Source: Novosphingobium sp. MW5 (GTDB lineage: Bacteria; Pseudomonadota; Alphaproteobacteria; Sphingomonadales; Sphingomonadaceae). Taken from it: DNA of 64,000 bases. The stretch is taken from positions 3,038,001 to 3,102,000 of the forward strand of contig JAPCWB010000001.1 in assembly GCA_025938935.1 (NCBI GenBank), in the 5' to 3' direction. The notes beneath the pieces were generated by a model, which did no database searches, was not told the origin of the DNA, and saw only the letters and a program-made list of their open reading frames with translations. The position numbers were made by a program, and so were the translations under genes. Positions 1-64,000 of the stretch are shown here, piece by piece (within the stretch, counting starts at the first letter, position 1; the number at the start of each line of letters is the position of its first letter).

Positions 1-1
1 G

Positions 2-826
2 CTGCTCAAACTGCTGACCGGCGAGCTGGAGCCGGACAGCGGCACTGTCACCCTCGCCAAGACGCTGTCCGGCGTGATGATCGACCAGCAGCGCAGCCTG
101 CTCAGCCCGGACAAGAAGCTGCGCGACGTGCTGGCCGAAGGCGGCGACTGGGTCGACGTGCGCGGCGTGCGCAAGCACGTGCAGGGTTACCTGAAAGACT
201 TCCTGTTCGACCCCGGTCTGGTCGATGCCAAAGTCGGCACGCTCTCGGGCGGCGAGCGTTCCCGCCTGCTTCTCGCCCGTGAGTTTGCGCGCTTTTCCAA
301 CCTGCTGGTGCTCGACGAGCCGACCAACGACCTCGACCTCGAAACACTCGACCTGCTGCAGGAGGTCATCGCCGATTACGATGGCACCGTGCTGATCGTC
401 AGCCACGACCGTGACTTCCTCGACCGCACGGTGACGATCACGCTGGGCCTCGATGGCTCGGGCAAGGTGGACGTGGTCGCCGGTGGCTATGCCGATTGGG
501 AGAAGCAGCGACAGAGCCGAATGGCGGCGACTTCGGCAAAGGCCGCAACCAAACCGGTGGAATCTGCGCAAGCCCCTGCCCCGCCAAAGCCGCAAAAGAC
601 CAAGCTGTCCTACAAGGACCAGCGCGATTACGACCTCCTGCCCGCGCGGGTCGAGGAGCTGAACGCCCAGATCTCCCGCGACGAAGCGCTGCTGGCCGAC
701 CCGGCGCTCTACACCCGCGACCCGGCACGCTTCGCCGCGCTAACGAAAGCGATCGAGGCGGCCCGCGCCGAAAAGGACGCGGCCGAGGAACGCTGGCTCG
801 AACTGGCGGAAATGGTCGAGGGCTAA
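2..826 (+). CDS. uup: ABC-F ATPase Uup, C-terminal part (5' end outside window)
   Basis: The reading frame is open from base 2, so the gene begins upstream of the window. Seen: the residues just after a Walker A motif (LLKLLTGELEPDSG), an ABC signature LSGGERSRLL, Walker B with LVLDEPTNDLD, and the H-loop region IVSHDRDFLDRT. An Ala/Pro-rich linker and a charged coiled-coil tail follow (KLSYKDQRDYDLLPARVEEL, then ADPALYTRDPARF). That tail is the hallmark of Uup among the duplicated-ATPase ABC-F proteins; Uup binds branched DNA and ribosomes and has no membrane domain. Only the second ATPase domain and tail are visible. Another ABC-F gene (ettA) lies at 27369. Confidence 0.9.
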   Translation: MLKLLTGELEPDSGTVTLAKTLSGVMIDQQRSLLSPDKKLRDVLAEGGDWVDVRGVRKHVQGYLKDFLFDPGLVDAKVGTLSGGERSRLLLAREFARFSNLLVLDEPTNDLDLETLDLLQEVIADYDGTVLIVSHDRDFLDRTVTITLGLDGSGKVDVVAGGYADWEKQRQSRMAATSAKAATKPVESAQAPAPPKPQKTKLSYKDQRDYDLLPARVEELNAQISRDEALLADPALYTRDPARFAALTKAIEAARAEKDAAEERWLELAEMVEG

Positions 827-832
827 TAAAGG

Positions 833-1138
833 TCAGTCAAAAGCGAACTTATCGACCAGACCCATGTTGAATTCGCGAACCATGCCAGGAATCAGGAACA
901 AATCGACAAATACCCAAATTCCCAAAGGGATCCATGCCAGGAAGAGGGTCAACCATCCCAATATCCAAAGCCCGAGCATCAGCGCGCCAGTTCCATTGCG
1001 CCTCAGATAGAACCTATGGACTCCCCACCCACCAAACAGCAGCGCCAGCAGGTAAGTGACTCCGTTTGATTTGCGGTTGGCATCGTAGATCATCTGGGCT
1101 CGCGCCGAAGCAAGCACTGCTCTTTCGGTTTCAGACAT
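833..1138 (-). CDS. TM2 domain membrane protein
   Basis: 101 residues. After a charged N-terminus of about 25 residues comes a TM2 domain: a first hydrophobic helix (TYLLALLFGGWGVHRFYL), a short polar turn (RRNGTG), then a second long hydrophobic stretch containing GLWILGWLTLFLAWIPLG. The G-x-H-R-F-Y-L signature is typical of TM2 (PF05154). TM2 proteins are small inner-membrane proteins of poorly defined role. It converges on uup with a 6-base gap and has no co-directional partner downstream. The ATG at 1138 is the only sensible start. Confidence 0.8.
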   Translation of the reverse strand: MSETERAVLASARAQMIYDANRKSNGVTYLLALLFGGWGVHRFYLRRNGTGALMLGLWILGWLTLFLAWIPLGIWVFVDLFLIPGMVREFNMGLVDKFAFD

Positions 1139-1198
1139 TTGCGTCCCCCTGTTCGCTTAGCCCTGACGAAGTGAACGGCATAGCCAACTGATTGTCAA

Positions 1199-3010
1199 TC
1201 AAGCCTTTGCGAGCCGCGCCGCAATCCGCTCGTTCACGCGCTTCTCGAGCAGCGAGAGCGGCATGATGCCTTCCTTCAGCACGTCGTGGAACCACGGCAG
1301 GGTGAACTTGTCGCCCAGCGCCGCCTGGGCGCGGGCGCGCAGTTCCAGCCACTTGTTGTGCCCGATCTTGTACGAGCAGGCCTGCCCGCCCGAGGTGCAG
1401 TAACGCTCCACCTCGCGCTGCGCCCTGCCGCGGGCGAAACCAGTGGTGGCGACCATATATTCCGCCGCCTTCTCGCGGCTCCAGCGCTTGTGGTGAAGGC
1501 CGGTATCGACCACGAGCCGCGCCGCGCGGAACAGGAAGCTTTGCAGATAGCCCGCGCTCTCGATGCCCGAATAGGCGCCCAGTTCGTCCGCCAGTTGCTC
1601 CGAATAAAGCGCCCAGCCCTCGCCATAGGCAGAGATGAAGACATTGCGCAGATAGGCCGGCAATTCACCCGCGGCGTTGACATAGGAGAGCTGCAAGTGA
1701 TGCCCCGGCAGCCCCTCGTGATAGGTCAGTGATGGCAGCTGGTACTTCGGCCAGTCTGCCGTGTCCTTCAGGTTGATCCAGTAGATCGCCGGGCGCGAAC
1801 CGTCGATTGGCGCACGGTAGTAATAGCCGTTCGAGGCGCCGTCCTGGATTTCCGCCGGCACGCGGCGGATCTCGAGCGGCTTGCGCGGCACGTCATTGAA
1901 CGCGCGCGGCAGCTTGTCCCACATGGCTTCGATGCCGGCATTGAGGCTGTCGAGCAGCTCCTTTCGCCCCGCATCGGTGTTCGCGTAAACCTGCTCGGGG
2001 CGGGCATTCAGCGCGGTCAGCCGGTCGCCCACCGAACCCGAGGTCAGCCCCGCGCCCTTCAGGATCACGTCGAGCCGGGCGGAAAGGTCTGCCACTTGCT
2101 CAAGGCCGATCTTGTGAACCTCGTCAGGCGTCATGTCGGTGGTCGTCGCGCTCTTCAATGCCTCGGCATAGATCTCAGCCCCGCGCGGCAGGCGCCAGAA
2201 ACCGTCGCCCTCCGGCGTCGATTTGCGCAGCTTCTCGACCAGCGCGATCTGCCGGTCGAGCGCGGGATAGACCATCTTCTCAACAATAGCAGCGGCTTCA
2301 CCGGACCAGTTGCCCGCCAGCCCCTTCGCCTTGGCACGGTCAGCCAGCGAACGGGTGAGCGTGTTCGCCTCGGCCGCAGGCTGGCGCAGTTTCCGCATCT
2401 GGCCAAGCGCAAGGTCGAGCGACCAGCCGGGGGCGACATAGCCCCGCGCGGCTTCTGAAGCCTGCAGGGCGGTGTCATTGTCCAGCGCGGTGGCAAATGC
2501 CGCCAAACGGCTGAGATAGGCCTTGCCGTCGGCCGCCGTCTCCACGGGGTGTACGCTGTTCAGGAAGTCGGGGATCGAGAAATAGGCACCGCCGTTCTGC
2601 GCGATTACATAGGGCCGCTGCACCGATCGAAGGCCGAACTTCTGCGCCACGACGCCGCGTTCATTGAGATAGAGCGCATTGGCGAGGTGCAGCTTGCCCT
2701 GTTCCGAAAGCCCGGCACCATTGAATGCCCGCAGCGATGCCAGCGCTGCCCGGTCACGCGCGTCCGAACGGGCGCGGCCGGCGGGGGTAGTATCGTCCAG
2801 CCTGCCGCGCAGCGCTGCCCGCGCACCCTTGTCGAGCCCGAGCTGGGTGGCGGTGCTGGGGCTGTTATCGACATCCGAATTGAACAGCTTGTCGAGCAAT
2901 GCCTTGAGCCGGGCATCGGCGCTGCCCGGCTTGGCAGCGGCGAGCGCCGGACCTGATGCCATGATCAGTGTCGAGGCGCTCGCGCCTGCGAGGAAATGGC
3001 GGCGTTCCAT
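1199..3010 (-). CDS. DUF885 family protein, secreted metallopeptidase-like
   Basis: 603 residues from the ATG at 3010, chosen because it opens a Tat-like signal (MERRHFLAGASASTLIMASG, cleavage near ALAAA) and has an AAGG Shine-Dalgarno about 7 bases upstream; an in-frame ATG 48 bases earlier would spoil the signal. The DUF885 fold carries an HEGLPGHH zinc-binding-like motif at about residues 431-438. Members are probably periplasmic peptidases; substrates are largely unknown. A second DUF885 gene in the window (31074) is a distant paralogue with HEGIPGHH. Both use signal peptides, suggesting peptide turnover in the periplasm. Confidence 0.85.
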   Translation of the reverse strand: MERRHFLAGASASTLIMASGPALAAAKPGSADARLKALLDKLFNSDVDNSPSTATQLGLDKGARAALRGRLDDTTPAGRARSDARDRAALASLRAFNGAGLSEQGKLHLANALYLNERGVVAQKFGLRSVQRPYVIAQNGGAYFSIPDFLNSVHPVETAADGKAYLSRLAAFATALDNDTALQASEAARGYVAPGWSLDLALGQMRKLRQPAAEANTLTRSLADRAKAKGLAGNWSGEAAAIVEKMVYPALDRQIALVEKLRKSTPEGDGFWRLPRGAEIYAEALKSATTTDMTPDEVHKIGLEQVADLSARLDVILKGAGLTSGSVGDRLTALNARPEQVYANTDAGRKELLDSLNAGIEAMWDKLPRAFNDVPRKPLEIRRVPAEIQDGASNGYYYRAPIDGSRPAIYWINLKDTADWPKYQLPSLTYHEGLPGHHLQLSYVNAAGELPAYLRNVFISAYGEGWALYSEQLADELGAYSGIESAGYLQSFLFRAARLVVDTGLHHKRWSREKAAEYMVATTGFARGRAQREVERYCTSGGQACSYKIGHNKWLELRARAQAALGDKFTLPWFHDVLKEGIMPLSLLEKRVNERIAARLAKA

Positions 3011-3103
3011 GAGGTGACCTTTCGCGCGGAAGAACATGTCTGCCGCAAGGGATGGCACAACCGCAGGCCCGCCGCCAAGGCGTTCGTCGAAGGGGGTTAG
3101 CCC

Positions 3104-3574
3104 TTAGGCGATGCGATAAAAATCGGCCACGCGCTCCAGCGCGATCTTGAGCACCAGCTTGCCGCTGCGCACCGGCCAGTCGAGCGCCTTTTCCGCTACC
3201 GGCAGAGTTTCCCCAGCGCAGACCACACGCCACAGTACGTCGGACAGGCCGCTCCCTGCGGCAGCGAGGGCACCATCGAAGCGCTGCTTCGCCGCGACCT
3301 GGCGCTCGCTCAGGTTAAGCCCCCGGTCCGCCCCGCCCTTGATGCGCACCGGATCCCAGCGCATTGTCAGCCCCTGCGAAAGCTGCGCCCGCTCCCAGTC
3401 GGCGCGCAGCAGTTCCCCGGCGGCGAAGAGCCTATCGCTGAGGTGACCGCGCGCATGAAGCCAGGTCAGCGGGCTCTCGGCCAGGTTCATAGTCACGCTG
3501 CGGCCGCCCCGGCGCGGCGCGCGGCGCGATGGGCCTTCGCTGGTCAGCTCACGTTCGACAAGGGCGCGCTGCAT
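3104..3574 (-). CDS. DUF6456 domain protein
   Basis: 156 residues. The start at 3574 is preferred over an upstream in-frame codon because a strong GAGGAG lies 7 bases before it. The C-terminal ~110 residues (from LTWLHARGHLSDRLFAAGE) match the alphaproteobacterial DUF6456 type: a helical domain with conserved AGELLRADWERAQL and TMRWDPV segments, then a region resembling a helix-turn-helix (VLWRVVCAGETL ... WPVRSGKLVLKIALERV). Proteins of this type often accompany XRE regulators, and here the divergent neighbour at 3669 is one. Molecular function is not established; DNA binding is an inference. Confidence 0.6.
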   Translation of the reverse strand: MQRALVERELTSEGPSRRAPRRGGRSVTMNLAESPLTWLHARGHLSDRLFAAGELLRADWERAQLSQGLTMRWDPVRIKGGADRGLNLSERQVAAKQRFDGALAAAGSGLSDVLWRVVCAGETLPVAEKALDWPVRSGKLVLKIALERVADFYRIA

Positions 3575-3641
3575 GGGTTTTTCTCCTCGAATCAACTGAA
3601 ACCCGGGCTTGCCAAAAGTGGCTTGTTGTAGGAAAGTGAAA

Positions 3642-3655
3642 AACCAATCTGGTTA
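3642..3655. promoter_or_regulatory. Palindromic operator-like site upstream of XRE regulator
   Basis: The sequence AACCAATCTGGTTA contains the inverted repeat AACCA-ATC-TGGTT. It lies in the 94-base divergent gap between the DUF6456 gene and the XRE regulator, 13 bases before the regulator's ATG. A nearly identical site is present at 10511-10524 before the 3TM holin. Autoregulation by the adjacent XRE protein is an inference. Confidence 0.4.
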
Positions 3656-3668
3656 CAAGGCTTGGATC

Positions 3669-4241
3669 ATGATCAATCGCATCCGAGACATTCGCCGCGA
3701 AAAAGGCCTGACCCTGGCGGAAGTGGCAGAGCGCTGCCAGCCTGCCACCACCGCGCAGACCATCGGCCGGCTCGAAACGGGCATGCGGCAATTGTCGCTC
3801 ACCTGGATGAACCGGATTGCCGCCGCGCTTGGTGTCGATCCGGAACTGCTCGTCCGGCCCGAACAGTCCGCCCACCCGCAGATGGTGGCACGGCTCGGCG
3901 AGAGCGGGGCCGAAGCGCTTACCGCACCGCGCGATGCCATCCTGCCGACGGCACTCGGCGCGGAGGGCCAGCTGATGGCCATGGCGGTCGAGGCCTCTTG
4001 CGGCGAATACCGCAGCGGTGACCAGATCTGGTTCCGCCAGGTCGAAGAGGCCGATTGGCCGCGCTGCGTGAACCGCGATGTCCTCGTCCCCCGTCCCGGC
4101 GGTCGCTTCGCCTTTGGCCGGATGATCGACCGCGACAGCCGCCGCGTCGCGCTGTTCCCGCCGGGTGCCGGGCAGCGCCAGGTCGTGGTAGACAATGCCG
4201 CGTGGCTGGCAGTCGCGGAAATGCTGGTGCGCAAGCTGTGA
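3669..4241 (+). CDS. XRE-family transcriptional regulator with S24-like C-terminal domain
   Basis: 190 residues from the ATG at 3669 (AAGG about 8 bases upstream). Residues 3-57 form a Cro/C1-type helix-turn-helix (RDIRREKGLTLAEVAERC ... IGRLETGMRQLSLTWMNRIAAALGV). The C-terminal half (VEASCGEYRSGDQIW, NRDVLVPRPGGRFAFGRM) resembles the LexA/S24 signal-peptidase-like fold, but the usual catalytic Ser-Met pair is not obvious, so cleavage activity is doubtful. Its TGA overlaps the GTG start of the glycosyltransferase (GTGA), implying translational coupling. A palindrome at 3642 may be its own operator. Confidence 0.75.
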   Translation: MINRIRDIRREKGLTLAEVAERCQPATTAQTIGRLETGMRQLSLTWMNRIAAALGVDPELLVRPEQSAHPQMVARLGESGAEALTAPRDAILPTALGAEGQLMAMAVEASCGEYRSGDQIWFRQVEEADWPRCVNRDVLVPRPGGRFAFGRMIDRDSRRVALFPPGAGQRQVVVDNAAWLAVAEMLVRKL

Positions 4242-5432
4242 GCCTTCGCGTCCTGTCAGTTTCCACACTTTACCCAAGCGCCGCGCGCCCGGGCTTCGGA
4301 CTGTTCGTTGCGCGGCAGTTCGACGCGCTTGCCCAGCGCGGAGATGTGGAGGTCGAACTGGTCTGCCCGGTGGCGAAGCCTGTCTGGCCGCTGTCGCTGC
4401 TGCGCGCGCCATCGCCTGAAGCCTTTCGACTGCCGGCCGACCGCGCTGCTGACTTTCCAGTGCATTACCTGCCGTTCGCCAATGTTCCCGGCCTCAGCGC
4501 ACGCTGGAACCCCGCCCTGATCGCCCGGGCTGTGCTGCCGCTGGCTCGCAGGCTCCATGCCGCGCGGCCCTTCGATGTCGTGGACGCGCAGTTCTTCTAT
4601 CCCGACGGTGCGGCGGCGGCGCGGATTGCCGGGGCGCTTGGCCTGCCGCTGACCATCACGGCCCGCGGTTCGGACATCCACCTTTGGGGGCAGAATGGCG
4701 CGGCACTCACCCAGATCCTTTCGGCGGCCCGTCAGGCTGCGGGAATGCGCGCTGTCTCCTCAGCGCTGAGAGCCGACATGGCGGCGCTGGGCATGGATGC
4801 GAAAAAGATCGAGGTCAGCCACACCGGGCTTGATCACACGCGGTTCAAGCCTGTCGCCCGTGCAGAGGCCCGCGCACGCATTGCGGCCGACTTGGCGCTT
4901 GCCATTCCCGATGGCGGGCCGCTTTTGGTCTCGGTCGGCAACCTAATCCCGCTCAAGGGACAGGCCTTGGCGATCGAGGCGCTGACAGGTCTACCCGATG
5001 CGCGGCTGGTGATTGCCGGACAGGGACCCGAGCGTGCCGCACTTGCGGTGAAGGCGGCGGGGCTGGGTGTCGGTGACCGGGTGATTTTCACCGGATCCGT
5101 CCACCCTGAAAAGCTCGCCGTACTGCTGAGTGCGGCCGACGCGATGGTCCTGCCGTCAGAGCGCGAGGGCCTTGCCAATGCCTGGGTCGAGGCGCTGGCT
5201 TGCGGAGCGCCGATCGTCATCCCAGACGCTCGGCGGCGCGCGCGAAGTGGTGCGCGATCCCTCCGCAGGCAGACTGGCGGAGCGAAACCCCGCCGCCATC
5301 GCCGGCGCCCTGGCCGACCTCCTCGCGAATCCGCCGAGCCAGGCCGAAGTCGCCGCCAATGCCGCCGGGTTCAGCTGGGAGGCAAACGCCGCCCAGCTGG
5401 CTGAACATTACCGAAAAGTCGCCGCGGCCTAG
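4238..5432 (+). CDS. GT4 glycosyltransferase (apparent +1 frameshift at ~5221-5226)
   Basis: Starts with GTG at 4238, overlapping the regulator's stop. About 397 residues once repaired. Seen: N-terminal Rossmann half (VLSVSTLYPSAARPGFGLF), donor-half start SVGNLIPLKGQALA, and the GT4 E-x7-E motif in EGLANAWVE. The frame breaks after CGAPIVIP; the next frame continues with TLGGAREVVRDPSAGRLAERN and runs to the TAG at 5432. One base too many in CCCAGACG explains this. GT4 enzymes of this type transfer sugars in exopolysaccharide or LPS synthesis from the cytoplasmic face; the acceptor cannot be told. The last four bases overlap secF tail-to-tail. Confidence 0.8.
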
Positions 5433-6406
5433 CCCCGTTCGCGGGCCAGGCGCTCCTGCTTGTCGAGCTCGGTTTCCTGCTGGATGAAGCTGGTCGGAGT
5501 GACCTTCAGCCAGATCAGGATCGGCGCCGCCATGTAGATCGAGCTGTAGGTGCCGACGAAGATGCCGAGCGTAATCGCGGCGGTGAAGCCGAAGATCACG
5601 TTCGGACCGAGCAGCAGCAGCGCGAGCAACGTGATCAGCACCGACAGCGAGGTCACGATGGTGCGCGACAGCGTCTCGTTCACCGACAGGTCAAGCAGCT
5701 CCGGGATCGGCATCTTGCGGAACTTGCGAAGGTTTTCGCGGATACGATCATAGACGACGATCGTATCGTTCAGCGAATAGCCGATCAGGGTGAGCAGGGC
5801 GGCGACGATGTTGAGGTCGAACTCCATCTGCGTCACCGCAAACAGGCCCAGCGTCAGCGTAACATCGTGCACCAATGCGAATAGCGCGCCCACACCGAAC
5901 TGCCATTCGAAGCGGAACCAGATGTAGGCCGCCACCGCCAGCGCCGCGAGGCCGAGCGCCTGGAAGGCGATCCAGCCGAGCTCCTTCGATACCTTGCCCG
6001 AGACCGAATCAACGCCGTCGATGCGCGCATCGGGATGGGCGGCCTTGATGGCAGTGGTGATCTTTTTCGCCATCGCATCGGCCAGCGCCGGATCGGCTTC
6101 CGACCCTTCCGGCAGTTTCATGCGGATCGACACTTCGTTCGGCTTGCCAAATTCCTGAATTGTGGGCTCGCCAAAGCCGAGCTTGGCAACCTCTTCGCGC
6201 AGCGAGTCCACCGGCGCGACGGCCGACTGGGTGAAGGTGGTGCGGATCATCTGGCCGCCGATGAAATCGACACCCATGTTCAGGCCCTTGTGGAACACCA
6301 TGAAGATGCTGGCCGCCATCAGCAGCAGCGAGATCACATAAAACGGCCCACGCCACTTGAGGAAGTGGATGTTCGTATTGTCGGGGATGAGCTTGAGGAG
6401 TTTCAT
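5429..6406 (-). CDS. secF: Protein translocase subunit SecF
   Basis: 325 residues from the ATG at 6406; GGGAG 7 bases upstream overlaps the secD stop, so the two are translationally linked. Six membrane segments: TM1 near residues 18-38 (FYVISLLLMAASIFMVF), a periplasmic domain beginning GLNMGVDFIGGQMIRTTF, then five helices including the signature LNIVAALLTLIGYSLNDTIVVYDRIREN. SecF pairs with SecD to use proton motive force in late steps of Sec export. Downstream it overlaps the glycosyltransferase on the other strand by four bases (CTAG). Confidence 0.97.
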   Translation of the reverse strand: MKLLKLIPDNTNIHFLKWRGPFYVISLLLMAASIFMVFHKGLNMGVDFIGGQMIRTTFTQSAVAPVDSLREEVAKLGFGEPTIQEFGKPNEVSIRMKLPEGSEADPALADAMAKKITTAIKAAHPDARIDGVDSVSGKVSKELGWIAFQALGLAALAVAAYIWFRFEWQFGVGALFALVHDVTLTLGLFAVTQMEFDLNIVAALLTLIGYSLNDTIVVYDRIRENLRKFRKMPIPELLDLSVNETLSRTIVTSLSVLITLLALLLLGPNVIFGFTAAITLGIFVGTYSSIYMAAPILIWLKVTPTSFIQQETELDKQERLARERG

Positions 6407-6418
6407 GATCAAGCTCCC

Positions 6419-8020
6419 TTAAAGGTTGAGGTCCGCGGGCCGCGCCTTGCGCAGCCAGCCGGCGATCCACATGCGAGTCAGAGTGACCGCAGTGAACACC
6501 GAGGTGATGATGCCGATGATAAGCACGATCGCGAAGCCGCGGATCGGGCCGGTGCCGAAATAGGCCATCAGCACGGCGGCAATGACGTTGGTGACGTTGG
6601 CGTCAAAGATGGCGCGGCTGGCTTCCTTGTAGCCCGCCTCGACCGCCTGGACGACTCGTCGCCCCCTCGCCCGCTCTTCACGTATGCGTTCGTTGATCAG
6701 CACGTTGGCGTCCACCGCGGCGCCTATGGTGAGCACGAAGCCGGCGATGCCCGGCAGTGTCAGCGTGGTGCTAGCAATGCCCATGACGCCCAGGATCATC
6801 AGCGTGTTGATGACCAGGCCGACGCAGGCATAGATGCCAAAGCGGCCATAGGTGGCAATCATGAAGGCCATCAGCGCACCGGTGCCGACCATGAAGGCGA
6901 TCAGGCCCTTGCGGATCGATTCCGCGCCAAGATCAGGCCCGACGGTGCGTTCCTCGACCACCTTGAGATCGACGGGCAGCGCGCCCGAGCGCAGGTTGAT
7001 CGCCAGCTGGTTCGCGGTCTCGACCGAGAAGCCGCCGGAAATCTGTGCCGTGCCGCCGAGGATCGGTTCATTGATGTTGGGCGCCGAAAGCACCTTGCCG
7101 TCCAGGATGATGGCAAATGGCTTGTTGACGTTCTCGCTGGTCAGCTTGGCAAATTTCGCGCCGCCCTGCTGGTCGAAAGTGATCGAGACGACCGGTTCGT
7201 TGGTCTGCTGGTTGTTCGATTGGACCGCATTCGTCAGCTGGTCGCCCTTGATGCCGCCATAGCGCTTCACCGCGATGCCGGGGGCACCGTACTTGCCCGG
7301 TTCGGCATAGGGTACGAACTGGCTGCCCGGGGGAGCAATGCCCTTGGCAAGGTCATCCGCGAGTGCGGTCTGGTCCACCAGCTTGAATTCGAGCTTTGCC
7401 GTCTGGCCAAGCTGCGACTTCAAAGCCGCAGGGTCCTTGAGGCCCGGAACCTGCACGACAATGCGTTCGGCGCCCTGGCGGATGATCGTCGGCTCGCGGG
7501 TGCCGAGCGCATCGATGCGCTTGCGCACGACTTCGACCGCGGTGTCCATCGCCTGCCCGACTGCGGTATCGATGCCGCCCTTGGTCGGGGTGAGGACGAT
7601 GCGGTTGCCGTCCACCACCTGGAAGTCCCACTCACGCGCTCCGGCGGCGTTGCCGTTGAGCAGGGGTTCGATCTCGGCGCGGGCCTTGTCGATCTGCGAA
7701 GGATCGGCGAGGATGAAGTTGACGTTCCCGTCACGGGTCGAAATGTCGCCGATGCGGATCTGCGGTTGGGCACGGCGAAGGCGGTTCTGGACATCCTCCT
7801 CCATGTTGTCGAGCCGCTGGCGGCGCACCTGGTCGGCGTCGGCCTCAAGCAGGATGTGGCTGCCGCCGGCAAGGTCGAGACCCAGGTTCACCTGCGGATT
7901 GGGCAGGACCTTGGGCCAGTCGAGACTGGCGAGGTTGAACATCGACGGCAGGGCCGCAGCGATCAGGATCGCCGTAATGCCCCAATAGAAGGCCTGCTTC
8001 CAGCGCGGGAAATCGAGCAT
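6419..8020 (-). CDS. secD: Protein translocase subunit SecD
   Basis: 533 residues, normal length. TM1 at about residues 9-30 (FYWGITAILIAAALPSMF), large periplasmic domain starting with GLDLAGGSHILLEAD, then five C-terminal helices with GLIAFMVGTGALMAFMI and AAVDANVLINERIREE, the conserved SecD signature. It sits between yajC (17-base gap) and secF (12-base gap), the standard yajC-secD-secF order. The motor moves preproteins out of the SecYEG channel on the periplasmic side. Confidence 0.97.
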   Translation of the reverse strand: MLDFPRWKQAFYWGITAILIAAALPSMFNLASLDWPKVLPNPQVNLGLDLAGGSHILLEADADQVRRQRLDNMEEDVQNRLRRAQPQIRIGDISTRDGNVNFILADPSQIDKARAEIEPLLNGNAAGAREWDFQVVDGNRIVLTPTKGGIDTAVGQAMDTAVEVVRKRIDALGTREPTIIRQGAERIVVQVPGLKDPAALKSQLGQTAKLEFKLVDQTALADDLAKGIAPPGSQFVPYAEPGKYGAPGIAVKRYGGIKGDQLTNAVQSNNQQTNEPVVSITFDQQGGAKFAKLTSENVNKPFAIILDGKVLSAPNINEPILGGTAQISGGFSVETANQLAINLRSGALPVDLKVVEERTVGPDLGAESIRKGLIAFMVGTGALMAFMIATYGRFGIYACVGLVINTLMILGVMGIASTTLTLPGIAGFVLTIGAAVDANVLINERIREERARGRRVVQAVEAGYKEASRAIFDANVTNVIAAVLMAYFGTGPIRGFAIVLIIGIITSVFTAVTLTRMWIAGWLRKARPADLNL

Positions 8021-8037
8021 CGGTCAGTTACCGCCGA

Positions 8038-8365
8038 TCAATCGTTCGCAGCGCCAGGAGGCGGCACGATATCGGCGATGGTAGAGCGCACGGCCTTGAC
8101 CTTCACGCCCTGACCGAGTTCCAGCTCGACATAATTCTCGTCCACTTTCAGCACCTTGCCGATGAAGCCGCCGCCAGTCACCACCTGATCGCCCTTCTTG
8201 ATGCTGGCGATCTTGTCCCGCAGCGCCTTCTGGGCGCGCATTTGCGGGCGCAGAATGAGGAACCAGAAGATCAGGAACATGAACACCAGCGGCAGGAAGC
8301 TGGTCCAGGCGGGGGCTGGAAGCTGCCGCGCCGGCAGCCAGGAGCGAAAGGGTTGCGCTGCTCAT
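8038..8365 (-). CDS. yajC: Sec translocon accessory protein YajC (apparent frameshift in a C5 run)
   Basis: From 8286 down the frame reads a single membrane helix (MFMFLIFWFLILRPQ) and the YajC core (MRAQKALRDKIASIKKGDQV, VVTGGGFIGKV). The expected N-terminus, MSSATLSLLAAGAAASSP, is in another frame starting at ATG 8365 behind GGGAGG. Joining them needs one base fewer in the five-base run at 8311-8315, giving SSPAWTSFLPLVFMFLIF. Repaired length is about 108 residues, as usual. YajC associates with SecDF, whose genes follow. A base-call error is the likeliest cause. Confidence 0.85.
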
Positions 8366-8546
8366 GGGAGGAAATTTCGCTTTCTTTTCAGACGGTCCTG
8401 CTGCCCCGACGGTGTCGTGCACCGCACCCGTGAAGCCACCGGACCCTTGGTGGCGCGCGGGTTAGCAGCAAAGATGGTAAAGGGCAACGCGCGCCGCAAG
8501 GGCCTGCCCTTGCGAAAAAGGACGCTGCATCCATCCTGCAACGGCC
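8366..8546. other. Intergenic region between yajC and the tRNA-Pro promoter
   Basis: This stretch separates divergent yajC and tRNA-Pro(GGG). It holds the yajC Shine-Dalgarno (GGGAGG just upstream of its ATG). No further gene, repeat or clear yajC promoter was recognised by eye. Confidence 0.5.
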
Positions 8547-8575
8547 TTGCATCCACCGGGGACCATGCCTATAGG
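8547..8575 (+). promoter_or_regulatory. Probable promoter of tRNA-Pro(GGG)
   Basis: TTGCAT at 8547-8552, a 17-base spacer, and TATAGG at 8570-8575. Transcription would begin near 8582, about 37 bases before the mature tRNA. The same TTGCA/TATAGG combination, facing the other way, precedes rpmF at 45459-45486, which supports it as a housekeeping promoter form in this genome. Confidence 0.55.
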
Positions 8576-8618
8576 CCCCCTCTCCGCGGCGGACACGCTT
8601 CCGCAGCCGGAAACCGGT

Positions 8619-8695
8619 CGGGACGTAGCGCAGCCTGGTAGCGCATCACACTGGGGGTGTGGGGGTCGGAGGTTCGAATCCTCTCGTCCCGACCA
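8619..8695 (+). tRNA. tRNA-Pro (anticodon GGG)
   Basis: 77 bases folding as a standard cloverleaf. The acceptor stem CGGGACG pairs with CGTCCCG and the CCA end is encoded. The D-loop contains CAGCCTGGTAG. The anticodon stem TCACA/TGTGG encloses the loop CTGGGGG, giving anticodon GGG. The T arm is GGAGG-TTCGAAT-CCTCT. It reads CCC/CCU proline codons. A second proline tRNA (TGG) is at 18686. Confidence 0.95.
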
Positions 8696-8730
8696 ATTTT
8701 CCAACAATCCAACATCAAGCCAAAGTTGGA

Positions 8731-10398
8731 TTACAGCCCGAACACCTTCAAACCGGCGTCGAGCAATCCCTCGAGGCCCTTGCTGCCGCCCCGGCCCTTT
8801 GCGCTGGAAAGCGGCGCTTCCTCGATCACCAAGAGGCCGCCGCCGGCCTCTACCTTGTCCTTGAACAGCGAATCGCGGCCCAGCAGGTAGGGCCAGAATG
8901 TCTCCGTCCGGGCGACCGAATAGGCGAGGTCCGCGCTGAACCCTACGAGCTGGTCCTGCCCGAAGATCCGCCCTTTTGCGGCCGGCTCCAGCCGCACGCC
9001 GCGCGTTCCCCTGACGATCAGGCGGCTCGGTCCGTGGAAGGCGAGGAAGCGCAGTTGCAAAGTCAGCCAGGCATTGAGCGAGGTGAGCCGCCAATGGCTG
9101 GTGATGCGAAGCGGCGCGCCCTCAGGCTGGACCACCGCGACGAGCGCGCGAGGGTGCAGCACGCAGGCTGCACCGGGCGGAAGTTCCATCTCCGCCAGTT
9201 CGGCAAAGGGATCGCGCACTGCGGAAACCGTGGTTGCCTCTCCCTCCCCGCGGATACGGGTGAGGAAGAACAACCCGCTGGCAAGGCTGGACAAGGGATG
9301 CCGGAAATCGAGAAGCCACCGGGTGGCCTTTTCCGCGGTTTGTGAGCTGGTTTGCAGGTAACCGTCGCGAATCAGCAATTCCTCGCCGGCGCTCAGCACC
9401 ACGGGAAGCGAGATGCGGGAGGCTTCGGTCCGGGCGACTGGGGAAACCTGCATGTCTGGCAGGTCGATGCGAATGGTCGCGCGGCGCTCGGCAGCGGGAG
9501 CGACAATTGCATAGAGGAAGGCGCGGATCAGGTAAGGCGAGACGATGATGCCCAGCAGCACCCAGAAGGCGGTCCAGAGGTAGCCGGTGAACTTCGTCCC
9601 TCCGCCTGCGCGGACCTGCACGGCAATCGCCTCCAACTCGCCAGTGGCCAGCGCTATCTGGGTATCGATGACGACCTGCCCCCGGCGCACGGCTTCCCGG
9701 GCAGAGGCGAGATTTCGCACGGCGGCATCGCGTTCCCGGATGGCGGCAAGGCAGGCTTCCTGCGCGGCGGCGGCGTCCCGCTCCAGCTTGCCTTCTTCAC
9801 CGAAAAGCCGGCGAAACTGCCGGAACAACGCGTTGCCCTCGGTCCGGAAAGCCTGCAGCCGCTGCTGCGCCTGGCTGGCCATAGCACATTGCTGGTTCGC
9901 CGCGGCTGAGAGCCTGCCCAGTTGAGCCTCTGCATTCCGCAGCCCCGCCCATGCCCCGTTGGGGTCGTTGGCGAGGTCGATCGTGGATGAGTAGAAGTCG
10001 ATTTCGCGTTTAAGCCGCTCGATCTCGAGACGTCGCAGCGCCTCGCCTTTCATCGCGGCAACATCGCCCGTGGTAGCCCATCGTGCCTGCTCGAAAGCGC
10101 TTGGTGCGGCGGCCTCGAGCACGTGGAGTTGGCGTGTCGCCTCACCCTTCTGGGCCACGAGGGTTTCGGTGCCCGACTCCAGCGAGCGGCTGGCTGTGAC
10201 CTGCATTTCTGTCGCGGCCTGCTTCGCCCGCTCCCTAACCTGGGTAATCGCCGCGCCGGCCTCGGTTGCACGTTGGCGAACCGTGGTGTCAGAGAGGCTC
10301 CCCCGGTTGGCGACCCAAGCCGCGTGCAGCATCAGCGCGCCGACGATCAGCGCGAAAAGCAGCAGGTGCCGACCCAGCCAGCCGAATATCGCCCGCAA
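8731..10398 (-). CDS. Membrane protein with coiled coil and possible AIM24-like C-terminal domain
   Basis: 555 residues. An N-terminal membrane anchor (residues ~7-28, [20 protein letters not shown]) is followed by a long Ala/Glu/Gln-rich helical segment (~30-265) of coiled-coil character, a second helix at ~272-300 ([19 protein letters not shown]), and a beta-rich C-terminal half ([35 protein letters not shown]) that weakly recalls AIM24/TerD-like sheets. This predicts two inner-membrane helices with a periplasmic coiled coil and a cytoplasmic C-terminal domain. It stands alone between tRNA-Pro and the divergent holin gene. Function is not recognised; the AIM24 link is tentative. Confidence 0.6.
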
Positions 10399-10510
10399 TG
10401 CCGCTATCGCACACCTCGCTTCCGGCCAGCCCGCCCGTAAGGCAAACGCCTGCCGCCCACCGATGTTGCAGCTTCAGCGTCCGAGTCAACACGCAGCATT
10501 TTCCTACATG

Positions 10511-10524
10511 AACCAATTTGGTTA
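10511..10524. promoter_or_regulatory. Palindromic operator-like site upstream of 3TM holin
   Basis: AACCAATTTGGTTA contains a perfect 6+1+6 inverted repeat, AACCAA-T-TTGGTT. It lies 25 bases before the holin ATG and differs at one position from the site upstream of the XRE regulator (3642-3655). TTTCCTACA stands next to it; the same nonamer occurs inverted next to the other site. A shared regulator is an inference. Confidence 0.4.
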
Positions 10525-10549
10525 TCTAATGCCTTTTGGAGAACCAAAA

Positions 10550-10963
10550 ATGGGATTACTCGATTCGCTGCTCGGCCCCGTCACCCATATCATCGACAAG
10601 ATCATTCCCGATCCCAAGGCACGCGATGCGGCCAAGCTGGAACTGCTCAAGCTGCAGGGAACGCAGGAAATGGAAATGCTGCAGACGCGGCTTTCCGCGA
10701 TCGTCGCCGAAGCCAACAGCCACGATCCGTGGACCAGCCGCGCGCGGCCCAGCTTCCTTTACGTGATGTACGTCATGATCCTCTGGGCCCTGCCGATGGG
10801 CCTGATCGCCGCCTTCCGGCCTGAGGCAGCGGCCTCCATCGCGCAGGGCATGAACAGCTATCTCGGCGGCCTGCCTGAACCGCTCTATGCCCTCTTCGGC
10901 ACGGGCTACCTTGGTTACACCGCCGCGCGCCAGTGGGGGAAGATTTCCGGATCCGACAAATGA
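10550..10963 (+). CDS. Holin of the 3TM (gene-transfer-release) type
   Basis: 137 residues from the ATG at 10550 (GGAG about 9 bases upstream). A charged amphipathic N-terminal half (DKIIPDPKARDAAKLELLKL) is followed by the family signature around NSHDPWTSRARPSFLYVMYV, then hydrophobic stretches VMYVMILWALPMGLIAAF and LPEPLYALFGTGYLGYTA. This fits PF11351, inner-membrane holins associated with phages and gene transfer agents. No capsid, tail, terminase or lysozyme gene is near, so it is an orphan; its role may be stress lysis or none. A palindrome at 10511 may control it. Confidence 0.7.
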   Translation: MGLLDSLLGPVTHIIDKIIPDPKARDAAKLELLKLQGTQEMEMLQTRLSAIVAEANSHDPWTSRARPSFLYVMYVMILWALPMGLIAAFRPEAAASIAQGMNSYLGGLPEPLYALFGTGYLGYTAARQWGKISGSDK

Positions 10964-11037
10964 ACGCCGCCCTGACAGGCATCATTAGTAAAGGGTAAAG
11001 CATCGCTGCGCTATGACTGCTGCAACCAGCAAGCCAC

Positions 11038-11355
11038 ATGCAGGAAATGATGCGCAAACGCCTTTCCACTCTCCTTCGCAGCGCCGTCATCGGCGGCACT
11101 CTCGTCCTCCTCTCCGGCTGCGGTTCGCGCGCCGGGGAGCTGGATGAAAAGATCGCCCGCGCCGAGCAGGCCGCGCAAAAGGCAGAGGCTGCGCAAAAGG
11201 CTGCGGAACTCGCCGCGCAAAAGGCGGTTGCCTTCAGCAAGACGAGTTCAATGACTCAGGATTCGCCATCCGAGGCGGAACGCGACATGGACAAGGCCTC
11301 GCAGGACCCCAATTCGGCCTATTTCGACAATACGATCGCTACTCCGGAAGGCTGA
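11038..11355 (+). CDS. Small Ala/Lys-rich lipoprotein
   Basis: Up to 105 residues. A hydrophobic signal ends in the lipobox LLSGC, so Cys is likely acylated and the mature part is membrane-anchored. After it comes a strongly helical repeat-like stretch (AEQAAQKAEAAQKAAELAAQ) of coiled-coil character, then an acidic Ser/Asp-rich tail. Three nearby ATGs (11038, 11047, 11050) are possible starts; the last gives the tightest signal peptide (MRKRLSTLL). The pattern recalls Lpp-like outer-membrane spacers, but no family is certain. It precedes accB by about 100 bases. Confidence 0.65.
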   Translation: MQEMMRKRLSTLLRSAVIGGTLVLLSGCGSRAGELDEKIARAEQAAQKAEAAQKAAELAAQKAVAFSKTSSMTQDSPSEAERDMDKASQDPNSAYFDNTIATPEG

Positions 11356-11400
11356 TCTGCCGGGGAATTCACCCGCAAATGCCGCTTTCACCCTTGCCAG

Positions 11401-11445
11401 CCCCATCGCAGGAGCGATAGGGCGATTGCAGTCACATAACTGCAA
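11401..11445 (+). promoter_or_regulatory. Two hairpins in the accB leader
   Basis: ATCGC-AGGA-GCGAT (11405-11418, extendable by CCC/GGG across one mismatch) is followed by the perfect stem TTGCAGT-CACATA-ACTGCAA (11426-11445). The accB Shine-Dalgarno (AAGGGG) begins at the foot of the second hairpin and is itself part of GGGGCCCCC. No run of T follows either stem. A role in regulating accBC, or in ending the lipoprotein transcript, is possible but unproven. Confidence 0.4.
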
Positions 11446-11457
11446 GGGGCCCCCTTC

Positions 11458-11946
11458 ATGGGCGAGGTAAAAGGCGCATCGTCGCGCCAGAACGGCATGA
11501 ACATCGATACGGCGCTGGTGCGCGAACTGGCGGAAATGCTGGCTGACACCGGCCTGACCGAGATCGAGGTTGAAGATGGTGACCGCAAGATCAAGGTAAG
11601 CCGTGCAGGCACCGCCGCCACATCCTTCGTTGCTGCCCCGGCCGCACCGATGGCTGCCCCGGCTGCCGCATCCGCTGCACCTGTTGCCGAGGCAGCCCCT
11701 GCCGCTGCCCCTGTCGACGCGCTGAAGAGCCCGATGGTCGGCACCGCCTATCTCGCCGCCGAACCGGGTGCGCCGAACTTCGTTTCGGTCGGCAGCCAGG
11801 TGAAGGTGGGCGATACGCTGCTTATCGTCGAGGCCATGAAGGTGATGAACCCGATCACCGCGACCAAGGCGGGCACGGTTTCCGCAATCCTGATCGAGAA
11901 CGGCCAGCCGGTCGAATACGACCAGCCGCTGCTCGTCATCAGCTAA
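11458..11946 (+). CDS. accB: Acetyl-CoA carboxylase biotin carboxyl carrier protein
   Basis: 162 residues. An N-terminal helical part ([20 protein letters not shown]), an Ala/Pro-rich flexible linker at ~57-87, and a biotinyl domain with EAMKVMNPI, where Lys128 is the biotin site. AccB carries carboxyl groups from AccC to the carboxyltransferase for fatty acid synthesis. accC follows after 15 bases. The ATG at 11458 has AAGGGG 8 bases upstream; a start at 11497 (MNIDTAL) is the alternative. The leader contains two hairpins. Confidence 0.95.
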
Positions 11947-11961
11947 GGGCCGCCGCACCCC

Positions 11962-13311
11962 ATGCCCATCACCCGCCTGCTGATCGCCAACCGCGGCGAA
12001 ATCGCGCTGCGTATCCACCGCGCCGCCCATGAAATGGGTATCGAGACCGTCGCGGTGCACTCCACCGCCGATGCCGATGCCATGCACGTGCGGCTGGCCG
12101 ACCATGCCGTCTGCATCGGGCCGCCGGCGGCGCGTGACAGCTACCTCAATGTCGCGGCGATCATCTCCGCCGCCGAGGTGACTCATGCCGATGCGATCCA
12201 TCCCGGCTATGGCTTCCTTTCGGAGAACGCCCAGTTCGCCGAGATTGTCGAGACTCACGGCATCACCTGGGTCGGGCCCAAGCCCGAACATATCCGCACC
12301 ATGGGTGACAAGATCGAGGCCAAGCGCACCGCTGGCGCGCTCGGTCTGCCGCTGGTTCCGGGCTCAGACGGCGCGGTCAGCGACATTACCGAGGCCAAGG
12401 CGATCGCCGAAGCCGCCGGCTATCCGGTGATCATCAAGGCCGCATCGGGCGGCGGTGGGCGCGGCATGAAGGTGTGCAACGGGCCAGACGAGCTGGAAAC
12501 GCTGATCCAGCAGGCCGGCAGCGAGGCCAAGGCCGCGTTTGGCGATGCCACCGTCTATATCGAGAAATACCTCGGCAATCCGCGCCACATCGAATTCCAG
12601 GTGTTCGGCGACGGCAACGGCAATGCCATCCATCTGGGCGAGCGCGACTGCTCGCTCCAGCGCCGCCATCAGAAGGTGCTGGAAGAAGCGCCCTCGCCCG
12701 TCATCAGCCCGGCAGAGCGTGAGCGCATGGGCGGCATCGTCGCCAAGGCCATGGCCGACATGGGCTATCGCGGTGCTGGCACGATCGAGTTCCTGTGGGA
12801 GAACGGCGAGTTCTACTTCATCGAGATGAACACCCGCCTGCAGGTGGAGCATCCGGTGACCGAAGCGATCACCGGCCTCGACCTGGTGCGCGAACAGATC
12901 CGCATCGCCGATGGCAAGCCGCTCTCGGTCGCGCAGGAAGACATCGAATTTTCCGGCCACGCCATCGAATGCCGCATCAACGCCGAAGACCCGTGGAACT
13001 TCACGCCCTCACCCGGCCTTGTCGACATGTACCACGCGGCGGGCGGCATGAACGTGCGCGTCGATTCCGGGCTCTACGCCGGCTACCGCATCCCGCCCTA
13101 TTATGACTCGATGATCGCCAAGCTGATCGTCAAGGGCCGCACCCGCGAAGGCTGCATCATGCGCCTGAAGCGCGCGCTGGAGGAAATGGTGATCGGCGGC
13201 GTAAAAACCTCGATCCCGCTCCATCAGGCCCTGATGAAGGAGCCCGACTTCATCGACGGCGCCTATACGATCAAATGGCTGGAGGAGTGGCTGGCGCGGC
13301 GGGATGGGTGA
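11962..13311 (+). CDS. accC: Biotin carboxylase subunit of acetyl-CoA carboxylase
   Basis: 449 residues, the usual length. It opens with [19 protein letters not shown], then the ATP-grasp glycine loop [13 protein letters not shown], the [15 protein letters not shown] segment, and the catalytic [14 protein letters not shown]. It carboxylates biotin on AccB using ATP and bicarbonate in the cytoplasm. The partner accB lies directly upstream. A stem-loop overlaps its stop codon (13310-13335), where it meets the convergent MFS gene. Confidence 0.98.
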
Positions 13312-13335
13312 AGGCTGCGCTCTCAGGCAGCCTTC
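13310..13335. terminator. Hairpin between convergent accC and MFS genes
   Basis: GAAGGCTGC (13310-13318) pairs perfectly with GCAGCCTTC (13327-13335) over an 8-base loop. It starts in the accC stop codon and extends into the last codons of the MFS gene. No long T run follows on either strand, so intrinsic termination would be weak; it may act bidirectionally or protect both 3' ends. Confidence 0.5.
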
Positions 13336-14612
13336 CGCCCACTCCGCATCAGCGCGACCGCTGCGATAAACGCCAGCACGTGCATCACCGGCAGCGCCCA
13401 GAGACCTGCCGTGTAGCCGCCGGTCGCGTCCTTCGCCATGCCGAAGCCGATCGGCAGCAACCAGACGCCGACGTTTGCGACTGAGCTGATCGCCGCCGCG
13501 CCGATGGCCATGCGGCGGTCCTTGAGCACGTCGGCCCAGAGCGCGACCTGCGCGGTGGAATGGGCTCCCCGGCCGACCTGGCTGATGATGACGCCTGCCG
13601 CGATCATCCACGCCGCCGGGGCCGCCGCGATCAGCAGGTAGCCGACGATGTCGAAGGCCAGTGCCACGTAAAGCACGGTATAGCGCTCGCCCCGGTGGTC
13701 GGTGATCCAGCCGCCGATCAGCATGAAAGCCGCCGCGGTCAGCCCGCCGGCGCTGATCAGCCAGCCGACATGGCCGATGTCCCAGCCGGTGCGCTCCATC
13801 AGGATGGCGGGGGCGGAGAGGATGAAGGTCGTCCCCGCGGCTAAGGTCAGCAGGTAGATCGCGGTAAGCAGCAGCACGCGCTTGTCACCCAGGATGGCGA
13901 GCATCCCGGCGGCGCTATGGTCCTCATGCTTGTTCGGATGCTCGGCAACGGCGGCCTTCAGGCTCGCCCGCTCTGCCTCGCTCAGCCACTTCACCTCGTC
14001 AGGCTTGTCGGGCAGGAAGGCCAGAACGGCGAGGCCGATCAGCACCGGCGGGATGCCTTCGAGCAGGAACATCCACTGCCAGCCGCGCAGGTCATAGAGG
14101 CCGTCCATCGCCAGCAGCGGCTTTGAGATGAAGCCCATGACGAAGACCGCCAGCGGGTTCGCCACATAGAACAGCCCCATGGCCTTGCCGCGCTGCTGGG
14201 TGGGGAACCAGGTGGAAAGGTAGTACATCACGCCGGGGAAGAACCCGGCCTCCGACAGGCCCAGCAGGAAGCGCACGGTGTAGAACTGCATCGGGGTTTT
14301 CACGAACATCATCGAGATCGCGAGCAGGCCCCACATGATCATGATCCGCGCCAGCCAACGCCGCGCGCCGAACTTCATCAGCAGGACGTTCGAGGGAATC
14401 TCCACCAGCGCATAGGCAAGGTAGAACAGCCCCGCGCCGAAACCGTAGATTGTGGCCGAAAAGCCCAGATCGACGTTCATCTGCGTCGAGGCGAAGGACA
14501 CGTTGACCCGGTCGATGTAGGCGAAAAGGTAGCCGATCGAGAGAAGCGGGATGATGCGCCAGCCAGCCTTGCTGATCGCCTGTGGCAGGTCTGCCGCGCT
14601 CGCCTGTGTCAT
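13323..14612 (-). CDS. MFS transporter, ACS (anion:cation symporter)-like
   Basis: 429 residues with about twelve hydrophobic segments. The first reads IIPLLSIGYLFAYIDRVNVSFA, with the conserved D-R-V-N of the ACS family, followed by FFPGVMYYLSTWFPTQQRGKAMG, the loop motif of the same group. Such carriers import organic anions (tartrate, phthalate, hexuronates and the like) with protons or sodium; the substrate cannot be told. It stands alone, so no catabolic genes give context. The divergent neighbour is a PilZ protein. Confidence 0.85.
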   Translation of the reverse strand: MTQASAADLPQAISKAGWRIIPLLSIGYLFAYIDRVNVSFASTQMNVDLGFSATIYGFGAGLFYLAYALVEIPSNVLLMKFGARRWLARIMIMWGLLAISMMFVKTPMQFYTVRFLLGLSEAGFFPGVMYYLSTWFPTQQRGKAMGLFYVANPLAVFVMGFISKPLLAMDGLYDLRGWQWMFLLEGIPPVLIGLAVLAFLPDKPDEVKWLSEAERASLKAAVAEHPNKHEDHSAAGMLAILGDKRVLLLTAIYLLTLAAGTTFILSAPAILMERTGWDIGHVGWLISAGGLTAAAFMLIGGWITDHRGERYTVLYVALAFDIVGYLLIAAAPAAWMIAAGVIISQVGRGAHSTAQVALWADVLKDRRMAIGAAAISSVANVGVWLLPIGFGMAKDATGGYTAGLWALPVMHVLAFIAAVALMRSGRKAA

Positions 14613-14723
14613 GCTTCCCCCATTTCCTCTCGTTTTCCCCTCATGACATGGCCTGCCAGATTAGGGAAATATCAACCATCCGTCTTAATGCAGACGTGTA
14701 AACTGTCGTGCTAGTTTGATCAT

Positions 14724-15095
14724 ATGACGGAATATGCGCGCCCCGTACTGGCCGGAATGGACGACGACCGTGTCGGTCGCCGGCGCTCGGCGCGCAAGTA
14801 TCTCGAAGCGCAGATCCAGTTTGGCCACAACGGCAATCGCACCCGCGTGCGCCTGATCGACCTGTCCTGCCACGGTGCGCGGCTCAGCCTCGTCCATGCG
14901 CTCAAGGATACGGACAACTTCTGGATCACCCTTCCCGGTCTTGCTCCCATGTCCGCACGGGTCAGCTGGGCGGACGGCTTCATTGTCGGCTGCGAATTTG
15001 CCGATCCGCTCCATCCGGCGACTTTCGACAGCCTGATGTCGGGCATGCACAACAAGCCGGCCATCGACCGCCGCAAGCCTCGCCTGCCTATCTAG
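14724..15095 (+). CDS. PilZ domain protein
   Basis: 123 residues. The N-terminal RRRSARKYLEAQI supplies the arginine motif, and the second PilZ signature appears as DLSCHGARLSL. PilZ domains bind cyclic di-GMP through these elements. No other domain is present, so it probably acts as a stand-alone effector or adaptor. Its TAG overlaps the Lrp gene's stop codon on the other strand (CTAG, 15092-15095). It is divergent from the MFS gene over about 110 bases. Confidence 0.8.
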   Translation: MTEYARPVLAGMDDDRVGRRRSARKYLEAQIQFGHNGNRTRVRLIDLSCHGARLSLVHALKDTDNFWITLPGLAPMSARVSWADGFIVGCEFADPLHPATFDSLMSGMHNKPAIDRRKPRLPI

Positions 15096-15565
15096 GCTCC
15101 GCTCTCCAGCGGCACGCCGGGTTCATGCTTGGCCGTGCGGATGGTCAGCGATGTCTTGACGCTCGCCACGTTGGGGGCCGGGGTCAGCTTGCTGGTGAGC
15201 AGTTCCTGAAAGCTTTGCAGGTCGCGGCTGACGATCTTCAGGATGAAGTCGATTTCGCCATTGAGCATATGGCATTCGCGCACTTCAGGCAGCGCCTTCA
15301 TCGCGTCTTCAAACTGGCGGAGCGAATCCTCGGCCTGGCTCTTCAGGCTGACCATGGCGAAAACCGTGATGGCAAAGCCCAGCTTCGATGGATCAAGGTC
15401 GGCGTGATAGCCGCGGATCACCCCGTCATCCTCCAGCGCGCGCACACGGCGCAGGCATGGCGGCGCGGTCAGCCCGACGCGGTTGGCCAGCTCGACATTC
15501 GTGATGCGGCCTTCATCCTGCAATTCGGCAAGCAGCCGCCGGTCGATCTGGTCGAGGTTTGCCAT
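15092..15565 (-). CDS. Lrp/AsnC family transcriptional regulator
   Basis: 157 residues from the ATG at 15565 (MANLDQIDRRLLAELQDEGR), where homology to the family begins. A winged helix at ~5-55 (NVELANRVGLTAPPCLRRVRALEDDG) is followed by the RAM ligand-binding domain (VFAMVSLKSQ; VRECHMLNGEIDFILKIVSRDL). Lrp proteins form octamers that sense amino acids. With no co-directional neighbour, the target is unknown. The upstream 240 bases separate it from the divergent kinase gene and probably hold both promoters. Confidence 0.9.
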   Translation of the reverse strand: MANLDQIDRRLLAELQDEGRITNVELANRVGLTAPPCLRRVRALEDDGVIRGYHADLDPSKLGFAITVFAMVSLKSQAEDSLRQFEDAMKALPEVRECHMLNGEIDFILKIVSRDLQSFQELLTSKLTPAPNVASVKTSLTIRTAKHEPGVPLESGA

Positions 15566-15801
15566 TGGCCTGAATCCTGAGTGGCGCTTTCTGAAACGCG
15601 CTGTGAAATGCCCCCGACTTGTTACAGCCGGACCTGAGTCGGAAATTAACCTGCCGTTTGGCGCAACGAATGGCAATATTATTGTTTCGTTAAGCAATCG
15701 TCCCGCTTTGTGACGCACTTGTCCACAGCGCTTTTACCGGCGAACAATCCTGCTACTCCGTGTTTACCGGTATGTAGCCCCTCCTTTGCCGGGGCCTGGA
15801 A

Positions 15802-17478
15802 GTGCTTCTGAACGCCATGCAGATCGATGATCGTCTCCACACAGTCTTGCGCACCCGCGCAGGCGGGGAGACGAGCGCGCGCACGCAGTTCAGGCAACTT
15901 GTTGATTTGCTGGGCACCCTGCCAAGCGATGCCCGCGGCGAAGTGATCGACGAGGCCTGGGTCAAACTCGCCGAATTGTCACAGGCAATCCCCGCGCCAG
16001 ACCGCGCCGCCGCCGTGGCCGAAGCCGGCCTTCGCTTGCGCTCGCCGCGGTTGGTGGCGGAACTTGCCCGGACCGAACCGATGATTGCCGACGCCGCGCT
16101 GGGCGCCGCGCAACTGGGCGAGGACGAATGGCTCGACCTGATCCCGGCCCTTCCCGCGCAGGTTCGCCCGCTGCTGCGCCAGCGTCGTGACCTGGGCAGT
16201 CGGGTCGAAGGCCTGCTCGACCGGCTCGGCATTGCCCGCCATGCCCTGCCGCCTGCCGGCCGCGCCAGCCGTCTGCCAGCGAACGACACCCAGCCGCGCA
16301 GGGCCCCGAAGGCTGCCACGGCAGACAATGCCAAGCCGGCGGATGAAGACGGCATCGGTGCAATTGTCCGCCGCATCGAGGCCTACCGCGCCCGCAACAC
16401 GCCGGTAGAGCAGCAGCCCGCTGAGGCGGCGCCCAGCCAGCCGCTCTCGGCTCTTGCCTTTGCCTGTGACGAGAACGGCCGCGTGACCTGGGCCGATGCT
16501 GCCGCTGCGCCCGCCGTCGTGGGCCTCGCGCTGTTCTCGCGCGATCGTTCTTCCGCTGCACAGGGCAGCCCCGCCATCGCCGCGCGCTTCGCCCGCCGCG
16601 TGCCGATCGAGGGTGAGACGCTGCATATCGAAGGCGGAACGGCCATCGCTGGCGAATGGCGGGTGGATGCGATTGCCCGCTTCGATGCGCGGGGCCGCTT
16701 CACCGGTTACGAAGGCCGCCTGCGCCGCCCCTGCCCGCCCGAATTCGCGCCCGAGAGCAGCGAAAAGAGTGAAGCCGACCGCCTCCGCCAGTTGCTCCAC
16801 GAACTGCGCACGCCGATCAATGCTATCCAGGGCTTTGCCGAGATCATCCAGCAGCAGCTGTTCGGCCCCACCCCGCACGAATACCGCGCCCATGCCGCCG
16901 CCATTGCCGGTGACGCGGCGCGGATGCTGGCGGGCTTCGATGACCTTGAGCGGCTGGCCAAGCTCGCCACCGGGGCAATCACGCTTGAGCCCGGCGCCTG
17001 CGACTTGTCCGAGGTGACCACGGCGCTCGCCGATCACCTCGCACCGCACATGGCTGCGCGCGATTCGGGCTTTGCCTCGACCCATTTCGCGCCTTCCCTG
17101 CCGCTCTCCATGGCGCGCGAAGAGGCGGAGCGGCTGGTCTGGCGGCTGCTCGCCACGCTCGCTTCCAGTGCCGCGCCCAGCGAGCGCATGGCGCTGTCAT
17201 TGACCAACGAACACGGCATGGCCTGTCTCGAACTTGCCCTGCCCCGCGCGCTGGCCGAGCAGGCGGACATTTTCCACGCCGCCGCGCCCAACGTGTCCAC
17301 GCCACTCAGCGCCGGAATGTTCGGCGCGGGCTTTGCGCTTCGGCTTGCTGCCAACGAAGCCATGGCAGGGGGCGGACGGCTGGCGCGTGAGGGCGACGCG
17401 CTGCGACTGGAGCTGCCGATTGTCTCAAGTGACTTGACCAGTCCGGCGAATACCGAAAGTAAAGAATTGCCGGGTTAA
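15802..17478 (+). CDS. Histidine kinase with degenerate ATP-binding domain
   Basis: 558 residues from GTG 15802; an ATG 15 bases later is the alternative. No membrane segment or signal is visible, so it is probably soluble. Residues 1-150 are helical and Arg/Ala-rich, ~210-310 may be PAS-like, and the H-box LLHELRTPINAIQGF puts the phosphoacceptor at His333. The region that should hold the ATP lid lacks a clear N-box asparagine (RLLATLASSA) and a DxGxG; only FGAGFALRLA resembles a late glycine box. It may have lost ATP binding and act as a phosphotransfer or scaffold protein. No response regulator is adjacent. Confidence 0.75.
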   Translation: MLLNAMQIDDRLHTVLRTRAGGETSARTQFRQLVDLLGTLPSDARGEVIDEAWVKLAELSQAIPAPDRAAAVAEAGLRLRSPRLVAELARTEPMIADAALGAAQLGEDEWLDLIPALPAQVRPLLRQRRDLGSRVEGLLDRLGIARHALPPAGRASRLPANDTQPRRAPKAATADNAKPADEDGIGAIVRRIEAYRARNTPVEQQPAEAAPSQPLSALAFACDENGRVTWADAAAAPAVVGLALFSRDRSSAAQGSPAIAARFARRVPIEGETLHIEGGTAIAGEWRVDAIARFDARGRFTGYEGRLRRPCPPEFAPESSEKSEADRLRQLLHELRTPINAIQGFAEIIQQQLFGPTPHEYRAHAAAIAGDAARMLAGFDDLERLAKLATGAITLEPGACDLSEVTTALADHLAPHMAARDSGFASTHFAPSLPLSMAREEAERLVWRLLATLASSAAPSERMALSLTNEHGMACLELALPRALAEQADIFHAAAPNVSTPLSAGMFGAGFALRLAANEAMAGGGRLAREGDALRLELPIVSSDLTSPANTESKELPG

Positions 17479-17542
17479 ACACGGCTACCGGGGCGCGCAG
17501 TCTTTGGGCCTGTCCTGATCAGGCTCTAGCGGGGAAGATTCT

Positions 17543-18547
17543 GTGGCCGAAAGCCGGATTACCGACAGGCCGGGTGCCGATAGCATGGTGCAGTTCGCGC
17601 CGGGCTTCGGCCAGCGCTTCGTCGTCACGGTCGACACCGAAGAGGAGTTCGACTGGCGGCGACCGCTCGACCGCACCAGCCACGGCCTGAAGCATGTCCC
17701 GCTGCTCGCCAAGTTCCAGAAATTCTGTGAAGGGCTTGGCATCGCGCCGGTCTATTTGGTCGACTACCCAATCGCCACCTGTCCCCGCGCCGCCGAAGTG
17801 CTCGGCGAGCCGCTCGCCGAGGGCCGCGCGGAAGTGGGCGTTCAGCTGCACCCGTGGGTAAGCCCGCCCTTCGACGAGGAGCTGAACGAGTACAACTCCT
17901 TCGCCGGAAACCTGCCGCCTGTGCTGGAACGCGAGAAGTTCGCCCGGCTCTACGATGCCATCACGAAGAACCTTGGCGCGGCGCCGATGAGCTACCGCGC
18001 CGGACGCTATGGCGTTGGCCCGAACACGCACCGCGTCCTCAAGGAATTCGGCGTGCCGATCGATACTTCGGCCCGCAGCCTGTTCGATTACAGTGCCACC
18101 GGCGGTGCCAATTTCCGCGACTTGCCGCTGAAACCGTGGTGGGTCGACGAAGAGCGCAGGCTGATGGAGCTGCCGCTGACCACGGTGTTCTGGGGTCCGC
18201 TGCGCGGCATCGGCCCTTCGCTTTACCCTCGCCTGTGGCGCGCACCGCGCCTGCGCGGGGCCATGTCGAAGTTCGGCCTGCTCGAACGCATCCCGATGAC
18301 GCCCGAGGGCGTTTCGGCAAAGGAGGCGATCCGCGCGGCGGACGTTGCCGTGGACCTTGGCCTGCCGGTGATCGTGCTCTCGTTCCACAGCCCCTCGCTC
18401 GGCCCGGGCTACACGCCCTATGTGCGCAGCGAGGAAGATCTCGACGCGCTGTACGACTGGTGGCGGCAGGTTTTCGCCCACCTGAAGTCGCGCGGAGTGC
18501 TGCCTACATCGATGCGCGAAATCATGGGTGCCGCGGCCCTTGCCTAA
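17543..18547 (+). CDS. WalW-type polysaccharide deacetylase
   Basis: 334 residues from GTG 17543 (GGGGAAG upstream); ATG 17585 is an alternative. NodB-like features: VVTVDTEEEFDW near residue 27 with the metal-site aspartate, VGVQLHPWVSPPF, SYRAGRYGVGPNTH, and the late VIVLSFHSPSLGPGYT. These fit the WalW group of deacetylase-fold proteins found near sugar-assembly genes in sphingomonads. It has no signal peptide, which suggests a cytoplasmic or membrane-associated role in glycan synthesis. It is followed by two tRNAs. Confidence 0.75.
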   Translation: MAESRITDRPGADSMVQFAPGFGQRFVVTVDTEEEFDWRRPLDRTSHGLKHVPLLAKFQKFCEGLGIAPVYLVDYPIATCPRAAEVLGEPLAEGRAEVGVQLHPWVSPPFDEELNEYNSFAGNLPPVLEREKFARLYDAITKNLGAAPMSYRAGRYGVGPNTHRVLKEFGVPIDTSARSLFDYSATGGANFRDLPLKPWWVDEERRLMELPLTTVFWGPLRGIGPSLYPRLWRAPRLRGAMSKFGLLERIPMTPEGVSAKEAIRAADVAVDLGLPVIVLSFHSPSLGPGYTPYVRSEEDLDALYDWWRQVFAHLKSRGVLPTSMREIMGAAALA

Positions 18548-18583
18548 TCCACGCCAGCCGTCTAACGCGCGGCACCTGCGGAT

Positions 18584-18660
18584 GGGCCTGTAGCTCAGTT
18601 GGTTAGAGCTGGCCGCTCATAACGGCTAGGTCGCGGGTTCGAGTCCTGCCGGGCCCACCA
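18584..18660 (+). tRNA. tRNA with CAT anticodon, probably tRNA-Ile2 (lysidine type)
   Basis: 77 bases. The acceptor stem is formed by GGGCCTG and CCGGGCCC, with an encoded CCA end. The anticodon stem GGCCG/CGGCT encloses CTCATAA, giving CAT. CAT is carried by initiator Met, elongator Met and Ile2. The variable region GGCTAGGTCGC resembles the Ile2 form (GGTCGC) more than elongator Met, and the D-arm lacks initiator features, so Ile2 reading AUA after lysidine modification is favoured. Elongator Met is the alternative. Confidence 0.8.
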
Positions 18661-18685
18661 CCGCAGGAACAGAAATACCCCAGGT

Positions 18686-18762
<77 letters not shown>

Positions 18763-18838
18763 ATTTCTCCCCAATCTCATTTTGGAACCCCTGCGCGGTC
18801 ATGCGCGTTTCCTTTGCGGACAACGCAGGAAACATAGC

Positions 18839-19672
18839 ATGGCGGCGCGCGCATTCTGGCAGGGGCAGATCAGGCTGGCCCTCGTATCGATACCGGTCGA
18901 AATCTATGCCGCGACCAAGAGCGGCGCGGCGATTGCCTTTCGCCAGATCCATGAACCCAGCGGCAAGCCGATCAATTACGAGAAGGTCGTCAGCGGTATC
19001 GGCCCGGTCGACCGCGACGAGATCGTCAAGGGCTACGAGATTTCCAAAGGCAATTTCGTCCTGCTCGACGACGAGGAGATCGAGGCGGTCAAGATCGAGA
19101 GCAAGCGCACGCTGGAACTGGTCCAGTTCGTCGATGCGGACGAGATCGACGTGTTCTACTTCGAGAAGCCCTATTATGTCGTCCCGCAGGACGACCTGGC
19201 GGAAGAAGCCTTCATCGTGCTGCGCGAGGCGCTCCGCTCGAAGAAAAAGGTCGCGCTCGGCCAGCTTTCGGTGCGCGGGCGCGAGCAGCTTGTCAGCCTG
19301 AAGCCCTGCGGCAAGGGCATCGTCATGGAAACGCTGCGCTATGAGGACGAGGTCCGCGCGGCCCATGGTTATTTCAAGGACATTCCGGCAAGCAAACCGG
19401 CGAAAGAAATGCTCGACCTGGCCGGCGCGCTGATCGACCAGAAGAGCGCCAAGTTCGATGCCGGCGAGTTCCACGACCGCTATGTCGATGCGCTGAAGAG
19501 GCTGGTCGCCAAGAAGGCCAAGGCCAAAGGCAAGCGCATCCTTGAGGATGTCGAGGAGCCGGCGGCGCGCGGCAAGTCCAACGTGATTGACCTGATGGCG
19601 GCGCTCAAGAGTTCGGTCGGCAAGAAACCTGCCGCAGCGGTCTCCAAGCCCAAACCCAGAAAGCGCGCCTGA
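18839..19672 (+). CDS. ku: Ku homodimer protein of bacterial NHEJ
   Basis: 277 residues from ATG 18839 (AGGA 8 bases upstream); upstream in-frame codons fall in the tRNA and are rejected. It opens ARAFWQGQIRLALVSIPVEI, the canonical bacterial Ku start, and continues with the DNA-ring core (GKPINYEKVV, EEIEAVKIESKRTLELVQFV, YYVVPQ). The tail is Lys-rich (KKAKAKGKR, KPKPRKRA), typical for recruiting LigD. Ku binds DNA double-strand ends. ligD starts one base after its stop, so the two form an operon. Confidence 0.97.
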   Translation: MAARAFWQGQIRLALVSIPVEIYAATKSGAAIAFRQIHEPSGKPINYEKVVSGIGPVDRDEIVKGYEISKGNFVLLDDEEIEAVKIESKRTLELVQFVDADEIDVFYFEKPYYVVPQDDLAEEAFIVLREALRSKKKVALGQLSVRGREQLVSLKPCGKGIVMETLRYEDEVRAAHGYFKDIPASKPAKEMLDLAGALIDQKSAKFDAGEFHDRYVDALKRLVAKKAKAKGKRILEDVEEPAARGKSNVIDLMAALKSSVGKKPAAAVSKPKPRKRA

Positions 19673-19673
19673 C

Positions 19674-22199
19674 ATGGCCCGCGCCGATCCGCTCAAGGAA
19701 TACAACGCCAAGCGCGATTTCGCGAAAACCGCCGAACCTGCCGGCAAGCGCGCCACCAGCGAGGGCGGCAACCGCTTCATCGTCCAGAAGCATGATGCCA
19801 CCCGGCTGCATTGGGATTTCCGCATCGAGGCGGACGGCGTGATGAAAAGCTGGGCGGTCACCAAAGGCCCCAGCCCAGACCCCGAAATCAAGCGGCTGGC
19901 CGTGCGCACCGAGGATCATCCTCTGTCCTACAACGAATTCGAAGGCACGATCCCCAAGGGCGAATATGGCGGCGGCACCGTCATGCTCTGGGACCGCGGC
20001 ACCTGGGCGCCGGTCGAGGGCAAGAGCTGGAAGGACATCGACAAGGGCCACCTGCATTTCACCCTGCAGGGCGAGCGAATGAAGGGCGAGTGGATCCTCT
20101 TCCGCCTGAAACCGCGCCCCGGCGAAAAGCGCGAGAACTGGCTGCTGCGCAAGATTGACGACGAGTTTGCCGCCGAGGGCGATCCGCTGGTCGAGCACGC
20201 GCTGACTTCTGTCCTCACCGGTCGCACCATGGCCGAGATCGCCGCCGACAGCGGCAGCGAACATTCGCTCGCGGGCAAGAAGGGCAAGGCTTTTGCCGAA
20301 GAAATGGCGAAGGCCGCGGAACACAACAAGTCGAAGGCCAAGGCGAAGCCGAAGCGCAAGACACTGCGTTCCACCCCGCCAAAGTTCCGCGCACCGCAGC
20401 TGGCTACGCTGGTCGACAGCGTTCCCGCCGGTAACAACTGGATGCACGAGATCAAATTCGACGGCTACCGCGCCCTGATCGCGGTCGCTGGCGACAAGGT
20501 GCAGGTCTGGACGCGCGGCGGGAAGGACTGGACCGACAAGTTCCAGCCGCTCGTAGAGGCCGTGGCCGCGCTCGACCTCCCGCCCTGCCTGATCGACGGC
20601 GAGATCATTGCCCCGGACGCCGATGGCAACCCGGATTTCTCTCGCCTGCAATCCGTACTGAAGCGCGGCCACGGATCGCAAGGAGAGAGCGATGCACTGG
20701 CTTTCCACGCCTTCGACCTGCTCGAAGCCAATGGCGAGGACCTGACGAAACTGCCCAACATCGAACGCAAGGAACGGCTTGAGGCTTTGCTCGCCGCCGC
20801 GCAGCCGCCGATCCATGTCGCCGATCATGTTATCGGCGCGGGCGAAAGGCTTTACCGAGCGATGTGCGATGCCGGGCAGGAAGGGATCATATCGAAGCGC
20901 ATTGACGCGCCCTATCGCTCCAGCCGCACCAAGGCCTGGGTGAAGGTCAAGTGCACCCGGCGGCAGGAATTCGTGATCATCGGCTGGAAGAAATCGAGCG
21001 CCAAGGGGCGCCCCTTCGCCTCGCTCCTGCTTGCCCAGCATGAGGGCGGCGAACTGGTGTACAAGGGCAATGTCGGCACCGGCTTTGACGAGGACAGCCT
21101 GAAGGACCTTACAGCACGAATGGCGCGGATTGAGCGCAAGACGGCCCCAGCCGAAGTCGGACGCGCGGAGGCGCGCGGGGTGACATGGGTTGAACCCAAA
21201 CTCGTCGCCGAAATCGCCTTTGCCGAATTCACCGCAGAGGGTAACGTGCGCCATGGCAGCTTCCTTGGTCTGCGGGCCGACAAGAAGGCTTCAGCGGTGA
21301 CCCCAGAGATGCCACAGCCCGCTCCTGAGCCAGACGAGGAACACTTTCGCGTCACCAACCGCGAGCGCGTAATCTTCCCCGAGAGCGGCCAGACCAAGGG
21401 CGAGCTGGCGGATTACTATGCCGAGATCGCGCCGCTGATGCTGCCCTTCGCCGCGAACCGCCCGATCAGCCTCGTCCGCTGCCCGCAGGGGCGCGGGAAG
21501 AAGTGCTTTTTCCAGAAGCACGACAGCGGTTCCTTCGGACCGGACGTCCACCACGTGCCGATTGTCGAGAAGGACGGCGGTGCGGAGGATTACCTCTACA
21601 TCGACAATGCCGGCGGCCTCGTCGCCTGCGTGCAGATGGGGACGATAGAGTTCCACGGCTGGGGATCGCGCGCCTCTGCGGTCGAACAGCCAGACCGCAT
21701 GATCTTCGATCTCGACCCCGATGTCGGGCTGGACTTCGAGGCGGTGAAGTCGGCCGCCGGGGACATCCACGACCGCCTGTCCGACATCGGCCTTGCCAGC
21801 TATTCCATGCTGTCCGGCGGCAAGGGTGTGCACGTGATCGTCCCGCTCACCCCGGGCCACTCGTGGGAAGTGCACAAGGACTTTTCGCGCCGCTTTGCCG
21901 AGGCCCTGTCGATGGCCGAACCCGACCGCTTCGTTGCAACGATGAGCAAAGCAAAGCGCAAGGGCCGCATCTTTATTGACTGGCTGCGCAACCAGCGCGG
22001 CGCGACTGCGGTTCTGCCCTATTCCGCCCGCGCCCGTGAAAACGCGCCGGTCGCCGTGCCAATCGCCTGGGGCGAACTGAAGGATTACGACAACGCCCAC
22101 CCCTTCTCCATTGCCGACGCCAAGCAGCTGGCGTCGCGGGCGAAGAGCAAGGCGCTGGCAGGATGGGGCTTTGCCGAGCAGGTTCTGCCCGACGGTTGA
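19674..22199 (+). CDS. ligD: Multifunctional ATP-dependent DNA ligase LigD
   Basis: 841 residues in the order phosphoesterase, ligase, polymerase. The PE domain (~30-160) has RFIVQKHDATRLHWDFRIE and GTIPKGEYGGGTV. The ligase has the adenylation site EIKFDGYRAL near residue 260, and GEIIAPD. The polymerase domain (~545-841) has FQKH and FDLDPD, then SGGKGVHVIVPL. With Ku it repairs double-strand breaks by end joining: trimming 3' ends, adding ribonucleotides and sealing. It is full length with no damaged motif. It converges on the M28 peptidase gene with a four-base gap. Confidence 0.97.
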   Translation: MARADPLKEYNAKRDFAKTAEPAGKRATSEGGNRFIVQKHDATRLHWDFRIEADGVMKSWAVTKGPSPDPEIKRLAVRTEDHPLSYNEFEGTIPKGEYGGGTVMLWDRGTWAPVEGKSWKDIDKGHLHFTLQGERMKGEWILFRLKPRPGEKRENWLLRKIDDEFAAEGDPLVEHALTSVLTGRTMAEIAADSGSEHSLAGKKGKAFAEEMAKAAEHNKSKAKAKPKRKTLRSTPPKFRAPQLATLVDSVPAGNNWMHEIKFDGYRALIAVAGDKVQVWTRGGKDWTDKFQPLVEAVAALDLPPCLIDGEIIAPDADGNPDFSRLQSVLKRGHGSQGESDALAFHAFDLLEANGEDLTKLPNIERKERLEALLAAAQPPIHVADHVIGAGERLYRAMCDAGQEGIISKRIDAPYRSSRTKAWVKVKCTRRQEFVIIGWKKSSAKGRPFASLLLAQHEGGELVYKGNVGTGFDEDSLKDLTARMARIERKTAPAEVGRAEARGVTWVEPKLVAEIAFAEFTAEGNVRHGSFLGLRADKKASAVTPEMPQPAPEPDEEHFRVTNRERVIFPESGQTKGELADYYAEIAPLMLPFAANRPISLVRCPQGRGKKCFFQKHDSGSFGPDVHHVPIVEKDGGAEDYLYIDNAGGLVACVQMGTIEFHGWGSRASAVEQPDRMIFDLDPDVGLDFEAVKSAAGDIHDRLSDIGLASYSMLSGGKGVHVIVPLTPGHSWEVHKDFSRRFAEALSMAEPDRFVATMSKAKRKGRIFIDWLRNQRGATAVLPYSARARENAPVAVPIAWGELKDYDNAHPFSIADAKQLASRAKSKALAGWGFAEQVLPDG

Positions 22200-22203
22200 C
22201 GCC

Positions 22204-23547
22204 TTATTCGCCGATCAGTTGTCCCGGTTCATTGGCGACGACTTTCAGCACCGCCGCCCACGCGTCGACATTTTGCTGGAGCTGCGCCGGATCGACCTTG
22301 TCGAGCGTGTCATCGGGTGTGTGGTGCAGGTCGAAATAGCGGGTGCCATCCTGCGAAAGATCAATCACGGCCAGCTTCTGAGCATCGCTGATCGCGCCCA
22401 CGTCGGCCCCGCCGTCCGCCTTGTCGGCATTGGGCACGATGCCCATGGGATTGAGGACAGCCTTGACCTTGTCAGCAACCGGCTTGGCGAGGCGGTTGAA
22501 CTTCACGTTGTAAACCCGGTCCGCGCCGAAATCGCTTTCCATTGCGAGTGCGTGCGGATCACTGGCGTGGGCCTTGCCATAGGCCGCGCCGCCGAACACG
22601 CCGATTTCCTCGGACCCGGCCCAGAGCACGCGGATGGTTCGCAGGGTCTTGCCACCCGCCTGCGCCTTCAGTGCTGCGGCCGTCACGATCGAGCAACCGG
22701 CGCCGTCATCGATCACGCCCATGCCAATGTCCCAGCTGTCGAGATGGCAGGCGACGAGGATCTTGGGCAGCGAGGGATCGCGCCCCGGAAGGTCGGCGAT
22801 GACATTGCCCGAAGGCAGGTCAGGCGTCGTCTTGCCCGTCAGCGTCAGGGATAGCTTCATCGGCTTGCCGGTTTTCGCGATCAGCGCGACCATGTCCGCA
22901 TCGGGATTGGCCAGGGCGCCCGCCGGAATGGGCGGGGTGCCAGTCGGCCAGTTCGTTGCGCCGGTGTGCGGATTGCGGTGCTGGTCGGTGCCGATTGAGC
23001 GAATGACGATGCCGATCGCGCCCTTCTGCGAGGCAATGGCCGGCCCCTGGCGGCGAACATTGCCATAAGGGCCATAGCCCGAGCCATCCTGGTTGGGGCG
23101 CATAGCATGATCGACAAAGGCGATCTTGCCGGTCAGCGATCCTGCCGGTGCAGCCTTCAAGGCATCGAGCGTCTCGAAATAGACGAGATCTCCCGAAATC
23201 CCGCCGTCTGGCGTAGTGCCGCTGTAACCGAGTGCGGTGACTGCAAACTTGTGCGCATAAGGCGCGGTGAGCACGGCGCTCTCATATCCGCGCACATAGC
23301 TGGTGACGGTGAAAGGCTCTACCGTGACGTTCGAAAAGCCAAGCGCCTTCAGCCGCGCGGTTGCCCATTCGCGCGCCTTGGCTTCAGCCGGTGATCCGGC
23401 CATGCGCGGGCTGACTTCCATGGTCAGGTCGGTCAGGATCGACATGGCCGAGGCCTTGTCTGCCGGCTTTTCCTGGGCCTGTGCGGTGGAAAGGGAAAGG
23501 GCTAGGGCGGCCGCGCAAGTGGCGACGCGAATGGAAGCGATGGTCAT
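22204..23547 (-). CDS. Secreted M28 family peptidase with PA domain
   Basis: 447 residues. The signal peptide (MTIASIRVATCAAALALSLS) ends near AQAQ. A PA-like insert lies at ~120-240 (TGKIAFVDHAM). The zinc sites of M28 are seen in order: HLDSWDIG near residue 268, DDGAGC, WAGSEEIG, AMESDFGAD and a final HHTPDD. Such enzymes are periplasmic or secreted aminopeptidases or dipeptidases. It stands alone, convergent with ligD and divergent from the DUF1800 gene. Confidence 0.9.
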   Translation of the reverse strand: MTIASIRVATCAAALALSLSTAQAQEKPADKASAMSILTDLTMEVSPRMAGSPAEAKAREWATARLKALGFSNVTVEPFTVTSYVRGYESAVLTAPYAHKFAVTALGYSGTTPDGGISGDLVYFETLDALKAAPAGSLTGKIAFVDHAMRPNQDGSGYGPYGNVRRQGPAIASQKGAIGIVIRSIGTDQHRNPHTGATNWPTGTPPIPAGALANPDADMVALIAKTGKPMKLSLTLTGKTTPDLPSGNVIADLPGRDPSLPKILVACHLDSWDIGMGVIDDGAGCSIVTAAALKAQAGGKTLRTIRVLWAGSEEIGVFGGAAYGKAHASDPHALAMESDFGADRVYNVKFNRLAKPVADKVKAVLNPMGIVPNADKADGGADVGAISDAQKLAVIDLSQDGTRYFDLHHTPDDTLDKVDPAQLQQNVDAWAAVLKVVANEPGQLIGE

Positions 23548-23678
23548 GGCCGCACTTGCTAGCGGCGGTTTGGCGGGGCGGCAAGGTTGGTATCATTTGC
23601 GACAATTTGCGTCATGACAATCGTTCATGGCAGGATAAGCCTGACGACTTAGGAATTGGCCGCAAGGGAGCATCGCCA

Positions 23679-25095
23679 ATGGCCGAAATCGAAATCGCGC
23701 TTAACCGCTTTGGCCTCGGCTGGAAGACCGGTGAGACTGCGCCGCAGAACGCGAAGCGCTGGCTGCTTGACCAGATCATCCGCTACGATCCCGCCCCCGC
23801 GGCCATTGCGGCCCTGCCCAAGACGCCCGAGCAGATCGGCAAGCTCGCCACTCTCCGCATGGAACGCACCGAGCGGCGTCAGGACCGTGCCGAAGCGGCA
23901 AAGCAGCCGGCGATGGAGCAAGCAAAGCCTCAGCCGCGCAATGAGGCGCAACTCCTGAAGCCACTGCGCGACAGCTACGTCCAGGCGGTCGGCGCGCGCA
24001 TGGCGCAGGCCGTGGTCACCGATACACCTTTCATGGAGCGGTTGGTCAGCTTCTGGTCGAACCATTTCGCGATCTCGGTCGACAAGGCGGCCGTCATCGG
24101 CCTTGCCGGCAATTTCGAGAACGAGGCAATCCGGCCGAATATCAACGGCAAGTTCGCCGAGCTGCTCTTCGCAGCCGTGCGCCACCCGGCCATGCTGCTG
24201 TTCCTCGACCAGGCGCAGTCGATCGGGCCAAACTCCCAGATCGGCCAGCGCGCGCAGCGGCGCGGGGCTGAGCGGCTGCCGGGGATCAACGAGAACCTCG
24301 CGCGCGAAATCATGGAGCTGCACACGCTGGGCGTGCGCAGCGGCTATAGTCAGGCCGACGTTACCGAATTCGCGAAGGCGCTGACCGGCACGACGGTGAC
24401 CGGCCTTGGCCGACTCGCCCGCTTGCTGCCTTATGATTCAGGGCGTGCCGCATTTGTCGAGCAATTGCACGAGCCCGGAACGCGCACGGTGATGGGGCGC
24501 AAGTACAGCCAATCCGGCGAGGCGCAGGGCCGCGCGATCCTGAGCGACCTTGCCGCCCATCCCGCGACGGCCAGTGCACATTGCCACCAAGTTGGCGCGC
24601 CATTTCACATCGGACACCCCGCCGCCTGCGCTGGTAGCGCGGCTCGAGGCGAATTTCCTCAAGACCGGCGGCGACCTCCCCTCGCTTTATGCGGTGCTGA
24701 TCGACAGTCCCGAGCCATGGGCAAGCCCGGGCGCGAAGTTCCGCCAGCCTTGGGAATGGCTCGTGGCCGTCCAGCGCGCTACCGGCACGGCTTTGCCTGC
24801 GCAGGGCGGGCAATTCATGCTCACCCAGCTTGGCCAGCCGACATGGCGGCCGGGATCACCCGCCGGGTGGGATGACATTTCCGCGAGTTGGGCGGCGCCC
24901 GACGCGCTGCTGCGCCGGGTGGAGCTGGCCAACCGTTATGCGCGCACTTTCGCGGCGCTTGATGCCCGTGCGCTGGCGCCCAAACTCTTTCCCGAAACCC
25001 TGAGCGAGCCCACGCGGCAAGCCGTGGCCCGCGCCGATTCCGCGCAGCAGGCGCTGGCCCTGCTGTTCGTCTCGCCCGAAATGCTGCGGAGGTAA
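23679..25095 (+). CDS. DUF1800 family protein (apparent +1 frameshift at ~24573-24576)
   Basis: About 471 residues when repaired. Start ATG 23679 has AAGGGAG 9 bases upstream. The first frame carries MAEIEIALNRFGLGWKTGE, ERLVSFWSNHFAISVDK, NENLAREIMELHTLGV and ends its homology at LSDLAAHPATA. The next frame resumes with HIATKLARHFTSDTPP and runs to TAA at 25095. Four bases (AGTG) stand where three are expected, so one is extra. DUF1800 proteins pair with DUF1501 proteins, as here (four-base gap); the pair is widespread but its biochemical role is not established. No signal peptide is seen. Confidence 0.85.
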
Positions 25096-25099
25096 GCCG

Positions 25100-26248
25100 A
25101 TGACCCTGATCCTCAATCGCCGCCACTTGATCGGTGCGCTGGGCGCCACCGCGCTCATGCCCGCGCGCCTTGCCTTTGCCGCTGCGGCAAGCGGCGAGCG
25201 GCGTTTCGTGTTCATCATCCAACGCGGCGCGGCGGATGGCCTGGCGACGCTGGCCCCGGTCGGCGATCCGGCCTTCACCAAGGCGCGCGGCGCACTGGCG
25301 GAGGACTTCGCCGGTGCGGCAAAGCTCGACACGACCTTTGCCCTGCACCCGGCGCTGGCCGGGATGGGCGCGCTCTATGGCCAGAAGCAGGCGCTGTTCG
25401 TCCACGGCGTTGGCATCCCCTATCGCGACCGGTCGCACTTCGACGCGCAGAACGTGCTCGAGACGGGCGGCTCCAAGCCTTATGACACCAAGGACGGCTG
25501 GATGAACCGGCTGCTCTCCCTGCTCCCCGGCGGCACCCGCGCCATGGCGGTGAGCCCGACCGTACCCGCCGCACTGCGCGGCCCTCGCGATGTCACCAGC
25601 TATGCCAATTCGCGCCTGCCCGATCCCGACGCCGAGCTGATCCAGCGCGTGTCGACGATGTATGCGGGCGACCAGCAGCTCCACGCGCTCTGGGAGAGCT
25701 CAATGCAGGCCAAGGCCATGGCCGCCGGTAATGACGACAACGGGCAGGACCCGGTCGCCACCGGCAAGCTTGCCGCCAGCCTGCTGTCCGGCCCCCAAGG
25801 CGCGCGGGTTGCCATGATCGAAACTGGCGGCTGGGACACGCATTTCCAGCAGAAGGGGCGGCTGGAACGGCAGCTCAAGGGCCTCGACGCCATGATCGGC
25901 GCTCTGAAGACCGGCCTTGGCCCGGCGTGGAACGACACCCTTGTACTGGTGGCGACCGAGTTCGGTCGCACGGTTGCGCCAAACGGAACGGGCGGCACTG
26001 ATCACGGCACCGGCTCGCTCGCCATGTTGCTGGGGGGCACGGTGAACGGCGGCCGCGTGGTGAGCGACTGGCCGGGACTGGCAGCGGGGCAATTGTACGA
26101 AGGGCGTGACCTTAGGCCCACGCTGGGCATCGACGCCGCGATTGCCGGGGCGCTGGGCGCGCATTTCGGTATCGATCCGGCCAGGGTGCTGGCCACCTGT
26201 TTTCCGCAGACGGGCGAAAAGCCGATCGGTGGACTGATCCGCACCTGA
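25100..26248 (+). CDS. DUF1501 family protein, Tat-exported
   Basis: 382 residues. The N-terminus has a twin-arginine signal (NRRHLIGALGATALMPARLA) with cleavage near FAAAA. The body shows the DUF1501 pattern, related to sulfatase/alkaline-phosphatase folds: FIIQRGAADGLATLAP, ETGGWDTHFQQKGRLERQL, LVLVATEFGRTVAPNG, TDHGTGSLAMLLGG. Those Asp/His clusters resemble metal ligands. It follows the DUF1800 gene at four bases and is presumably made with it. The function of the pair in the periplasm is unknown. Confidence 0.9.
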   Translation: MTLILNRRHLIGALGATALMPARLAFAAAASGERRFVFIIQRGAADGLATLAPVGDPAFTKARGALAEDFAGAAKLDTTFALHPALAGMGALYGQKQALFVHGVGIPYRDRSHFDAQNVLETGGSKPYDTKDGWMNRLLSLLPGGTRAMAVSPTVPAALRGPRDVTSYANSRLPDPDAELIQRVSTMYAGDQQLHALWESSMQAKAMAAGNDDNGQDPVATGKLAASLLSGPQGARVAMIETGGWDTHFQQKGRLERQLKGLDAMIGALKTGLGPAWNDTLVLVATEFGRTVAPNGTGGTDHGTGSLAMLLGGTVNGGRVVSDWPGLAAGQLYEGRDLRPTLGIDAAIAGALGAHFGIDPARVLATCFPQTGEKPIGGLIRT

Positions 26249-26285
26249 TCTTGCGCGCAAGTTTCCGCGCTGGCACTAGCTGGAC

Positions 26286-27326
26286 ATGCTGCGTGCGTTG
26301 AAACCGCTACAGGCCTGCATCCTCGCCGCCTTGCTGGCGATGTTCAGCCTGTGGTGCGGCGTGCAAAGCTTCGCCCCGCCGCCCGCGGTCGAGGTGACGA
26401 GCGCGAACTACACCGACATCCAGCTTTACCAGGACATCGCCGCGAAAGTTCATGATGGCACGCCTTATCACAAGGCGGCGCGCGATCTTCAGGCGATGCA
26501 CAATTACCCGACCCAGCCCTTCGTCACGATCCGCTTGCCGACCCTGGCACTTATGGCGGCAGCACTGGGCTGGAAGATCTTGCAGGTTCTCCTGCTTGGC
26601 GTGCTGCTCCTCGCCGTGATCCGCTGGTACCGGATCGCCGCCGTGCGCAGCCAGGGCGAGGCGGTTGGCGTTGCGGTGATGGTGCTCGCTGGTGGAGCCA
26701 TGGTCACCCAGCCGGGCCTGATAGCCATGCACGACTTCTGGGCGGGGGTCCTTGCCTGCACCGCGATGACTTTCCGCGGGACGAAACGCTGGGGCTTTGC
26801 GATTGCTTTCGCCGGGGCCGCCGTGCTGATCCGCGAGCTGGCCCTGCCATTTGCCTTCCTTGCTCTGGCCTTTGCCTTGTTCGAGCGGCGCAGGAATGAA
26901 GCGATTGGCTGGGCGGTCCTGATCGGCCTGTTCGCGGTGGTCATGCTGCTGCACGCACAGGCCGTCCACGCGGTCGTGCTCCCGACCGACAAGCAGTCCG
27001 CCCCATGGACCGGCCTCCTCGGCTTTACCGGCGTGCTGAGAGACCTGACCGACACCTCGCTCCTCGGCATGCTCCCCCCGCCGCTCGCCTATGCGCTGAT
27101 CCCGCTGGCCCTGCTCGGCTGGAGCGCCGCGCCGCGCGGCTATGCCCTGTTCGGCCTGCTCTATTGCCTCGGCATGGCGGCGATGATCGCGCTGTTTTCG
27201 CGGCCGGACAATTTCTACTGGGCCTGCCTGCTCCAGCCGCACTGGTTCATCGGCTTCGCTTTCCTGCCGCGCGCCTTGCGCGACCTGTCGCAAGCCGCGC
27301 TTGCGAGGCAGCCCGCCGCCCTGTAG
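26286..27326 (+). CDS. Polytopic membrane protein, possible GT-C-like
   Basis: 346 residues, about nine hydrophobic helices. After TM1 (ILAALLAMFSLWCGV) comes a periplasmic loop with TDIQLYQDIAAKVHDGTPYH; an acidic residue in the first large loop and the Y-x-D-I context are common in GT-C lipid-linked sugar transferases. A later segment reads RELALPFAFLALAFALFERR. The assignment is weak. It follows the DUF1501 gene by 37 bases and precedes ettA by 42 bases; nothing in either points to its substrate. Confidence 0.6.
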   Translation: MLRALKPLQACILAALLAMFSLWCGVQSFAPPPAVEVTSANYTDIQLYQDIAAKVHDGTPYHKAARDLQAMHNYPTQPFVTIRLPTLALMAAALGWKILQVLLLGVLLLAVIRWYRIAAVRSQGEAVGVAVMVLAGGAMVTQPGLIAMHDFWAGVLACTAMTFRGTKRWGFAIAFAGAAVLIRELALPFAFLALAFALFERRRNEAIGWAVLIGLFAVVMLLHAQAVHAVVLPTDKQSAPWTGLLGFTGVLRDLTDTSLLGMLPPPLAYALIPLALLGWSAAPRGYALFGLLYCLGMAAMIALFSRPDNFYWACLLQPHWFIGFAFLPRALRDLSQAALARQPAAL

Positions 27327-27368
27327 AGGCGCGGCAAATCCTGAAAACCCAAGACCAGAGGTACACCC

Positions 27369-29042
27369 GTGGCCGCTCAATACGCCTTCGTGATGAAGGA
27401 CATGACCAAGACTTTCCCCGGCGCACAAAAGCCGGTGCTGTCGAACATCAACCTGCAGTTCTACCAGGGCGCGAAGATCGGCATCGTCGGCCCCAACGGC
27501 GCGGGCAAGTCCACGCTCATGAAGATCATGGGCGGCATCGACAAGGACTTCACTGGCGAAGCCTGGCCCGGTGAGAACATCACGGTTGGCTATCTCCCGC
27601 AGGAGCCGGAACTCGACAAGACCAAGACTGTCCTCGAAAACGTCAAGGACGGCGCGCGCGAAATCGCCGACATGGTAGACCGCTTCAACCAGATCGGCAT
27701 CGAGATGGGCGAGGAAGACGCCGATTTCGAAGCACTGGGCGCGGAAATGAGCGAACTGCAGGACAAGATCGACGCGGTTGACGGCTGGACACTCGACAAC
27801 CAGCTCGAAGTCGCCATGGAGGCCCTGCGCTGCCCTCCCGGCGACTGGTCGGTGGAGAACCTGTCAGGCGGTGAAAAGCGCCGCATCGCGCTTACCCGCC
27901 TGCTGATCCAGAAGCCTTCGATCCTGCTGCTCGACGAACCGACCAACCACCTTGACGCGGAATCGGTGGAGTGGCTGGAAAACCACCTCAAGGATTATGC
28001 CGGCGCGGTGCTGATGATCACCCACGACCGCTACTTCCTCGATCACGTGGTCGGCTGGATCCTCGAACTCGATCGCGGCCGCTACTATCCCTACGAAGGC
28101 AACTACTCGACCTACCTCGAAAAGAAAGCTAAGCGCCTCGAGCAGGAGGACCGCGAGGAAAGCGGCAAGCAGAAGGCCCTGCAGCGCGAACTCGAATGGA
28201 TCCGGCAGACCCCGGCCGCGCGCCAGACCAAGTCCAAGGCCCGTGTCCGCAAGTTCGAGGAACTGCAGAACGCGCAGGACAATCGCCCGATCGGCAAGGC
28301 CCAGATCGTCATCCAGGTGCCCGAGCGCCTTGGCGGCAAGGTAATCGAGGCCAAGAACCTGACCAAGGCTTACGGCGACAAGCTGCTGTTCGAAAACCTC
28401 AGCTTCACCCTGCCCCCGGGCGGCATCGTCGGCATCATCGGGCCGAACGGCGCGGGCAAGTCCACGCTTTTCCGCCTGATCACTGGCCAGGAACAGCCTG
28501 ACAGCGGCACAATTGAAATCGGCGAGACCGTCCGCCTCGGCTATGTCGACCAGAGCCGCGACCACCTCGACCCGAAGAAGAACGTCTGGGAGGAAATCTC
28601 CGACGGACTCGATTACATGACGGTCAACAAGCAGGAAACCAGCACCCGTGCCTATGTCGGCGCGTTCAACTTCAAGGGTGCGGACCAGCAGAAGAATGTC
28701 GGCAAGCTCTCGGGTGGTGAACGCAACCGCGTCCACATCGCCAAGATGCTGAAGACAGGCGGCAACGTGCTGCTGCTTGACGAACCGACCAACGACCTCG
28801 ACGTCGAAACCCTGGCGGCGCTCGAAGATGCGATCGAAAACTTCGCCGGCTGCGCCGTGGTCATTTCGCACGACCGCTTCTTCCTTGACCGTCTGGCGAC
28901 CCACATCCTCGCCTTCGAGGGGAACAGCCACGTCGAATGGTTCGAAGGCAACTTCGAGGCTTACGAGGAAGACAAGCGCCGCCGCCTTGGTGACGCTGCG
29001 GATCGTCCGACGCGTTTGGCCTACAAGAAGCTGACGCGCTAA
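27369..29042 (+). CDS. ettA: Energy-dependent translational throttle protein EttA (ABC-F)
   Basis: 557 residues from GTG 27369. Two ATPase domains are seen: Walker A GPNGAGKST in each, signatures LSGGEKRRIAL and LSGGERNRVHI, Walker B LLLDEPTNHLD and LLLDEPTNDLD. The linker between them carries the arm/PtIM region (EGNYSTYLEKKAKRLEQED, RQTPAARQTKSKARVRKFEEL) that contacts the ribosomal E site and the tRNA. EttA gates the first elongation steps according to the ATP/ADP ratio. Length and motifs are canonical. Confidence 0.97.
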   Translation: MAAQYAFVMKDMTKTFPGAQKPVLSNINLQFYQGAKIGIVGPNGAGKSTLMKIMGGIDKDFTGEAWPGENITVGYLPQEPELDKTKTVLENVKDGAREIADMVDRFNQIGIEMGEEDADFEALGAEMSELQDKIDAVDGWTLDNQLEVAMEALRCPPGDWSVENLSGGEKRRIALTRLLIQKPSILLLDEPTNHLDAESVEWLENHLKDYAGAVLMITHDRYFLDHVVGWILELDRGRYYPYEGNYSTYLEKKAKRLEQEDREESGKQKALQRELEWIRQTPAARQTKSKARVRKFEELQNAQDNRPIGKAQIVIQVPERLGGKVIEAKNLTKAYGDKLLFENLSFTLPPGGIVGIIGPNGAGKSTLFRLITGQEQPDSGTIEIGETVRLGYVDQSRDHLDPKKNVWEEISDGLDYMTVNKQETSTRAYVGAFNFKGADQQKNVGKLSGGERNRVHIAKMLKTGGNVLLLDEPTNDLDVETLAALEDAIENFAGCAVVISHDRFFLDRLATHILAFEGNSHVEWFEGNFEAYEEDKRRRLGDAADRPTRLAYKKLTR

Positions 29043-29175
29043 TTGTCAGGAAAAGCCGCGCGAACCTGAACGGGAGGCAACCCGGACCATTCAGCCTGAC
29101 GAAAGTAGGAAAGCGTTAACTCCTGAGTCGTGGACGCCGCGAAGGGTCGCGGTGCAAGTATCTGGAGTGACGGCC

Positions 29176-30255
29176 ATGGCCGTGAAGTCTTTCTTGAAAT
29201 CGAGTGGTTGGGCCGCGCTTGCGGTTGCAGCGACTGTGGCTTCGCTCCCGGCTTCGGCCGAAGCACAAGAGCGCGGTTGGGGTCGTCGCGGTGGCGGCGA
29301 AGCCCAGGGCAACATCAGCGGCGGCACGACCGAGGGCCGTCAGTGGGGCGGTAGCAACCGCGGCGGCGGTGACGGCGGCAATCGTGGCGGTGGCTGGGGC
29401 CAGCGCCAGCAGGCGGCTCCGCAGGCTCAAACTCAGGTCCAGGCGCAGGCACAGGTGCAGGCTCCGGTAGCGGTTCCCGCTCCGCAGCAGCAGCGCAGCT
29501 GGCAGGGCCGCAGCGGCAACGATGGCGGTGCCAATGCCAACTGGCGTGGCCGCTGGCAGTCGCAGCAGCAGCAGGCCCCGCAGGCGCAGACCAATAGCCA
29601 AGCGAACGTGCAGACGCGCGGAAGCTGGGATGGCGGCGCCACGCAGGGTCGTCGCGGCTGGAACGGTGGCGGTGAGGCTACCACGCAGGCCGCTCCTCGC
29701 AGCGAAAATCGGTGGGACGGCAACGGTTCGCGTGACAGCGGCTGGACCGCCCGCACGCAGCAGCGCCCGGCACAGACGACCCAGGGCCGCACCTGGAGCG
29801 ATAACAACCGCGATGGTCGCAACTGGCGCGATGGCAACCGCGAGAGCCGCAATGACCGCTGGAATGGCGATCGCCGGGGTGACAACTGGCGCAGCAACAA
29901 TTCGTGGCGCGACAACAATCGCTGGGGTGCGAACAACACCAACCAGCGCTGGGATCGAGACTGGCGGCGAGACAACCGGTATAACTGGTCATCCTATCGC
30001 AACCAGAACCGCAATGCGTACCGTCTCGGCTACTACAACCCGCCGTATCGGGGCTATTCCTACAGCCGCCTGTCAATCGGCTTCTACTTGGACAGCCTGT
30101 TCTTCGGTTCGCGCTACTGGATCAACGATCCGTGGCAGTACCGCCTGCCGGAAGCCTACGGTCCCTATCGCTGGGTCCGCTACTACGATGACGCCCTGCT
30201 GGTCGACATCTATACGGGCGAAGTCGTGGACGTGATCTACAGCTTCTTCTGGTAA
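29176..30255 (+). CDS. RcnB-like periplasmic protein with a low-complexity Gly/Arg/Gln/Trp/Asn region
   Basis: 359 residues from ATG 29176. The signal peptide ends near ASAEAQ. Residues ~30-260 are of low complexity: GGG/NRGG runs, then Gln/Ala-rich coils, then many short units built on W-R-D-N, N-R and D-R. The C-terminal ~95 residues match RcnB (PF11776): YRLGYYNPPYRGYSYSRLSI, then RLPEAYGPYRWVRYYDDALL and a terminal VDIYTGEVVDVIYSFFW. RcnB in E. coli tunes nickel/cobalt homeostasis; sphingomonad members often carry such repeats and their role is unproven. A terminator-like hairpin follows. Confidence 0.8.
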   Translation: MAVKSFLKSSGWAALAVAATVASLPASAEAQERGWGRRGGGEAQGNISGGTTEGRQWGGSNRGGGDGGNRGGGWGQRQQAAPQAQTQVQAQAQVQAPVAVPAPQQQRSWQGRSGNDGGANANWRGRWQSQQQQAPQAQTNSQANVQTRGSWDGGATQGRRGWNGGGEATTQAAPRSENRWDGNGSRDSGWTARTQQRPAQTTQGRTWSDNNRDGRNWRDGNRESRNDRWNGDRRGDNWRSNNSWRDNNRWGANNTNQRWDRDWRRDNRYNWSSYRNQNRNAYRLGYYNPPYRGYSYSRLSIGFYLDSLFFGSRYWINDPWQYRLPEAYGPYRWVRYYDDALLVDIYTGEVVDVIYSFFW

Positions 30256-30285
30256 GTCACAGTCCGGCCCGGTGGACCGGAATGG

Positions 30286-30330
30286 AAGGGCCTTCGTTCG
30301 CAGATGAACGGAGGCCCTTCGTCTGTTTAT
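30286..30330 (+). terminator. Intrinsic-terminator-like hairpin after the RcnB-like gene
   Basis: AAGGGCCTTCGTTC (30286-30299) pairs with GAACGGAGGCCCTT (30306-30319) over a six-base loop: 14 pairs including one G-U. A modest T-rich tract (CGTCTGTTTATTCTT) follows. It lies 30 bases after the stop codon and makes an ATG at 30304 inside it an unlikely start for the next gene. Confidence 0.7.
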
Positions 30331-30363
30331 TCTTGCTCTCCCGGCGCGCAGGGCGATAGGCAG

Positions 30364-31083
30364 GTGACTGAAAATCAATCAGATGACGAATGGGCGATGG
30401 ATCCCGCACTCGAACCCTACAACAATGCCCCCAACCCGGATAAGCAGGCGCTGAAACGCGTCGGGCAGACCGTGCGCCGCCGGCTGATGGCCGATCCCGG
30501 CGTGCAGAAGTTTCCGGTGGAAGGCGCGGAAATCTATGGCATTCCGGACTTCCTCGGCCCCGAGGAATGCGAGCGCTTCATCAAGATCGTCGATGCCAAT
30601 GCCCGCCCTTCAACGCTTTACGAGCACGGCCAGGGCAGCGAATTCCGCACCAGCTATTCCGGAGACGTCGATCGCGGCGATCCCTTCGTCAAGATGATCG
30701 AGCGGCGGATTGACGATTGCCTGGGCATGACCCCCGCGCACGGCGAGGCAGTTCAGGGCCAACGCTATGAAGTCGGTCAGGAATTTCGCGCGCACAACGA
30801 CTGGTTCTGGACCAAGGCCAATTACTGGCAGAGCGAGGTTGAGCGCGGCGGCCAGCGCAGCTGGACCGCGATGATCTATCTCAACGACGTCGAAGAAGGC
30901 GGGACGACCGATTTCGTCCGGCTGGGCCTGTCGATTCCGCCGCAGCGCGGGGTCATGCTGGTATGGAACAATGCGCTGCCCGATGGCACGCCCAACATCG
31001 ATACACTGCACGCCGGAACGCCGGTGATCAGGGGGGTAAAATACGTGATTACCAAGTGGTACCGGACGCGCCGATGGGCGTGA
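30364..31083 (+). CDS. 2-oxoglutarate/Fe(II) dioxygenase, prolyl-4-hydroxylase type
   Basis: 239 residues from GTG 30364; ATG 30397 is an alternative. The double-stranded beta-helix core carries the iron motif H-x-D (FRAHNDWFW), the distal histidine in DTLHAGTPV, and the 2OG-binding basic residue in GVKYVITKWYR. EEGGTTDFVRLGLSIPP is the usual P4Hc strand. Such enzymes hydroxylate proline or other side chains in the cytoplasm; the target is unknown. Its stop overlaps the start of a DUF885 gene by ten bases, suggesting joint translation. Confidence 0.85.
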   Translation: MTENQSDDEWAMDPALEPYNNAPNPDKQALKRVGQTVRRRLMADPGVQKFPVEGAEIYGIPDFLGPEECERFIKIVDANARPSTLYEHGQGSEFRTSYSGDVDRGDPFVKMIERRIDDCLGMTPAHGEAVQGQRYEVGQEFRAHNDWFWTKANYWQSEVERGGQRSWTAMIYLNDVEEGGTTDFVRLGLSIPPQRGVMLVWNNALPDGTPNIDTLHAGTPVIRGVKYVITKWYRTRRWA

Positions 31084-32906
31084 AATTGGCCTCAGTCCTT
31101 TCGCTGACCACCGCCTTCGTTGCTCTTGCCGCTCCCGCGGCGGCGCAGGACGTGCCGCAGCTTGCCGCCGCGCCGGTGGCGACTGCCGCCCTGCCCGATC
31201 GCAGCGACGACCAGAAGCTGATGCTTCTCTTCGCGCAGGATGCCAAGCGTGACCGCGCGAATTCGCCATTACAGGCCATCTACCGCGGTGAGCCGGCGGA
31301 CCCATCGCTGATCGGTCAGATCTTCACCGATGCTCTCGACCGCCGCCGCCTTGCCGCCGCGAAGCAGAGCCTTGCCGCCCTCGGGCGGATCAATCGCGGC
31401 CGTTTGAGCCCCGAACGCCAGATTTCCTATGACATTTTCCTGGGCGACACGCGCACGGCGATCGATTTCCTCCAGCCGGAAATGCGCGGCCTGACCGCCG
31501 TGCGGCCGCTCACCCACTTCGGCGGTCTTCATGTCGAGTTCCCCTCGCTGATCGCGGGCGCCCTGCCCTACAAGACCGAAGCAGATTACCGCGCCGCGCT
31601 CGCCATCCAGAAGGTCGTGCCAAAGGTGCTCGACACCGCCGTGCTGCGCTTCCGCGAAGGGCTCGATAGCGGCGTGATGGATTCGAAACTCACCACCACC
31701 AACATGATCGCCCAGATCGACGCCCTGCTGGCGCAAAAGCCCGAGGATTCGCCGTTCTACGGGCCGATCAAGGAAATGCCGAAATCGATCCCGGCCGCCG
31801 CGCAATCGAAACTGGCCGCAGACTACCTCTCAACGCTCAAGGGCGAGGTCTATCCCGCCTACCAGCGCCTGCGAACTTTCCTGAACGACGAATATCTCCC
31901 CGCCGCGCGCCTGCAGCCGGGGATTTCCGCAATGAAGGGCGGGCCTGCGCTCTATCGCAAGATGATCAAGCTGCACACCTCGCTGGCACTCGATCCCGAG
32001 GAAGTGCATCAGCTTGGCCTTGGCGAAGTGGCGCGCATCCAGCGTGACATGGAGACCGTGAAGACGCAGCTTGGCTACAATGGCACCCTGCGCCAGTTCT
32101 TCGACGAGCTGCGCACCAATCCCCGCTATCATCCCAAGACACGCGATGACCTGGCGCGCGGATTTGCCGCCATTGCCAAGACGGTCGACGCGCAGATTCC
32201 GCAGTATTTCGTCAAGGTCCCGAAGACCAAGCTCGAGATCGAGGCCTACCCCGCCTACCGCGAGAAGTACGAGGCTGGCGGCTCCTACAACCAGGGATCA
32301 GCCGATGGCACCCGGCCGGGGGTGTTCTTCTACAACGCCTATGACCTGCCTAGCCGTTTCCTGACCGGCATGGCGACGCTTTACCTGCACGAAGGCATCC
32401 CCGGGCATCATTTCCAGATCAGCCTAGCCCAGGAAAACACGTCGCTTCCCGATTTCCAACGCTTCGGCGGCAATACGGCTTTCGTTGAAGGCTGGGCGCT
32501 CTATGCCGAAACGCTGGGCTATTCGATGGGGCTCTACAAGGACCCGATGCAGCACTGGGGCACGTTGGACGATGAAATGCTGCGCGCCATGCGTCTTGTC
32601 GTCGACAGCGGGCTGCATGCCAAGGGATGGAGCCGCGAGCAGGCGATCGACTACATGCTGGCCAATTCGGGCATGGGCCGCACCGATGCAACGGCCGAGG
32701 TGGAACGCTACATCGCATGGCCGGGACAAGCGCTTGCCTACAAGGTGGGTGCATTGACCATACAACGCCTGCGCAAGAAGGCCGAAACCGCGCTTGGGCC
32801 AAAGTTCGACCTGCGTGCCTTCCATGAACAGGTGCTCGGCTCGGGCGCGCTGCCCCTCCCTGTGCTGGAGGCAAAGATCGACCGCTGGATCGCCGCCAGC
32901 AACTGA
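31074..32906 (+). CDS. DUF885 family protein, secreted metallopeptidase-like (second copy)
   Basis: 610 residues from ATG 31074, which lies within the last codons of the 2OG oxygenase gene. Signal peptide: VLSLTTAFVALAAPAAAQ. The HEGIPGHH motif is at about residues 439-446, with WALYAETLGYSMGLYKDP downstream, a conserved DUF885 block. It is homologous to the protein at 1199-3010 over the C-terminal half but clearly diverged. Periplasmic peptide hydrolysis is the likely role. The following 80 bases may hold the promoter for the next gene. Confidence 0.85.
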   Translation: MGVKLASVLSLTTAFVALAAPAAAQDVPQLAAAPVATAALPDRSDDQKLMLLFAQDAKRDRANSPLQAIYRGEPADPSLIGQIFTDALDRRRLAAAKQSLAALGRINRGRLSPERQISYDIFLGDTRTAIDFLQPEMRGLTAVRPLTHFGGLHVEFPSLIAGALPYKTEADYRAALAIQKVVPKVLDTAVLRFREGLDSGVMDSKLTTTNMIAQIDALLAQKPEDSPFYGPIKEMPKSIPAAAQSKLAADYLSTLKGEVYPAYQRLRTFLNDEYLPAARLQPGISAMKGGPALYRKMIKLHTSLALDPEEVHQLGLGEVARIQRDMETVKTQLGYNGTLRQFFDELRTNPRYHPKTRDDLARGFAAIAKTVDAQIPQYFVKVPKTKLEIEAYPAYREKYEAGGSYNQGSADGTRPGVFFYNAYDLPSRFLTGMATLYLHEGIPGHHFQISLAQENTSLPDFQRFGGNTAFVEGWALYAETLGYSMGLYKDPMQHWGTLDDEMLRAMRLVVDSGLHAKGWSREQAIDYMLANSGMGRTDATAEVERYIAWPGQALAYKVGALTIQRLRKKAETALGPKFDLRAFHEQVLGSGALPLPVLEAKIDRWIAASN

Positions 32907-32986
32907 CCGCAATTTGAAGTTTCGCTAACCACCGGTAAACCAATGTCACCTAGGTTGCCCTCCAACGGGTACTAGGAGACTTACGG

Positions 32987-34537
32987 GTGGAATCCATCAC
33001 CATCGACGGGTTGCACGAAGACGCCTTTCGCCAGTCCATCGAGGACATGCTGCGGCGCGGCTATGCCGACGACGCGGCGGCGAAGCTGCGCGCCCTGCTC
33101 CAGCCTTTCACGGGCGAAGGGGCGCCGTTTCCTGCGCGTTTCATGGACGTATCCCACCAGGATATCGAGATTTCCGGCTGGGAAGCGCTCGATGAAGGCC
33201 TGAAGAAATTTGACCGCGCCGAACAGCTGGTGACCGCGATCTGCCTGTCCTTCGGCGATCCAGAAGGGCGCGCGCCAGTGCCCGATGGTGCCGGGCTGAT
33301 GAGCCTGACGGTCGAAACCGCATATTTCTCCGACGAGGCCTTTCCCTTTTCCGAATCGGACCGCAATGACCTGCTGGACGGCTATTCCTCGTTCGGCTGC
33401 CAGTGGGCCGGCGATTGCGAAGGCGTTGACCATGCCATCGCTTTCCGCGGGGTAGATGACCTTTACGGGGCCCTGGCCGGGCTAGAGCAGCGCCTGCTCT
33501 CCGCGCCGCAGCCCGATCCCGAGGAAATCCGCGCCGGGACCATCGCCTCGTGCTACCTCTCGGTCCTGTTCCACAAGGCCCTGCGGGAAAGCTTCGCCAA
33601 GCGGCGGCTCGGCCGCCCGCTCTGCGTGCTCACTGCGAACAACGGCGTCTATCCCTCGTTCGATGCGCCCGTCCTGTCCTGCGATGAATACCTTGCCGGC
33701 GGCGAAGTGGTGCCGGTGCCCGCCGCCGCTCCAGTCGAGATCGTTTCCGAAGACAGCTTTGCCCCCGCCCACGCCGCCATGGACGACGAGGAAGGCAGCG
33801 AAGAGGCCAGTCTGCTCAGCATCGGCATCAAGCGCAGTTCGAAGAAGCTGGCGCTCGCCCTTGCGGAGGGTGATGACGACCACAGCATCGATGCCATGGC
33901 CAATGCGGCACTCGGTGGAGTGCTACCGCCGCTGCCGGTCGAGCCGGCACCGGTGGCCGCCGATCCCTTCGATTACCGCCCGTACCTCGAACAGGCCGAG
34001 GCCCAGCCGCCGGTCGAAGACGTATTCGAAGACCCGGCCAGCTTCGTCGAACTGCCGGTCGAACCCGCTCCGCAGGTCGAGCCCGACGAACCCGCGCCTG
34101 CGGCCGAACTCCCGCCTGCCGAGCCTGAGCCGGAGGCCGAGCCGGTCGCAACGGTAGAGCCGATCAACCAGGAAGCGCCCGAGCGGACGCCCTTTGTTTC
34201 CCCAGAACCAGAGATCTGGATCGAACCGGCCAAATCATCGCCGACCGAAGCCTACCAACCCTTGCCTGTGGTTCCTGATAGCGAACGCGAGCTTGGCGAT
34301 ACGATCTGGCCCGAGCGCGAAGAAAACCCCGCCGTCCAAGCCGAGGACATCGCCCCATTCGAACCGGCCGCACCGCCGTCTGCGCCAGCCGCGCGTCGCG
34401 AATTCCCGCAGCAGGCCGGACACAGCCTGCGCGCCAGGATCAGCGGCGGCAGCGACGAGGGGCCGGCCTCGAAGCCGGCCACCGAATCGCTGTTGGCAAA
34501 GCTGATCGGCACCATCCGCGGCCTGTTTCGCCGCTGA
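32987..34537 (+). CDS. Conserved hypothetical with acidic Pro/Glu-rich C-terminal region
   Basis: 516 residues from GTG 32987, supported by AGGAGAC 7 bases upstream. Residues 1-245 look like a globular domain (LHEDAFRQSIEDMLRRGYAD; DGYSSFGCQWAGDCEGVDHA; NGVYPSFDAPVLSCDEYLAG). From ~245 on the chain is disordered, dominated by Pro, Glu, Ala and Val in repeated PVEPAP and PEPE-type units, and ends with a short basic/hydrophobic tail (LLAKLIGTIRGLFRR) that could be amphipathic. No signal peptide or family was recognised. It may be a scaffold that touches the membrane through its tail; that is speculation. Confidence 0.7.
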   Translation: MESITIDGLHEDAFRQSIEDMLRRGYADDAAAKLRALLQPFTGEGAPFPARFMDVSHQDIEISGWEALDEGLKKFDRAEQLVTAICLSFGDPEGRAPVPDGAGLMSLTVETAYFSDEAFPFSESDRNDLLDGYSSFGCQWAGDCEGVDHAIAFRGVDDLYGALAGLEQRLLSAPQPDPEEIRAGTIASCYLSVLFHKALRESFAKRRLGRPLCVLTANNGVYPSFDAPVLSCDEYLAGGEVVPVPAAAPVEIVSEDSFAPAHAAMDDEEGSEEASLLSIGIKRSSKKLALALAEGDDDHSIDAMANAALGGVLPPLPVEPAPVAADPFDYRPYLEQAEAQPPVEDVFEDPASFVELPVEPAPQVEPDEPAPAAELPPAEPEPEAEPVATVEPINQEAPERTPFVSPEPEIWIEPAKSSPTEAYQPLPVVPDSERELGDTIWPEREENPAVQAEDIAPFEPAAPPSAPAARREFPQQAGHSLRARISGGSDEGPASKPATESLLAKLIGTIRGLFRR

Positions 34538-34543
34538 CAATGC

Positions 34544-36139
34544 CTAGGCAGCGAGCGCTTCGGCGATCAGCTGGCGGGTATTGGCAATGCCGTAGAGCGC
34601 AATAAAGCTGCCCATGCGCGGACCTTGGCTCGATCCCAGCAGGGTCTCGTAAAGGCACTTGAACCAATCGCGCAGGCTTTCGAAGCCATAGTCCGGGTTC
34701 TTGCCGATTTCATAGACCATATTCTGCAGGTCTTCGGCGGATGCATCTGCTGCCGCCTCGGCCAATGCCGCATCAAGCGCTGCCAGAGCCGCAGGTTCCC
34801 CGCCCTGCGGCGCGCGGCGCTGAAGCGTCGGCGCAACGAAATCGCGGTTGTAGGCGAGCGCCGCCGTGACCAGCACGTCAACTTCGGGATGGGCATCGGG
34901 GCGCGCATCCTCGACATAGTTGGCGAGGTAGGACCACACCTGTTCGCGCGTGGCATTGGGGCCGAGCACGCCGACGAGATTGAGCAGCAGACCATAGGTC
35001 ACGGGCAGCTTGTCCCCCGCGCCCGCTCCGTCGCCGGTGGCGCGCAACAGGTGCCAGACGGGATTGCCCAGTTGCTGCTCGATCGGCTGGTCCGCGAGCT
35101 TTTCGCGGAACTGCCAGTACTCGTCGACCGCACGCGGCACCACGCCGACGTGGAGCGACTTCGCGCTCTTCGGCTCGCGGAACAGGTAGAAGCCCAGGCT
35201 TTCCTCGCTGCCATAGGTCAGCCATTGGTCGATCGTCAGGCCGTTGCCCTTGGACTTTGAAATCTTTTCGCCGTTCTCGTCGAGGAACAGTTCGTAGATC
35301 AGCCCCTCGGGCGCGCGGCCGCCGAGCGCGCGGGCGATCTTGCCGCTTTCGCGCACGCTATCGGTCAGGTCCTTGCCGCACATCTCGTAATCGACGCCGA
35401 GCGCGACCCAGCGCATCGCCCAGTCGACCTTCCACTGCAGCTTCGACTGACCGCCGAAGATGCAATGCTCGACCATGTCGCCGTGGTCCTCGAAGCGGAC
35501 GATGCCCGCTTCGGCATCGACCACTTCTACCGGCACCTGCAAGACCTGATGCGTCTTCGGGCTGACCGGCAGCACCGGCGAATAAGTCTTGCGCCGCTCC
35601 TCGCGCAGGGTCGGGAGCATGATGTCGAGGATAGCCTGGTAATTACGCAGCACCCCGCGCAGGGCATCGTCGAACTGGCCCGAATTGTAACGGTCGCTCG
35701 CCGAAACGAATTCGTAATCGAAATCGAAGCGATCGAGGAAAGCGCGCAGCATCGCGTTGTTGTGGTGCGCGAAGCTTTCGTACTTGTTGAACGGATCGGG
35801 GATGCGGCTGAGCGGATGGCCGAGGTAGGCAGTCAGCAGGCCCTGATTGGGCACATTGTCCGGCACCTTGCGCAGGCCGTCCATGTCGTCACTGAAGGCC
35901 ACCAGCCGCGTCGGCGCGCCGCCGGTAAGCGTCTCATAGGCCCGCCGGACCAGCGTGGTCCGTAGCACTTCCTGAAAAGTGCCGATATGCGGCAGGCCCG
36001 AAGGTCCATATCCGGTTTCGAACAGCACGGGCGATCCGTCCGGTTTCCCCTCCGGATACCGCTTCACCAGCTTGCGGGCTTCCTCAAAAGGCCAGGCCTT
36101 GGAAACGTGGGCGGCGGAATGGATTGCGTCTTCGGTCAT
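34544..36139 (-). CDS. lysK: Lysyl-tRNA synthetase, class I
   Basis: 531 residues from ATG 36139 (MTEDAIHSAAH); an upstream in-frame start would add 12 unrelated residues. HIGH-type motif GPSGLPHIGTF near residue 44 and KMSKS-type motif EKISKSKGNG near residue 290 mark the class I Rossmann catalytic domain. An alpha-helical C-terminal domain follows. It charges tRNA-Lys in the cytoplasm. Class I LysRS is usual for Alphaproteobacteria, and no class II lysS is seen in the window. It ends six bases from the convergent hypothetical gene. Confidence 0.97.
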   Translation of the reverse strand: MTEDAIHSAAHVSKAWPFEEARKLVKRYPEGKPDGSPVLFETGYGPSGLPHIGTFQEVLRTTLVRRAYETLTGGAPTRLVAFSDDMDGLRKVPDNVPNQGLLTAYLGHPLSRIPDPFNKYESFAHHNNAMLRAFLDRFDFDYEFVSASDRYNSGQFDDALRGVLRNYQAILDIMLPTLREERRKTYSPVLPVSPKTHQVLQVPVEVVDAEAGIVRFEDHGDMVEHCIFGGQSKLQWKVDWAMRWVALGVDYEMCGKDLTDSVRESGKIARALGGRAPEGLIYELFLDENGEKISKSKGNGLTIDQWLTYGSEESLGFYLFREPKSAKSLHVGVVPRAVDEYWQFREKLADQPIEQQLGNPVWHLLRATGDGAGAGDKLPVTYGLLLNLVGVLGPNATREQVWSYLANYVEDARPDAHPEVDVLVTAALAYNRDFVAPTLQRRAPQGGEPAALAALDAALAEAAADASAEDLQNMVYEIGKNPDYGFESLRDWFKCLYETLLGSSQGPRMGSFIALYGIANTRQLIAEALAA

Positions 36140-36339
36140 GGCACGGCCTTTTGCGGACGCGCGGGCGTTTCGCAAGCGCGAAGTCGGGAACGGAGTTTTG
36201 CTCTAACAATCGACGAACGACATTTCACGCCCCGGCAAATGTCTTGGAACCGCGCGCAACACGCGTTAACGGCGCGCCTCGACAAGAGCCCGATGCAGGG
36301 CCGTCGCCAAAGAATTGAAACAGGTCGCAGGGTAATACA

Positions 36340-36726
36340 TTGTTCAAGTGGAAAAAATCATCTGCCACCGAGGTGGTGGACCTAGCCGCGTTTGCGCAGC
36401 GGTTGCTGCACTATCGGCAAATGCGCGTCGAGTTTTTCGAAAGCGAAGCTATTGCCGCAGGCGGATGGGACCTGCTGCTGCTCTTATACAGTGCAGAACC
36501 GGGGTCAGTCACAGTCGGTTCCGCTGCACGGGCGCTTGGCGTACCAAGCGCCGATGCCCTGAGCGCCGCTGAACGCATCAGCCATTATCGATTGGCAACG
36601 CAGGGCGATTCCCCGCATGACTGGGAAGACATTCCGCTGACGCTGACGACCACCGGACGCGAGGCGCTCGAGAAATATCTGCGCCAATTCTCCAGGTCTT
36701 GCGAGGAATCCCCCACCGCTGCGTGA
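36340..36726 (+). CDS. Small MarR/winged-helix-like protein
   Basis: 128 residues from TTG 36340; no better start is present. The predicted order of helices resembles a small winged helix: WDLLLLLYSAEPGSVTVGSAARALGV, then SADALSAAERISHY, and the LTLTTTGREALEKYL wing typical of MarR-like proteins. An N-terminal FKWKKSS precedes it. Similar sphingomonad proteins are annotated only as hypothetical regulators. It converges on the exosortase locus (6-base gap) and is divergent from lysK over 200 bases. Confidence 0.55.
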   Translation: MFKWKKSSATEVVDLAAFAQRLLHYRQMRVEFFESEAIAAGGWDLLLLLYSAEPGSVTVGSAARALGVPSADALSAAERISHYRLATQGDSPHDWEDIPLTLTTTGREALEKYLRQFSRSCEESPTAA

Positions 36727-36732
36727 CCGGCG

Positions 36733-37233
36733 CTAGCGACGGGGCGAAACTTTGGGCCAGGTGACCTGTCGGCCAAAGTCGATGGCGCCAAGATCGCATT
36801 CTGAAGAGGCGGCAATCGCCAGTGGCTGCTCGCTTGTCTGCGCGAGGCCGAGCCGGAGCGCAATGCGGTTGAACAGGTTCGCCAGGTCGTACCAGCCCCG
36901 CGGGAAGCCATCCCGCAGTTGGCCTGCATAGCGATAGCGCAGCACTGGCAGGTCAGCCGCGACCTTGCGGAAGCTCGTGCCGAGGTCAGCAGAGGATTCG
37001 CTGCGCAGGACCATGCGGCAGTTACCGCGCACCGCGTGGACAACGTCCAGATCAAGCACCTTGTCCTCGATCCGGACAGAAAAGCCCTGCGCTTCGAGCT
37101 TGCGCGCCAGGTCAGAATTGAACCGGGCAATATCCGGCTCGGTCGCAAGATCGAGCACCAGCGCCTTCGTACCCAGCGACAGGCCGAGCAAAACGGCGCC
37201 AAGCAGGCTAAAGGCGGCGGGGCGCGAGAGCAT
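36733..37233 (-). CDS. Membrane-anchored periplasmic protein of the exosortase locus
   Basis: 166 residues from ATG 37233, which lies inside the last codons of the exosortase gene (26-base overlap), so it is probably translated with it. One N-terminal helix (AAFSLLGAVLLGLSLGTKALVL) anchors a periplasmic domain of ~135 residues with EAQGFSVRIEDKVLDLDVVHA and two cysteines (GNCRMVL, SSECDLG) that could form a disulfide. Family not recognised. The position suggests an accessory protein for sorting, for example recruiting the substrate or receiving the processed product; this is inference. Confidence 0.7.
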   Translation of the reverse strand: MLSRPAAFSLLGAVLLGLSLGTKALVLDLATEPDIARFNSDLARKLEAQGFSVRIEDKVLDLDVVHAVRGNCRMVLRSESSADLGTSFRKVAADLPVLRYRYAGQLRDGFPRGWYDLANLFNRIALRLGLAQTSEQPLAIAASSECDLGAIDFGRQVTWPKVSPRR

Positions 37234-38029
37234 GCGAACCCAAGGTTACGACCACGGCGACCGTGACCACCGCAAGCCAGGCGAAGAGCGTGCCGCCACC
37301 GCCGGTGTGCCAATAGTCGAACTCTGACTGGTTGTGCGCAATCATGGTCAGACGCAGGCCGTTGACGAAGATGTTGGCCGTCACCGCCCCTGCCAGCATC
37401 AGCAGCGACCGCCAGCCGAAAGGCACGCACAGCAGCTGCGTCATCGCGGTCCAAAACTGCACCGCCATGGTAAAATTGTGCATCGATGAACACCCATAGG
37501 CGATCAGCATCGGCTTTCCGCCATCGCTGAAATCGACAAGGTTGCCGCGCGCGCTGGTTCCCGCGAGCCAGGCAACGAAGCTGCCGTCGAGCTCGACGAT
37601 GCGGTCACCCAGGAACATCAGGGCAAAATGCCCCCAGATGAGCGAGGCCGTCAGCGCAAGGAGGATCAGGCCCGAACGGCGCCCCCGGCTACCCTTGCCG
37701 CTCGTCCAGCTCAGCCAGCCGCCAGCCAGCAGGACACCTGCCGATCCGGCCGAGACCACCGGCGTAAACGCCAGCGCAAAGACAACGGCGACCACGATGC
37801 AGTCGCCTCGGGTCATCCGCTGCTCTGCGCCCGGCTCGAAAGCGATCACGAGGGCGACCAGGATGGCAAACCAGAAAACGGGGTTGATGCCCCCGGTATT
37901 GGCAAGCGCCGCAAGCGGACCCATGCGCTCCGCCGCGCCCAAGACAGGCGCGGCGACTCCATTGCAGGCCGCAATGGCCGCCGCGAGCGTCAGCCAGTGG
38001 CTGCGATCGCGGCCGAGCGCCCCGATCAT
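37208..38029 (-). CDS. Exosortase (PEP-CTERM-specific transpeptidase-like)
   Basis: 273 residues with about eight membrane segments. The catalytic triad of the exosortase/archaeosortase family is visible: Cys180 in LIAYGCSSMHN, Arg226 in VNGLRLTMI, and His241 in DYWHTGGGG. Exosortases cleave and probably transfer proteins at a C-terminal PEP-CTERM signal in the inner membrane. The ATG overlaps the stop of a tiny PEP-CTERM gene (ATGA, 38026-38029), and its end overlaps the next gene. Subclass is not assigned. No EpsI or large polysaccharide cluster adjoins it. Confidence 0.85.
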   Translation of the reverse strand: MIGALGRDRSHWLTLAAAIAACNGVAAPVLGAAERMGPLAALANTGGINPVFWFAILVALVIAFEPGAEQRMTRGDCIVVAVVFALAFTPVVSAGSAGVLLAGGWLSWTSGKGSRGRRSGLILLALTASLIWGHFALMFLGDRIVELDGSFVAWLAGTSARGNLVDFSDGGKPMLIAYGCSSMHNFTMAVQFWTAMTQLLCVPFGWRSLLMLAGAVTANIFVNGLRLTMIAHNQSEFDYWHTGGGGTLFAWLAVVTVAVVVTLGSHALAPRRL

Positions 38030-38199
38030 CCCCGCTTGGTGCGGCCGCGCAGGTAGCGAAGGCCTGCTGCCATCATGCCGAGCGCGACGAGGCCGCCGGC
38101 CACTTCGGGTTCGGGCGTGGGGCCGTTGATGCCGGCAAAGGCCGGGCTAGCGGCGAAGGCAGTGATCAGGGCAAAGGTCGCGGCGGAAAACTTGTTCAT
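38026..38199 (-). CDS. 57-residue PEP-CTERM precursor, almost without cargo
   Basis: Start ATG 38199 with GGGGA 8 bases upstream. Signal peptide 1-22 (MNKFSAATFALITAFAASPA, cleavage after AFA). Then only GINGPT before the motif PEP at residues 29-31. A hydrophobic helix at ~33-47 (VAGGLVALGMMAAGL) and a basic tail (RYLRGRTKRG) complete a canonical PEP-CTERM sorting signal. The exosortase gene overlaps its stop by four bases. Either the product is an oligopeptide of about six to eight residues, or the protein primes or tests the exosortase. Too short for many gene callers. Confidence 0.85.
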   Translation of the reverse strand: MNKFSAATFALITAFAASPAFAGINGPTPEPEVAGGLVALGMMAAGLRYLRGRTKRG

Positions 38200-38309
38200 G
38201 GAAATATCCCCAGATGCAAAAGGTCCGGCCAGCCTAGCTTCGGCCCGGAAGGGCAAAAGGCCATGGTTATGGCTGAGACAGGGCCGGCCGCTTGGGGCAT
38301 CGCAGCGCG

Positions 38310-39023
38310 ATGGTTGTCCTCTTGCCCATCCTGGTCTTCGCCGTCCTGCTTGGCTGGCAGGAGCTTGCGCCTGACCGCCGCACTGCGCGCACGGACTGGC
38401 GGCGCATGGCGACCAACTGGGCTCTTGGCATCGGCAACTGGCTGATGGCGGCCTTGATCCCGGTGAGCGCGCTAGCGGCTTCATGGGCCAGCCCCTCACC
38501 CCTGCTGGACGGCCTGCCTATGCTGCTGGCATTGGCCCTGCTGGTCCTGGCGCGCAGCCTTGCCTCGTACTGGCTTCACCGTTTGGCGCATGAGTGGCCC
38601 TGGCTCTGGCAGGTGCACAGGCTGCATCATTCCGATCGCGAGATCGACATGACCACGGCCCTGCGTAGCCATCCCATCGAGGCACTGATCGCCGCGGCAA
38701 TGGCGGCGCTGGTCGTCGCTTTGCTGGGTGCAGGGCCGACGGAGACCCTTGCCGCCGATGCCCTGCTGTTCAGTGCCACGTTATGGCACCATGCCGCGAT
38801 CCGCATGCCCCGCCGCTGGAGCGCCGTGCTTGAGCGCGTTGTCGTCACGCCGCGTTTTCACCGACTGCACCACTCGGTCCGCCCGGATGATCATGACCGC
38901 AACTACGGCGACCTGCTGACGGTTTGGGACCGAATGTTCGGCACGTTCAAACCGCCTAGGCGCGGGCCTTTCGCCGTGGGACTTGTGGAAAGCCGCGCCC
39001 CGGAGGTCCTTCGCGCCCACTGA
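38310..39023 (+). CDS. Sterol desaturase / fatty acid hydroxylase family protein
   Basis: 237 residues from ATG 38310; TTG 38292 in frame is an alternative start. Membrane di-iron enzyme: histidine clusters HRLAHEWPWLWQVHRLHHS near residues 88-106 and WHHAAI and RFHRLHHS further on give the HxxxH / HxxHH pattern. Hydrophobic helices flank them. The family hydroxylates or desaturates lipids, including carotenoids in sphingomonads. It is divergent from the exosortase locus (about 110 bases); the shared upstream region may hold both promoters. The substrate is unknown. Confidence 0.85.
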   Translation: MVVLLPILVFAVLLGWQELAPDRRTARTDWRRMATNWALGIGNWLMAALIPVSALAASWASPSPLLDGLPMLLALALLVLARSLASYWLHRLAHEWPWLWQVHRLHHSDREIDMTTALRSHPIEALIAAAMAALVVALLGAGPTETLAADALLFSATLWHHAAIRMPRRWSAVLERVVVTPRFHRLHHSVRPDDHDRNYGDLLTVWDRMFGTFKPPRRGPFAVGLVESRAPEVLRAH

Positions 39024-39074
39024 TCGTCGCAGGCGGCTTGCTCTCTGTTCCATTTCCGTTCTAATCCGCAGGAC

Positions 39075-41786
39075 ATGAGTCCCCTGCCCCTTCCCGCGAT
39101 CCATGCCAGCCATTCGGGCTGCTGGCTGCGCGACGGCGCGGGAACGACGCGGGTGGCGGCCAAGGGCGAGGCGATCATGGCGGCGGCCGATACGCCGCTG
39201 GTCATGCTCAACGCGCCGCTGGTGGCGAGCCGGCTCGGCTATCCCGACCTGTCGGGTCTCGACCTGCTTGAACTCTTCGCCTTCATCCACCCGGCGCGCT
39301 TCATGGTGCCGACGCCCAAGGGGCTGGCCCATGCGCTTGGCCTGCCCGAGCCGCAGGGGGATGACAAGGTCCCGGCCCTGCTCCAGATGGCCGCCGGCGC
39401 CCTGCTTGAACGCTGCGAGGCGGCTGACTGGAAGGAGCGCGACGGGGCATGGTCCGCGCTGCAATCGCTGACCCGCCTGCGTTGGCCCCGGGCTCCGCTG
39501 CTTGCGCCGCGCATTGCCAGACCCGAACGCGCCGAGCGCGGGCTGTTCGGCAAGCTGCCCGAGTGGGAGGAGGCACCCGAACGTCCGCAACCGGCGCAGG
39601 TATCGCTCAGCGACGACGAAGTGAAAGCCCGCCTCGCGGCACTTACCGGCAGCGGCGCAGAGGTGCGCGCCGGCCAGCAGGCCTATGCCAGCGAAGCCGC
39701 GCGCACGTTTGCTCCCCGCCAGCGTGAGAACCGGCCGCACGTCCTGCTGGCACAGGCCGGGACCGGCATCGGCAAGACGCTGGGCTACCTCTCCCCCGCC
39801 TCGGTCTGGACCGAGAAATCGGGCGGCACGGTCTGGGTATCGACCTATACCAAGGCCCTGCAGCGCCAGCTCCGCCGCGAAAGCGCGCGCGCATGGCCAG
39901 CCGCGCGGGGCGATGGCAGCCAGCCGGTGGTGGTGCGCAAGGGGCGTGAGAACTACCTCTGCCTGCTCAATCTTGAGGATGCCTTGCAAGGCGGGTTCAA
40001 CGGCCGCGCGGCGATCATGGCGCAGTTGGTCGCGCGCTGGGCCGCCTATAGCCAGGACGGAGACATGATCGGCGGCGACCTGCCCGGCTGGCTTGGCACG
40101 CTGTTCCGCCAGCGCGGCATCGCGGCGCTGACCGACCGGCGCGGGGAATGCGTCTATGCCGGCTGCCCGCATTACCGGAAGTGCTTCATCGAACGCTCGG
40201 CCCGCGCCTCTGCGCAGGCGGACCTCGTCATCGCCAACCACGCGCTGGTCATGGTCAACGCCGCGCGCGGGCGGGACCATGCGCAGCGGCCGACGCGGCT
40301 GGTCTTCGACGAAGGCCATCATGTTTTCGAGGCCGCCGATTCCACTTTCGCGGCGGCGCTCACGGGCACCGAATTGATCGAACTGCGCCGCTGGGTGATC
40401 GGCCCCGAGCGCGGCTCGAAAGGCCGCCGACGGGGCCTCTCCGCCCGCCTCGCCGATGTCGCCAGTTATGACGAGGCTGGCGGCAAAGCCATCGCAGCGG
40501 CCCGCCACGCCGCAGAGTCGCTGCCCGGCGATGGCTGGCTGCAACGGCTGAATGACGGCATGCCATCCGGCCCGTTGGAGGACCTGCTTCAAGCCGTGCG
40601 CACGGTCACTTACGCCCGCGACGAAAGCGGCGGGCAGGAGGCCGGCTACGGGCTGGAGACCGAGGCAGCGCAGCTCGACGGCCCGTTTATCGAACTCGCC
40701 GGGACCGCGCAGGCGGCGCTGGTCGAACTACGCAGCCCACTGATCCGGCTGGGCGTGCGGCTTGAAGCGATCCTGGCCGAGCCGCCCGACTGGCTCGACA
40801 GCGCCGGCCGTGCGCGTATCGAGGGGGCGCGGCATTCGCTGGCCTGGCGAGTTGACCTGATCGGCGCGTGGGAGGCGCTGCTTGAGCGGCTGGGCGGGCC
40901 GGCGGACCCCGAATTCGTCGACTGGCTGGCGGTCGAACGCGGCGATGCCCGCGAATTCGATGTCGGCATCCACCGCCGCTACCTCGACCCGATGAAGCCT
41001 TTCGCGCGGGTGGTGCTCGAACCCTCGCACGGCGTAATGCTCACTTCGGCCACCCTGCGCGACGGGGATGACTGGCAGGCCGCCATTGCTCGCTCAGGCG
41101 CAGGCCATGTCGATGTCCAGCCGCACCTGTCGCTCAGCGAGAGTCCGTTCAACTATGCCGACCAGGCCGAAGTCATCATCGTTACCGATGTCCCCAAGGG
41201 CGACATTTCCGCGCTCGCCGGGGCCTATTCGCGGCTGATCGAGGCCTCGGGCGGCGGCGCGCTCGGCCTGTTCACCGCGATCCGCCGCCTGCGCGCGGTG
41301 CATGGCCGCATTGCGGACCGGCTCGCGCGGGCGGGGCTGCCGCTCTATGCCCAGCATGTCGATCCGATCGACACCGGCACGCTGGTCGACATATTCCGCG
41401 ATGATCCGCGCTCCAGCCTGCTCGGCACAGATGCCCTGCGCGACGGGGTGGATGTGCCCGGCCATTCGCTGCGATTGGTGGTGATGGAGCAGGTGCCATG
41501 GCCGAAGCCATCGATCCTCCATCGTGCCCGGCGCGCGGCCAACGGCGGATCGGCGCATGATGACCGCATCATCCGCGCCCGGCTCGCACAGGCTTTCGGT
41601 CGGCTGATCCGGTCAAAGCAGGATCACGGGGCCTTCGTGGTCCTTTCCGCCGCTTTCCCCAGCCGGCTGCTCTCTGCCTTCCCGGCGGGCACGCCCATAT
41701 CCCGCCTGACGCTAGAGGAGGCCTTGCACCGCGTGGCGGCGCGTGCTTCAGGCGTGACGGTTCACACCGAAACCGCGAGTGAGTGA
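39075..41786 (+). CDS. DinG/XPD-like ATP-dependent DNA helicase
   Basis: 903 residues. Walker A is LLAQAGTGIGKTLGYL near residue 220; the DEAH-type box is VFDEGHHVFE near 410. Between them lie cysteines of an iron-sulfur cluster (YLCLL, GECVYAGCPHYRKC), as in DinG and XPD. Late motifs include MLTSATLRDGDDW, LGTDALRDGVDVPG and ARLAQAFGRLIR. The first ~190 residues are specific to this alphaproteobacterial form. 5'-3' unwinding of DNA or RNA-DNA structures during repair is expected. The sixA gene follows almost directly. Confidence 0.88.
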   Translation: MSPLPLPAIHASHSGCWLRDGAGTTRVAAKGEAIMAAADTPLVMLNAPLVASRLGYPDLSGLDLLELFAFIHPARFMVPTPKGLAHALGLPEPQGDDKVPALLQMAAGALLERCEAADWKERDGAWSALQSLTRLRWPRAPLLAPRIARPERAERGLFGKLPEWEEAPERPQPAQVSLSDDEVKARLAALTGSGAEVRAGQQAYASEAARTFAPRQRENRPHVLLAQAGTGIGKTLGYLSPASVWTEKSGGTVWVSTYTKALQRQLRRESARAWPAARGDGSQPVVVRKGRENYLCLLNLEDALQGGFNGRAAIMAQLVARWAAYSQDGDMIGGDLPGWLGTLFRQRGIAALTDRRGECVYAGCPHYRKCFIERSARASAQADLVIANHALVMVNAARGRDHAQRPTRLVFDEGHHVFEAADSTFAAALTGTELIELRRWVIGPERGSKGRRRGLSARLADVASYDEAGGKAIAAARHAAESLPGDGWLQRLNDGMPSGPLEDLLQAVRTVTYARDESGGQEAGYGLETEAAQLDGPFIELAGTAQAALVELRSPLIRLGVRLEAILAEPPDWLDSAGRARIEGARHSLAWRVDLIGAWEALLERLGGPADPEFVDWLAVERGDAREFDVGIHRRYLDPMKPFARVVLEPSHGVMLTSATLRDGDDWQAAIARSGAGHVDVQPHLSLSESPFNYADQAEVIIVTDVPKGDISALAGAYSRLIEASGGGALGLFTAIRRLRAVHGRIADRLARAGLPLYAQHVDPIDTGTLVDIFRDDPRSSLLGTDALRDGVDVPGHSLRLVVMEQVPWPKPSILHRARRAANGGSAHDDRIIRARLAQAFGRLIRSKQDHGAFVVLSAAFPSRLLSAFPAGTPISRLTLEEALHRVAARASGVTVHTETASE

Positions 41787-41796
41787 AACTGCCAGA

Positions 41797-42345
41797 ATGA
41801 AACTCCTCGGCCTCTTCCGCCACGCCAAGTCAGACTGGCACGACGCCAAGGCGCGCGATTTCGATCGTGGGCTTAACGAGCGCGGGCGCAAGGGCGCCGC
41901 GGTGATGGGCCGGCACATCGTCGAGCACGGCGTGCGCTGGCAGCGCATCGTTGCATCCCCCGCCGTGCGCGTGGCCGAAACGATCGAGATTGCGGAAAAG
42001 GCGGCGGGCCGCGAAGTGCCGGTGATCTGGGACCGGCGCATCTATCTCGCCAGTTCGGTCATCCTCGCCGAGGTGCTGCATGACCTGCCCGACAGCGTGG
42101 ATAAGGCCTTGATGGTCGGACACAATCCGGGGCTGGAGGACCTGATTTTCGACCTCGTCCCCGATGATGGCAGCTGCTCACTGCGCGCCATGGTGGAGGA
42201 AAAGTTCCCGACTGCCGCCTATGCGGTACTCGAATGCGATATCGAAAGCTGGGCAGACCTGCACGATGGCTGCGCCAAGCTGGTGCATCTGGTGCGCCCG
42301 CGCGATCTGGATCCGGAACTGGGGCCTGAACCGGCCGATTGGTGA
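41797..42345 (+). CDS. SixA-like histidine phosphatase
   Basis: 182 residues from ATG 41797 (MKLLGLFRHAKSDWHD), the usual start of this group; an in-frame GTG at 41779 overlaps the helicase gene. The phosphohistidine site is FRHAKSDW, with RIVASPAVRVAETIE and VGHNPGLEDLIF supplying the second histidine. SixA enzymes remove phosphate from histidines of phosphotransfer proteins. It directly follows the helicase gene and directly abuts the merR gene tail to tail. Confidence 0.9.
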   Translation: MKLLGLFRHAKSDWHDAKARDFDRGLNERGRKGAAVMGRHIVEHGVRWQRIVASPAVRVAETIEIAEKAAGREVPVIWDRRIYLASSVILAEVLHDLPDSVDKALMVGHNPGLEDLIFDLVPDDGSCSLRAMVEEKFPTAAYAVLECDIESWADLHDGCAKLVHLVRPRDLDPELGPEPADW

Positions 42346-42731
42346 TCAGGCAGCCAGAGCGGCGGCAAGACGGTCGCGGATGGCCACGAGCTGGGCAATC
42401 GGAAGCGATGCCGGAGCCGAAGCAGCAATTGGGGTCGCAGCAGCCGGTGCAGGTTCCACCTTCAAAGGTTTGCCCGCCAGAACGGCCTTCGCGCCCTTCA
42501 GCGTATAGCCTTCCTTGTGGACCAGCCGGTCGATCGTTTCGACCATGGCCACATCCTCCGGCCGGTAATAGCGCCGCCCACCGCTACGCTTGAGCGGCTT
42601 GAGCATCGGGAACTGTTCTTCCCAATAGCGCAACACGTGCTGACGGATGCCAAGTGCCTTGGCGACCTCACCGATCGTGCGCAGGGCATCGGGTGCCTTG
42701 CGCTCGTCGAACTGGAGCCCCCCTGCTCCAT
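42346..42731 (-). CDS. MerR family regulator (apparent frameshift in a G6 run)
   Basis: About 128 residues when repaired. The ATG at 42731 overlaps the ihfA stop (TGATG). Only MEQGG is read before the frame is lost; in the next frame LQFDERKAPDALRTIGEVAK and ALGIRQHVLRYWEEQFPMLK follow, a standard MerR helix-turn-helix, then RYYRPEDVAMVETIDRLVHK. One G too few in the run at 42718-42723 accounts for this. The partner at ihfA is characteristic for Alphaproteobacteria. The Ala/Pro-rich C-terminal tail has no effector domain. Its target is not known. Confidence 0.85.
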
Positions 42732-43015
42732 CAGCCGCTGACGCGCTCTTTAAGCAGCTGGCTGGCGCGGAAGGTCATCACCCGCCGCGGAGTGATCGGA
42801 ACTTCGACGCCAGTCTTGGGATTGCGGCCGATCCGCTGCGCCTTGTCACGCAGAAGGAAGGTACCGAAGCCCGAAATCTTGACGTTCTCGCCATTGGCGA
42901 GGGCATCGCTCATGTGGCCGAGGATCGATTCCACCAGGCCAAGCGATTCAGCCCGCGAAAGGCCCATCTTGCGGTTGATGGCATCTGCCAGATCCGCGCG
43001 CGTCAAAGTGCTCAT
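42731..43015 (-). CDS. ihfA: Integration host factor subunit alpha
   Basis: 94 residues from ATG 43015, chosen because GAGGAG lies at the right distance; the ATG at 43024 is too close to it. DNA-bending HU fold: [20 protein letters not shown], then [18 protein letters not shown] and the beta-arm signature [20 protein letters not shown] bends DNA at specific sites in transcription, recombination and replication. It follows fabH in the order plsX-fabH-ihfA-merR and is coupled to merR by overlapping stop/start. Confidence 0.96.
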
Positions 43016-43139
43016 GGAGCGCATGCTCCTCTTCCCCCTTGTTGACGACCCCTGCGAGTCGCGAGGATAATCGAGCGTAGGAAAATTGCAATGCAATCAC
43101 TTGGCCCGGCGCAAGAAAATGCGCACGCGCCCGCTTCAT

Positions 43140-44111
43140 TCATATGCGGATCAGGCTTGCACCCCAGGTGAAGCCACCGCCCATCGCTTCAAGCACGATC
43201 AACTGGCCCGGCTTGATCCGCCCGTCACGCACGGCCGCGTCGAGCGCGAGCGGCACCGAGGCGGCCGAAGTGTTGGCGTGCTGGTCCACGGTCATGATCA
43301 CGCGGTCCATCGGAAGGCCCAGCTTTTTCGCGGTGCCTTCGATGATCCGGGCATTGGCCTGATGCGGCACGACCCAGTCGATCTGGGCGGCTTCCGTGCC
43401 AGACAATTCCAGGACTTCGCGCAGCACGTCGGACAGGTTTGTCACCGCATGCTTGAAAACGGCATTGCCGGTCATCCGCAGCTTGCCGACGTTATCCGAA
43501 GTGGAAGGACCGCCATCGACATAGAGCAACTGGTTATGGGCGCCGTCGGCATGCAGCTTGGTTGCAAGCACGCCAGGTGCCTCCGGATCATCGCTTTCGC
43601 GTGCTTCGAGCACGATCGCGCCTGCTCCATCGCCGAACAGAACGCAGGTGCCGCGGTCGCTGAAATCGAGCAGGCGGCTCATGGTCTCGGCACCAATCAC
43701 CAGCGCTTTGCTGGCCATGCCGGAACGGATCATCGCGTCCGCCGTGCCGAGTGCATAAAGGAAGCCCGAACACACGGCCTGGACGTCGAACGCCATGCCG
43801 CCATTGCAGCCCAGCGCGGCCTGCACGGTCGTGGCTGTGGCAGGGAAGGTCTGGTCCGGGGTGGTCGTGCCCAGCACGATCAGGTCGATCGAGCAGGGAT
43901 CGATGCCAGCCGCTTCGATGGCCTTGCGCGCGGCGGCGGTGGCAAGGCTCGATGTCGTCTCACCCTCACTGGCGAAATAGCGCGTGCGGATACCGGAACG
44001 TTCGCGAATCCATTCGTCGCTGGTGTCGACGATCTTTGCCATCTCGTCGTTGTCCACGCGGCGCGACGGCAGGGCCGATCCGGTGCCGGTGATTACGGCG
44101 CGGCGAGTCAT
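43140..44111 (-). CDS. fabH: 3-oxoacyl-ACP synthase III (KAS III)
   Basis: 323 residues. The thiolase fold shows the catalytic Cys in [10 protein letters not shown] near residue 112, His in [10 protein letters not shown] and Asn in [10 protein letters not shown]. FabH condenses acetyl-CoA with malonyl-ACP to start fatty acid synthesis. Its ATG overlaps the plsX stop (44108-44111), so the two are translated together. The phospholipid and fatty acid initiation genes are thus tied to ribosomal protein L32 at the head of the operon. Confidence 0.98.
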
Positions 44112-45172
44112 TCAGCGGCATCCTTCGCAGTGTGGCCATTGCGCAGGCCTTCGGCGCCCAGCTTGGCAAGGTCGCCCGAAATCCGCTCGATCAGGTTTTC
44201 CTCAAGCAGGCGCGCAGTCACGTGAACCGCATTGGCCACGCCCAGCGCCGAGGCGGAGCCGTGGCTCTTCACGACCACGCCGTTGAGGCCGAGGAAGACC
44301 GCGCCGTTGTGGTTGTTGGGGTCAAGATGGCCGCGCAGCAATTCGGTCGCCGGGCGCGAAACGAGAAAACCGAGCTTCGAGCGCAGCGAGGAGGTGAAGG
44401 CGCGCTTGAGGAGGTCACCGACAAAGCGGGCCGTTCCTTCTACTGCCTTCAGCGCGATGTTGCCGGAAAAACCGTCGCTAACCACTACATCGACATCGCC
44501 GCGGCAGATCTTGTCGGCTTCGGTAAAGCCATCAAAGGTCAGCGCCATGCGCTGGGCCGCAAGCTTGAGCTGGGCGGCGGCATCCCGCAGCGATTCGGTG
44601 CCCTTGGTCTCTTCCGTGCCGATGTTGAGCAGGCGCACCCGGGGTGATTCGAGGTCGGTGACAATGCGCGAGTAGGCCGCCCCCATAATGGCGAACTGCA
44701 CGAGGTTGCGCGCATCACATTCGGTGTTCGCGCCGAGGTCGAGCATGATTACGTCATTGTCGCCAAGCGTCGGCAGTAGGGCGGCCAGGGCTGGACGATC
44801 AATCCCCGGCATGGTGCGCAGCGCGAGCTTGGAAATGGCCATGAGCGCGCCGGTGTTGCCCGCGCTGACCGCGGCCCCGGCGTGTCCGGCCTTCACGGCG
44901 TTGACCGCCATACCCATCGAGGTGTTCTTTGCTCGGCGCAGTGCCTGGCTGGGCTTTTCCTCGCCCGAAATGATCTCGGGCGCGTGGAGGATTTCCGAGG
45001 CAGCCCGCAGATTTGGGTGGTTTTCGAGCGCGAGTTTGATCCGCGCTTCGTCGCCCACCAGCAGGAACTTGAAGCGGTCATGGCGGCGGCGGGCGAGCGC
45101 CGCGCCTTCAACCATCACGCGCACGCCTTCATCGCCGCCCATCGCATCAACGGCGATACGCGGCAGGCTCAT
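44108..45172 (-). CDS. plsX: Phosphate acyltransferase PlsX
   Basis: 354 residues. It begins [20 protein letters not shown], the PlsX signature, and contains [36 protein letters not shown] and [18 protein letters not shown]. PlsX converts acyl-ACP to acyl-phosphate for PlsY in membrane lipid synthesis at the inner face of the membrane. It lies 24 bases after rpmF and overlaps fabH by four bases, the conserved order. Confidence 0.98.
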
Positions 45173-45196
45173 GCGCTCAAGTCCCCCTATTCGGCC

Positions 45197-45376
45197 TTAG
45201 AGGCCGACGGCGACGATCTCGCGACCGTTGTAGTGGCCGCAGGAGGCGCACATGTGGTGCGGGCGCTTCAGCTCACCGCAGTTGCCGCATTCGTGGAACG
45301 CTTCGGCCTTCAGACCGTCATGGCTGCGACGCATACCGCGGCGTGAGGGCGAAACTTTTCTTTTGGGGACAGCCAT
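45197..45376 (-). CDS. rpmF: 50S ribosomal protein L32
   Basis: 59 residues: [20 protein letters not shown] at the N-terminus is standard for L32. Four cysteines as CGNC and CASC form the zinc ribbon found in C+ L32 proteins. It heads the rpmF-plsX-fabH-ihfA-merR cluster. A good promoter lies at 45459-45486, leaving a leader of roughly 75 bases. The gene is short enough to be missed by many ORF filters. Confidence 0.97.
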
Positions 45377-45458
45377 TGCGGCACCTGTTCCTGAAACTTT
45401 GAAAAATGGATCGTTTTTGCCACAGCGAGTCCGAGGTCCCGGTGACAGCGAAGGCGCG

Positions 45459-45486
45459 CCTATAGACTATTTGGCCGACGTTGCAA
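45459..45486 (-). promoter_or_regulatory. Probable promoter of rpmF-plsX-fabH
   Basis: On the minus strand, TTGCAA (45486-45481), a 16-base spacer, then TATAGG (45464-45459). Transcription would start near 45452. The -10 matches the one before tRNA-Pro(GGG) at 8570 exactly, and the -35 shares TTGCA with it. Both genes serve translation, so growth-rate control is plausible. Confidence 0.55.
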
Positions 45487-45547
45487 CCCGCTAGCATTTG
45501 GCTAGGTTGCCATTGCCTATCGGGTACCAAACAAGGGGGAGAATTTC

Positions 45548-45943
45548 ATGGTAGTCCTGCTTCCAACCACGCTGTGCCTTACTGCCGCAGCGCTTGTGAT
45601 CAATTTCTGGCTGAGCATGCGCATCGGCAAGCTGCGCCAGGCGCATGGCGTTTCGGTGGGCGATGGCGGCAACGAGGCGATCATGCGCCGGATGCGGGCC
45701 CAGCTCAATTTCGTCGAGCAGACGCCGCTGATCCTGATCGGCATTGCGCTAGTCGAGATGGCCGGCAAGGGCGGAGCCCGGCTTGCCCCCGCGGGCGCGG
45801 CCTTCATGATCGGCCGCGTATGCCATGCCATTGGCATGGATGGCAATTTCAAGGCCGGAAGGCCGATCGGCATGCTCACCGGCATGCTGCTCAGCCTCGC
45901 GCTTGTCGTCGTTTCCGTGCTGATCTCGCTCGGCAAGATGTAA
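45548..45943 (+). CDS. MAPEG family membrane protein
   Basis: 131 residues, four hydrophobic segments. The family signature is seen in the first loop: RQAHGVSVGDGGNEAIMRRM followed by RAQLNFVEQTPLILIGIALVE (R-x-N-x-x-E). MAPEG proteins include glutathione-dependent transferases of the membrane; bacterial members may detoxify lipophilic compounds. It is divergent from rpmF across 171 bases and ends one base from the convergent MBL gene. Confidence 0.88.
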   Translation: MVVLLPTTLCLTAAALVINFWLSMRIGKLRQAHGVSVGDGGNEAIMRRMRAQLNFVEQTPLILIGIALVEMAGKGGARLAPAGAAFMIGRVCHAIGMDGNFKAGRPIGMLTGMLLSLALVVVSVLISLGKM

Positions 45944-45944
45944 T

Positions 45945-46606
45945 CTATCCATAGCGCTTGTCGGCCACGAAGGGGTTCGTCAGCCTCTCGTGGCCGAAAG
46001 TGCTGGTCGGCCCGTGGCCGGGAATAAAGGTCACATCATTGCCCAGCGGCCAGAGCCGTTCGGTGATCGACGCGATAAGGTCCGCGTGATTTCCGCGAGG
46101 AAAGTCCGTCCGGCCGATCGAGCCCTGGAACAATACGTCACCCACCACCGCCAGCCGCGTCGGTTCGTGATAAAACACCACGTGCCCCGGCGTGTGGCCT
46201 GGGCAGTGAATCACCTGCATCTCGATCTCGCCAAAGGTCACGGTATCGCCGTCGTGCAGCCAGCGATCGGGGGTAAAGCTCTCCCCCTCAAGCCCATAGC
46301 GCTTTGTCGGATCATCGAGGCTTTCGATCCAGAACAGGTCGTCCTGATGCGGCCCCTCGATCGGCACACCAAGGTCGCGTGCCAGCACGCCGGTCATGCC
46401 GCAATGATCCATGTGGCCATGGGTAACCAGCAGCTTTTCCACCGTGATCCCGGCGCGCTGGATCGCCAGCTTGAGCCGGTCGAGGTCACCCCGGCATCGA
46501 CCAGCACGCCGCGCATGGTCTTGGTGCACCACAGCAGCGAGCAGTTCTGCTCGAAGGGTGTCACGGGAACGATGGCGGCGCGCAGCGGCGGGAGCGTCTC
46601 AGTCAT
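45945..46606 (-). CDS. MBL-fold hydrolase, glyoxalase II-like (apparent frameshift in a G4 run)
   Basis: About 220 residues when repaired. ATG 46606 begins MTETLPPLRAAIVPVTPFEQ and reads to VLVDAG; the next frame continues with GDLDRLKLAIQRAGI and carries LVTHGHMDHCG (the H-x-H-x-D-H zinc motif), then HCPGHTPGHVVFY, VGDVLFQGSIGRTDFP and FIPGHGPTSTFGHE. One G is missing from the four-base run at 46489-46492 (minus-strand G). This subgroup hydrolyses thioesters such as S-lactoylglutathione or related compounds. It stands alone, convergent with the MAPEG gene. Confidence 0.88.
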
Positions 46607-46708
46607 GCCCTGCCCCATGCCGTCCCGCGGCGGTGTAGACAACCGCAAAGCGCGGAAATCCGTATCGACTGGACACATCGGACACAGTCCAGTGAGACTT
46701 GCCGCCCA

Positions 46709-47359
46709 TCATAGCCGGCCGCTCTTCCACACCACGCGCCCAACCACCTGCACGTCCTCTGGCGGCAGCTCGATCGGGCGATAGGCGGGGTTCTCGCTCT
46801 CCAGCACGATGCGCCCCGGTACGCCCGACTGAACTCGCTTGACCATCAGCGCGTCCCCTACGCGCACGACATGAACGCCGTCGCGCAAGGGGCGCGGAGT
46901 GCGATCGACGAGGATCTCGTCACCATCGCGCAGCAGCGGCTCCATCGAATCGCCCGTCACCTCGATCGCGCTGAGCATGGCAGGGTCGAAACCCAGCCCG
47001 CGCAGCCAGCGGGTGGAGAAGCGGAAGGTGCCCACTGGCGCCTCCTCGGCAGCGAAGGCACCCGGCCCGGCAGAGGCGCCCAGCGGCAGTCGGGGAATGT
47101 CGACGAACTCGCTGCGCCGGTTTCCTTCGCCGCGCGGTGAGGAAATTTCCCCCGGCGCGCCCAGCTCCGATTCGGCAACACCGAAGTACGAAGCAAGCTT
47201 TCGCCGGTCTGTCTCTTCCAGCTTGCGCGGACTGCCCTTGCGGACAAACTGCTGTAAATAGGTGGCATTACGCCCAATGAGCGCGGAAAGCGCGGCAAGG
47301 CTGACACCCCGTTCTTCGGCAAGCTGGAGCAAGCGCGCGCGTGGATCTGTGGCTTCCAT
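46709..47359 (-). CDS. S24 family repressor (C1/LexA-like)
   Basis: 216 residues. The N-terminal helix-turn-helix (GVSLAALSALIGRNATYLQQ) binds DNA; the C-terminal S24 domain carries the nucleophile Ser in VTGDSMEPLLRDGDEILVD and the general-base Lys in DALMVKRVQSG. Such repressors are inactivated by self-cleavage when RecA filaments form. No phage genes are adjacent, so it may govern a chromosomal stress regulon. The ATG lies 9 bases from a -10-like element, hinting at leaderless mRNA like phage cI. Two small genes are transcribed away from it. Confidence 0.85.
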   Translation of the reverse strand: MEATDPRARLLQLAEERGVSLAALSALIGRNATYLQQFVRKGSPRKLEETDRRKLASYFGVAESELGAPGEISSPRGEGNRRSEFVDIPRLPLGASAGPGAFAAEEAPVGTFRFSTRWLRGLGFDPAMLSAIEVTGDSMEPLLRDGDEILVDRTPRPLRDGVHVVRVGDALMVKRVQSGVPGRIVLESENPAYRPIELPPEDVQVVGRVVWKSGRL

Positions 47360-47368
47360 GGCTTTTCA

Positions 47369-47400
47369 TCTATACGATGTATTTTTCCTAGACAAGTAGG
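47369..47400 (-). promoter_or_regulatory. Putative promoter/operator of the S24 repressor
   Basis: On the minus strand TTGTCT (47395-47390), 15 bases, TATAGA (47374-47369), ending 9 bases before the ATG. The same stretch contains ATAC-GAT-GTAT (47372-47382) and CCTA-GACAAG-TAGG (47387-47400), inverted repeats that could be repressor sites. The short spacer lowers confidence. Confidence 0.35.
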
Positions 47401-47458
47401 ATTTCACGCGGCACCCAAAGTGGACCAGCAACGAGTCGCCAACAGGAGGGACGCCCAG

Positions 47459-47647
47459 ATGCTCATTCGCCGGATCGAGAAATTCCTGCGCCGGACCGGC
47501 ATGCCGTGGACCAAGTTCGGCCGGCTGGCGACGCACGATCCGCGTTTCGTGGCCGACCTGCGCAATGGCCGCAACCCGCGCCCCGCAACGGAAAAACGGG
47601 TGGAACATTTCATGAACACTTACGGAGAATCGGCCAATGCAAATTGA
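47459..47647 (+). CDS. Small helix-turn-helix-like protein
   Basis: 62 residues from ATG 47459, supported by AGGAGG 9 bases upstream; a GTG at 47420 would ignore it. The chain LIRRIEKFLRRTGMPWTKFG, RLATHDPRFVADLRNGRNPR and TEKRVEHFM follows the spacing of a Cro-like helix-turn-helix. Comparable small proteins are common next to S24 repressors in sphingomonads. It overlaps the next gene by 11 bases. DNA binding is inferred; the role is unknown. Confidence 0.65.
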   Translation: MLIRRIEKFLRRTGMPWTKFGRLATHDPRFVADLRNGRNPRPATEKRVEHFMNTYGESANAN

Positions 47648-48008
47648 CAGTCACGCCACGCGCACAATGCTCGCCACGGCTCGGAGCAAGCGCGATCGCG
47701 GCCCTCGGGCGCGCCTGCTGGCCAGCCTGTTCGCGCTTTCCGGCGGCATGGGAGAACTGGTGAGCCACGCCGAACGCCCCTGGGCGAGCGCCACCTTTTC
47801 CGGCACGCGCCACACGGCGGCCTTCTCCTTCACGGGCAATGAGGCGGTTGCCGCCGCCGAGCATTTCATCGAGGCCCTGCCCGATCATGAATTCGACATT
47901 CCCGGCCAGCTCGTCGCCGATGCGGCAGTGATCGAGGCGAGGCTGGATATGTTGCCGGTGCCGAATTTCGTGATCGAAGTCGAACTGTTGCTGCTTGACG
48001 ATGCCTGA
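47637..48008 (+). CDS. Conserved hypothetical protein
   Basis: 123 residues. ATG 47637 lies within the end of the small HTH gene (11-base overlap), with GGAG upstream. A basic N-terminal segment (RTMLATARSKRDRGPRARLL) precedes a compact mixed alpha/beta domain (SATFSGTRHTAAFSFTGNEA; HEFDIPGQLVADAAVIEARL) that ends in an acidic LLLLDDA. No family recognised and no signal peptide. Coupling to the HTH gene and divergence from the S24 repressor suggest a shared function. Confidence 0.6.
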   Translation: MQIDSHATRTMLATARSKRDRGPRARLLASLFALSGGMGELVSHAERPWASATFSGTRHTAAFSFTGNEAVAAAEHFIEALPDHEFDIPGQLVADAAVIEARLDMLPVPNFVIEVELLLLDDA

Positions 48009-48947
48009 TCAGTAACCCGCCTCAAGGTCGACCACATGTGTCAAGGGCTCGCCCCGGTGCCAGCGGTCAAGGTTGGCGAGGAAGCGTTCGGCGCTGCGGA
48101 TGAACATCATGTTCTGCGCCCGGCCCGACAGATGCATGGAAATATGCGCGTTATCGAGGGTCCACAGCTCGTGCTCGGGCGGCAGCGGTTCGGGATCGGT
48201 CACATCGAGCCAGGCCGCACCGATCCTGCGCACCTTGAGCGCCGCAACCAGCGCCGCCTGATCGACGAGGTCGCCGCGTGCGAAGTTCATCAGCGTGGCA
48301 GTGTTCTTCATCGCCGCCAGTTCCGCCTCCCCGATCATGTGTGCGGTGGCACTGGTCGATGGGGCGGTCACGATCACCCAGTCGAACTCGCCCAGCCGCT
48401 CGCGCCAGTCGGCGGGACCAAGCTCTCCTGCACCAGGCGTGCGACGCACTTTCGTCACCTCGACGCCAAAGGGTGAGAGCCGCTCGGCAATACCGCCGCC
48501 GATCGCGCCCGCGCCGATCACCAGCGCCTTGCTCCCGAGCAGTTCGACCTTGCCGGGGCTGTCGGCCAGCCATTCGTGCCGCTCCGCCGCGCGCATGACC
48601 TGCCGGTAGCCCTTGGCCACGACCAGCATCCCCATCACCGCATATTCGGCGATGGTCACGGCATTGATCCCCGCGCCGTTCGTCAAAATCACTCCATTGG
48701 CGCGAAATATGTCGAGCGGCAGTTCCTCCACCCCGGCGCCCAGCGTGTTCATCCATTTGAGCTTCACCGCCCGCCGCGCGGATTCGGCGCGGGCTGGCAA
48801 GTCATAGGTATCGAACCAGCCGATCTCCGCCTCGGGCGCGAGGGCCAGCAGTTCCTCGGTCGAGAGGAACCAGCGCGGCTCCACCCAGTCAGGCAGGCGG
48901 TTTTCCAGAAGCGGGCGTATCAGGCCGTTGATGACGGCGATGGTCAT
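48009..48947 (-). CDS. D-isomer 2-hydroxyacid dehydrogenase
   Basis: 312 residues from ATG 48947 (GGGAG 8 bases upstream), which overlaps the RES gene's stop (ATGA). NAD-binding glycine motif GAGAIGGGIAERL at ~150, followed by the family's NFARGDLVDQAALVAAL and the late DVTDPEPLPPEHELW; a catalytic-type histidine appears in AHISMHLSGR. It reduces or oxidises a 2-hydroxyacid with NAD(P). Its place at the end of a chain with an NAD-consuming-type RES gene is curious. Exact substrate unknown. Confidence 0.88.
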   Translation of the reverse strand: MTIAVINGLIRPLLENRLPDWVEPRWFLSTEELLALAPEAEIGWFDTYDLPARAESARRAVKLKWMNTLGAGVEELPLDIFRANGVILTNGAGINAVTIAEYAVMGMLVVAKGYRQVMRAAERHEWLADSPGKVELLGSKALVIGAGAIGGGIAERLSPFGVEVTKVRRTPGAGELGPADWRERLGEFDWVIVTAPSTSATAHMIGEAELAAMKNTATLMNFARGDLVDQAALVAALKVRRIGAAWLDVTDPEPLPPEHELWTLDNAHISMHLSGRAQNMMFIRSAERFLANLDRWHRGEPLTHVVDLEAGY

Positions 48948-49405
48948 GGCGTTTCTCCCGCGTAGCTTTCCAGCATTGGCGGGCGGTGAAGGCAATCGGC
49001 AAAACGGAACGGGCGGGTAACCAGCGGCGGTACGAGCGCGGCATCCGGATGGAGCGGGTTCATCAGGATGACGTCCGCCTCTGGCAGCACCTTGGACGCC
49101 ACGGCGGCCAGCAGGCTCGCGCGCTGCTCGAGCCAATCGCCGACAAAGGCGCGAATTGCCTCGTCATCCCCGGCCGGAATCCGTTCAGGCACGGCATCGA
49201 CCTCTGTCCAGCCCAGCACGAGGTCATCCGGGTGATCGGCAGGGTCGGTCGGCAGGTATCGCAGGGCGACAAGCACGGCGAGGCCGGCCTCGCTCGCCAA
49301 ACTGACGACCGGATGCCCCGGGGGAGCATATCGCGTCCCTTTTGCCAGCGCCCCCGCCCCGTCCAGCGCCACGAACGGCGCGCGGGTGAGGCGCCAGAGC
49401 TTCAC
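48944..49405 (-). CDS. RES domain protein without a visible antitoxin
   Basis: 153 residues from GTG 49405, which overlaps the previous stop (GTGA). The RES pattern is seen: MKLWRLTRAPF with the conserved Arg, a substitute for the RWN block (KGTRYAPPGHPVVSLASEAG with the Glu), and the C-terminal DVILMNPLHPDAALVPPLVT followed by PFRFADCL. RES toxins degrade NAD and normally follow an Xre/MbcA-type antitoxin gene; the gene upstream here encodes a secreted DUF3828-like protein instead. It may be a housekeeping RES enzyme. Confidence 0.7.
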   Translation of the reverse strand: MKLWRLTRAPFVALDGAGALAKGTRYAPPGHPVVSLASEAGLAVLVALRYLPTDPADHPDDLVLGWTEVDAVPERIPAGDDEAIRAFVGDWLEQRASLLAAVASKVLPEADVILMNPLHPDAALVPPLVTRPFRFADCLHRPPMLESYAGETP

Positions 49406-49899
49406 TCGCCGGGCTTCTCGCGCAGTTCCTTGCGCATGGCCGCCTTCACGCCCTGCGGCGCGCTGTCGCTGAACAGGTCCTCGATCAGCCAGCGCTGGCC
49501 TTCGCGCACCATGATCACGCGCTGGTCGAGCAGGTGATCCGAGCCGGGGCCGATGCGCACTTGCACTTCGGCACGGATCGGTGTGATCTGGCGCAGGCCG
49601 GTGCGCTTGTATTTGAAATGCTTCCAGTCCCAGTCCTGGCATTCGCACAGCCAGCCGTAACTGTTGAGCCCGGTCAGTTCCCCGCCATTGTGCCGCTTCC
49701 ACGCTCGGATCAGCTTCGTCGTTTCGGCGGAAAACACGGGCTGGTCCCAATCGCCGCCGTTATTGCCGCTCTCACGGAAGTAGCCGGCGAAGGCCCGTTT
49801 CAGCGTGGCATCGACGCCCTGTTCGGCGGGGCTGGCCCCGGTGAGGACGAGCGCAAGTGCGGCAGCAGCGATGCGGATTGCGGTCAGATGAGCCTCCAT
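49402..49899 (-). CDS. Secreted protein, DUF3828-like
   Basis: 165 residues. ATG 49899 lies 16 bases inside the cysS 3' end. The signal peptide MEAHLTAIRIAAAALALVLT ends near GASPAE. The mature domain (~140 residues) contains CECQDWDWKHFKYKR, resembling the DUF3828 core, and VIMVREGQRWLIEDLFSDS, a cystatin/NTF2-like strand pair. The role is unknown. It is linked to cysS upstream and, by GTGA, to the RES gene downstream. Confidence 0.65.
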   Translation of the reverse strand: MEAHLTAIRIAAAALALVLTGASPAEQGVDATLKRAFAGYFRESGNNGGDWDQPVFSAETTKLIRAWKRHNGGELTGLNSYGWLCECQDWDWKHFKYKRTGLRQITPIRAEVQVRIGPGSDHLLDQRVIMVREGQRWLIEDLFSDSAPQGVKAAMRKELREKPGE

Positions 49900-51339
49900 T
49901 CCCAGCCCAGCGGATCGCCGTCCATCACCTCGACACCGCGCGCTGCGAGTTCATCGCGCAGGGCATCGGACCGGGCGAAATCCTTGGCGGCGCGGGCCTC
50001 CTTGCGGGCGGCGAGTGCCTCCTCGATCTCGGCCTCGGTGATTTCGGCCGCCTTCGGGCGCAGGCGCAGGTCTTCGCGCGAAAGCGTGTCGAGGCCAAGA
50101 CCAAGGATCTGGTCTGCCAGCAGGATCGCGGCGAGCTTTTCGCCGGCGTCGACCTTTTTCAGCGCGGCGATTTCCTCCACCACGGTCAGTGCGACCGCCG
50201 TGTTGAGATCGTCCGAGACGGCCGCATCGAGCCGTTCCAGCAGCGGCGCAAACTTCGGCCCCGGCGCGGCGGCGGGTTCGCCTTGCGCGCGCAGGTTCGC
50301 GACCGGCATCAGCAGGCGCTTCAGCCGCGTCAGCGCTGCCTGAAGCCCTTCCCAGCTGAACTCCAGCTCGCTGCGGTAATGCGCCTGCAGGCACATCATG
50401 CGGTAGGCGAGCGGGTGATAGCCCTTGTCGATCAGCAGTTGCAGCCGCAGGAATTCGCCCGAGGACTTCGACATCTTGCCGGATCGTTCGACGAGGAAGT
50501 TGTTGTGCATCCAGATCCGCGCGCCGCTGTTCTCGGCGGTGTCGAGGCCATTCGTGCAGCAATGCGCCTGGTTCTGCGCGATCTCGTTAGGGTGGTGGAT
50601 CTCGCGGTGATCGATGCCGCCGGTGTGGATGTCGAACGGAAAGCCCAGCACCTCGCCCGACATGACCGAGCATTCGAGGTGCCACCCCGGAGCGCCCCGG
50701 CCCCACGGCGAGATCCCATTCCATCTGGCGCTTTTCGCCCGCCGGAGTCTTGCGCCAGATCGCGAAGTCGGCAGCGTTGCGCTTGCCCTCGACCTCGTCG
50801 ATGCGCCCCTCGCCCTCCTCGGTCACCGCGCGGGCGAGCCGACCGTAATCGGCAACGGTCGAGACGTCGAAATAGAGGCCGCTTTCCAGCTCGTAACAGT
50901 GCTTTTCCGCAATGCCCTTGGCGAAGTCGATCATCTGCGGGACGTAGTCGGTCGCGACCGTCCACTGCGCGGGCTGGCGGATGTTGAGCGCCTTCACGTC
51001 CGCCCAGTAGGCCTGCTTGTAATGCTCGGCGATGTCCCAGATCGACTGCGCGCGCTCCGCCGCCATCTTCTCCATCTTGTCCTCACCCGCATCGGCGTCG
51101 TCGGTCAGATGACCGACATCGGTGATGTTGATGACGTGGGTGAGCTTGTAGCCCTTGAAGGCCAGCGTGCGGCCCAGAACATCGGCAAAGACATAGGCGC
51201 GCATGTTGCCAATGTGCGGGTAGTTATAGACCGTCGGCCCGCACGAATAGACCCGCGCCTCACCGGGATGGACGGGCTGGAACGGCTCCAGCTGGCGGGT
51301 GAGGCTGTTGAAGAGCTTGAGAGGGGCGGCTTCGGTCAT
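49884..51339 (-). CDS. cysS: Cysteinyl-tRNA synthetase (apparent +1 frameshift at 50711-50713)
   Basis: About 484 residues when repaired; start ATG 51339 (MTEAAPLKLFN). The first frame has the zinc/HIGH region YSCGPTVYNYPHIGNMRAY and ends its homology at KRQMEWD. The next frame resumes at SPWGRGAPGWHLECSVMS and carries KMSKSSGEF. One extra base (GATC where GAT is expected) causes the break. The enzyme is single-copy and essential in nearly all bacteria, so a sequencing error is far more likely than loss. It heads an overlapping chain with the DUF3828-like, RES and dehydrogenase genes. Confidence 0.93.
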
Positions 51340-51380
51340 GGGGCGCATTTGCCCGTCTCATTCTAAGCGCGCAAGCAGAT

Positions 51381-51471
51381 CGTCATCCCGGGCTTGACCC
51401 GGGATCGCTGGAGACTGGGCGCGAGGCAAGGGTGATCCGGCCAGCGGTCCCGGATCAAGTCCGGGACGACG
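51381..51471. repeat. Large imperfect inverted repeat (REP/MITE-like) between cobT and cysS
   Basis: The left arm 51381-51411 starts CGTCATCCCGGGCTTGACCC; the right arm 51441-51471 is its inverted copy, and 27 of 31 positions match. A 29-base loop separates them. The core GTC-TCCCGG-CTTGA-CCGGGA is a dispersed intergenic repeat common in sphingomonads. It lies in the transcript between cobT and cysS (both minus strand) and could end or stabilise the cobT message. Confidence 0.7.
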
Positions 51472-51477
51472 GGCGCT

Positions 51478-53292
51478 TCACTCACCCTCAAACAACCCCG
51501 CAAGCTGCTCGATCATCGTCCCGCCAAGCTGCTCGACGTCCATGATCGTCACCGCCCGCCGGTAATAGCGCGTCACGTCATGGCCGATGCCGATGGCGCA
51601 GAGCTGGACGGGGGACTGGCGTTCGATCCAGTCGATCACCTTGCGCAGGTGCGCTTCGAGATAGCCGGCCGAATTCACGCTGAGCGTGGAATCGTCCACC
51701 GGCGCGCCGTCGCTGATCACCATCAGCACGCGGCGATCCTCGGGCCGTGCGAGCAGGCGGGTGTGCGCCCAGAGCAACGCCTCACCGTCGATGTTTTCCT
51801 TCAGCAGTCCCTCGCGCATCATCAGGCCGAGGTTCTTGCGGGCGTGGCGATAGGGCTCGTCGGCCTTCTTGTAGACGATGTGGCGCAGATCGTTGAGGCG
51901 GCCGGGCTGGGCCGGTTTGCCGCCGGCCAGCCAGGCCTCGCGGCTTTGCCCGCCCTTCCACGCGCGGGTGGTGAAGCCGAGGATTTCGGTCTTCACGCCG
52001 CAGCGTTCGAGCGTGCGGGCGAGAACGTCGGCGCTGATCGCGGCGATGGAGATTGGCCGCCCACGCATCGACCCCGAATTGTCGATCAGCAGGGTGACGA
52101 TGGTGTCCTTGAACTCGACATCCCGCTCGATCTTGTAGGACAGCGAATGGCCGGGGCTGATCACCACGCGGGCCAGCCGCGCGGCATCGAGCAGGCCTTC
52201 TTCCTGGTCGAAATCCCATGAGCGGTTCTGCTGCGCCATCAGCCGCCGCTGGAGCCGGTTGGCAAGCTTGGTGACGATGGATTGCAGGCCCTTCAACTGC
52301 GCGTCGAGATAGGCGCGCAGGCGGGTCAGTTCCTCCTCGTCGCACAGCTCCGCCGCGCCGATCACCTCGTCGAACTTGTCGGTCCACACCTTGTAGTCGA
52401 AGGTCGAGGGATCGTCGGTCCACGGGCGGTTCGGGCGGACGGGGAGCATCCCCTCCTCGCCATCCTCGCCGGGTTCGCCATCCTCGGGCTGGTCGCCCTC
52501 TTCAGTCTGGTTTTCGCCCTCGGCGTCGTCGTCACCCTGGCTGGGTTCCGAAACCATCTCCTGCGGCTGGGGCTCGACGCCGGTTTCACCGCCGTCTTCC
52601 TCATCCTCGGTCTCTTCCTCCCCGTCCTGATCCTCGGAATCGGTAGGATCCTGCTCCTCGAGCTGGGCGCGCGTGAGCTCGAGATGCTGGAGCATGTCGA
52701 GCGCGAGGCCCTGGAACGCCTTCTGGTCATCGAGCGTGGCGGCCAACGCATCAAAATCGCCGCCGGTGCGATCCTCGATGAAGCCGCGCAGCAGCTCCAC
52801 CCCGCCCCGCGCCGCCTCGGGCACCGGTTGACCGGTCAGGTGTTCGCGCAGCATGAGGGAAAGCGCGGTCTGGATCGGGACCTCGTTCGCGGCAGTAGCC
52901 CGAGTGATCGGATCGCCTGCCGTGCGCACCGCCTGCGCCGCGTCGAGGTTCTCGCGCATGCCCGGATAGGCCTTTGCGCCGAGCGCTTCGTAGCGCACCG
53001 CCTCGATCGCGTCGTAACAGGCGCGCGCGGAAGGTTCGGCCGGAGCGCTCCGGGCGTGGAGCGCATCGTTGTGATGCCGCCGCTTCAGCGCGAAACTGTC
53101 CGCAAACCCGCGAACTTCCGCGACCTGCGCGCGTGGCAAGGCGCGGCCCGGCATGGGCAAGCGCATGGTATTGCCCGCCATGACCGACTGGTCCGCGGTC
53201 CACGCGACCTCAAGCTCCGGCTCACGCGATATCGCGCGGGCCGTGCCGGTGAGGACGGTCTTGAACCGGTCTAGAGGCGATTCGTCTGCCAA
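51478..53292 (-). CDS. cobT: Cobaltochelatase subunit CobT
   Basis: 604 residues. An N-terminal helical region (~1-210), a very acidic linker (~215-290, Glu/Asp/Gly/Gln-rich), and a C-terminal von Willebrand A domain with the MIDAS sequence [15 protein letters not shown] near residue 405. With CobS and CobN it inserts cobalt into hydrogenobyrinic acid in aerobic B12 synthesis. CobS is not in the window on this side, although it often adjoins cobT. A hairpin repeat follows the stop. Confidence 0.95.
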
Positions 53293-53301
53293 GCGTCAGC
53301 C

Positions 53302-53952
53302 TTAGATCGACTGCCCCGTCTTCGCCCAGTCGGCGAGGAAGCCTTCGATGCCCTTGTCGGTCAGGACATGCTTGACCAGGCCCTTGATCACGGCCGGGGG
53401 CGCGGTCATCACGTCAGCACCGATCTTTGCCGCTTCGAGCACATGGATGCCGTGGCGGACCGAGGCGACGAGGATTTCGGTGCCGAAATCGTAATTGTCA
53501 TAGATCAGGCGGATGTCGGCGATCAGGCCCATGCCATCGAAGCCGTTGTCATCATGACGGCCAACGAAGGGCGAGACAAAGGTCGCGCCCGCCTTGGCGG
53601 CGAGCAGGGCCTGGTTGGCCGAGAAGCACAGCGTGACATTGACCATGGTGCCGTCGCTGGTCAGCGCCTTGCAGGTCTTCAGCCCGTCAATGGTCAGCGG
53701 CACCTTGATGCAGACGTTGTCCGCGATCTTGCGCAGCACTTCGGCCTCGCGCATCATCTCTTCATGGTCGAGCGCGACCACTTCGGCGCTGACCGGGCCA
53801 TCGACGATGCCGCAGATTTCCTTGGTCACTTCCATGAAATCACGGCCGGACTTCATGATCAGCGAAGGGTTGGTGGTCACGCCATCGAGCAGGCCGGTGG
53901 CGGCCAGTTCCTTGATGTCGGCAATTTCGGCGGTGTCGGCGAAGAATTTCAC
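53302..53952 (-). CDS. Transaldolase / fructose-6-phosphate aldolase (small type)
   Basis: 216 residues from GTG 53952, backed by GGGAG 8 bases upstream; the longer in-frame start at 53967 is unsupported. It begins [20 protein letters not shown] and [13 protein letters not shown], the mark of the 215-residue transaldolase subfamily. The Schiff-base lysine is in [12 protein letters not shown]. It acts in the pentose phosphate pathway or as F6P aldolase in the cytoplasm. It lies 9 bases upstream of cobT and may share a transcript with it. Confidence 0.95.
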
Positions 53953-54012
53953 GAGGGCAACTCCCAAGACTGGCGATTCCCCTTAGCCTATAAGGCGCAC
54001 CCCGCCGCGCGG

Positions 54013-54708
54013 CTAGAGCACTTTCCCGGCCCCGAACACGCTGATCAGCATTGGATCGTTCGAGCGTTCCGGATCGGCGCGGATCGAAGCTTCCTCGCGG
54101 CCGATTTCGCCCCAGATGGCATTGTCCACCTCAACCGAGAGCTGGCGGGCAACTCCGGGGAGATCAATGCCGGTGAGCGCGGCCAGCGCCTCGCCGACAA
54201 TCGGATCGCGCGCCACCCGCAGGCCATCGGCAAGCGCGGGGAACATTTCCTCCACCAGCCGTGTGCCCATCTCGCCGCGCAGGAACGCGGTGGCAGCGGT
54301 CGGACCGCCGCGGACGAGGTCGATGGCATTGCGCACGCCGATTACCCGCACCGCGTCGGCAACGATGGGCGCGGCGCGGCGGGCACCGTCCTCTGCCACA
54401 TAGTTCAGTTCGCGCTGAAGGCGGCTGCGAAAGGCCGGGCCGGTCAGGATACGTTCCAGCACATTGCCGCGCCGCTCACCGAAAACGGACGGAAGCTCCA
54501 GCCGGGCAAGCTGGTTGTCCCAGAAACCTCCCGGAGCGGTCAGCCGCGCCAGGGCGTTACGGCTGGAGATCAAGAGCAGGCGGCGGATCGCCTCGGTCAG
54601 GCTGAAGGGCGGGAGTGAAGAACAGCCCGAAACGGTCAGGGCCGAAGTCGCGGCCAAGCCGACTAGGAGTGTCCGGCGGCTGGTGAAGGCTCTTTGCTCA
54701 ACAATCAT
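54013..54708 (-). CDS. DUF4197 lipoprotein
   Basis: 231 residues. The N-terminus has a twin-arginine-like run (TSRRTLLVGLAATSALTVSG) ending in a lipobox, SGC, so Cys29 is probably acylated. The rest is helical: LTEAIRRLLLISSRNALARL, GDPs are absent, and PIVADAVRVIGVRNAIDLVR and DPIVGEALAALTGIDLPGVA match DUF4197. Function unknown; probably bound to the outer or inner membrane facing the periplasm. It is divergent from priA over 46 bases. Confidence 0.8.
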   Translation of the reverse strand: MIVEQRAFTSRRTLLVGLAATSALTVSGCSSLPPFSLTEAIRRLLLISSRNALARLTAPGGFWDNQLARLELPSVFGERRGNVLERILTGPAFRSRLQRELNYVAEDGARRAAPIVADAVRVIGVRNAIDLVRGGPTAATAFLRGEMGTRLVEEMFPALADGLRVARDPIVGEALAALTGIDLPGVARQLSVEVDNAIWGEIGREEASIRADPERSNDPMLISVFGAGKVL

Positions 54709-54754
54709 CGTCGTCTCCTTTGCTCGGCCCGCCGAGGTGTCTATGCGGGCCTAG

Positions 54755-56920
54755 ATGAACCGCGCCCGACTCCTCGTGTTCAATGCCGCTCTGCCTGTGC
54801 TCGATTACCGGGTGCCGGATGGCATGATCGTGGAACCGGGCTCGATCGTGGTTGCCCCGCTCGGGCCCCGGCAAGTGCTGGGCATTGTCTGGGAGGACGA
54901 ACGCCTGCCCGGAACCGAAGTTCCCGACAGCAAGCTGCGCCCGCTGCTCGAAGTCATGCCAGTGCCGCCGCTCCCTGCACCGCTGCGGCGGCTGATCGAA
55001 TGGACCGCGGATTACTACTGCGCGCCGATGGCCGCCGTGGCGCGCATGGCGATCGGATCGATGGCGGCGCTGCGCGGCGGCGGGACCATGACCGAATATC
55101 GGCTCACCGGCATGGAACCCAAGCGCCTCACCCCGCAGCGCGCCGCCGCCATGGATGCGCTGGACGGCGAGCAGGCGACGATCCGCGAGCTGGCTGAGCG
55201 GGCCTCGGTATCTGAAGGCGTGCTGCGCGGCATGGTGGGTGCGGGCCTGCTCGAACCGGTGGTCGTCGATCTAGACCGCCCCTACCCCCGCGCCCGCGCG
55301 GATCACGCGCAGCCACAGCTCAGCGAGGACCAGCAGGCTGCTGCCGACCGCTTTGTCGCTGCGGTGGACAAGGGCAAATTCGCCCCCTTCCTGCTCGACG
55401 GCGTGACCGGATCGGGCAAGACCGAAACCTATTTCGAAGCCGTGGCCGAGGCACTGCGGCTGGGACGGCAAGTGCTCGTCCTGCTGCCGGAGATTGCGCT
55501 CACCGAGAACTTCCTGCGCCGCTTTGAGGCGCGCTTCGGCGTGCCACCCGTGCTGTGGCATTCCTCGCTCAAGTCCACCGAACGGCGGCGGGCATGGCGG
55601 GCGATCGTGCGCGGCGAGGCGCAGGTCGTCGTCGGCGCGCGCTCGGCCCTGTTCATGCCATATGCCAAGCTTGGCCTGATCGTGGTCGATGAGGCGCACG
55701 AAGTTTCGTTCAAGCAGGATGACGGCGTGCGCTATAATGCGCGCGACGTGGCGGTGATGCGGGCCAAGTTCGAGAAGGTGCCGGTTATCCTCGCCAGCGC
55801 CACCCCGGCGCTCGAATCGATGCAACTTGCAGAAGCCGGGGTCTATGAGAAGATCGACCTGCCCGCGCGCTTCGGCGGCGCGACCATGCCGGATATCCAG
55901 ATCGTCGACCTGCGCACCGAACAGCCCGAGCGCGGGCACTGGCTCGCCCCGCGGCTGGTCAAGGAACTGAAGCTGCGGCTGGAGCGCGGCGAGCAGAGCC
56001 TGCTGTTCCTCAACCGGCGCGGCTATGCGCCGCTGACGCTGTGCCGGAACTGCGGCCATCGCTTCCAGTGTCCCAACTGCACGGCCTGGCTGGTCGAGCA
56101 CCGCCTCTCCCGCCGTCTCGCCTGCCACCATTGCGGCTATGAAACCCAGCCGCCCGAGGCCTGCCCGGAGTGTCACACCGCCGATTGCCTCGTCGCCTGC
56201 GGCCCAGGCGTGGAGCGCATTGCCGACGAGGTGCGCGAGATCCTGCCCGAGGCGCGGGTGGCGCTGGTCACGTCCGACACGCTCAATAATCCGGCCAAGA
56301 TCAACGAATTTGTCGAGGCGGCGGAAAACAGGATGATCGACGTGATCGTCGGCACGCAGCTTGTGACCAAGGGCTACCACTTCCCCGAACTCACCCTTGT
56401 CGGCGTGGTCGACGCCGATCTTGGCCTCGAAGGCGGAGATCTTCGCGCGGGCGAGCGGACCTATCAGCAGATCGCCCAGGTGGCCGGGCGAGCCGGACGC
56501 GGGGAAAAGCCCGGTAAGGTGCTGATCCAGACCCGCCATCCCGAAGCGCCGGTGATCGAAGCCCTCGCCAGTGGCGACCGCGATTCCTTCTATGCTGCCG
56601 AAGCCGAAGCACGGCGCGATGCCATGGCGCCGCCCTTCGGCCGCTGGGCGGCGATCATCGTCTCGTCCGAGGAAGAAGCCGAAGCGCGCGAGGCGGCCCG
56701 CCAGATCGGTGGCGCGCGGCCGGACCTGCCCGACGTCCTCATCCTTGGCCCTGCCCCCGCGCCCTTGTCGCTGCTGCGCGGGCGCTATCGCTACCGCCTG
56801 CTGATCAACGCGCGCCGCTCTGCCGAATTGCAGGACGTGATCCGCGCATGGCTCGATCCGTTGCGCTTTTCACACGGCGTGCGGGTTGCTGTCGATATTG
56901 ATCCATACTCGTTTGTGTAA
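54755..56920 (+). CDS. priA: Primosomal protein N' (replication restart helicase)
   Basis: 721 residues. The N-terminal 3'-DNA-binding domain is followed by the helicase: Walker A GVTGSGKTETYFEAV near residue 215, DEAHEVSFKQDDGVRYNARD, and SATPALESMQ. The zinc module (~425-480) has paired cysteines: CRNCGHRFQCPNC, CHHCGYETQPPEACPEC. Later motifs include GTQLVTKGYHFPELTLVG and QVAGRAGRGEKPG. PriA reloads the replisome at stalled forks. Gene and motifs are intact. Confidence 0.97.
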   Translation: MNRARLLVFNAALPVLDYRVPDGMIVEPGSIVVAPLGPRQVLGIVWEDERLPGTEVPDSKLRPLLEVMPVPPLPAPLRRLIEWTADYYCAPMAAVARMAIGSMAALRGGGTMTEYRLTGMEPKRLTPQRAAAMDALDGEQATIRELAERASVSEGVLRGMVGAGLLEPVVVDLDRPYPRARADHAQPQLSEDQQAAADRFVAAVDKGKFAPFLLDGVTGSGKTETYFEAVAEALRLGRQVLVLLPEIALTENFLRRFEARFGVPPVLWHSSLKSTERRRAWRAIVRGEAQVVVGARSALFMPYAKLGLIVVDEAHEVSFKQDDGVRYNARDVAVMRAKFEKVPVILASATPALESMQLAEAGVYEKIDLPARFGGATMPDIQIVDLRTEQPERGHWLAPRLVKELKLRLERGEQSLLFLNRRGYAPLTLCRNCGHRFQCPNCTAWLVEHRLSRRLACHHCGYETQPPEACPECHTADCLVACGPGVERIADEVREILPEARVALVTSDTLNNPAKINEFVEAAENRMIDVIVGTQLVTKGYHFPELTLVGVVDADLGLEGGDLRAGERTYQQIAQVAGRAGRGEKPGKVLIQTRHPEAPVIEALASGDRDSFYAAEAEARRDAMAPPFGRWAAIIVSSEEEAEAREAARQIGGARPDLPDVLILGPAPAPLSLLRGRYRYRLLINARRSAELQDVIRAWLDPLRFSHGVRVAVDIDPYSFV

Positions 56921-56976
56921 TCGGATTTAGTCGATAAGCTGCCCCGCATAGACATAGCCTTTGGGGACACAACGCT

Positions 56977-58536
56977 ATGAAATCCATCAAGTTCGCCCTT
57001 GCGGCGGGCGTGGCCTTCCTGTCGAGCGCGGCCAGCGCCGAGTGGCAGGAAGCCCGCACCAACCACTTCATCATCTATTCGGACGACAACAAGGCCGATA
57101 CCGTCGCTTTCGCCGAGCGGCTGGAACGCTTCGACAATGCCTTGCGCATCCTGCAGAACATGCCGGCAGACAAGCCGGTGCCCGATGTCAACAAGGTGGT
57201 GGTCTACCGCTATGGCGACACGCGCACGATCGGCCAGCTTGCGGGCAGCCTTGGCGTCGCCGGCTTCTACATCCCCCGCGCGGCCTATCCGGTGGCCTTC
57301 ACCCCGGCCCGCGAATACGAAAATCCGGGCTCCAAGAACAAGATAGATGACCGCATCCGCATGAGGCCGGAAACGGTGCTGTTCCATGAGTACACGCACC
57401 ACTTCATGCTCAATACGTTCCCGACGACCTATCCGAGCTGGTATATCGAGGGCTTTGCCGAGGCGAACTCCACCATCGAACTGCGCCCCAACGGCAGCTT
57501 CCTCGTTGGCCGGCCAGCCAATCACCGGTCCTACGAGCTGTTCAACATGCAGCAGATGCACGTGTCGAAGTTGCTCGACCCGAACTTCAAGTACACCAAT
57601 GGCGAGGACATGGTGCAGAAGTACAGCGTCGGCTGGCTGCTCACCCACTACCTGAACTTCGGCAAGACGCGGCCGGGCCAGCTCAAGACCTACCTCGGCC
57701 TGCTCGCTAGCGGGAAACCGGGGCTTGATGCCGCGAAGGAAGCCTTCGGCGATCTCGACAAGCTGAATGGCGAGCTGGTCAAGTACAAGACCAGCAACCT
57801 GCCGGCGGCCGAGGTTATCCCGCCCAACTACCAGCCGCCCAAGGTAACGATCCGCACGCTCGATCCGGCGGAGGCGAAGTACATGGGTGACCGCATCGTC
57901 GTCTCGCGCGGGGTAAGCCGGGCAAAGGCGCGCGGGCTTGCTCCCACTCTGCTCAAAGCGGCGGCGGCGGAACCCACGAACCTGCAGTTGCAGCTTCTGG
58001 CGGCTGAGGCCGGGCTCGATGCCCAGGACTTTGCCGGGGCGACGCTGGCGGCGGAACGCGCGCTAAGGATCAACCCGCAGTCCACCGACGCGATGATCTT
58101 CAAGGCGCGCGCGCTGATCGAGCCAAAGGAAGGCCCGGCGGACCGCTTCAAGCTGGCCCGCCCGCTACTGGTCAAGGCGCGCAACCTCGACAAGGCCGAC
58201 CCGCGCCCGCTGATCGAATACTACATGTCCTATCGCCGCTCGCCCGAGCGGCCGATACCGGAACTGGCCGCGATCGCGCTCGACGATGCCTATGACCTCG
58301 CGCGACACGACTATTACTTCCGCATGATCCTGACCCGCCAGCTGCTGGAGGAAAACCGCCCTAAGCCCGCCGCGCAGGTGCTGGCGCCGCTCGCCTACTC
58401 GTTTGACGGGCGCGACCAGGAAAAGAACTTCATGGGCAAGGCGATGACCAAGCTCAATGCGGGTGACACGGCGGGGGCGCTGCAGATCCTGACTGAACAG
58501 CTCGCCAAGATCGAGGATCCCAAAGAGGACAAGTAG
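56977..58536 (+). CDS. Secreted gluzincin-like peptidase with TPR region
   Basis: 519 residues. Signal peptide 1-21 (MKSIKFALAAGVAFLSSAAS). The zinc motif HEYTHHFML near residue 136 is followed by WYIEGFAEANSTIEL, where the third ligand Glu is expected, a gluzincin pattern like peptidase MA or DUF1570. Residues ~325-510 form helical repeats resembling TPR (AQDFAGATLAAERALRINPQ). It probably degrades or binds peptides in the periplasm. It follows priA by 56 bases. Substrate unknown. Confidence 0.75.
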   Translation: MKSIKFALAAGVAFLSSAASAEWQEARTNHFIIYSDDNKADTVAFAERLERFDNALRILQNMPADKPVPDVNKVVVYRYGDTRTIGQLAGSLGVAGFYIPRAAYPVAFTPAREYENPGSKNKIDDRIRMRPETVLFHEYTHHFMLNTFPTTYPSWYIEGFAEANSTIELRPNGSFLVGRPANHRSYELFNMQQMHVSKLLDPNFKYTNGEDMVQKYSVGWLLTHYLNFGKTRPGQLKTYLGLLASGKPGLDAAKEAFGDLDKLNGELVKYKTSNLPAAEVIPPNYQPPKVTIRTLDPAEAKYMGDRIVVSRGVSRAKARGLAPTLLKAAAAEPTNLQLQLLAAEAGLDAQDFAGATLAAERALRINPQSTDAMIFKARALIEPKEGPADRFKLARPLLVKARNLDKADPRPLIEYYMSYRRSPERPIPELAAIALDDAYDLARHDYYFRMILTRQLLEENRPKPAAQVLAPLAYSFDGRDQEKNFMGKAMTKLNAGDTAGALQILTEQLAKIEDPKEDK

Positions 58537-58554
58537 GTCGGTTGACGGGCGGGG

Positions 58555-59451
58555 TCAGACCTTTGGCCTCGCCCACATCGGCGGCCTGACCTGCCCGGCA
58601 GCCATCGCCTTGCGCAGGATCCACACGCCCGCCGCCGTTGCGACGCCCAATCCGATGATCGAGGCTTCAAGCCCGAAGGCTCCGCCCGACAGCAGCGGAT
58701 GGCCGCTGAGTTCGGCGCGCACCAGTCCTTCCACCGGGTGGCCCGAAACCGGCACGGCGAAGACATAGCCCTGTGCCACGTTCCAGCCCATGTGCAGGCC
58801 GACCGCCAGCCACAGCGAGCGGGTGAGCATGTAGCAGGCCCCCAGCATGATCCCCGCCTCCAGCGCGATGGCGACCGAAGAGAATACGGTGGCGTTCTCG
58901 TTGAACAGGTGGGCGAAGCCGAACAGGAACGAGGTGATCGCCAGCGCCCCCCACGATCCCAGCATTTCCTCGATCCAGCGGAACAGCACGCCGCGAAACA
59001 AGGATTCCTCGACGAAGCCGGCGACGAGGCCAGCGCTGAACAAGGCAATGGCATAGTCCGATCCTGTGCCCCAACCGGTCATCCGATAGACGCCCAGTGC
59101 GGCGGCGATACCCACCGCAAGCGTCATTAGTCCCGCCCCGATTGCCAGCCCGCGCGCCCAGTCCATAAAGGCGGGCGGCAGGGGGAAGTCGTCCCGCTTC
59201 TCTCGCCCCAAGCGCGATACGCCGTACTTCATCACCAGCACGACCAGCAGCGTTGCCGCCATGCCTTGCAGCGCGATGGCGCTGTTTCGGTCCAAATATT
59301 TCGGCAGGTTCGAGAACAACTGGCCCGAAATGAAGATCGCGCCAATCACCAGTGCCAAAGCGACGATCATCGCCACCAGCGGGAACTCCCAGACGGTGCG
59401 CCATAGTGGCGGCTTGCCCGGCTGCGGCGGCGCTGGATCGATCATCGGCAT
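58555..59451 (-). CDS. CPBP family intramembrane metalloprotease
   Basis: 298 residues from ATG 59451 (AGGGAG upstream). About eight membrane helices. The CAAX-protease-like motifs are complete: FVEESLFRGVLFRW (EExxxR), FLFGFAHLF with His, and VGLHMGWNVAQG with His/Asn. Bacterial members range from bacteriocin-immunity proteins to membrane protein processing enzymes; the partner is unknown here. It is convergent with the gluzincin gene (18 bases). Confidence 0.88.
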   Translation of the reverse strand: MPMIDPAPPQPGKPPLWRTVWEFPLVAMIVALALVIGAIFISGQLFSNLPKYLDRNSAIALQGMAATLLVVLVMKYGVSRLGREKRDDFPLPPAFMDWARGLAIGAGLMTLAVGIAAALGVYRMTGWGTGSDYAIALFSAGLVAGFVEESLFRGVLFRWIEEMLGSWGALAITSFLFGFAHLFNENATVFSSVAIALEAGIMLGACYMLTRSLWLAVGLHMGWNVAQGYVFAVPVSGHPVEGLVRAELSGHPLLSGGAFGLEASIIGLGVATAAGVWILRKAMAAGQVRPPMWARPKV

Positions 59452-59517
59452 AGTCTGCAGGCTCCCTGTTCGCGGCCTGTGTGTCCGCGATTGGGTGCCC
59501 AATGTCGAGAACCTTGA

Positions 59518-60545
59518 TCAGCCGCCCTCGCGCGCCAGCAGCTTGCGCTTGATCTCAAGCCCGTAAGCATAGCCGCCGAGGCTGCCGTCGCTGCGCACGA
59601 CGCGGTGGCATGGGATCAGGACAGCGACATTGTTCGCTCCGTTGGCCGAGCCGCAGGCCCGAACTGCCTTGGGAGCCCCCACGGCGGCGGCAATGTCCGA
59701 ATAACTCCGCGTCTCGCCCGCCGGGATGCGCCGCAATTCTCGCCACACCGCTTCCTGGAAAGCCGTACCGCGCACATCGAGCGGCACGCTATGCGGCTGG
59801 TCTGGCGCTTCGACCGCGCGGATCACTTCGTCGAGCAAGGCGGAGAACCCCTGCCCGCCCTCGACCAGTTCCGCCGCCGGGAAGCGCGCCGCCAGATCAT
59901 CCGCACCTTCGTTGAAAGAAAGCCGGCAGACACCCTTGTCCGTCGCCGCAACCAGCATCGGGCCGAGGTAAGTGTCCACCACGGCCCAGCGGATCGTCAC
60001 GCCCTTGCCGCCGTTCGCCCATGCCGATGGCGCCATGCCCAGCCTTTCACTTGCTTCATAGAATCGCGAAGGGGCCGAATACCCCGCCTCATAGATAGCG
60101 CCGGTCACGCTTTCTCCCCCGACAAGGCCTCCGCCGCGCGCTCAAGCCGCAGCGCGCGGCTGTAGGCGGCGGGGGAAAGGCCGGTCATCCGGGTGAACAG
60201 CCGCTGGAAGTGCGAGACCGAATAGCCCGCATCGGCGGCGAGGCCGGCCAGCGCGGGCACCTCCTCGCTGGCCTTGATTGTCTCGATCGCAGCGAGCACG
60301 GCCTTTTCATCGCGGCTGACATCGTCGGGCAGGCAGCGTTTGCACGGCCGCAGCCCAGCCTCTCGCGCCTCGGCGGCGCCAGCAAAGAAGCGCACGTTCT
60401 CCCGCCGCGGATGCCGCGCCGAGCAGGAGGGACGGCAATAGATGCCAGTCGAGAGCACGCCCGTGACGAACCGCCCGTCAAACGCCCGGTCGCGGGAGAG
60501 GACGGCGGTCCAGCATTCGTCATCGTCAAGGGCAGCGGCGATCAT
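59518..60545 (-). CDS. ada: Ada: methylated-DNA methyltransferase and regulator (apparent frameshift in a G5 run)
   Basis: About 342 residues when repaired. The first frame (from ATG 60545) has the zinc/methyl-acceptor domain with GIYCRPSCSARHP and LRPCKRCLPDD, then half of the AraC helix-turn-helix (SVSHFQRLFTRMTGLSPAAY), ending LSGEKA. The second resumes with VTGAIYEAGYSAPSRFYEAS (the second HTH) and the methyltransferase site IPCHRVVRSDG. The break splits one HTH domain, so a missing G in the run 60116-60120 is likelier than a true adaA/adaB pair. Ada activates alkylation repair. It overlaps the DUF1203 gene (ATGA). Confidence 0.88.
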
Positions 60546-61022
60546 TGCCCGCCTCCATGGCGTTCGATCCGCGCGGCGAAGCAGCCATGCGCGGCGTTAT
60601 GGACATGGATATAGGCGATTGGTGCAAGGTCAAAGAGTTCACGGATCTTGGCATCTGCCTCCCCCGGGAGGGCGAGCCGAGCGTCGAGCAGCTGGCCGTC
60701 ACCGGAAAAACCGCGCAGGCCAAGCGGGCGCCCCTCGAAGACGGGCGGCGTGCTGTCGACAAAGGTGGCGGCTTTACCGGCATCCCGCCGCACGTAGATG
60801 GCATAAGCGCTGCGATAGGGCGTCGCCACGTCATGGCTGACGTGATGCAGCAGGATAAGTTCTTCGCCCTCGCCTGCATCCTCGAGGCTCACCCTGCACG
60901 GAAAGCCCCGGCTGGCGCTGGCGGTCACGCGCCGCGCGCCAGCGGCTTCCAGTTCCGCGTCCGGGAGGGCGAACAGGTGGCCAAAGTCCTCTGGCGGCAG
61001 GCCGGTGATCTCGATAGGTCAT
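60542..61022 (-). CDS. DUF1203 family protein (apparent +1 frameshift near 61010)
   Basis: About 159 residues when repaired. ATG 61022 gives only MTYR before the frame is lost; the next frame begins [20 protein letters not shown] and continues through [20 protein letters not shown] and [20 protein letters not shown]. These are the standard N- and C-terminal blocks of DUF1203. One extra base lies at 61010-61011. Function of the family is unknown. Its TGA overlaps the ada start, so it is probably expressed with the alkylation response. Confidence 0.82.
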
Positions 61023-61203
61023 GCGATGCTCCTCGATCGTTGCGACCTTCGTTCTAGTTGCAGGCACGCACACCGCCTTCCCGACTCTTGCTTTCAAACC
61101 TTCCACTGCACTCAAATCCGCCAATTCACCGGGAATCGGCGGCTGGCGGGCGCAAAAGGCGCGCATCGCCCGCGCGCGGATTTCCCTATCTGCGCCCGCC
61201 GCC
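61023..61203. other. Intergenic region upstream of the ATP synthase operon
   Basis: Divergent gap between the DUF1203/ada unit and atpH. It is GC-rich, with no gene recognised and no repeat. The promoter for ada/DUF1203 should be here but could not be pinpointed. A TTGCAT element at its right edge starts the possible atp promoter. Confidence 0.5.
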
Positions 61204-61231
61204 TTGCATCGCAGCAATTTCATGCTATGCG
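61204..61231 (+). promoter_or_regulatory. Possible promoter of the atpHAG operon
   Basis: TTGCAT (61204-61209), 16 bases, TATGCG (61226-61231). The -35 is identical to that of tRNA-Pro(GGG); the -10 is weaker. It would leave a leader of about 75 bases before atpH. Confidence 0.35.
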
Positions 61232-61313
61232 CGCCCCCGTCGACAGGGGGCGTGCCCCTTGGGTGCTTACGATCCCTCCCTGTCCGTCACCCGGTATGAA
61301 GGAACCGACGCGC

Positions 61314-63400
<2,087 letters not shown>

Positions 63401-63429
63401 GCCCTGAAGAACTAACCTAGGGAGCCGTC

Positions 63430-64000
63430 ATGGCCTCGCTTAAGGAACTCAAGGGTCGGATCAACTCGGTCAAGTCGACCCAGAAGATCACCAAGGCCAA
63501 GCAGATGGTCGCCGCCGCCAAGCTGCGCAAGGCACAGGCTGCCGCCGAAGCCGCGCGTCCCTATGCCGGACGCCTGGCTGCGGTCATGGCCTCGATCGCC
63601 GGCAAGGTGGCCGGATCGGACTCCGCACCGAAGCTCCTCGCCGGTACCGGCAAGGACCAGGTGCACCTGCTCGTCGTCGCCAACAGCGACAAGGGCCTGT
63701 GCGGCGCGTTCAACTCGAACATCGTCAAGGCTGCCCGCCTGAAGGCCCAGGCCCTCAAGGCCGAGGGCAAGACCGTGCAATTCTACCTCGTCGGCAAGAA
63801 GGGCCGCGCGGTCATCCGCCGCGAGTACCCGAAGGACGTGGCGGCCATGTTCGACACCTCGGACGTGCGCGAACCCGGCTTTGCCGAGGCAAGTGCTGTG
63901 GCTGAGGAACTGATGGCCATGTACGAGGCCGGCAAGTTCGACGTCGCGCACCTGTTCTATGCCAAGTTCAAGTCGGCGCTGGTGCAGGAACCGACCGAAC
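63430..64000 (+). CDS. atpG: ATP synthase F1 subunit gamma, N-terminal part (3' end outside window)
   Basis: The frame is open to the end of the window; 190 residues are visible of about 290. ATG 63430 follows AGGGAG. The start [20 protein letters not shown] and [15 protein letters not shown] is the long N-terminal helix of the rotor shaft; [20 protein letters not shown] is the conserved Rossmann-like strand. The gamma subunit couples proton flow to catalysis. atpD and atpC are expected downstream. Confidence 0.96.

Follow-up and report, generated by a model that had tools for sequence, protein, structure and literature searches.

An exosortase-like module with a peptide-sized substrate and a divergent hydroxylase in Novosphingobium sp. 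MW5

What does an exosortase-like enzyme do with a substrate that carries only six residues between its predicted signal-peptidase site and its sorting motif? The question is raised by a locus of Novosphingobium sp. MW5, located in a stretch of 64,000 nucleotides that was analysed as a whole (the window from here on). A first-pass annotation had described it as three minus-strand genes overlapping head to tail, encoding a PEP-CTERM precursor, an exosortase and a third component that it could not place in any family. The three open reading frames are confirmed (Table 1), and so are their overlaps: the precursor stop and the exosortase ATG share ATGA, and the exosortase and the third gene overlap by 26 bases. 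As a description of the module, nevertheless, three genes are incomplete, since a divergently transcribed fatty-acid hydroxylase belongs to it; overlooked as well were a second copy of the module in the same genome, the peptide size of the cargo, the pairing of the precursor with the hydroxylase and an ordinary XrtA system elsewhere. The explanation favoured here, to which we give about even weight, is a dedicated exosortase module of a subtype without a name that cuts a very short peptide and links it to a lipid.

Table 1. Features of the module, in positions of the window.
Feature	Position	Strand	Remarks
Micro-precursor, 57 aa	38026..38199	-	open reading frame and alignment reading
Cargo codons GINGPT (38116-38133) with PEP motif (38107-38115)	38107..38133	-	
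Exosortase-like membrane protein, 273 aa	37208..38029	-	motifs CSS, NxxR, HxxxG
Codon of presumed catalytic Cys180	37490..37492	-	
Codon of presumed catalytic Arg226	37352-37354	-	
Codon of presumed catalytic His241	37307-37309	-	
Third protein, 166-aa single-pass periplasmic partner	36733..37233	-	EpsI-equivalent by position
Divergent fatty-acid hydroxylase (PF04116)	38310..39023	+	frame open from TTG 38292
Intergenic region of 110 bp separating the divergent precursor and hydroxylase genes	38200..38309	.	presumed shared control region

The enzyme and the protein encoded after it

The membrane protein of the window carries the motifs CSS (with Cys180), NGLR (Arg226) and HTGGG (His241), and the three residues are invariant in an alignment of 12 homologues, nearly all of which have Ser in place of the Gly of the first motif. 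The invariant motifs of EpsH are CxG, NxxR and HxxxG according to Haft 2006 (PMC1569441), so that two of the three are intact in the window enzyme, which has CSS where XrtA/EpsH has CxG. CSG...NxxR...HxxxG was seen in all 18 canonical exosortase frames used for comparison, which were left of 26 candidates once 8 lacking a CSG-like motif had been removed. A profile-profile alignment (hhalign) of 20 sequences of the family with these 18 gave a probability of 92.9% and an E-value of 3.6e-7 (87.8% and 3.3e-6 with the uncleaned set). In it, Cys180 and N223/R226 fall in matching columns, whereas His241 precedes the canonical His by a few residues, yet lies within the same HxxxG motif. The catalytic triad that had been proposed thus aligns with exosortases for the Cys and the Arg, and for the His at the level of the motif rather than of the column.

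The search against exosortase subfamily models that had been suggested as a check placed the enzyme in no named subtype. For TIGR04178, the exosortase/archaeosortase superfamily model with a cut-off of 23 bits, the window enzyme scores 22.8 bits and its paralogue in the same genome 26.9, and 12 of 13 family members match it at E <= 0.01. None of the named subtypes passes its cut-off for either protein, the top one being cyanoexosortase A (TIGR03763; 28.2 bits for the window enzyme and 31.6 for the paralogue, against a cut-off of 150). The AlphaFold2 model is multi-helix and confident (pLDDT 88.6); a PDB sequence search with the enzyme gave no match, and a PDB fold search was uninformative (best Foldseek E 0.18, VIA-align Z 6.7). 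The exosortase tree gives mostly poor resolution, with stars only on a Gly-rich Sphingomonas clade, one of Rhizobium/Microvirga type and some smaller groups.

At 21 of the 25 homologous loci the gene after the exosortase encodes the third protein, a count that includes a weak match at L056 (E 0.0074) and the form found in Microvirga, where exosortase and third protein make up a single ORF of 479 aa. In its structural model, a single membrane helix at the N-terminus is joined to a compact alpha/beta domain (pLDDT 82, pTM 0.72). G50, C72 and C146 are invariant over 18 aligned rows, and the two Cys residues possibly form a disulfide. That the protein could not be placed still stands, since it matches no Pfam or NCBIfam family. 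An assignment as EpsI by sequence found no support, neither sequence nor profile similarity being detectable: 0 of 18 third proteins match EpsI in NCBIfam at E <= 0.1, and hhalign of 20 of them against 30 EpsI sequences gives a probability of 0.14%. By eye only, the order of strands and helices looks alike in the two. A PDB sequence search with the third protein returned three chance-level rows only, and a PDB fold search was uninformative (best Foldseek E 0.09, VIA-align Z 4.5). The third protein is EpsI-like by placement only, that is, by its position and its fusion.

A micro-precursor and the hydroxylase beside it

The precursor of the window consists of a signal peptide (residues 1-22, ending AFA), the cargo GINGPT (23-28), PEPEVAG, a short hydrophobic stretch and a basic tail. 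The same plan is found in 18 precursors at 13 loci: a signal peptide ending in AxA, 4-7 residues of cargo, P[EAGSR]P[EVI], a short hydrophobic stretch, followed by Tyr in most of the aligned precursors, and a basic end. Signal peptide, PxP, hydrophobic stretch and basic tail were recognised in 18/18 by reading and alignment. The signal-peptidase sites are predicted by the AxA rule together with the AxA column of the alignment, where A20 and A22 do not vary over 13 rows. The resulting cargos are GINGPT, GLAPAT, GTPIT, GQTNVA, GLPAT (twice), GMPI, GVPAT, GVAV, GIPV, GIGTPGV, GGTNAV, GPAAA, TKFV, FEVV, GSVVV, ELAPV and STVVV, with Gly as the first residue in 14/18; GLAPAT (L003) and GVPAT (L028) were delimited by the aligned AxA column, and GPAAA (one of the precursors at L080) by eye. 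Two genomes hold tandem arrays, one of three precursors in a Sphingomicrobium MAG (L080: GIGTPGV, GGTNAV, GPAAA) and one of four in an Erythrobacteraceae MAG (L058/L083: TKFV, FEVV, GSVVV, ELAPV), which has an orphan precursor in addition. Cargo varies within these arrays, and the sorting end hardly does.

Is such a small gene real? That it is a chance ORF is ruled out by the alignment, by profile matches across the family and by an excess of synonymous changes between relatives: of the codon differences between the L026 and L079 precursors, 25 are synonymous and 5 non-synonymous, and none of them alters the protein sequence of the cargo or the sorting end. As a PEP-CTERM protein, which it had been called, the precursor has the tripartite architecture but scores below both curated cut-offs (12.3 against 16 bits for TIGR02595, 13.6 against 20.7 bits for PF07589). 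In a 19-residue hydropathy scan of it, the signal peptide alone passed 1.3, with the C-terminal stretch below. Beside sister exosortases, long Gly-rich proteins with a signal peptide end in a like sorting region (PAPIAGLGL...; L023 and L057), and a further long substrate has a similar sorting end (L059).

The gene divergent from the precursor in the window encodes a hydroxylase with clustered His motifs (HRLAH, HRLHH, HRLHH) that matches PF04116 with 110.1 bits (cut-off 31). All 12 precursor loci that can be assessed (13 in all) have a PF04116-type hydroxylase gene divergent to the precursor, namely the window, L003, L024, L025, L026, L027, L028, L029, L060, L079, L080 and the orphan precursor L169; L058 is not assessable, because its four-gene array stops about 200 bp from the contig edge. 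The precursor loci, all from a single order, are not independent of each other, and L026 and L079 are near relatives. In L025, L026, L029, L060 and L079 the start of the hydroxylase is unsure, its open frame either running into the precursor or lacking an early ATG. Within the stretches fetched, a hydroxylase was found neither at the eight loci with long substrates (L023, L057, L059, L008, L048, L049, L050 and L056, of which L050 is a 4.9-kb contig) nor at seven loci without a recognised substrate (L007, L009, L051-L055). With L058, these are the 16 of the 25 homologous loci at which it was not seen; the other nine have it. Fisher's test on 11/11 against 0/8 (orphan excluded) gives 1.3e-5, a value that is merely indicative, since the loci are not independent. 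Novosphingobium sp. MW5 has 11 PF04116 genes in all, which makes a chance adjacency unlikely at any single locus.

The orphan precursor (E 9.6e-12) is the fifth of genome G841, which also holds the L058 array, and lies on a different contig from the exosortase of the family in that genome, the one found among the best 6 candidates scored per genome, and it nonetheless has a divergent hydroxylase (101.3 bits for PF04116). In BLAST against 20 compared hydroxylases, the eleven top matches of this protein are the eleven module hydroxylases, and it scores 219.7 bits on the module-hydroxylase profile, which was built without the orphan, L079 and L080 hydroxylases. On this profile the eleven module members reach 249-391 bits, against at most 114 for the nine non-module hydroxylases of Novosphingobium sp. 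MW5. A tree of the 20 hydroxylases, which is mostly poorly resolved, does not group those of the modules into a single clade. Neighbour clustering of ORFs of at least 100 aa over the 13 precursor loci returned, at five or more loci, only the hydroxylase, the exosortase and the third protein, together with frames antisense to module or neighbour genes. Genes recurring at 4/13 loci are lysS (window, L024, L026, L079) and those which we take to encode electron-transfer flavoproteins (L024, L026, L027, L060); both recurrences are read as a common chromosomal neighbourhood.

Copies, relatives and neighbourhoods

The genome (4.0 Mb, 7 contigs) contains a second complete module at approximately 3023.5-3025.9 kb of contig C1, 51 kb from the first, with a third protein, an exosortase 36% identical to that of the window, a 58-aa precursor and a divergent hydroxylase. 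The micro-precursor profile finds two matches in it (E 1.8e-20 and 1.9e-20; next best 0.34), each adjoining its own exosortase. A sorting system of one enzyme and one substrate, as had been proposed, therefore holds in Novosphingobium sp. MW5, where the profile finds just these two module precursors, but not universally, given the tandem precursors of the two MAGs. The count of further PEP-CTERM proteins, which had also been suggested, gave two frames over the TIGR02595 cut-off, only one of them plausible: a Ser-rich frame of 491 aa has a plausible PEP-type end, and the other has 64 aa and no signal peptide that could be seen.

The neighbours of both copies of the module include no recognised polysaccharide gene, so the absence of exopolysaccharide genes next door is upheld. 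This picture has to be qualified, however, in two respects: the same genome has a separate canonical XrtA system, and the relative of the enzyme in Rhizobium (L007) does sit among glycosyltransferase genes. The XrtA system consists of an XrtA-EpsI fusion (328.6 bits for the XrtA model, cut-off 208), with XrtA-associated amidotransferase and ATPase genes nearby. Its surroundings read by eye as a polysaccharide cluster.

How widespread is the module? The same three-gene order, looked for in other Sphingomonadales, recurs. The neighbours are thus conserved at homologous loci, although not within the genus at the BLAST level, a search of 60 relatives (36 of them of the genus) having given no match. 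With profiles, the exosortase was found in at least 8 of 397 genomes of the family (own included), at least 9 of 385 of the class (own included) and at least 12 of 396 of the order at E <= 0.001, the latter comprising its own genome, seven at E <= 4e-48 and four weak ones. The precursor profile matches at least 10 of 372 genomes of the family Sphingomonadaceae at E <= 1e-4 and covers all 8 family genomes with the exosortase: five full-length (G000, G236, G374, G841, G1000) and three by the sorting end only, in long Gly-rich or similar substrates (G322, G807, G859); two further matches are partial and lie inside unrelated long frames. The 397- and 372-genome samples presumably overlap to a large extent, and absences in any of these profile searches are not absolute, at most the best 6 candidates per genome having been scored for the exosortase and the best 17 for the precursor. 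A contig scan with one peptide pattern, which is not a census, confirmed 9 of 27 candidate loci. Hosts of the enzyme family include Sphingomonas caeni, S. psychrolutea, S. oligoaromativorans and S. formosensis, as well as Erythrobacteraceae and Sphingomicrobium MAGs.

The module of the window lies at a lysS-helicase locus. In 11 of 12 same-genus relatives, both anchors are within 11.6 kb and searches with the exosortase, the third protein and the hydroxylase gave no hit there; in the twelfth, the contig is too short at this place. L026 and L079 have the module at the same lysS-helicase place, and L024 has it near lysS in another arrangement. Such a pattern would fit either loss of the module by most members of the genus or its repeated insertion into a single site. 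A MarR-like gene at 36340-36726 was considered as a part of the module and discarded, since no Pfam family matches it over cut-off and it gave no hit at the lysS locus of the 12 same-genus relatives or at L026.

Possible products and known systems

To our knowledge, the attachment target of bacterial exosortase substrates is still open. The cleavage, the acceptor, the lipid step and the biological role that we infer for the module would be as follows. The 57-aa precursor would leave the cytoplasm through Sec and lose its signal peptide to signal peptidase I, which would cut after AFA, its C-terminal helix holding it in the inner membrane with GINGPT-PEP exposed in the periplasm. The exosortase, by means of Cys180, Arg226 and His241, would then attack at or next to PxP, form a thioester with the short peptide and pass this peptide, of about six residues (longer if PxP is retained), to an acceptor. 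The third protein may be the periplasmic partner that holds or presents the precursor or the acceptor, where other systems have EpsI. A membrane lipid on which the divergent di-iron hydroxylase has acted is the most likely acceptor, and the product would be a very short ribosomally encoded lipopeptide. N-acyl amino acid synthases are reportedly linked to exosortase systems, to judge by the title of a 2011 study of Craig et al. The lipid step is proposed on the strength of the pairing between precursor and hydroxylase and of the dependence of archaeosortase A on lipid enzymes: its processing and lipidation depend on the lipid-synthesis enzymes PssA/PssD, and the genes for the sorting enzyme and the lipid enzyme adjoin in Methanosarcina (PMC7157517). 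Against it, the lipids on which the hydroxylase acts may serve some other purpose that is linked to the module but distinct from it.

The products of the module are probably peptide-sized and lipid-linked. The main rival to the lipid-linkage model is the release of a free peptide, in which the exosortase would work as a plain protease freeing a secreted, pheromone-like signal of 4-10 residues, and the hydroxylase would be co-regulated and act on bulk lipids; we consider this possible, though improbable. It would account for a cargo that varies between copies and within arrays while its flanks are conserved, as in peptides that bear specificity. However, the cargo is small and mostly non-polar, no family of receptors or transporters occurs at five or more of the 13 loci in the stretches fetched (a partner encoded elsewhere would escape), and the hydroxylase at 12/12 assessable loci is left unexplained.

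Would the tiny protein be a substrate at all? That it is a small membrane regulator, or a subunit of the hydroxylase or of the exosortase, agrees with a cargo of almost no residues and with the existence of a hydroxylase-precursor pair away from an exosortase of the family (L169). We regard it as unlikely nonetheless, given that a like sorting region ends long signal-peptide proteins beside sister exosortases (L023 and L057, and similarly L059), that tandem arrays with changing cargo are ill-suited to a subunit, and that the presence of the precursor or of the sorting end tracks that of the exosortase. Least of all do we expect an ordinary PEP-CTERM system for surface attachment whose substrate merely happens to be short. 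The tripartite C-terminus, the superfamily of the enzyme and the polysaccharide cluster around the Rhizobium relative L007 speak for it, but 4-7 residues leave no protein to attach, the genome already has its separate canonical XrtA, and the constant neighbour is a hydroxylase instead of a glycan gene, no polysaccharide gene being recognised beside either copy.

If the lipid-linkage model is followed further, a general and more tentative proposal, one that we ourselves rather doubt, is that some exosortases are adapted for making ribosomal lipopeptides of approximately 4-10 residues, where the signal peptidase would set the N-terminus, the exosortase the C-terminus together with a hydroxylase-tailored lipid, and tandem genes would vary the peptide. 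Exosortase-like enzymes and short sorting signals are already known; a peptide-sized substrate with a fixed hydroxylase partner is undescribed as far as our searches show. A literature search, with subscription journals mostly outside its scope, found no description of an exosortase with a fatty acid hydroxylase and no account of exosortase/PEP-CTERM in Sphingomonas. A dedicated precursor of so little cargo, its gene back to back with that of a hydroxylase, suggests an unrecognised route to very small peptides, whether secreted or displayed at the surface. It is easy to miss such modules, since the precursors have fewer than 60 aa, that of the window falls below both PEP-CTERM cut-offs and the window exosortase is 0.2 bits short of the TIGR04178 cut-off. 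With one enzyme, a partner, a peptide-sized substrate and a constant hydroxylase, the system is about the smallest setting in which the acceptor and the cleavage site could be read by mass spectrometry. Were a short lipopeptide the product, the output of an exosortase would be a small molecule instead of an anchored protein, and a new class of tiny post-translationally modified peptides would be at hand in Gram-negative bacteria.

Among known systems, EpsH/XrtA with PEP-CTERM (TIGR03109, TIGR02602; Haft 2006, PMC1569441) shares with the module the multi-helix enzyme with its Cys, NxxR and HxxxG, the substrate plan of signal peptide, PxP, helix and basic tail, and a partner encoded downstream or fused; EpsI (TIGR02914) is, like the third protein, encoded downstream of the exosortase or fused to it. 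Unlike those systems, the module has CSS for CxG, no adjoining polysaccharide cluster, a divergent hydroxylase and one peptide-sized substrate instead of many proteins, and its scores are far below the subtype cut-offs, which also holds for cyanoexosortase A, its best subtype match. In cyanobacteria, a gene of unknown function is often located directly downstream of the exosortase gene, and the associated protein of cyanoexosortase B (TIGR04533) is encoded there, as is the third protein here; Nostoc punctiforme, on the other hand, has many PEP-CTERM proteins, unlike a one-substrate module (PMC12188702). The OlsE ornithine-lipid hydroxylase (NF052566) is a PF04116 membrane hydroxylase and the best named match of both module hydroxylases, which are not OlsE itself, since they score 90.5 and 82.9 bits against an equivalog cut-off of 475. 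For archaeosortase A, finally, the lipid enzymes make the head group (PMC7157517), whereas the module described here has a hydroxylase as its partner and a cargo of a few residues.

Divergence within the exosortase module and its relatives

In the close pair of module-bearing relatives L026 and L079, compared in bins of 60, the hydroxylase and precursor genes (about 38-54 of 60 identical DNA positions per bin) are clearly less conserved than the exosortase and third gene, for which identity is mostly 53-59 of 60.

On a Microvirga ossetica plasmid, the exosortase and the third protein are fused in a single 479-aa ORF, which is preceded by two substrate genes on opposite strands, with products ending in VPGPIAGAGLP, and flanked downstream by a transposase-like ORF. 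Two sister modules from Sphingomonas lack the hydroxylase and encode Gly/His-rich substrates with signal peptides and a PAPIAGLG sorting end. In an Erythrobacteraceae MAG, a micro-precursor is divergent from a module-type hydroxylase and is an orphan, in the sense that no exosortase of the module family was detected nearby.

Coordinates of the features discussed
Feature	Location
516-aa ORF	window:32987-34537
128-aa ORF	window:36340-36726
Fused exosortase-third protein ORF	L008:5788-7227
Gly/His-rich substrates	L023:8072-8443; L057:6323-6640
Orphan micro-precursor with divergent hydroxylase	L169:1495-2545 (G841:C19)
XrtA-EpsI fusion	L072:7562-9286 (G000:C1, about 2853.6-2855.3 kb)
Ser/Gly-repeat protein	L073:5494-6966

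The lysS-helicase interval

Of the same-genus loci L111-L122, 11 have both genes on one stretch. Their separation there ranges between less than 1 kb and about 7 kb, so this interval may be a site of gene turnover. For the 128-aa ORF, which is convergent, the sole MarR match lies below threshold, and no hit to it was obtained at the lysS locus in 12 same-genus relatives. The 516-aa ORF adjoining lysS has no Pfam match.

The canonical XrtA system

The genome from which the window comes (G000) also encodes a canonical exosortase, an XrtA-EpsI fusion, near genes for an XrtA-associated amidotransferase and ATPase. The sole plausible canonical substrate detected in G000 is a Ser/Gly-repeat protein, whose C-terminal end is PEP-CTERM-like (18.5 bits against the TIGR02595 cut-off of 16).
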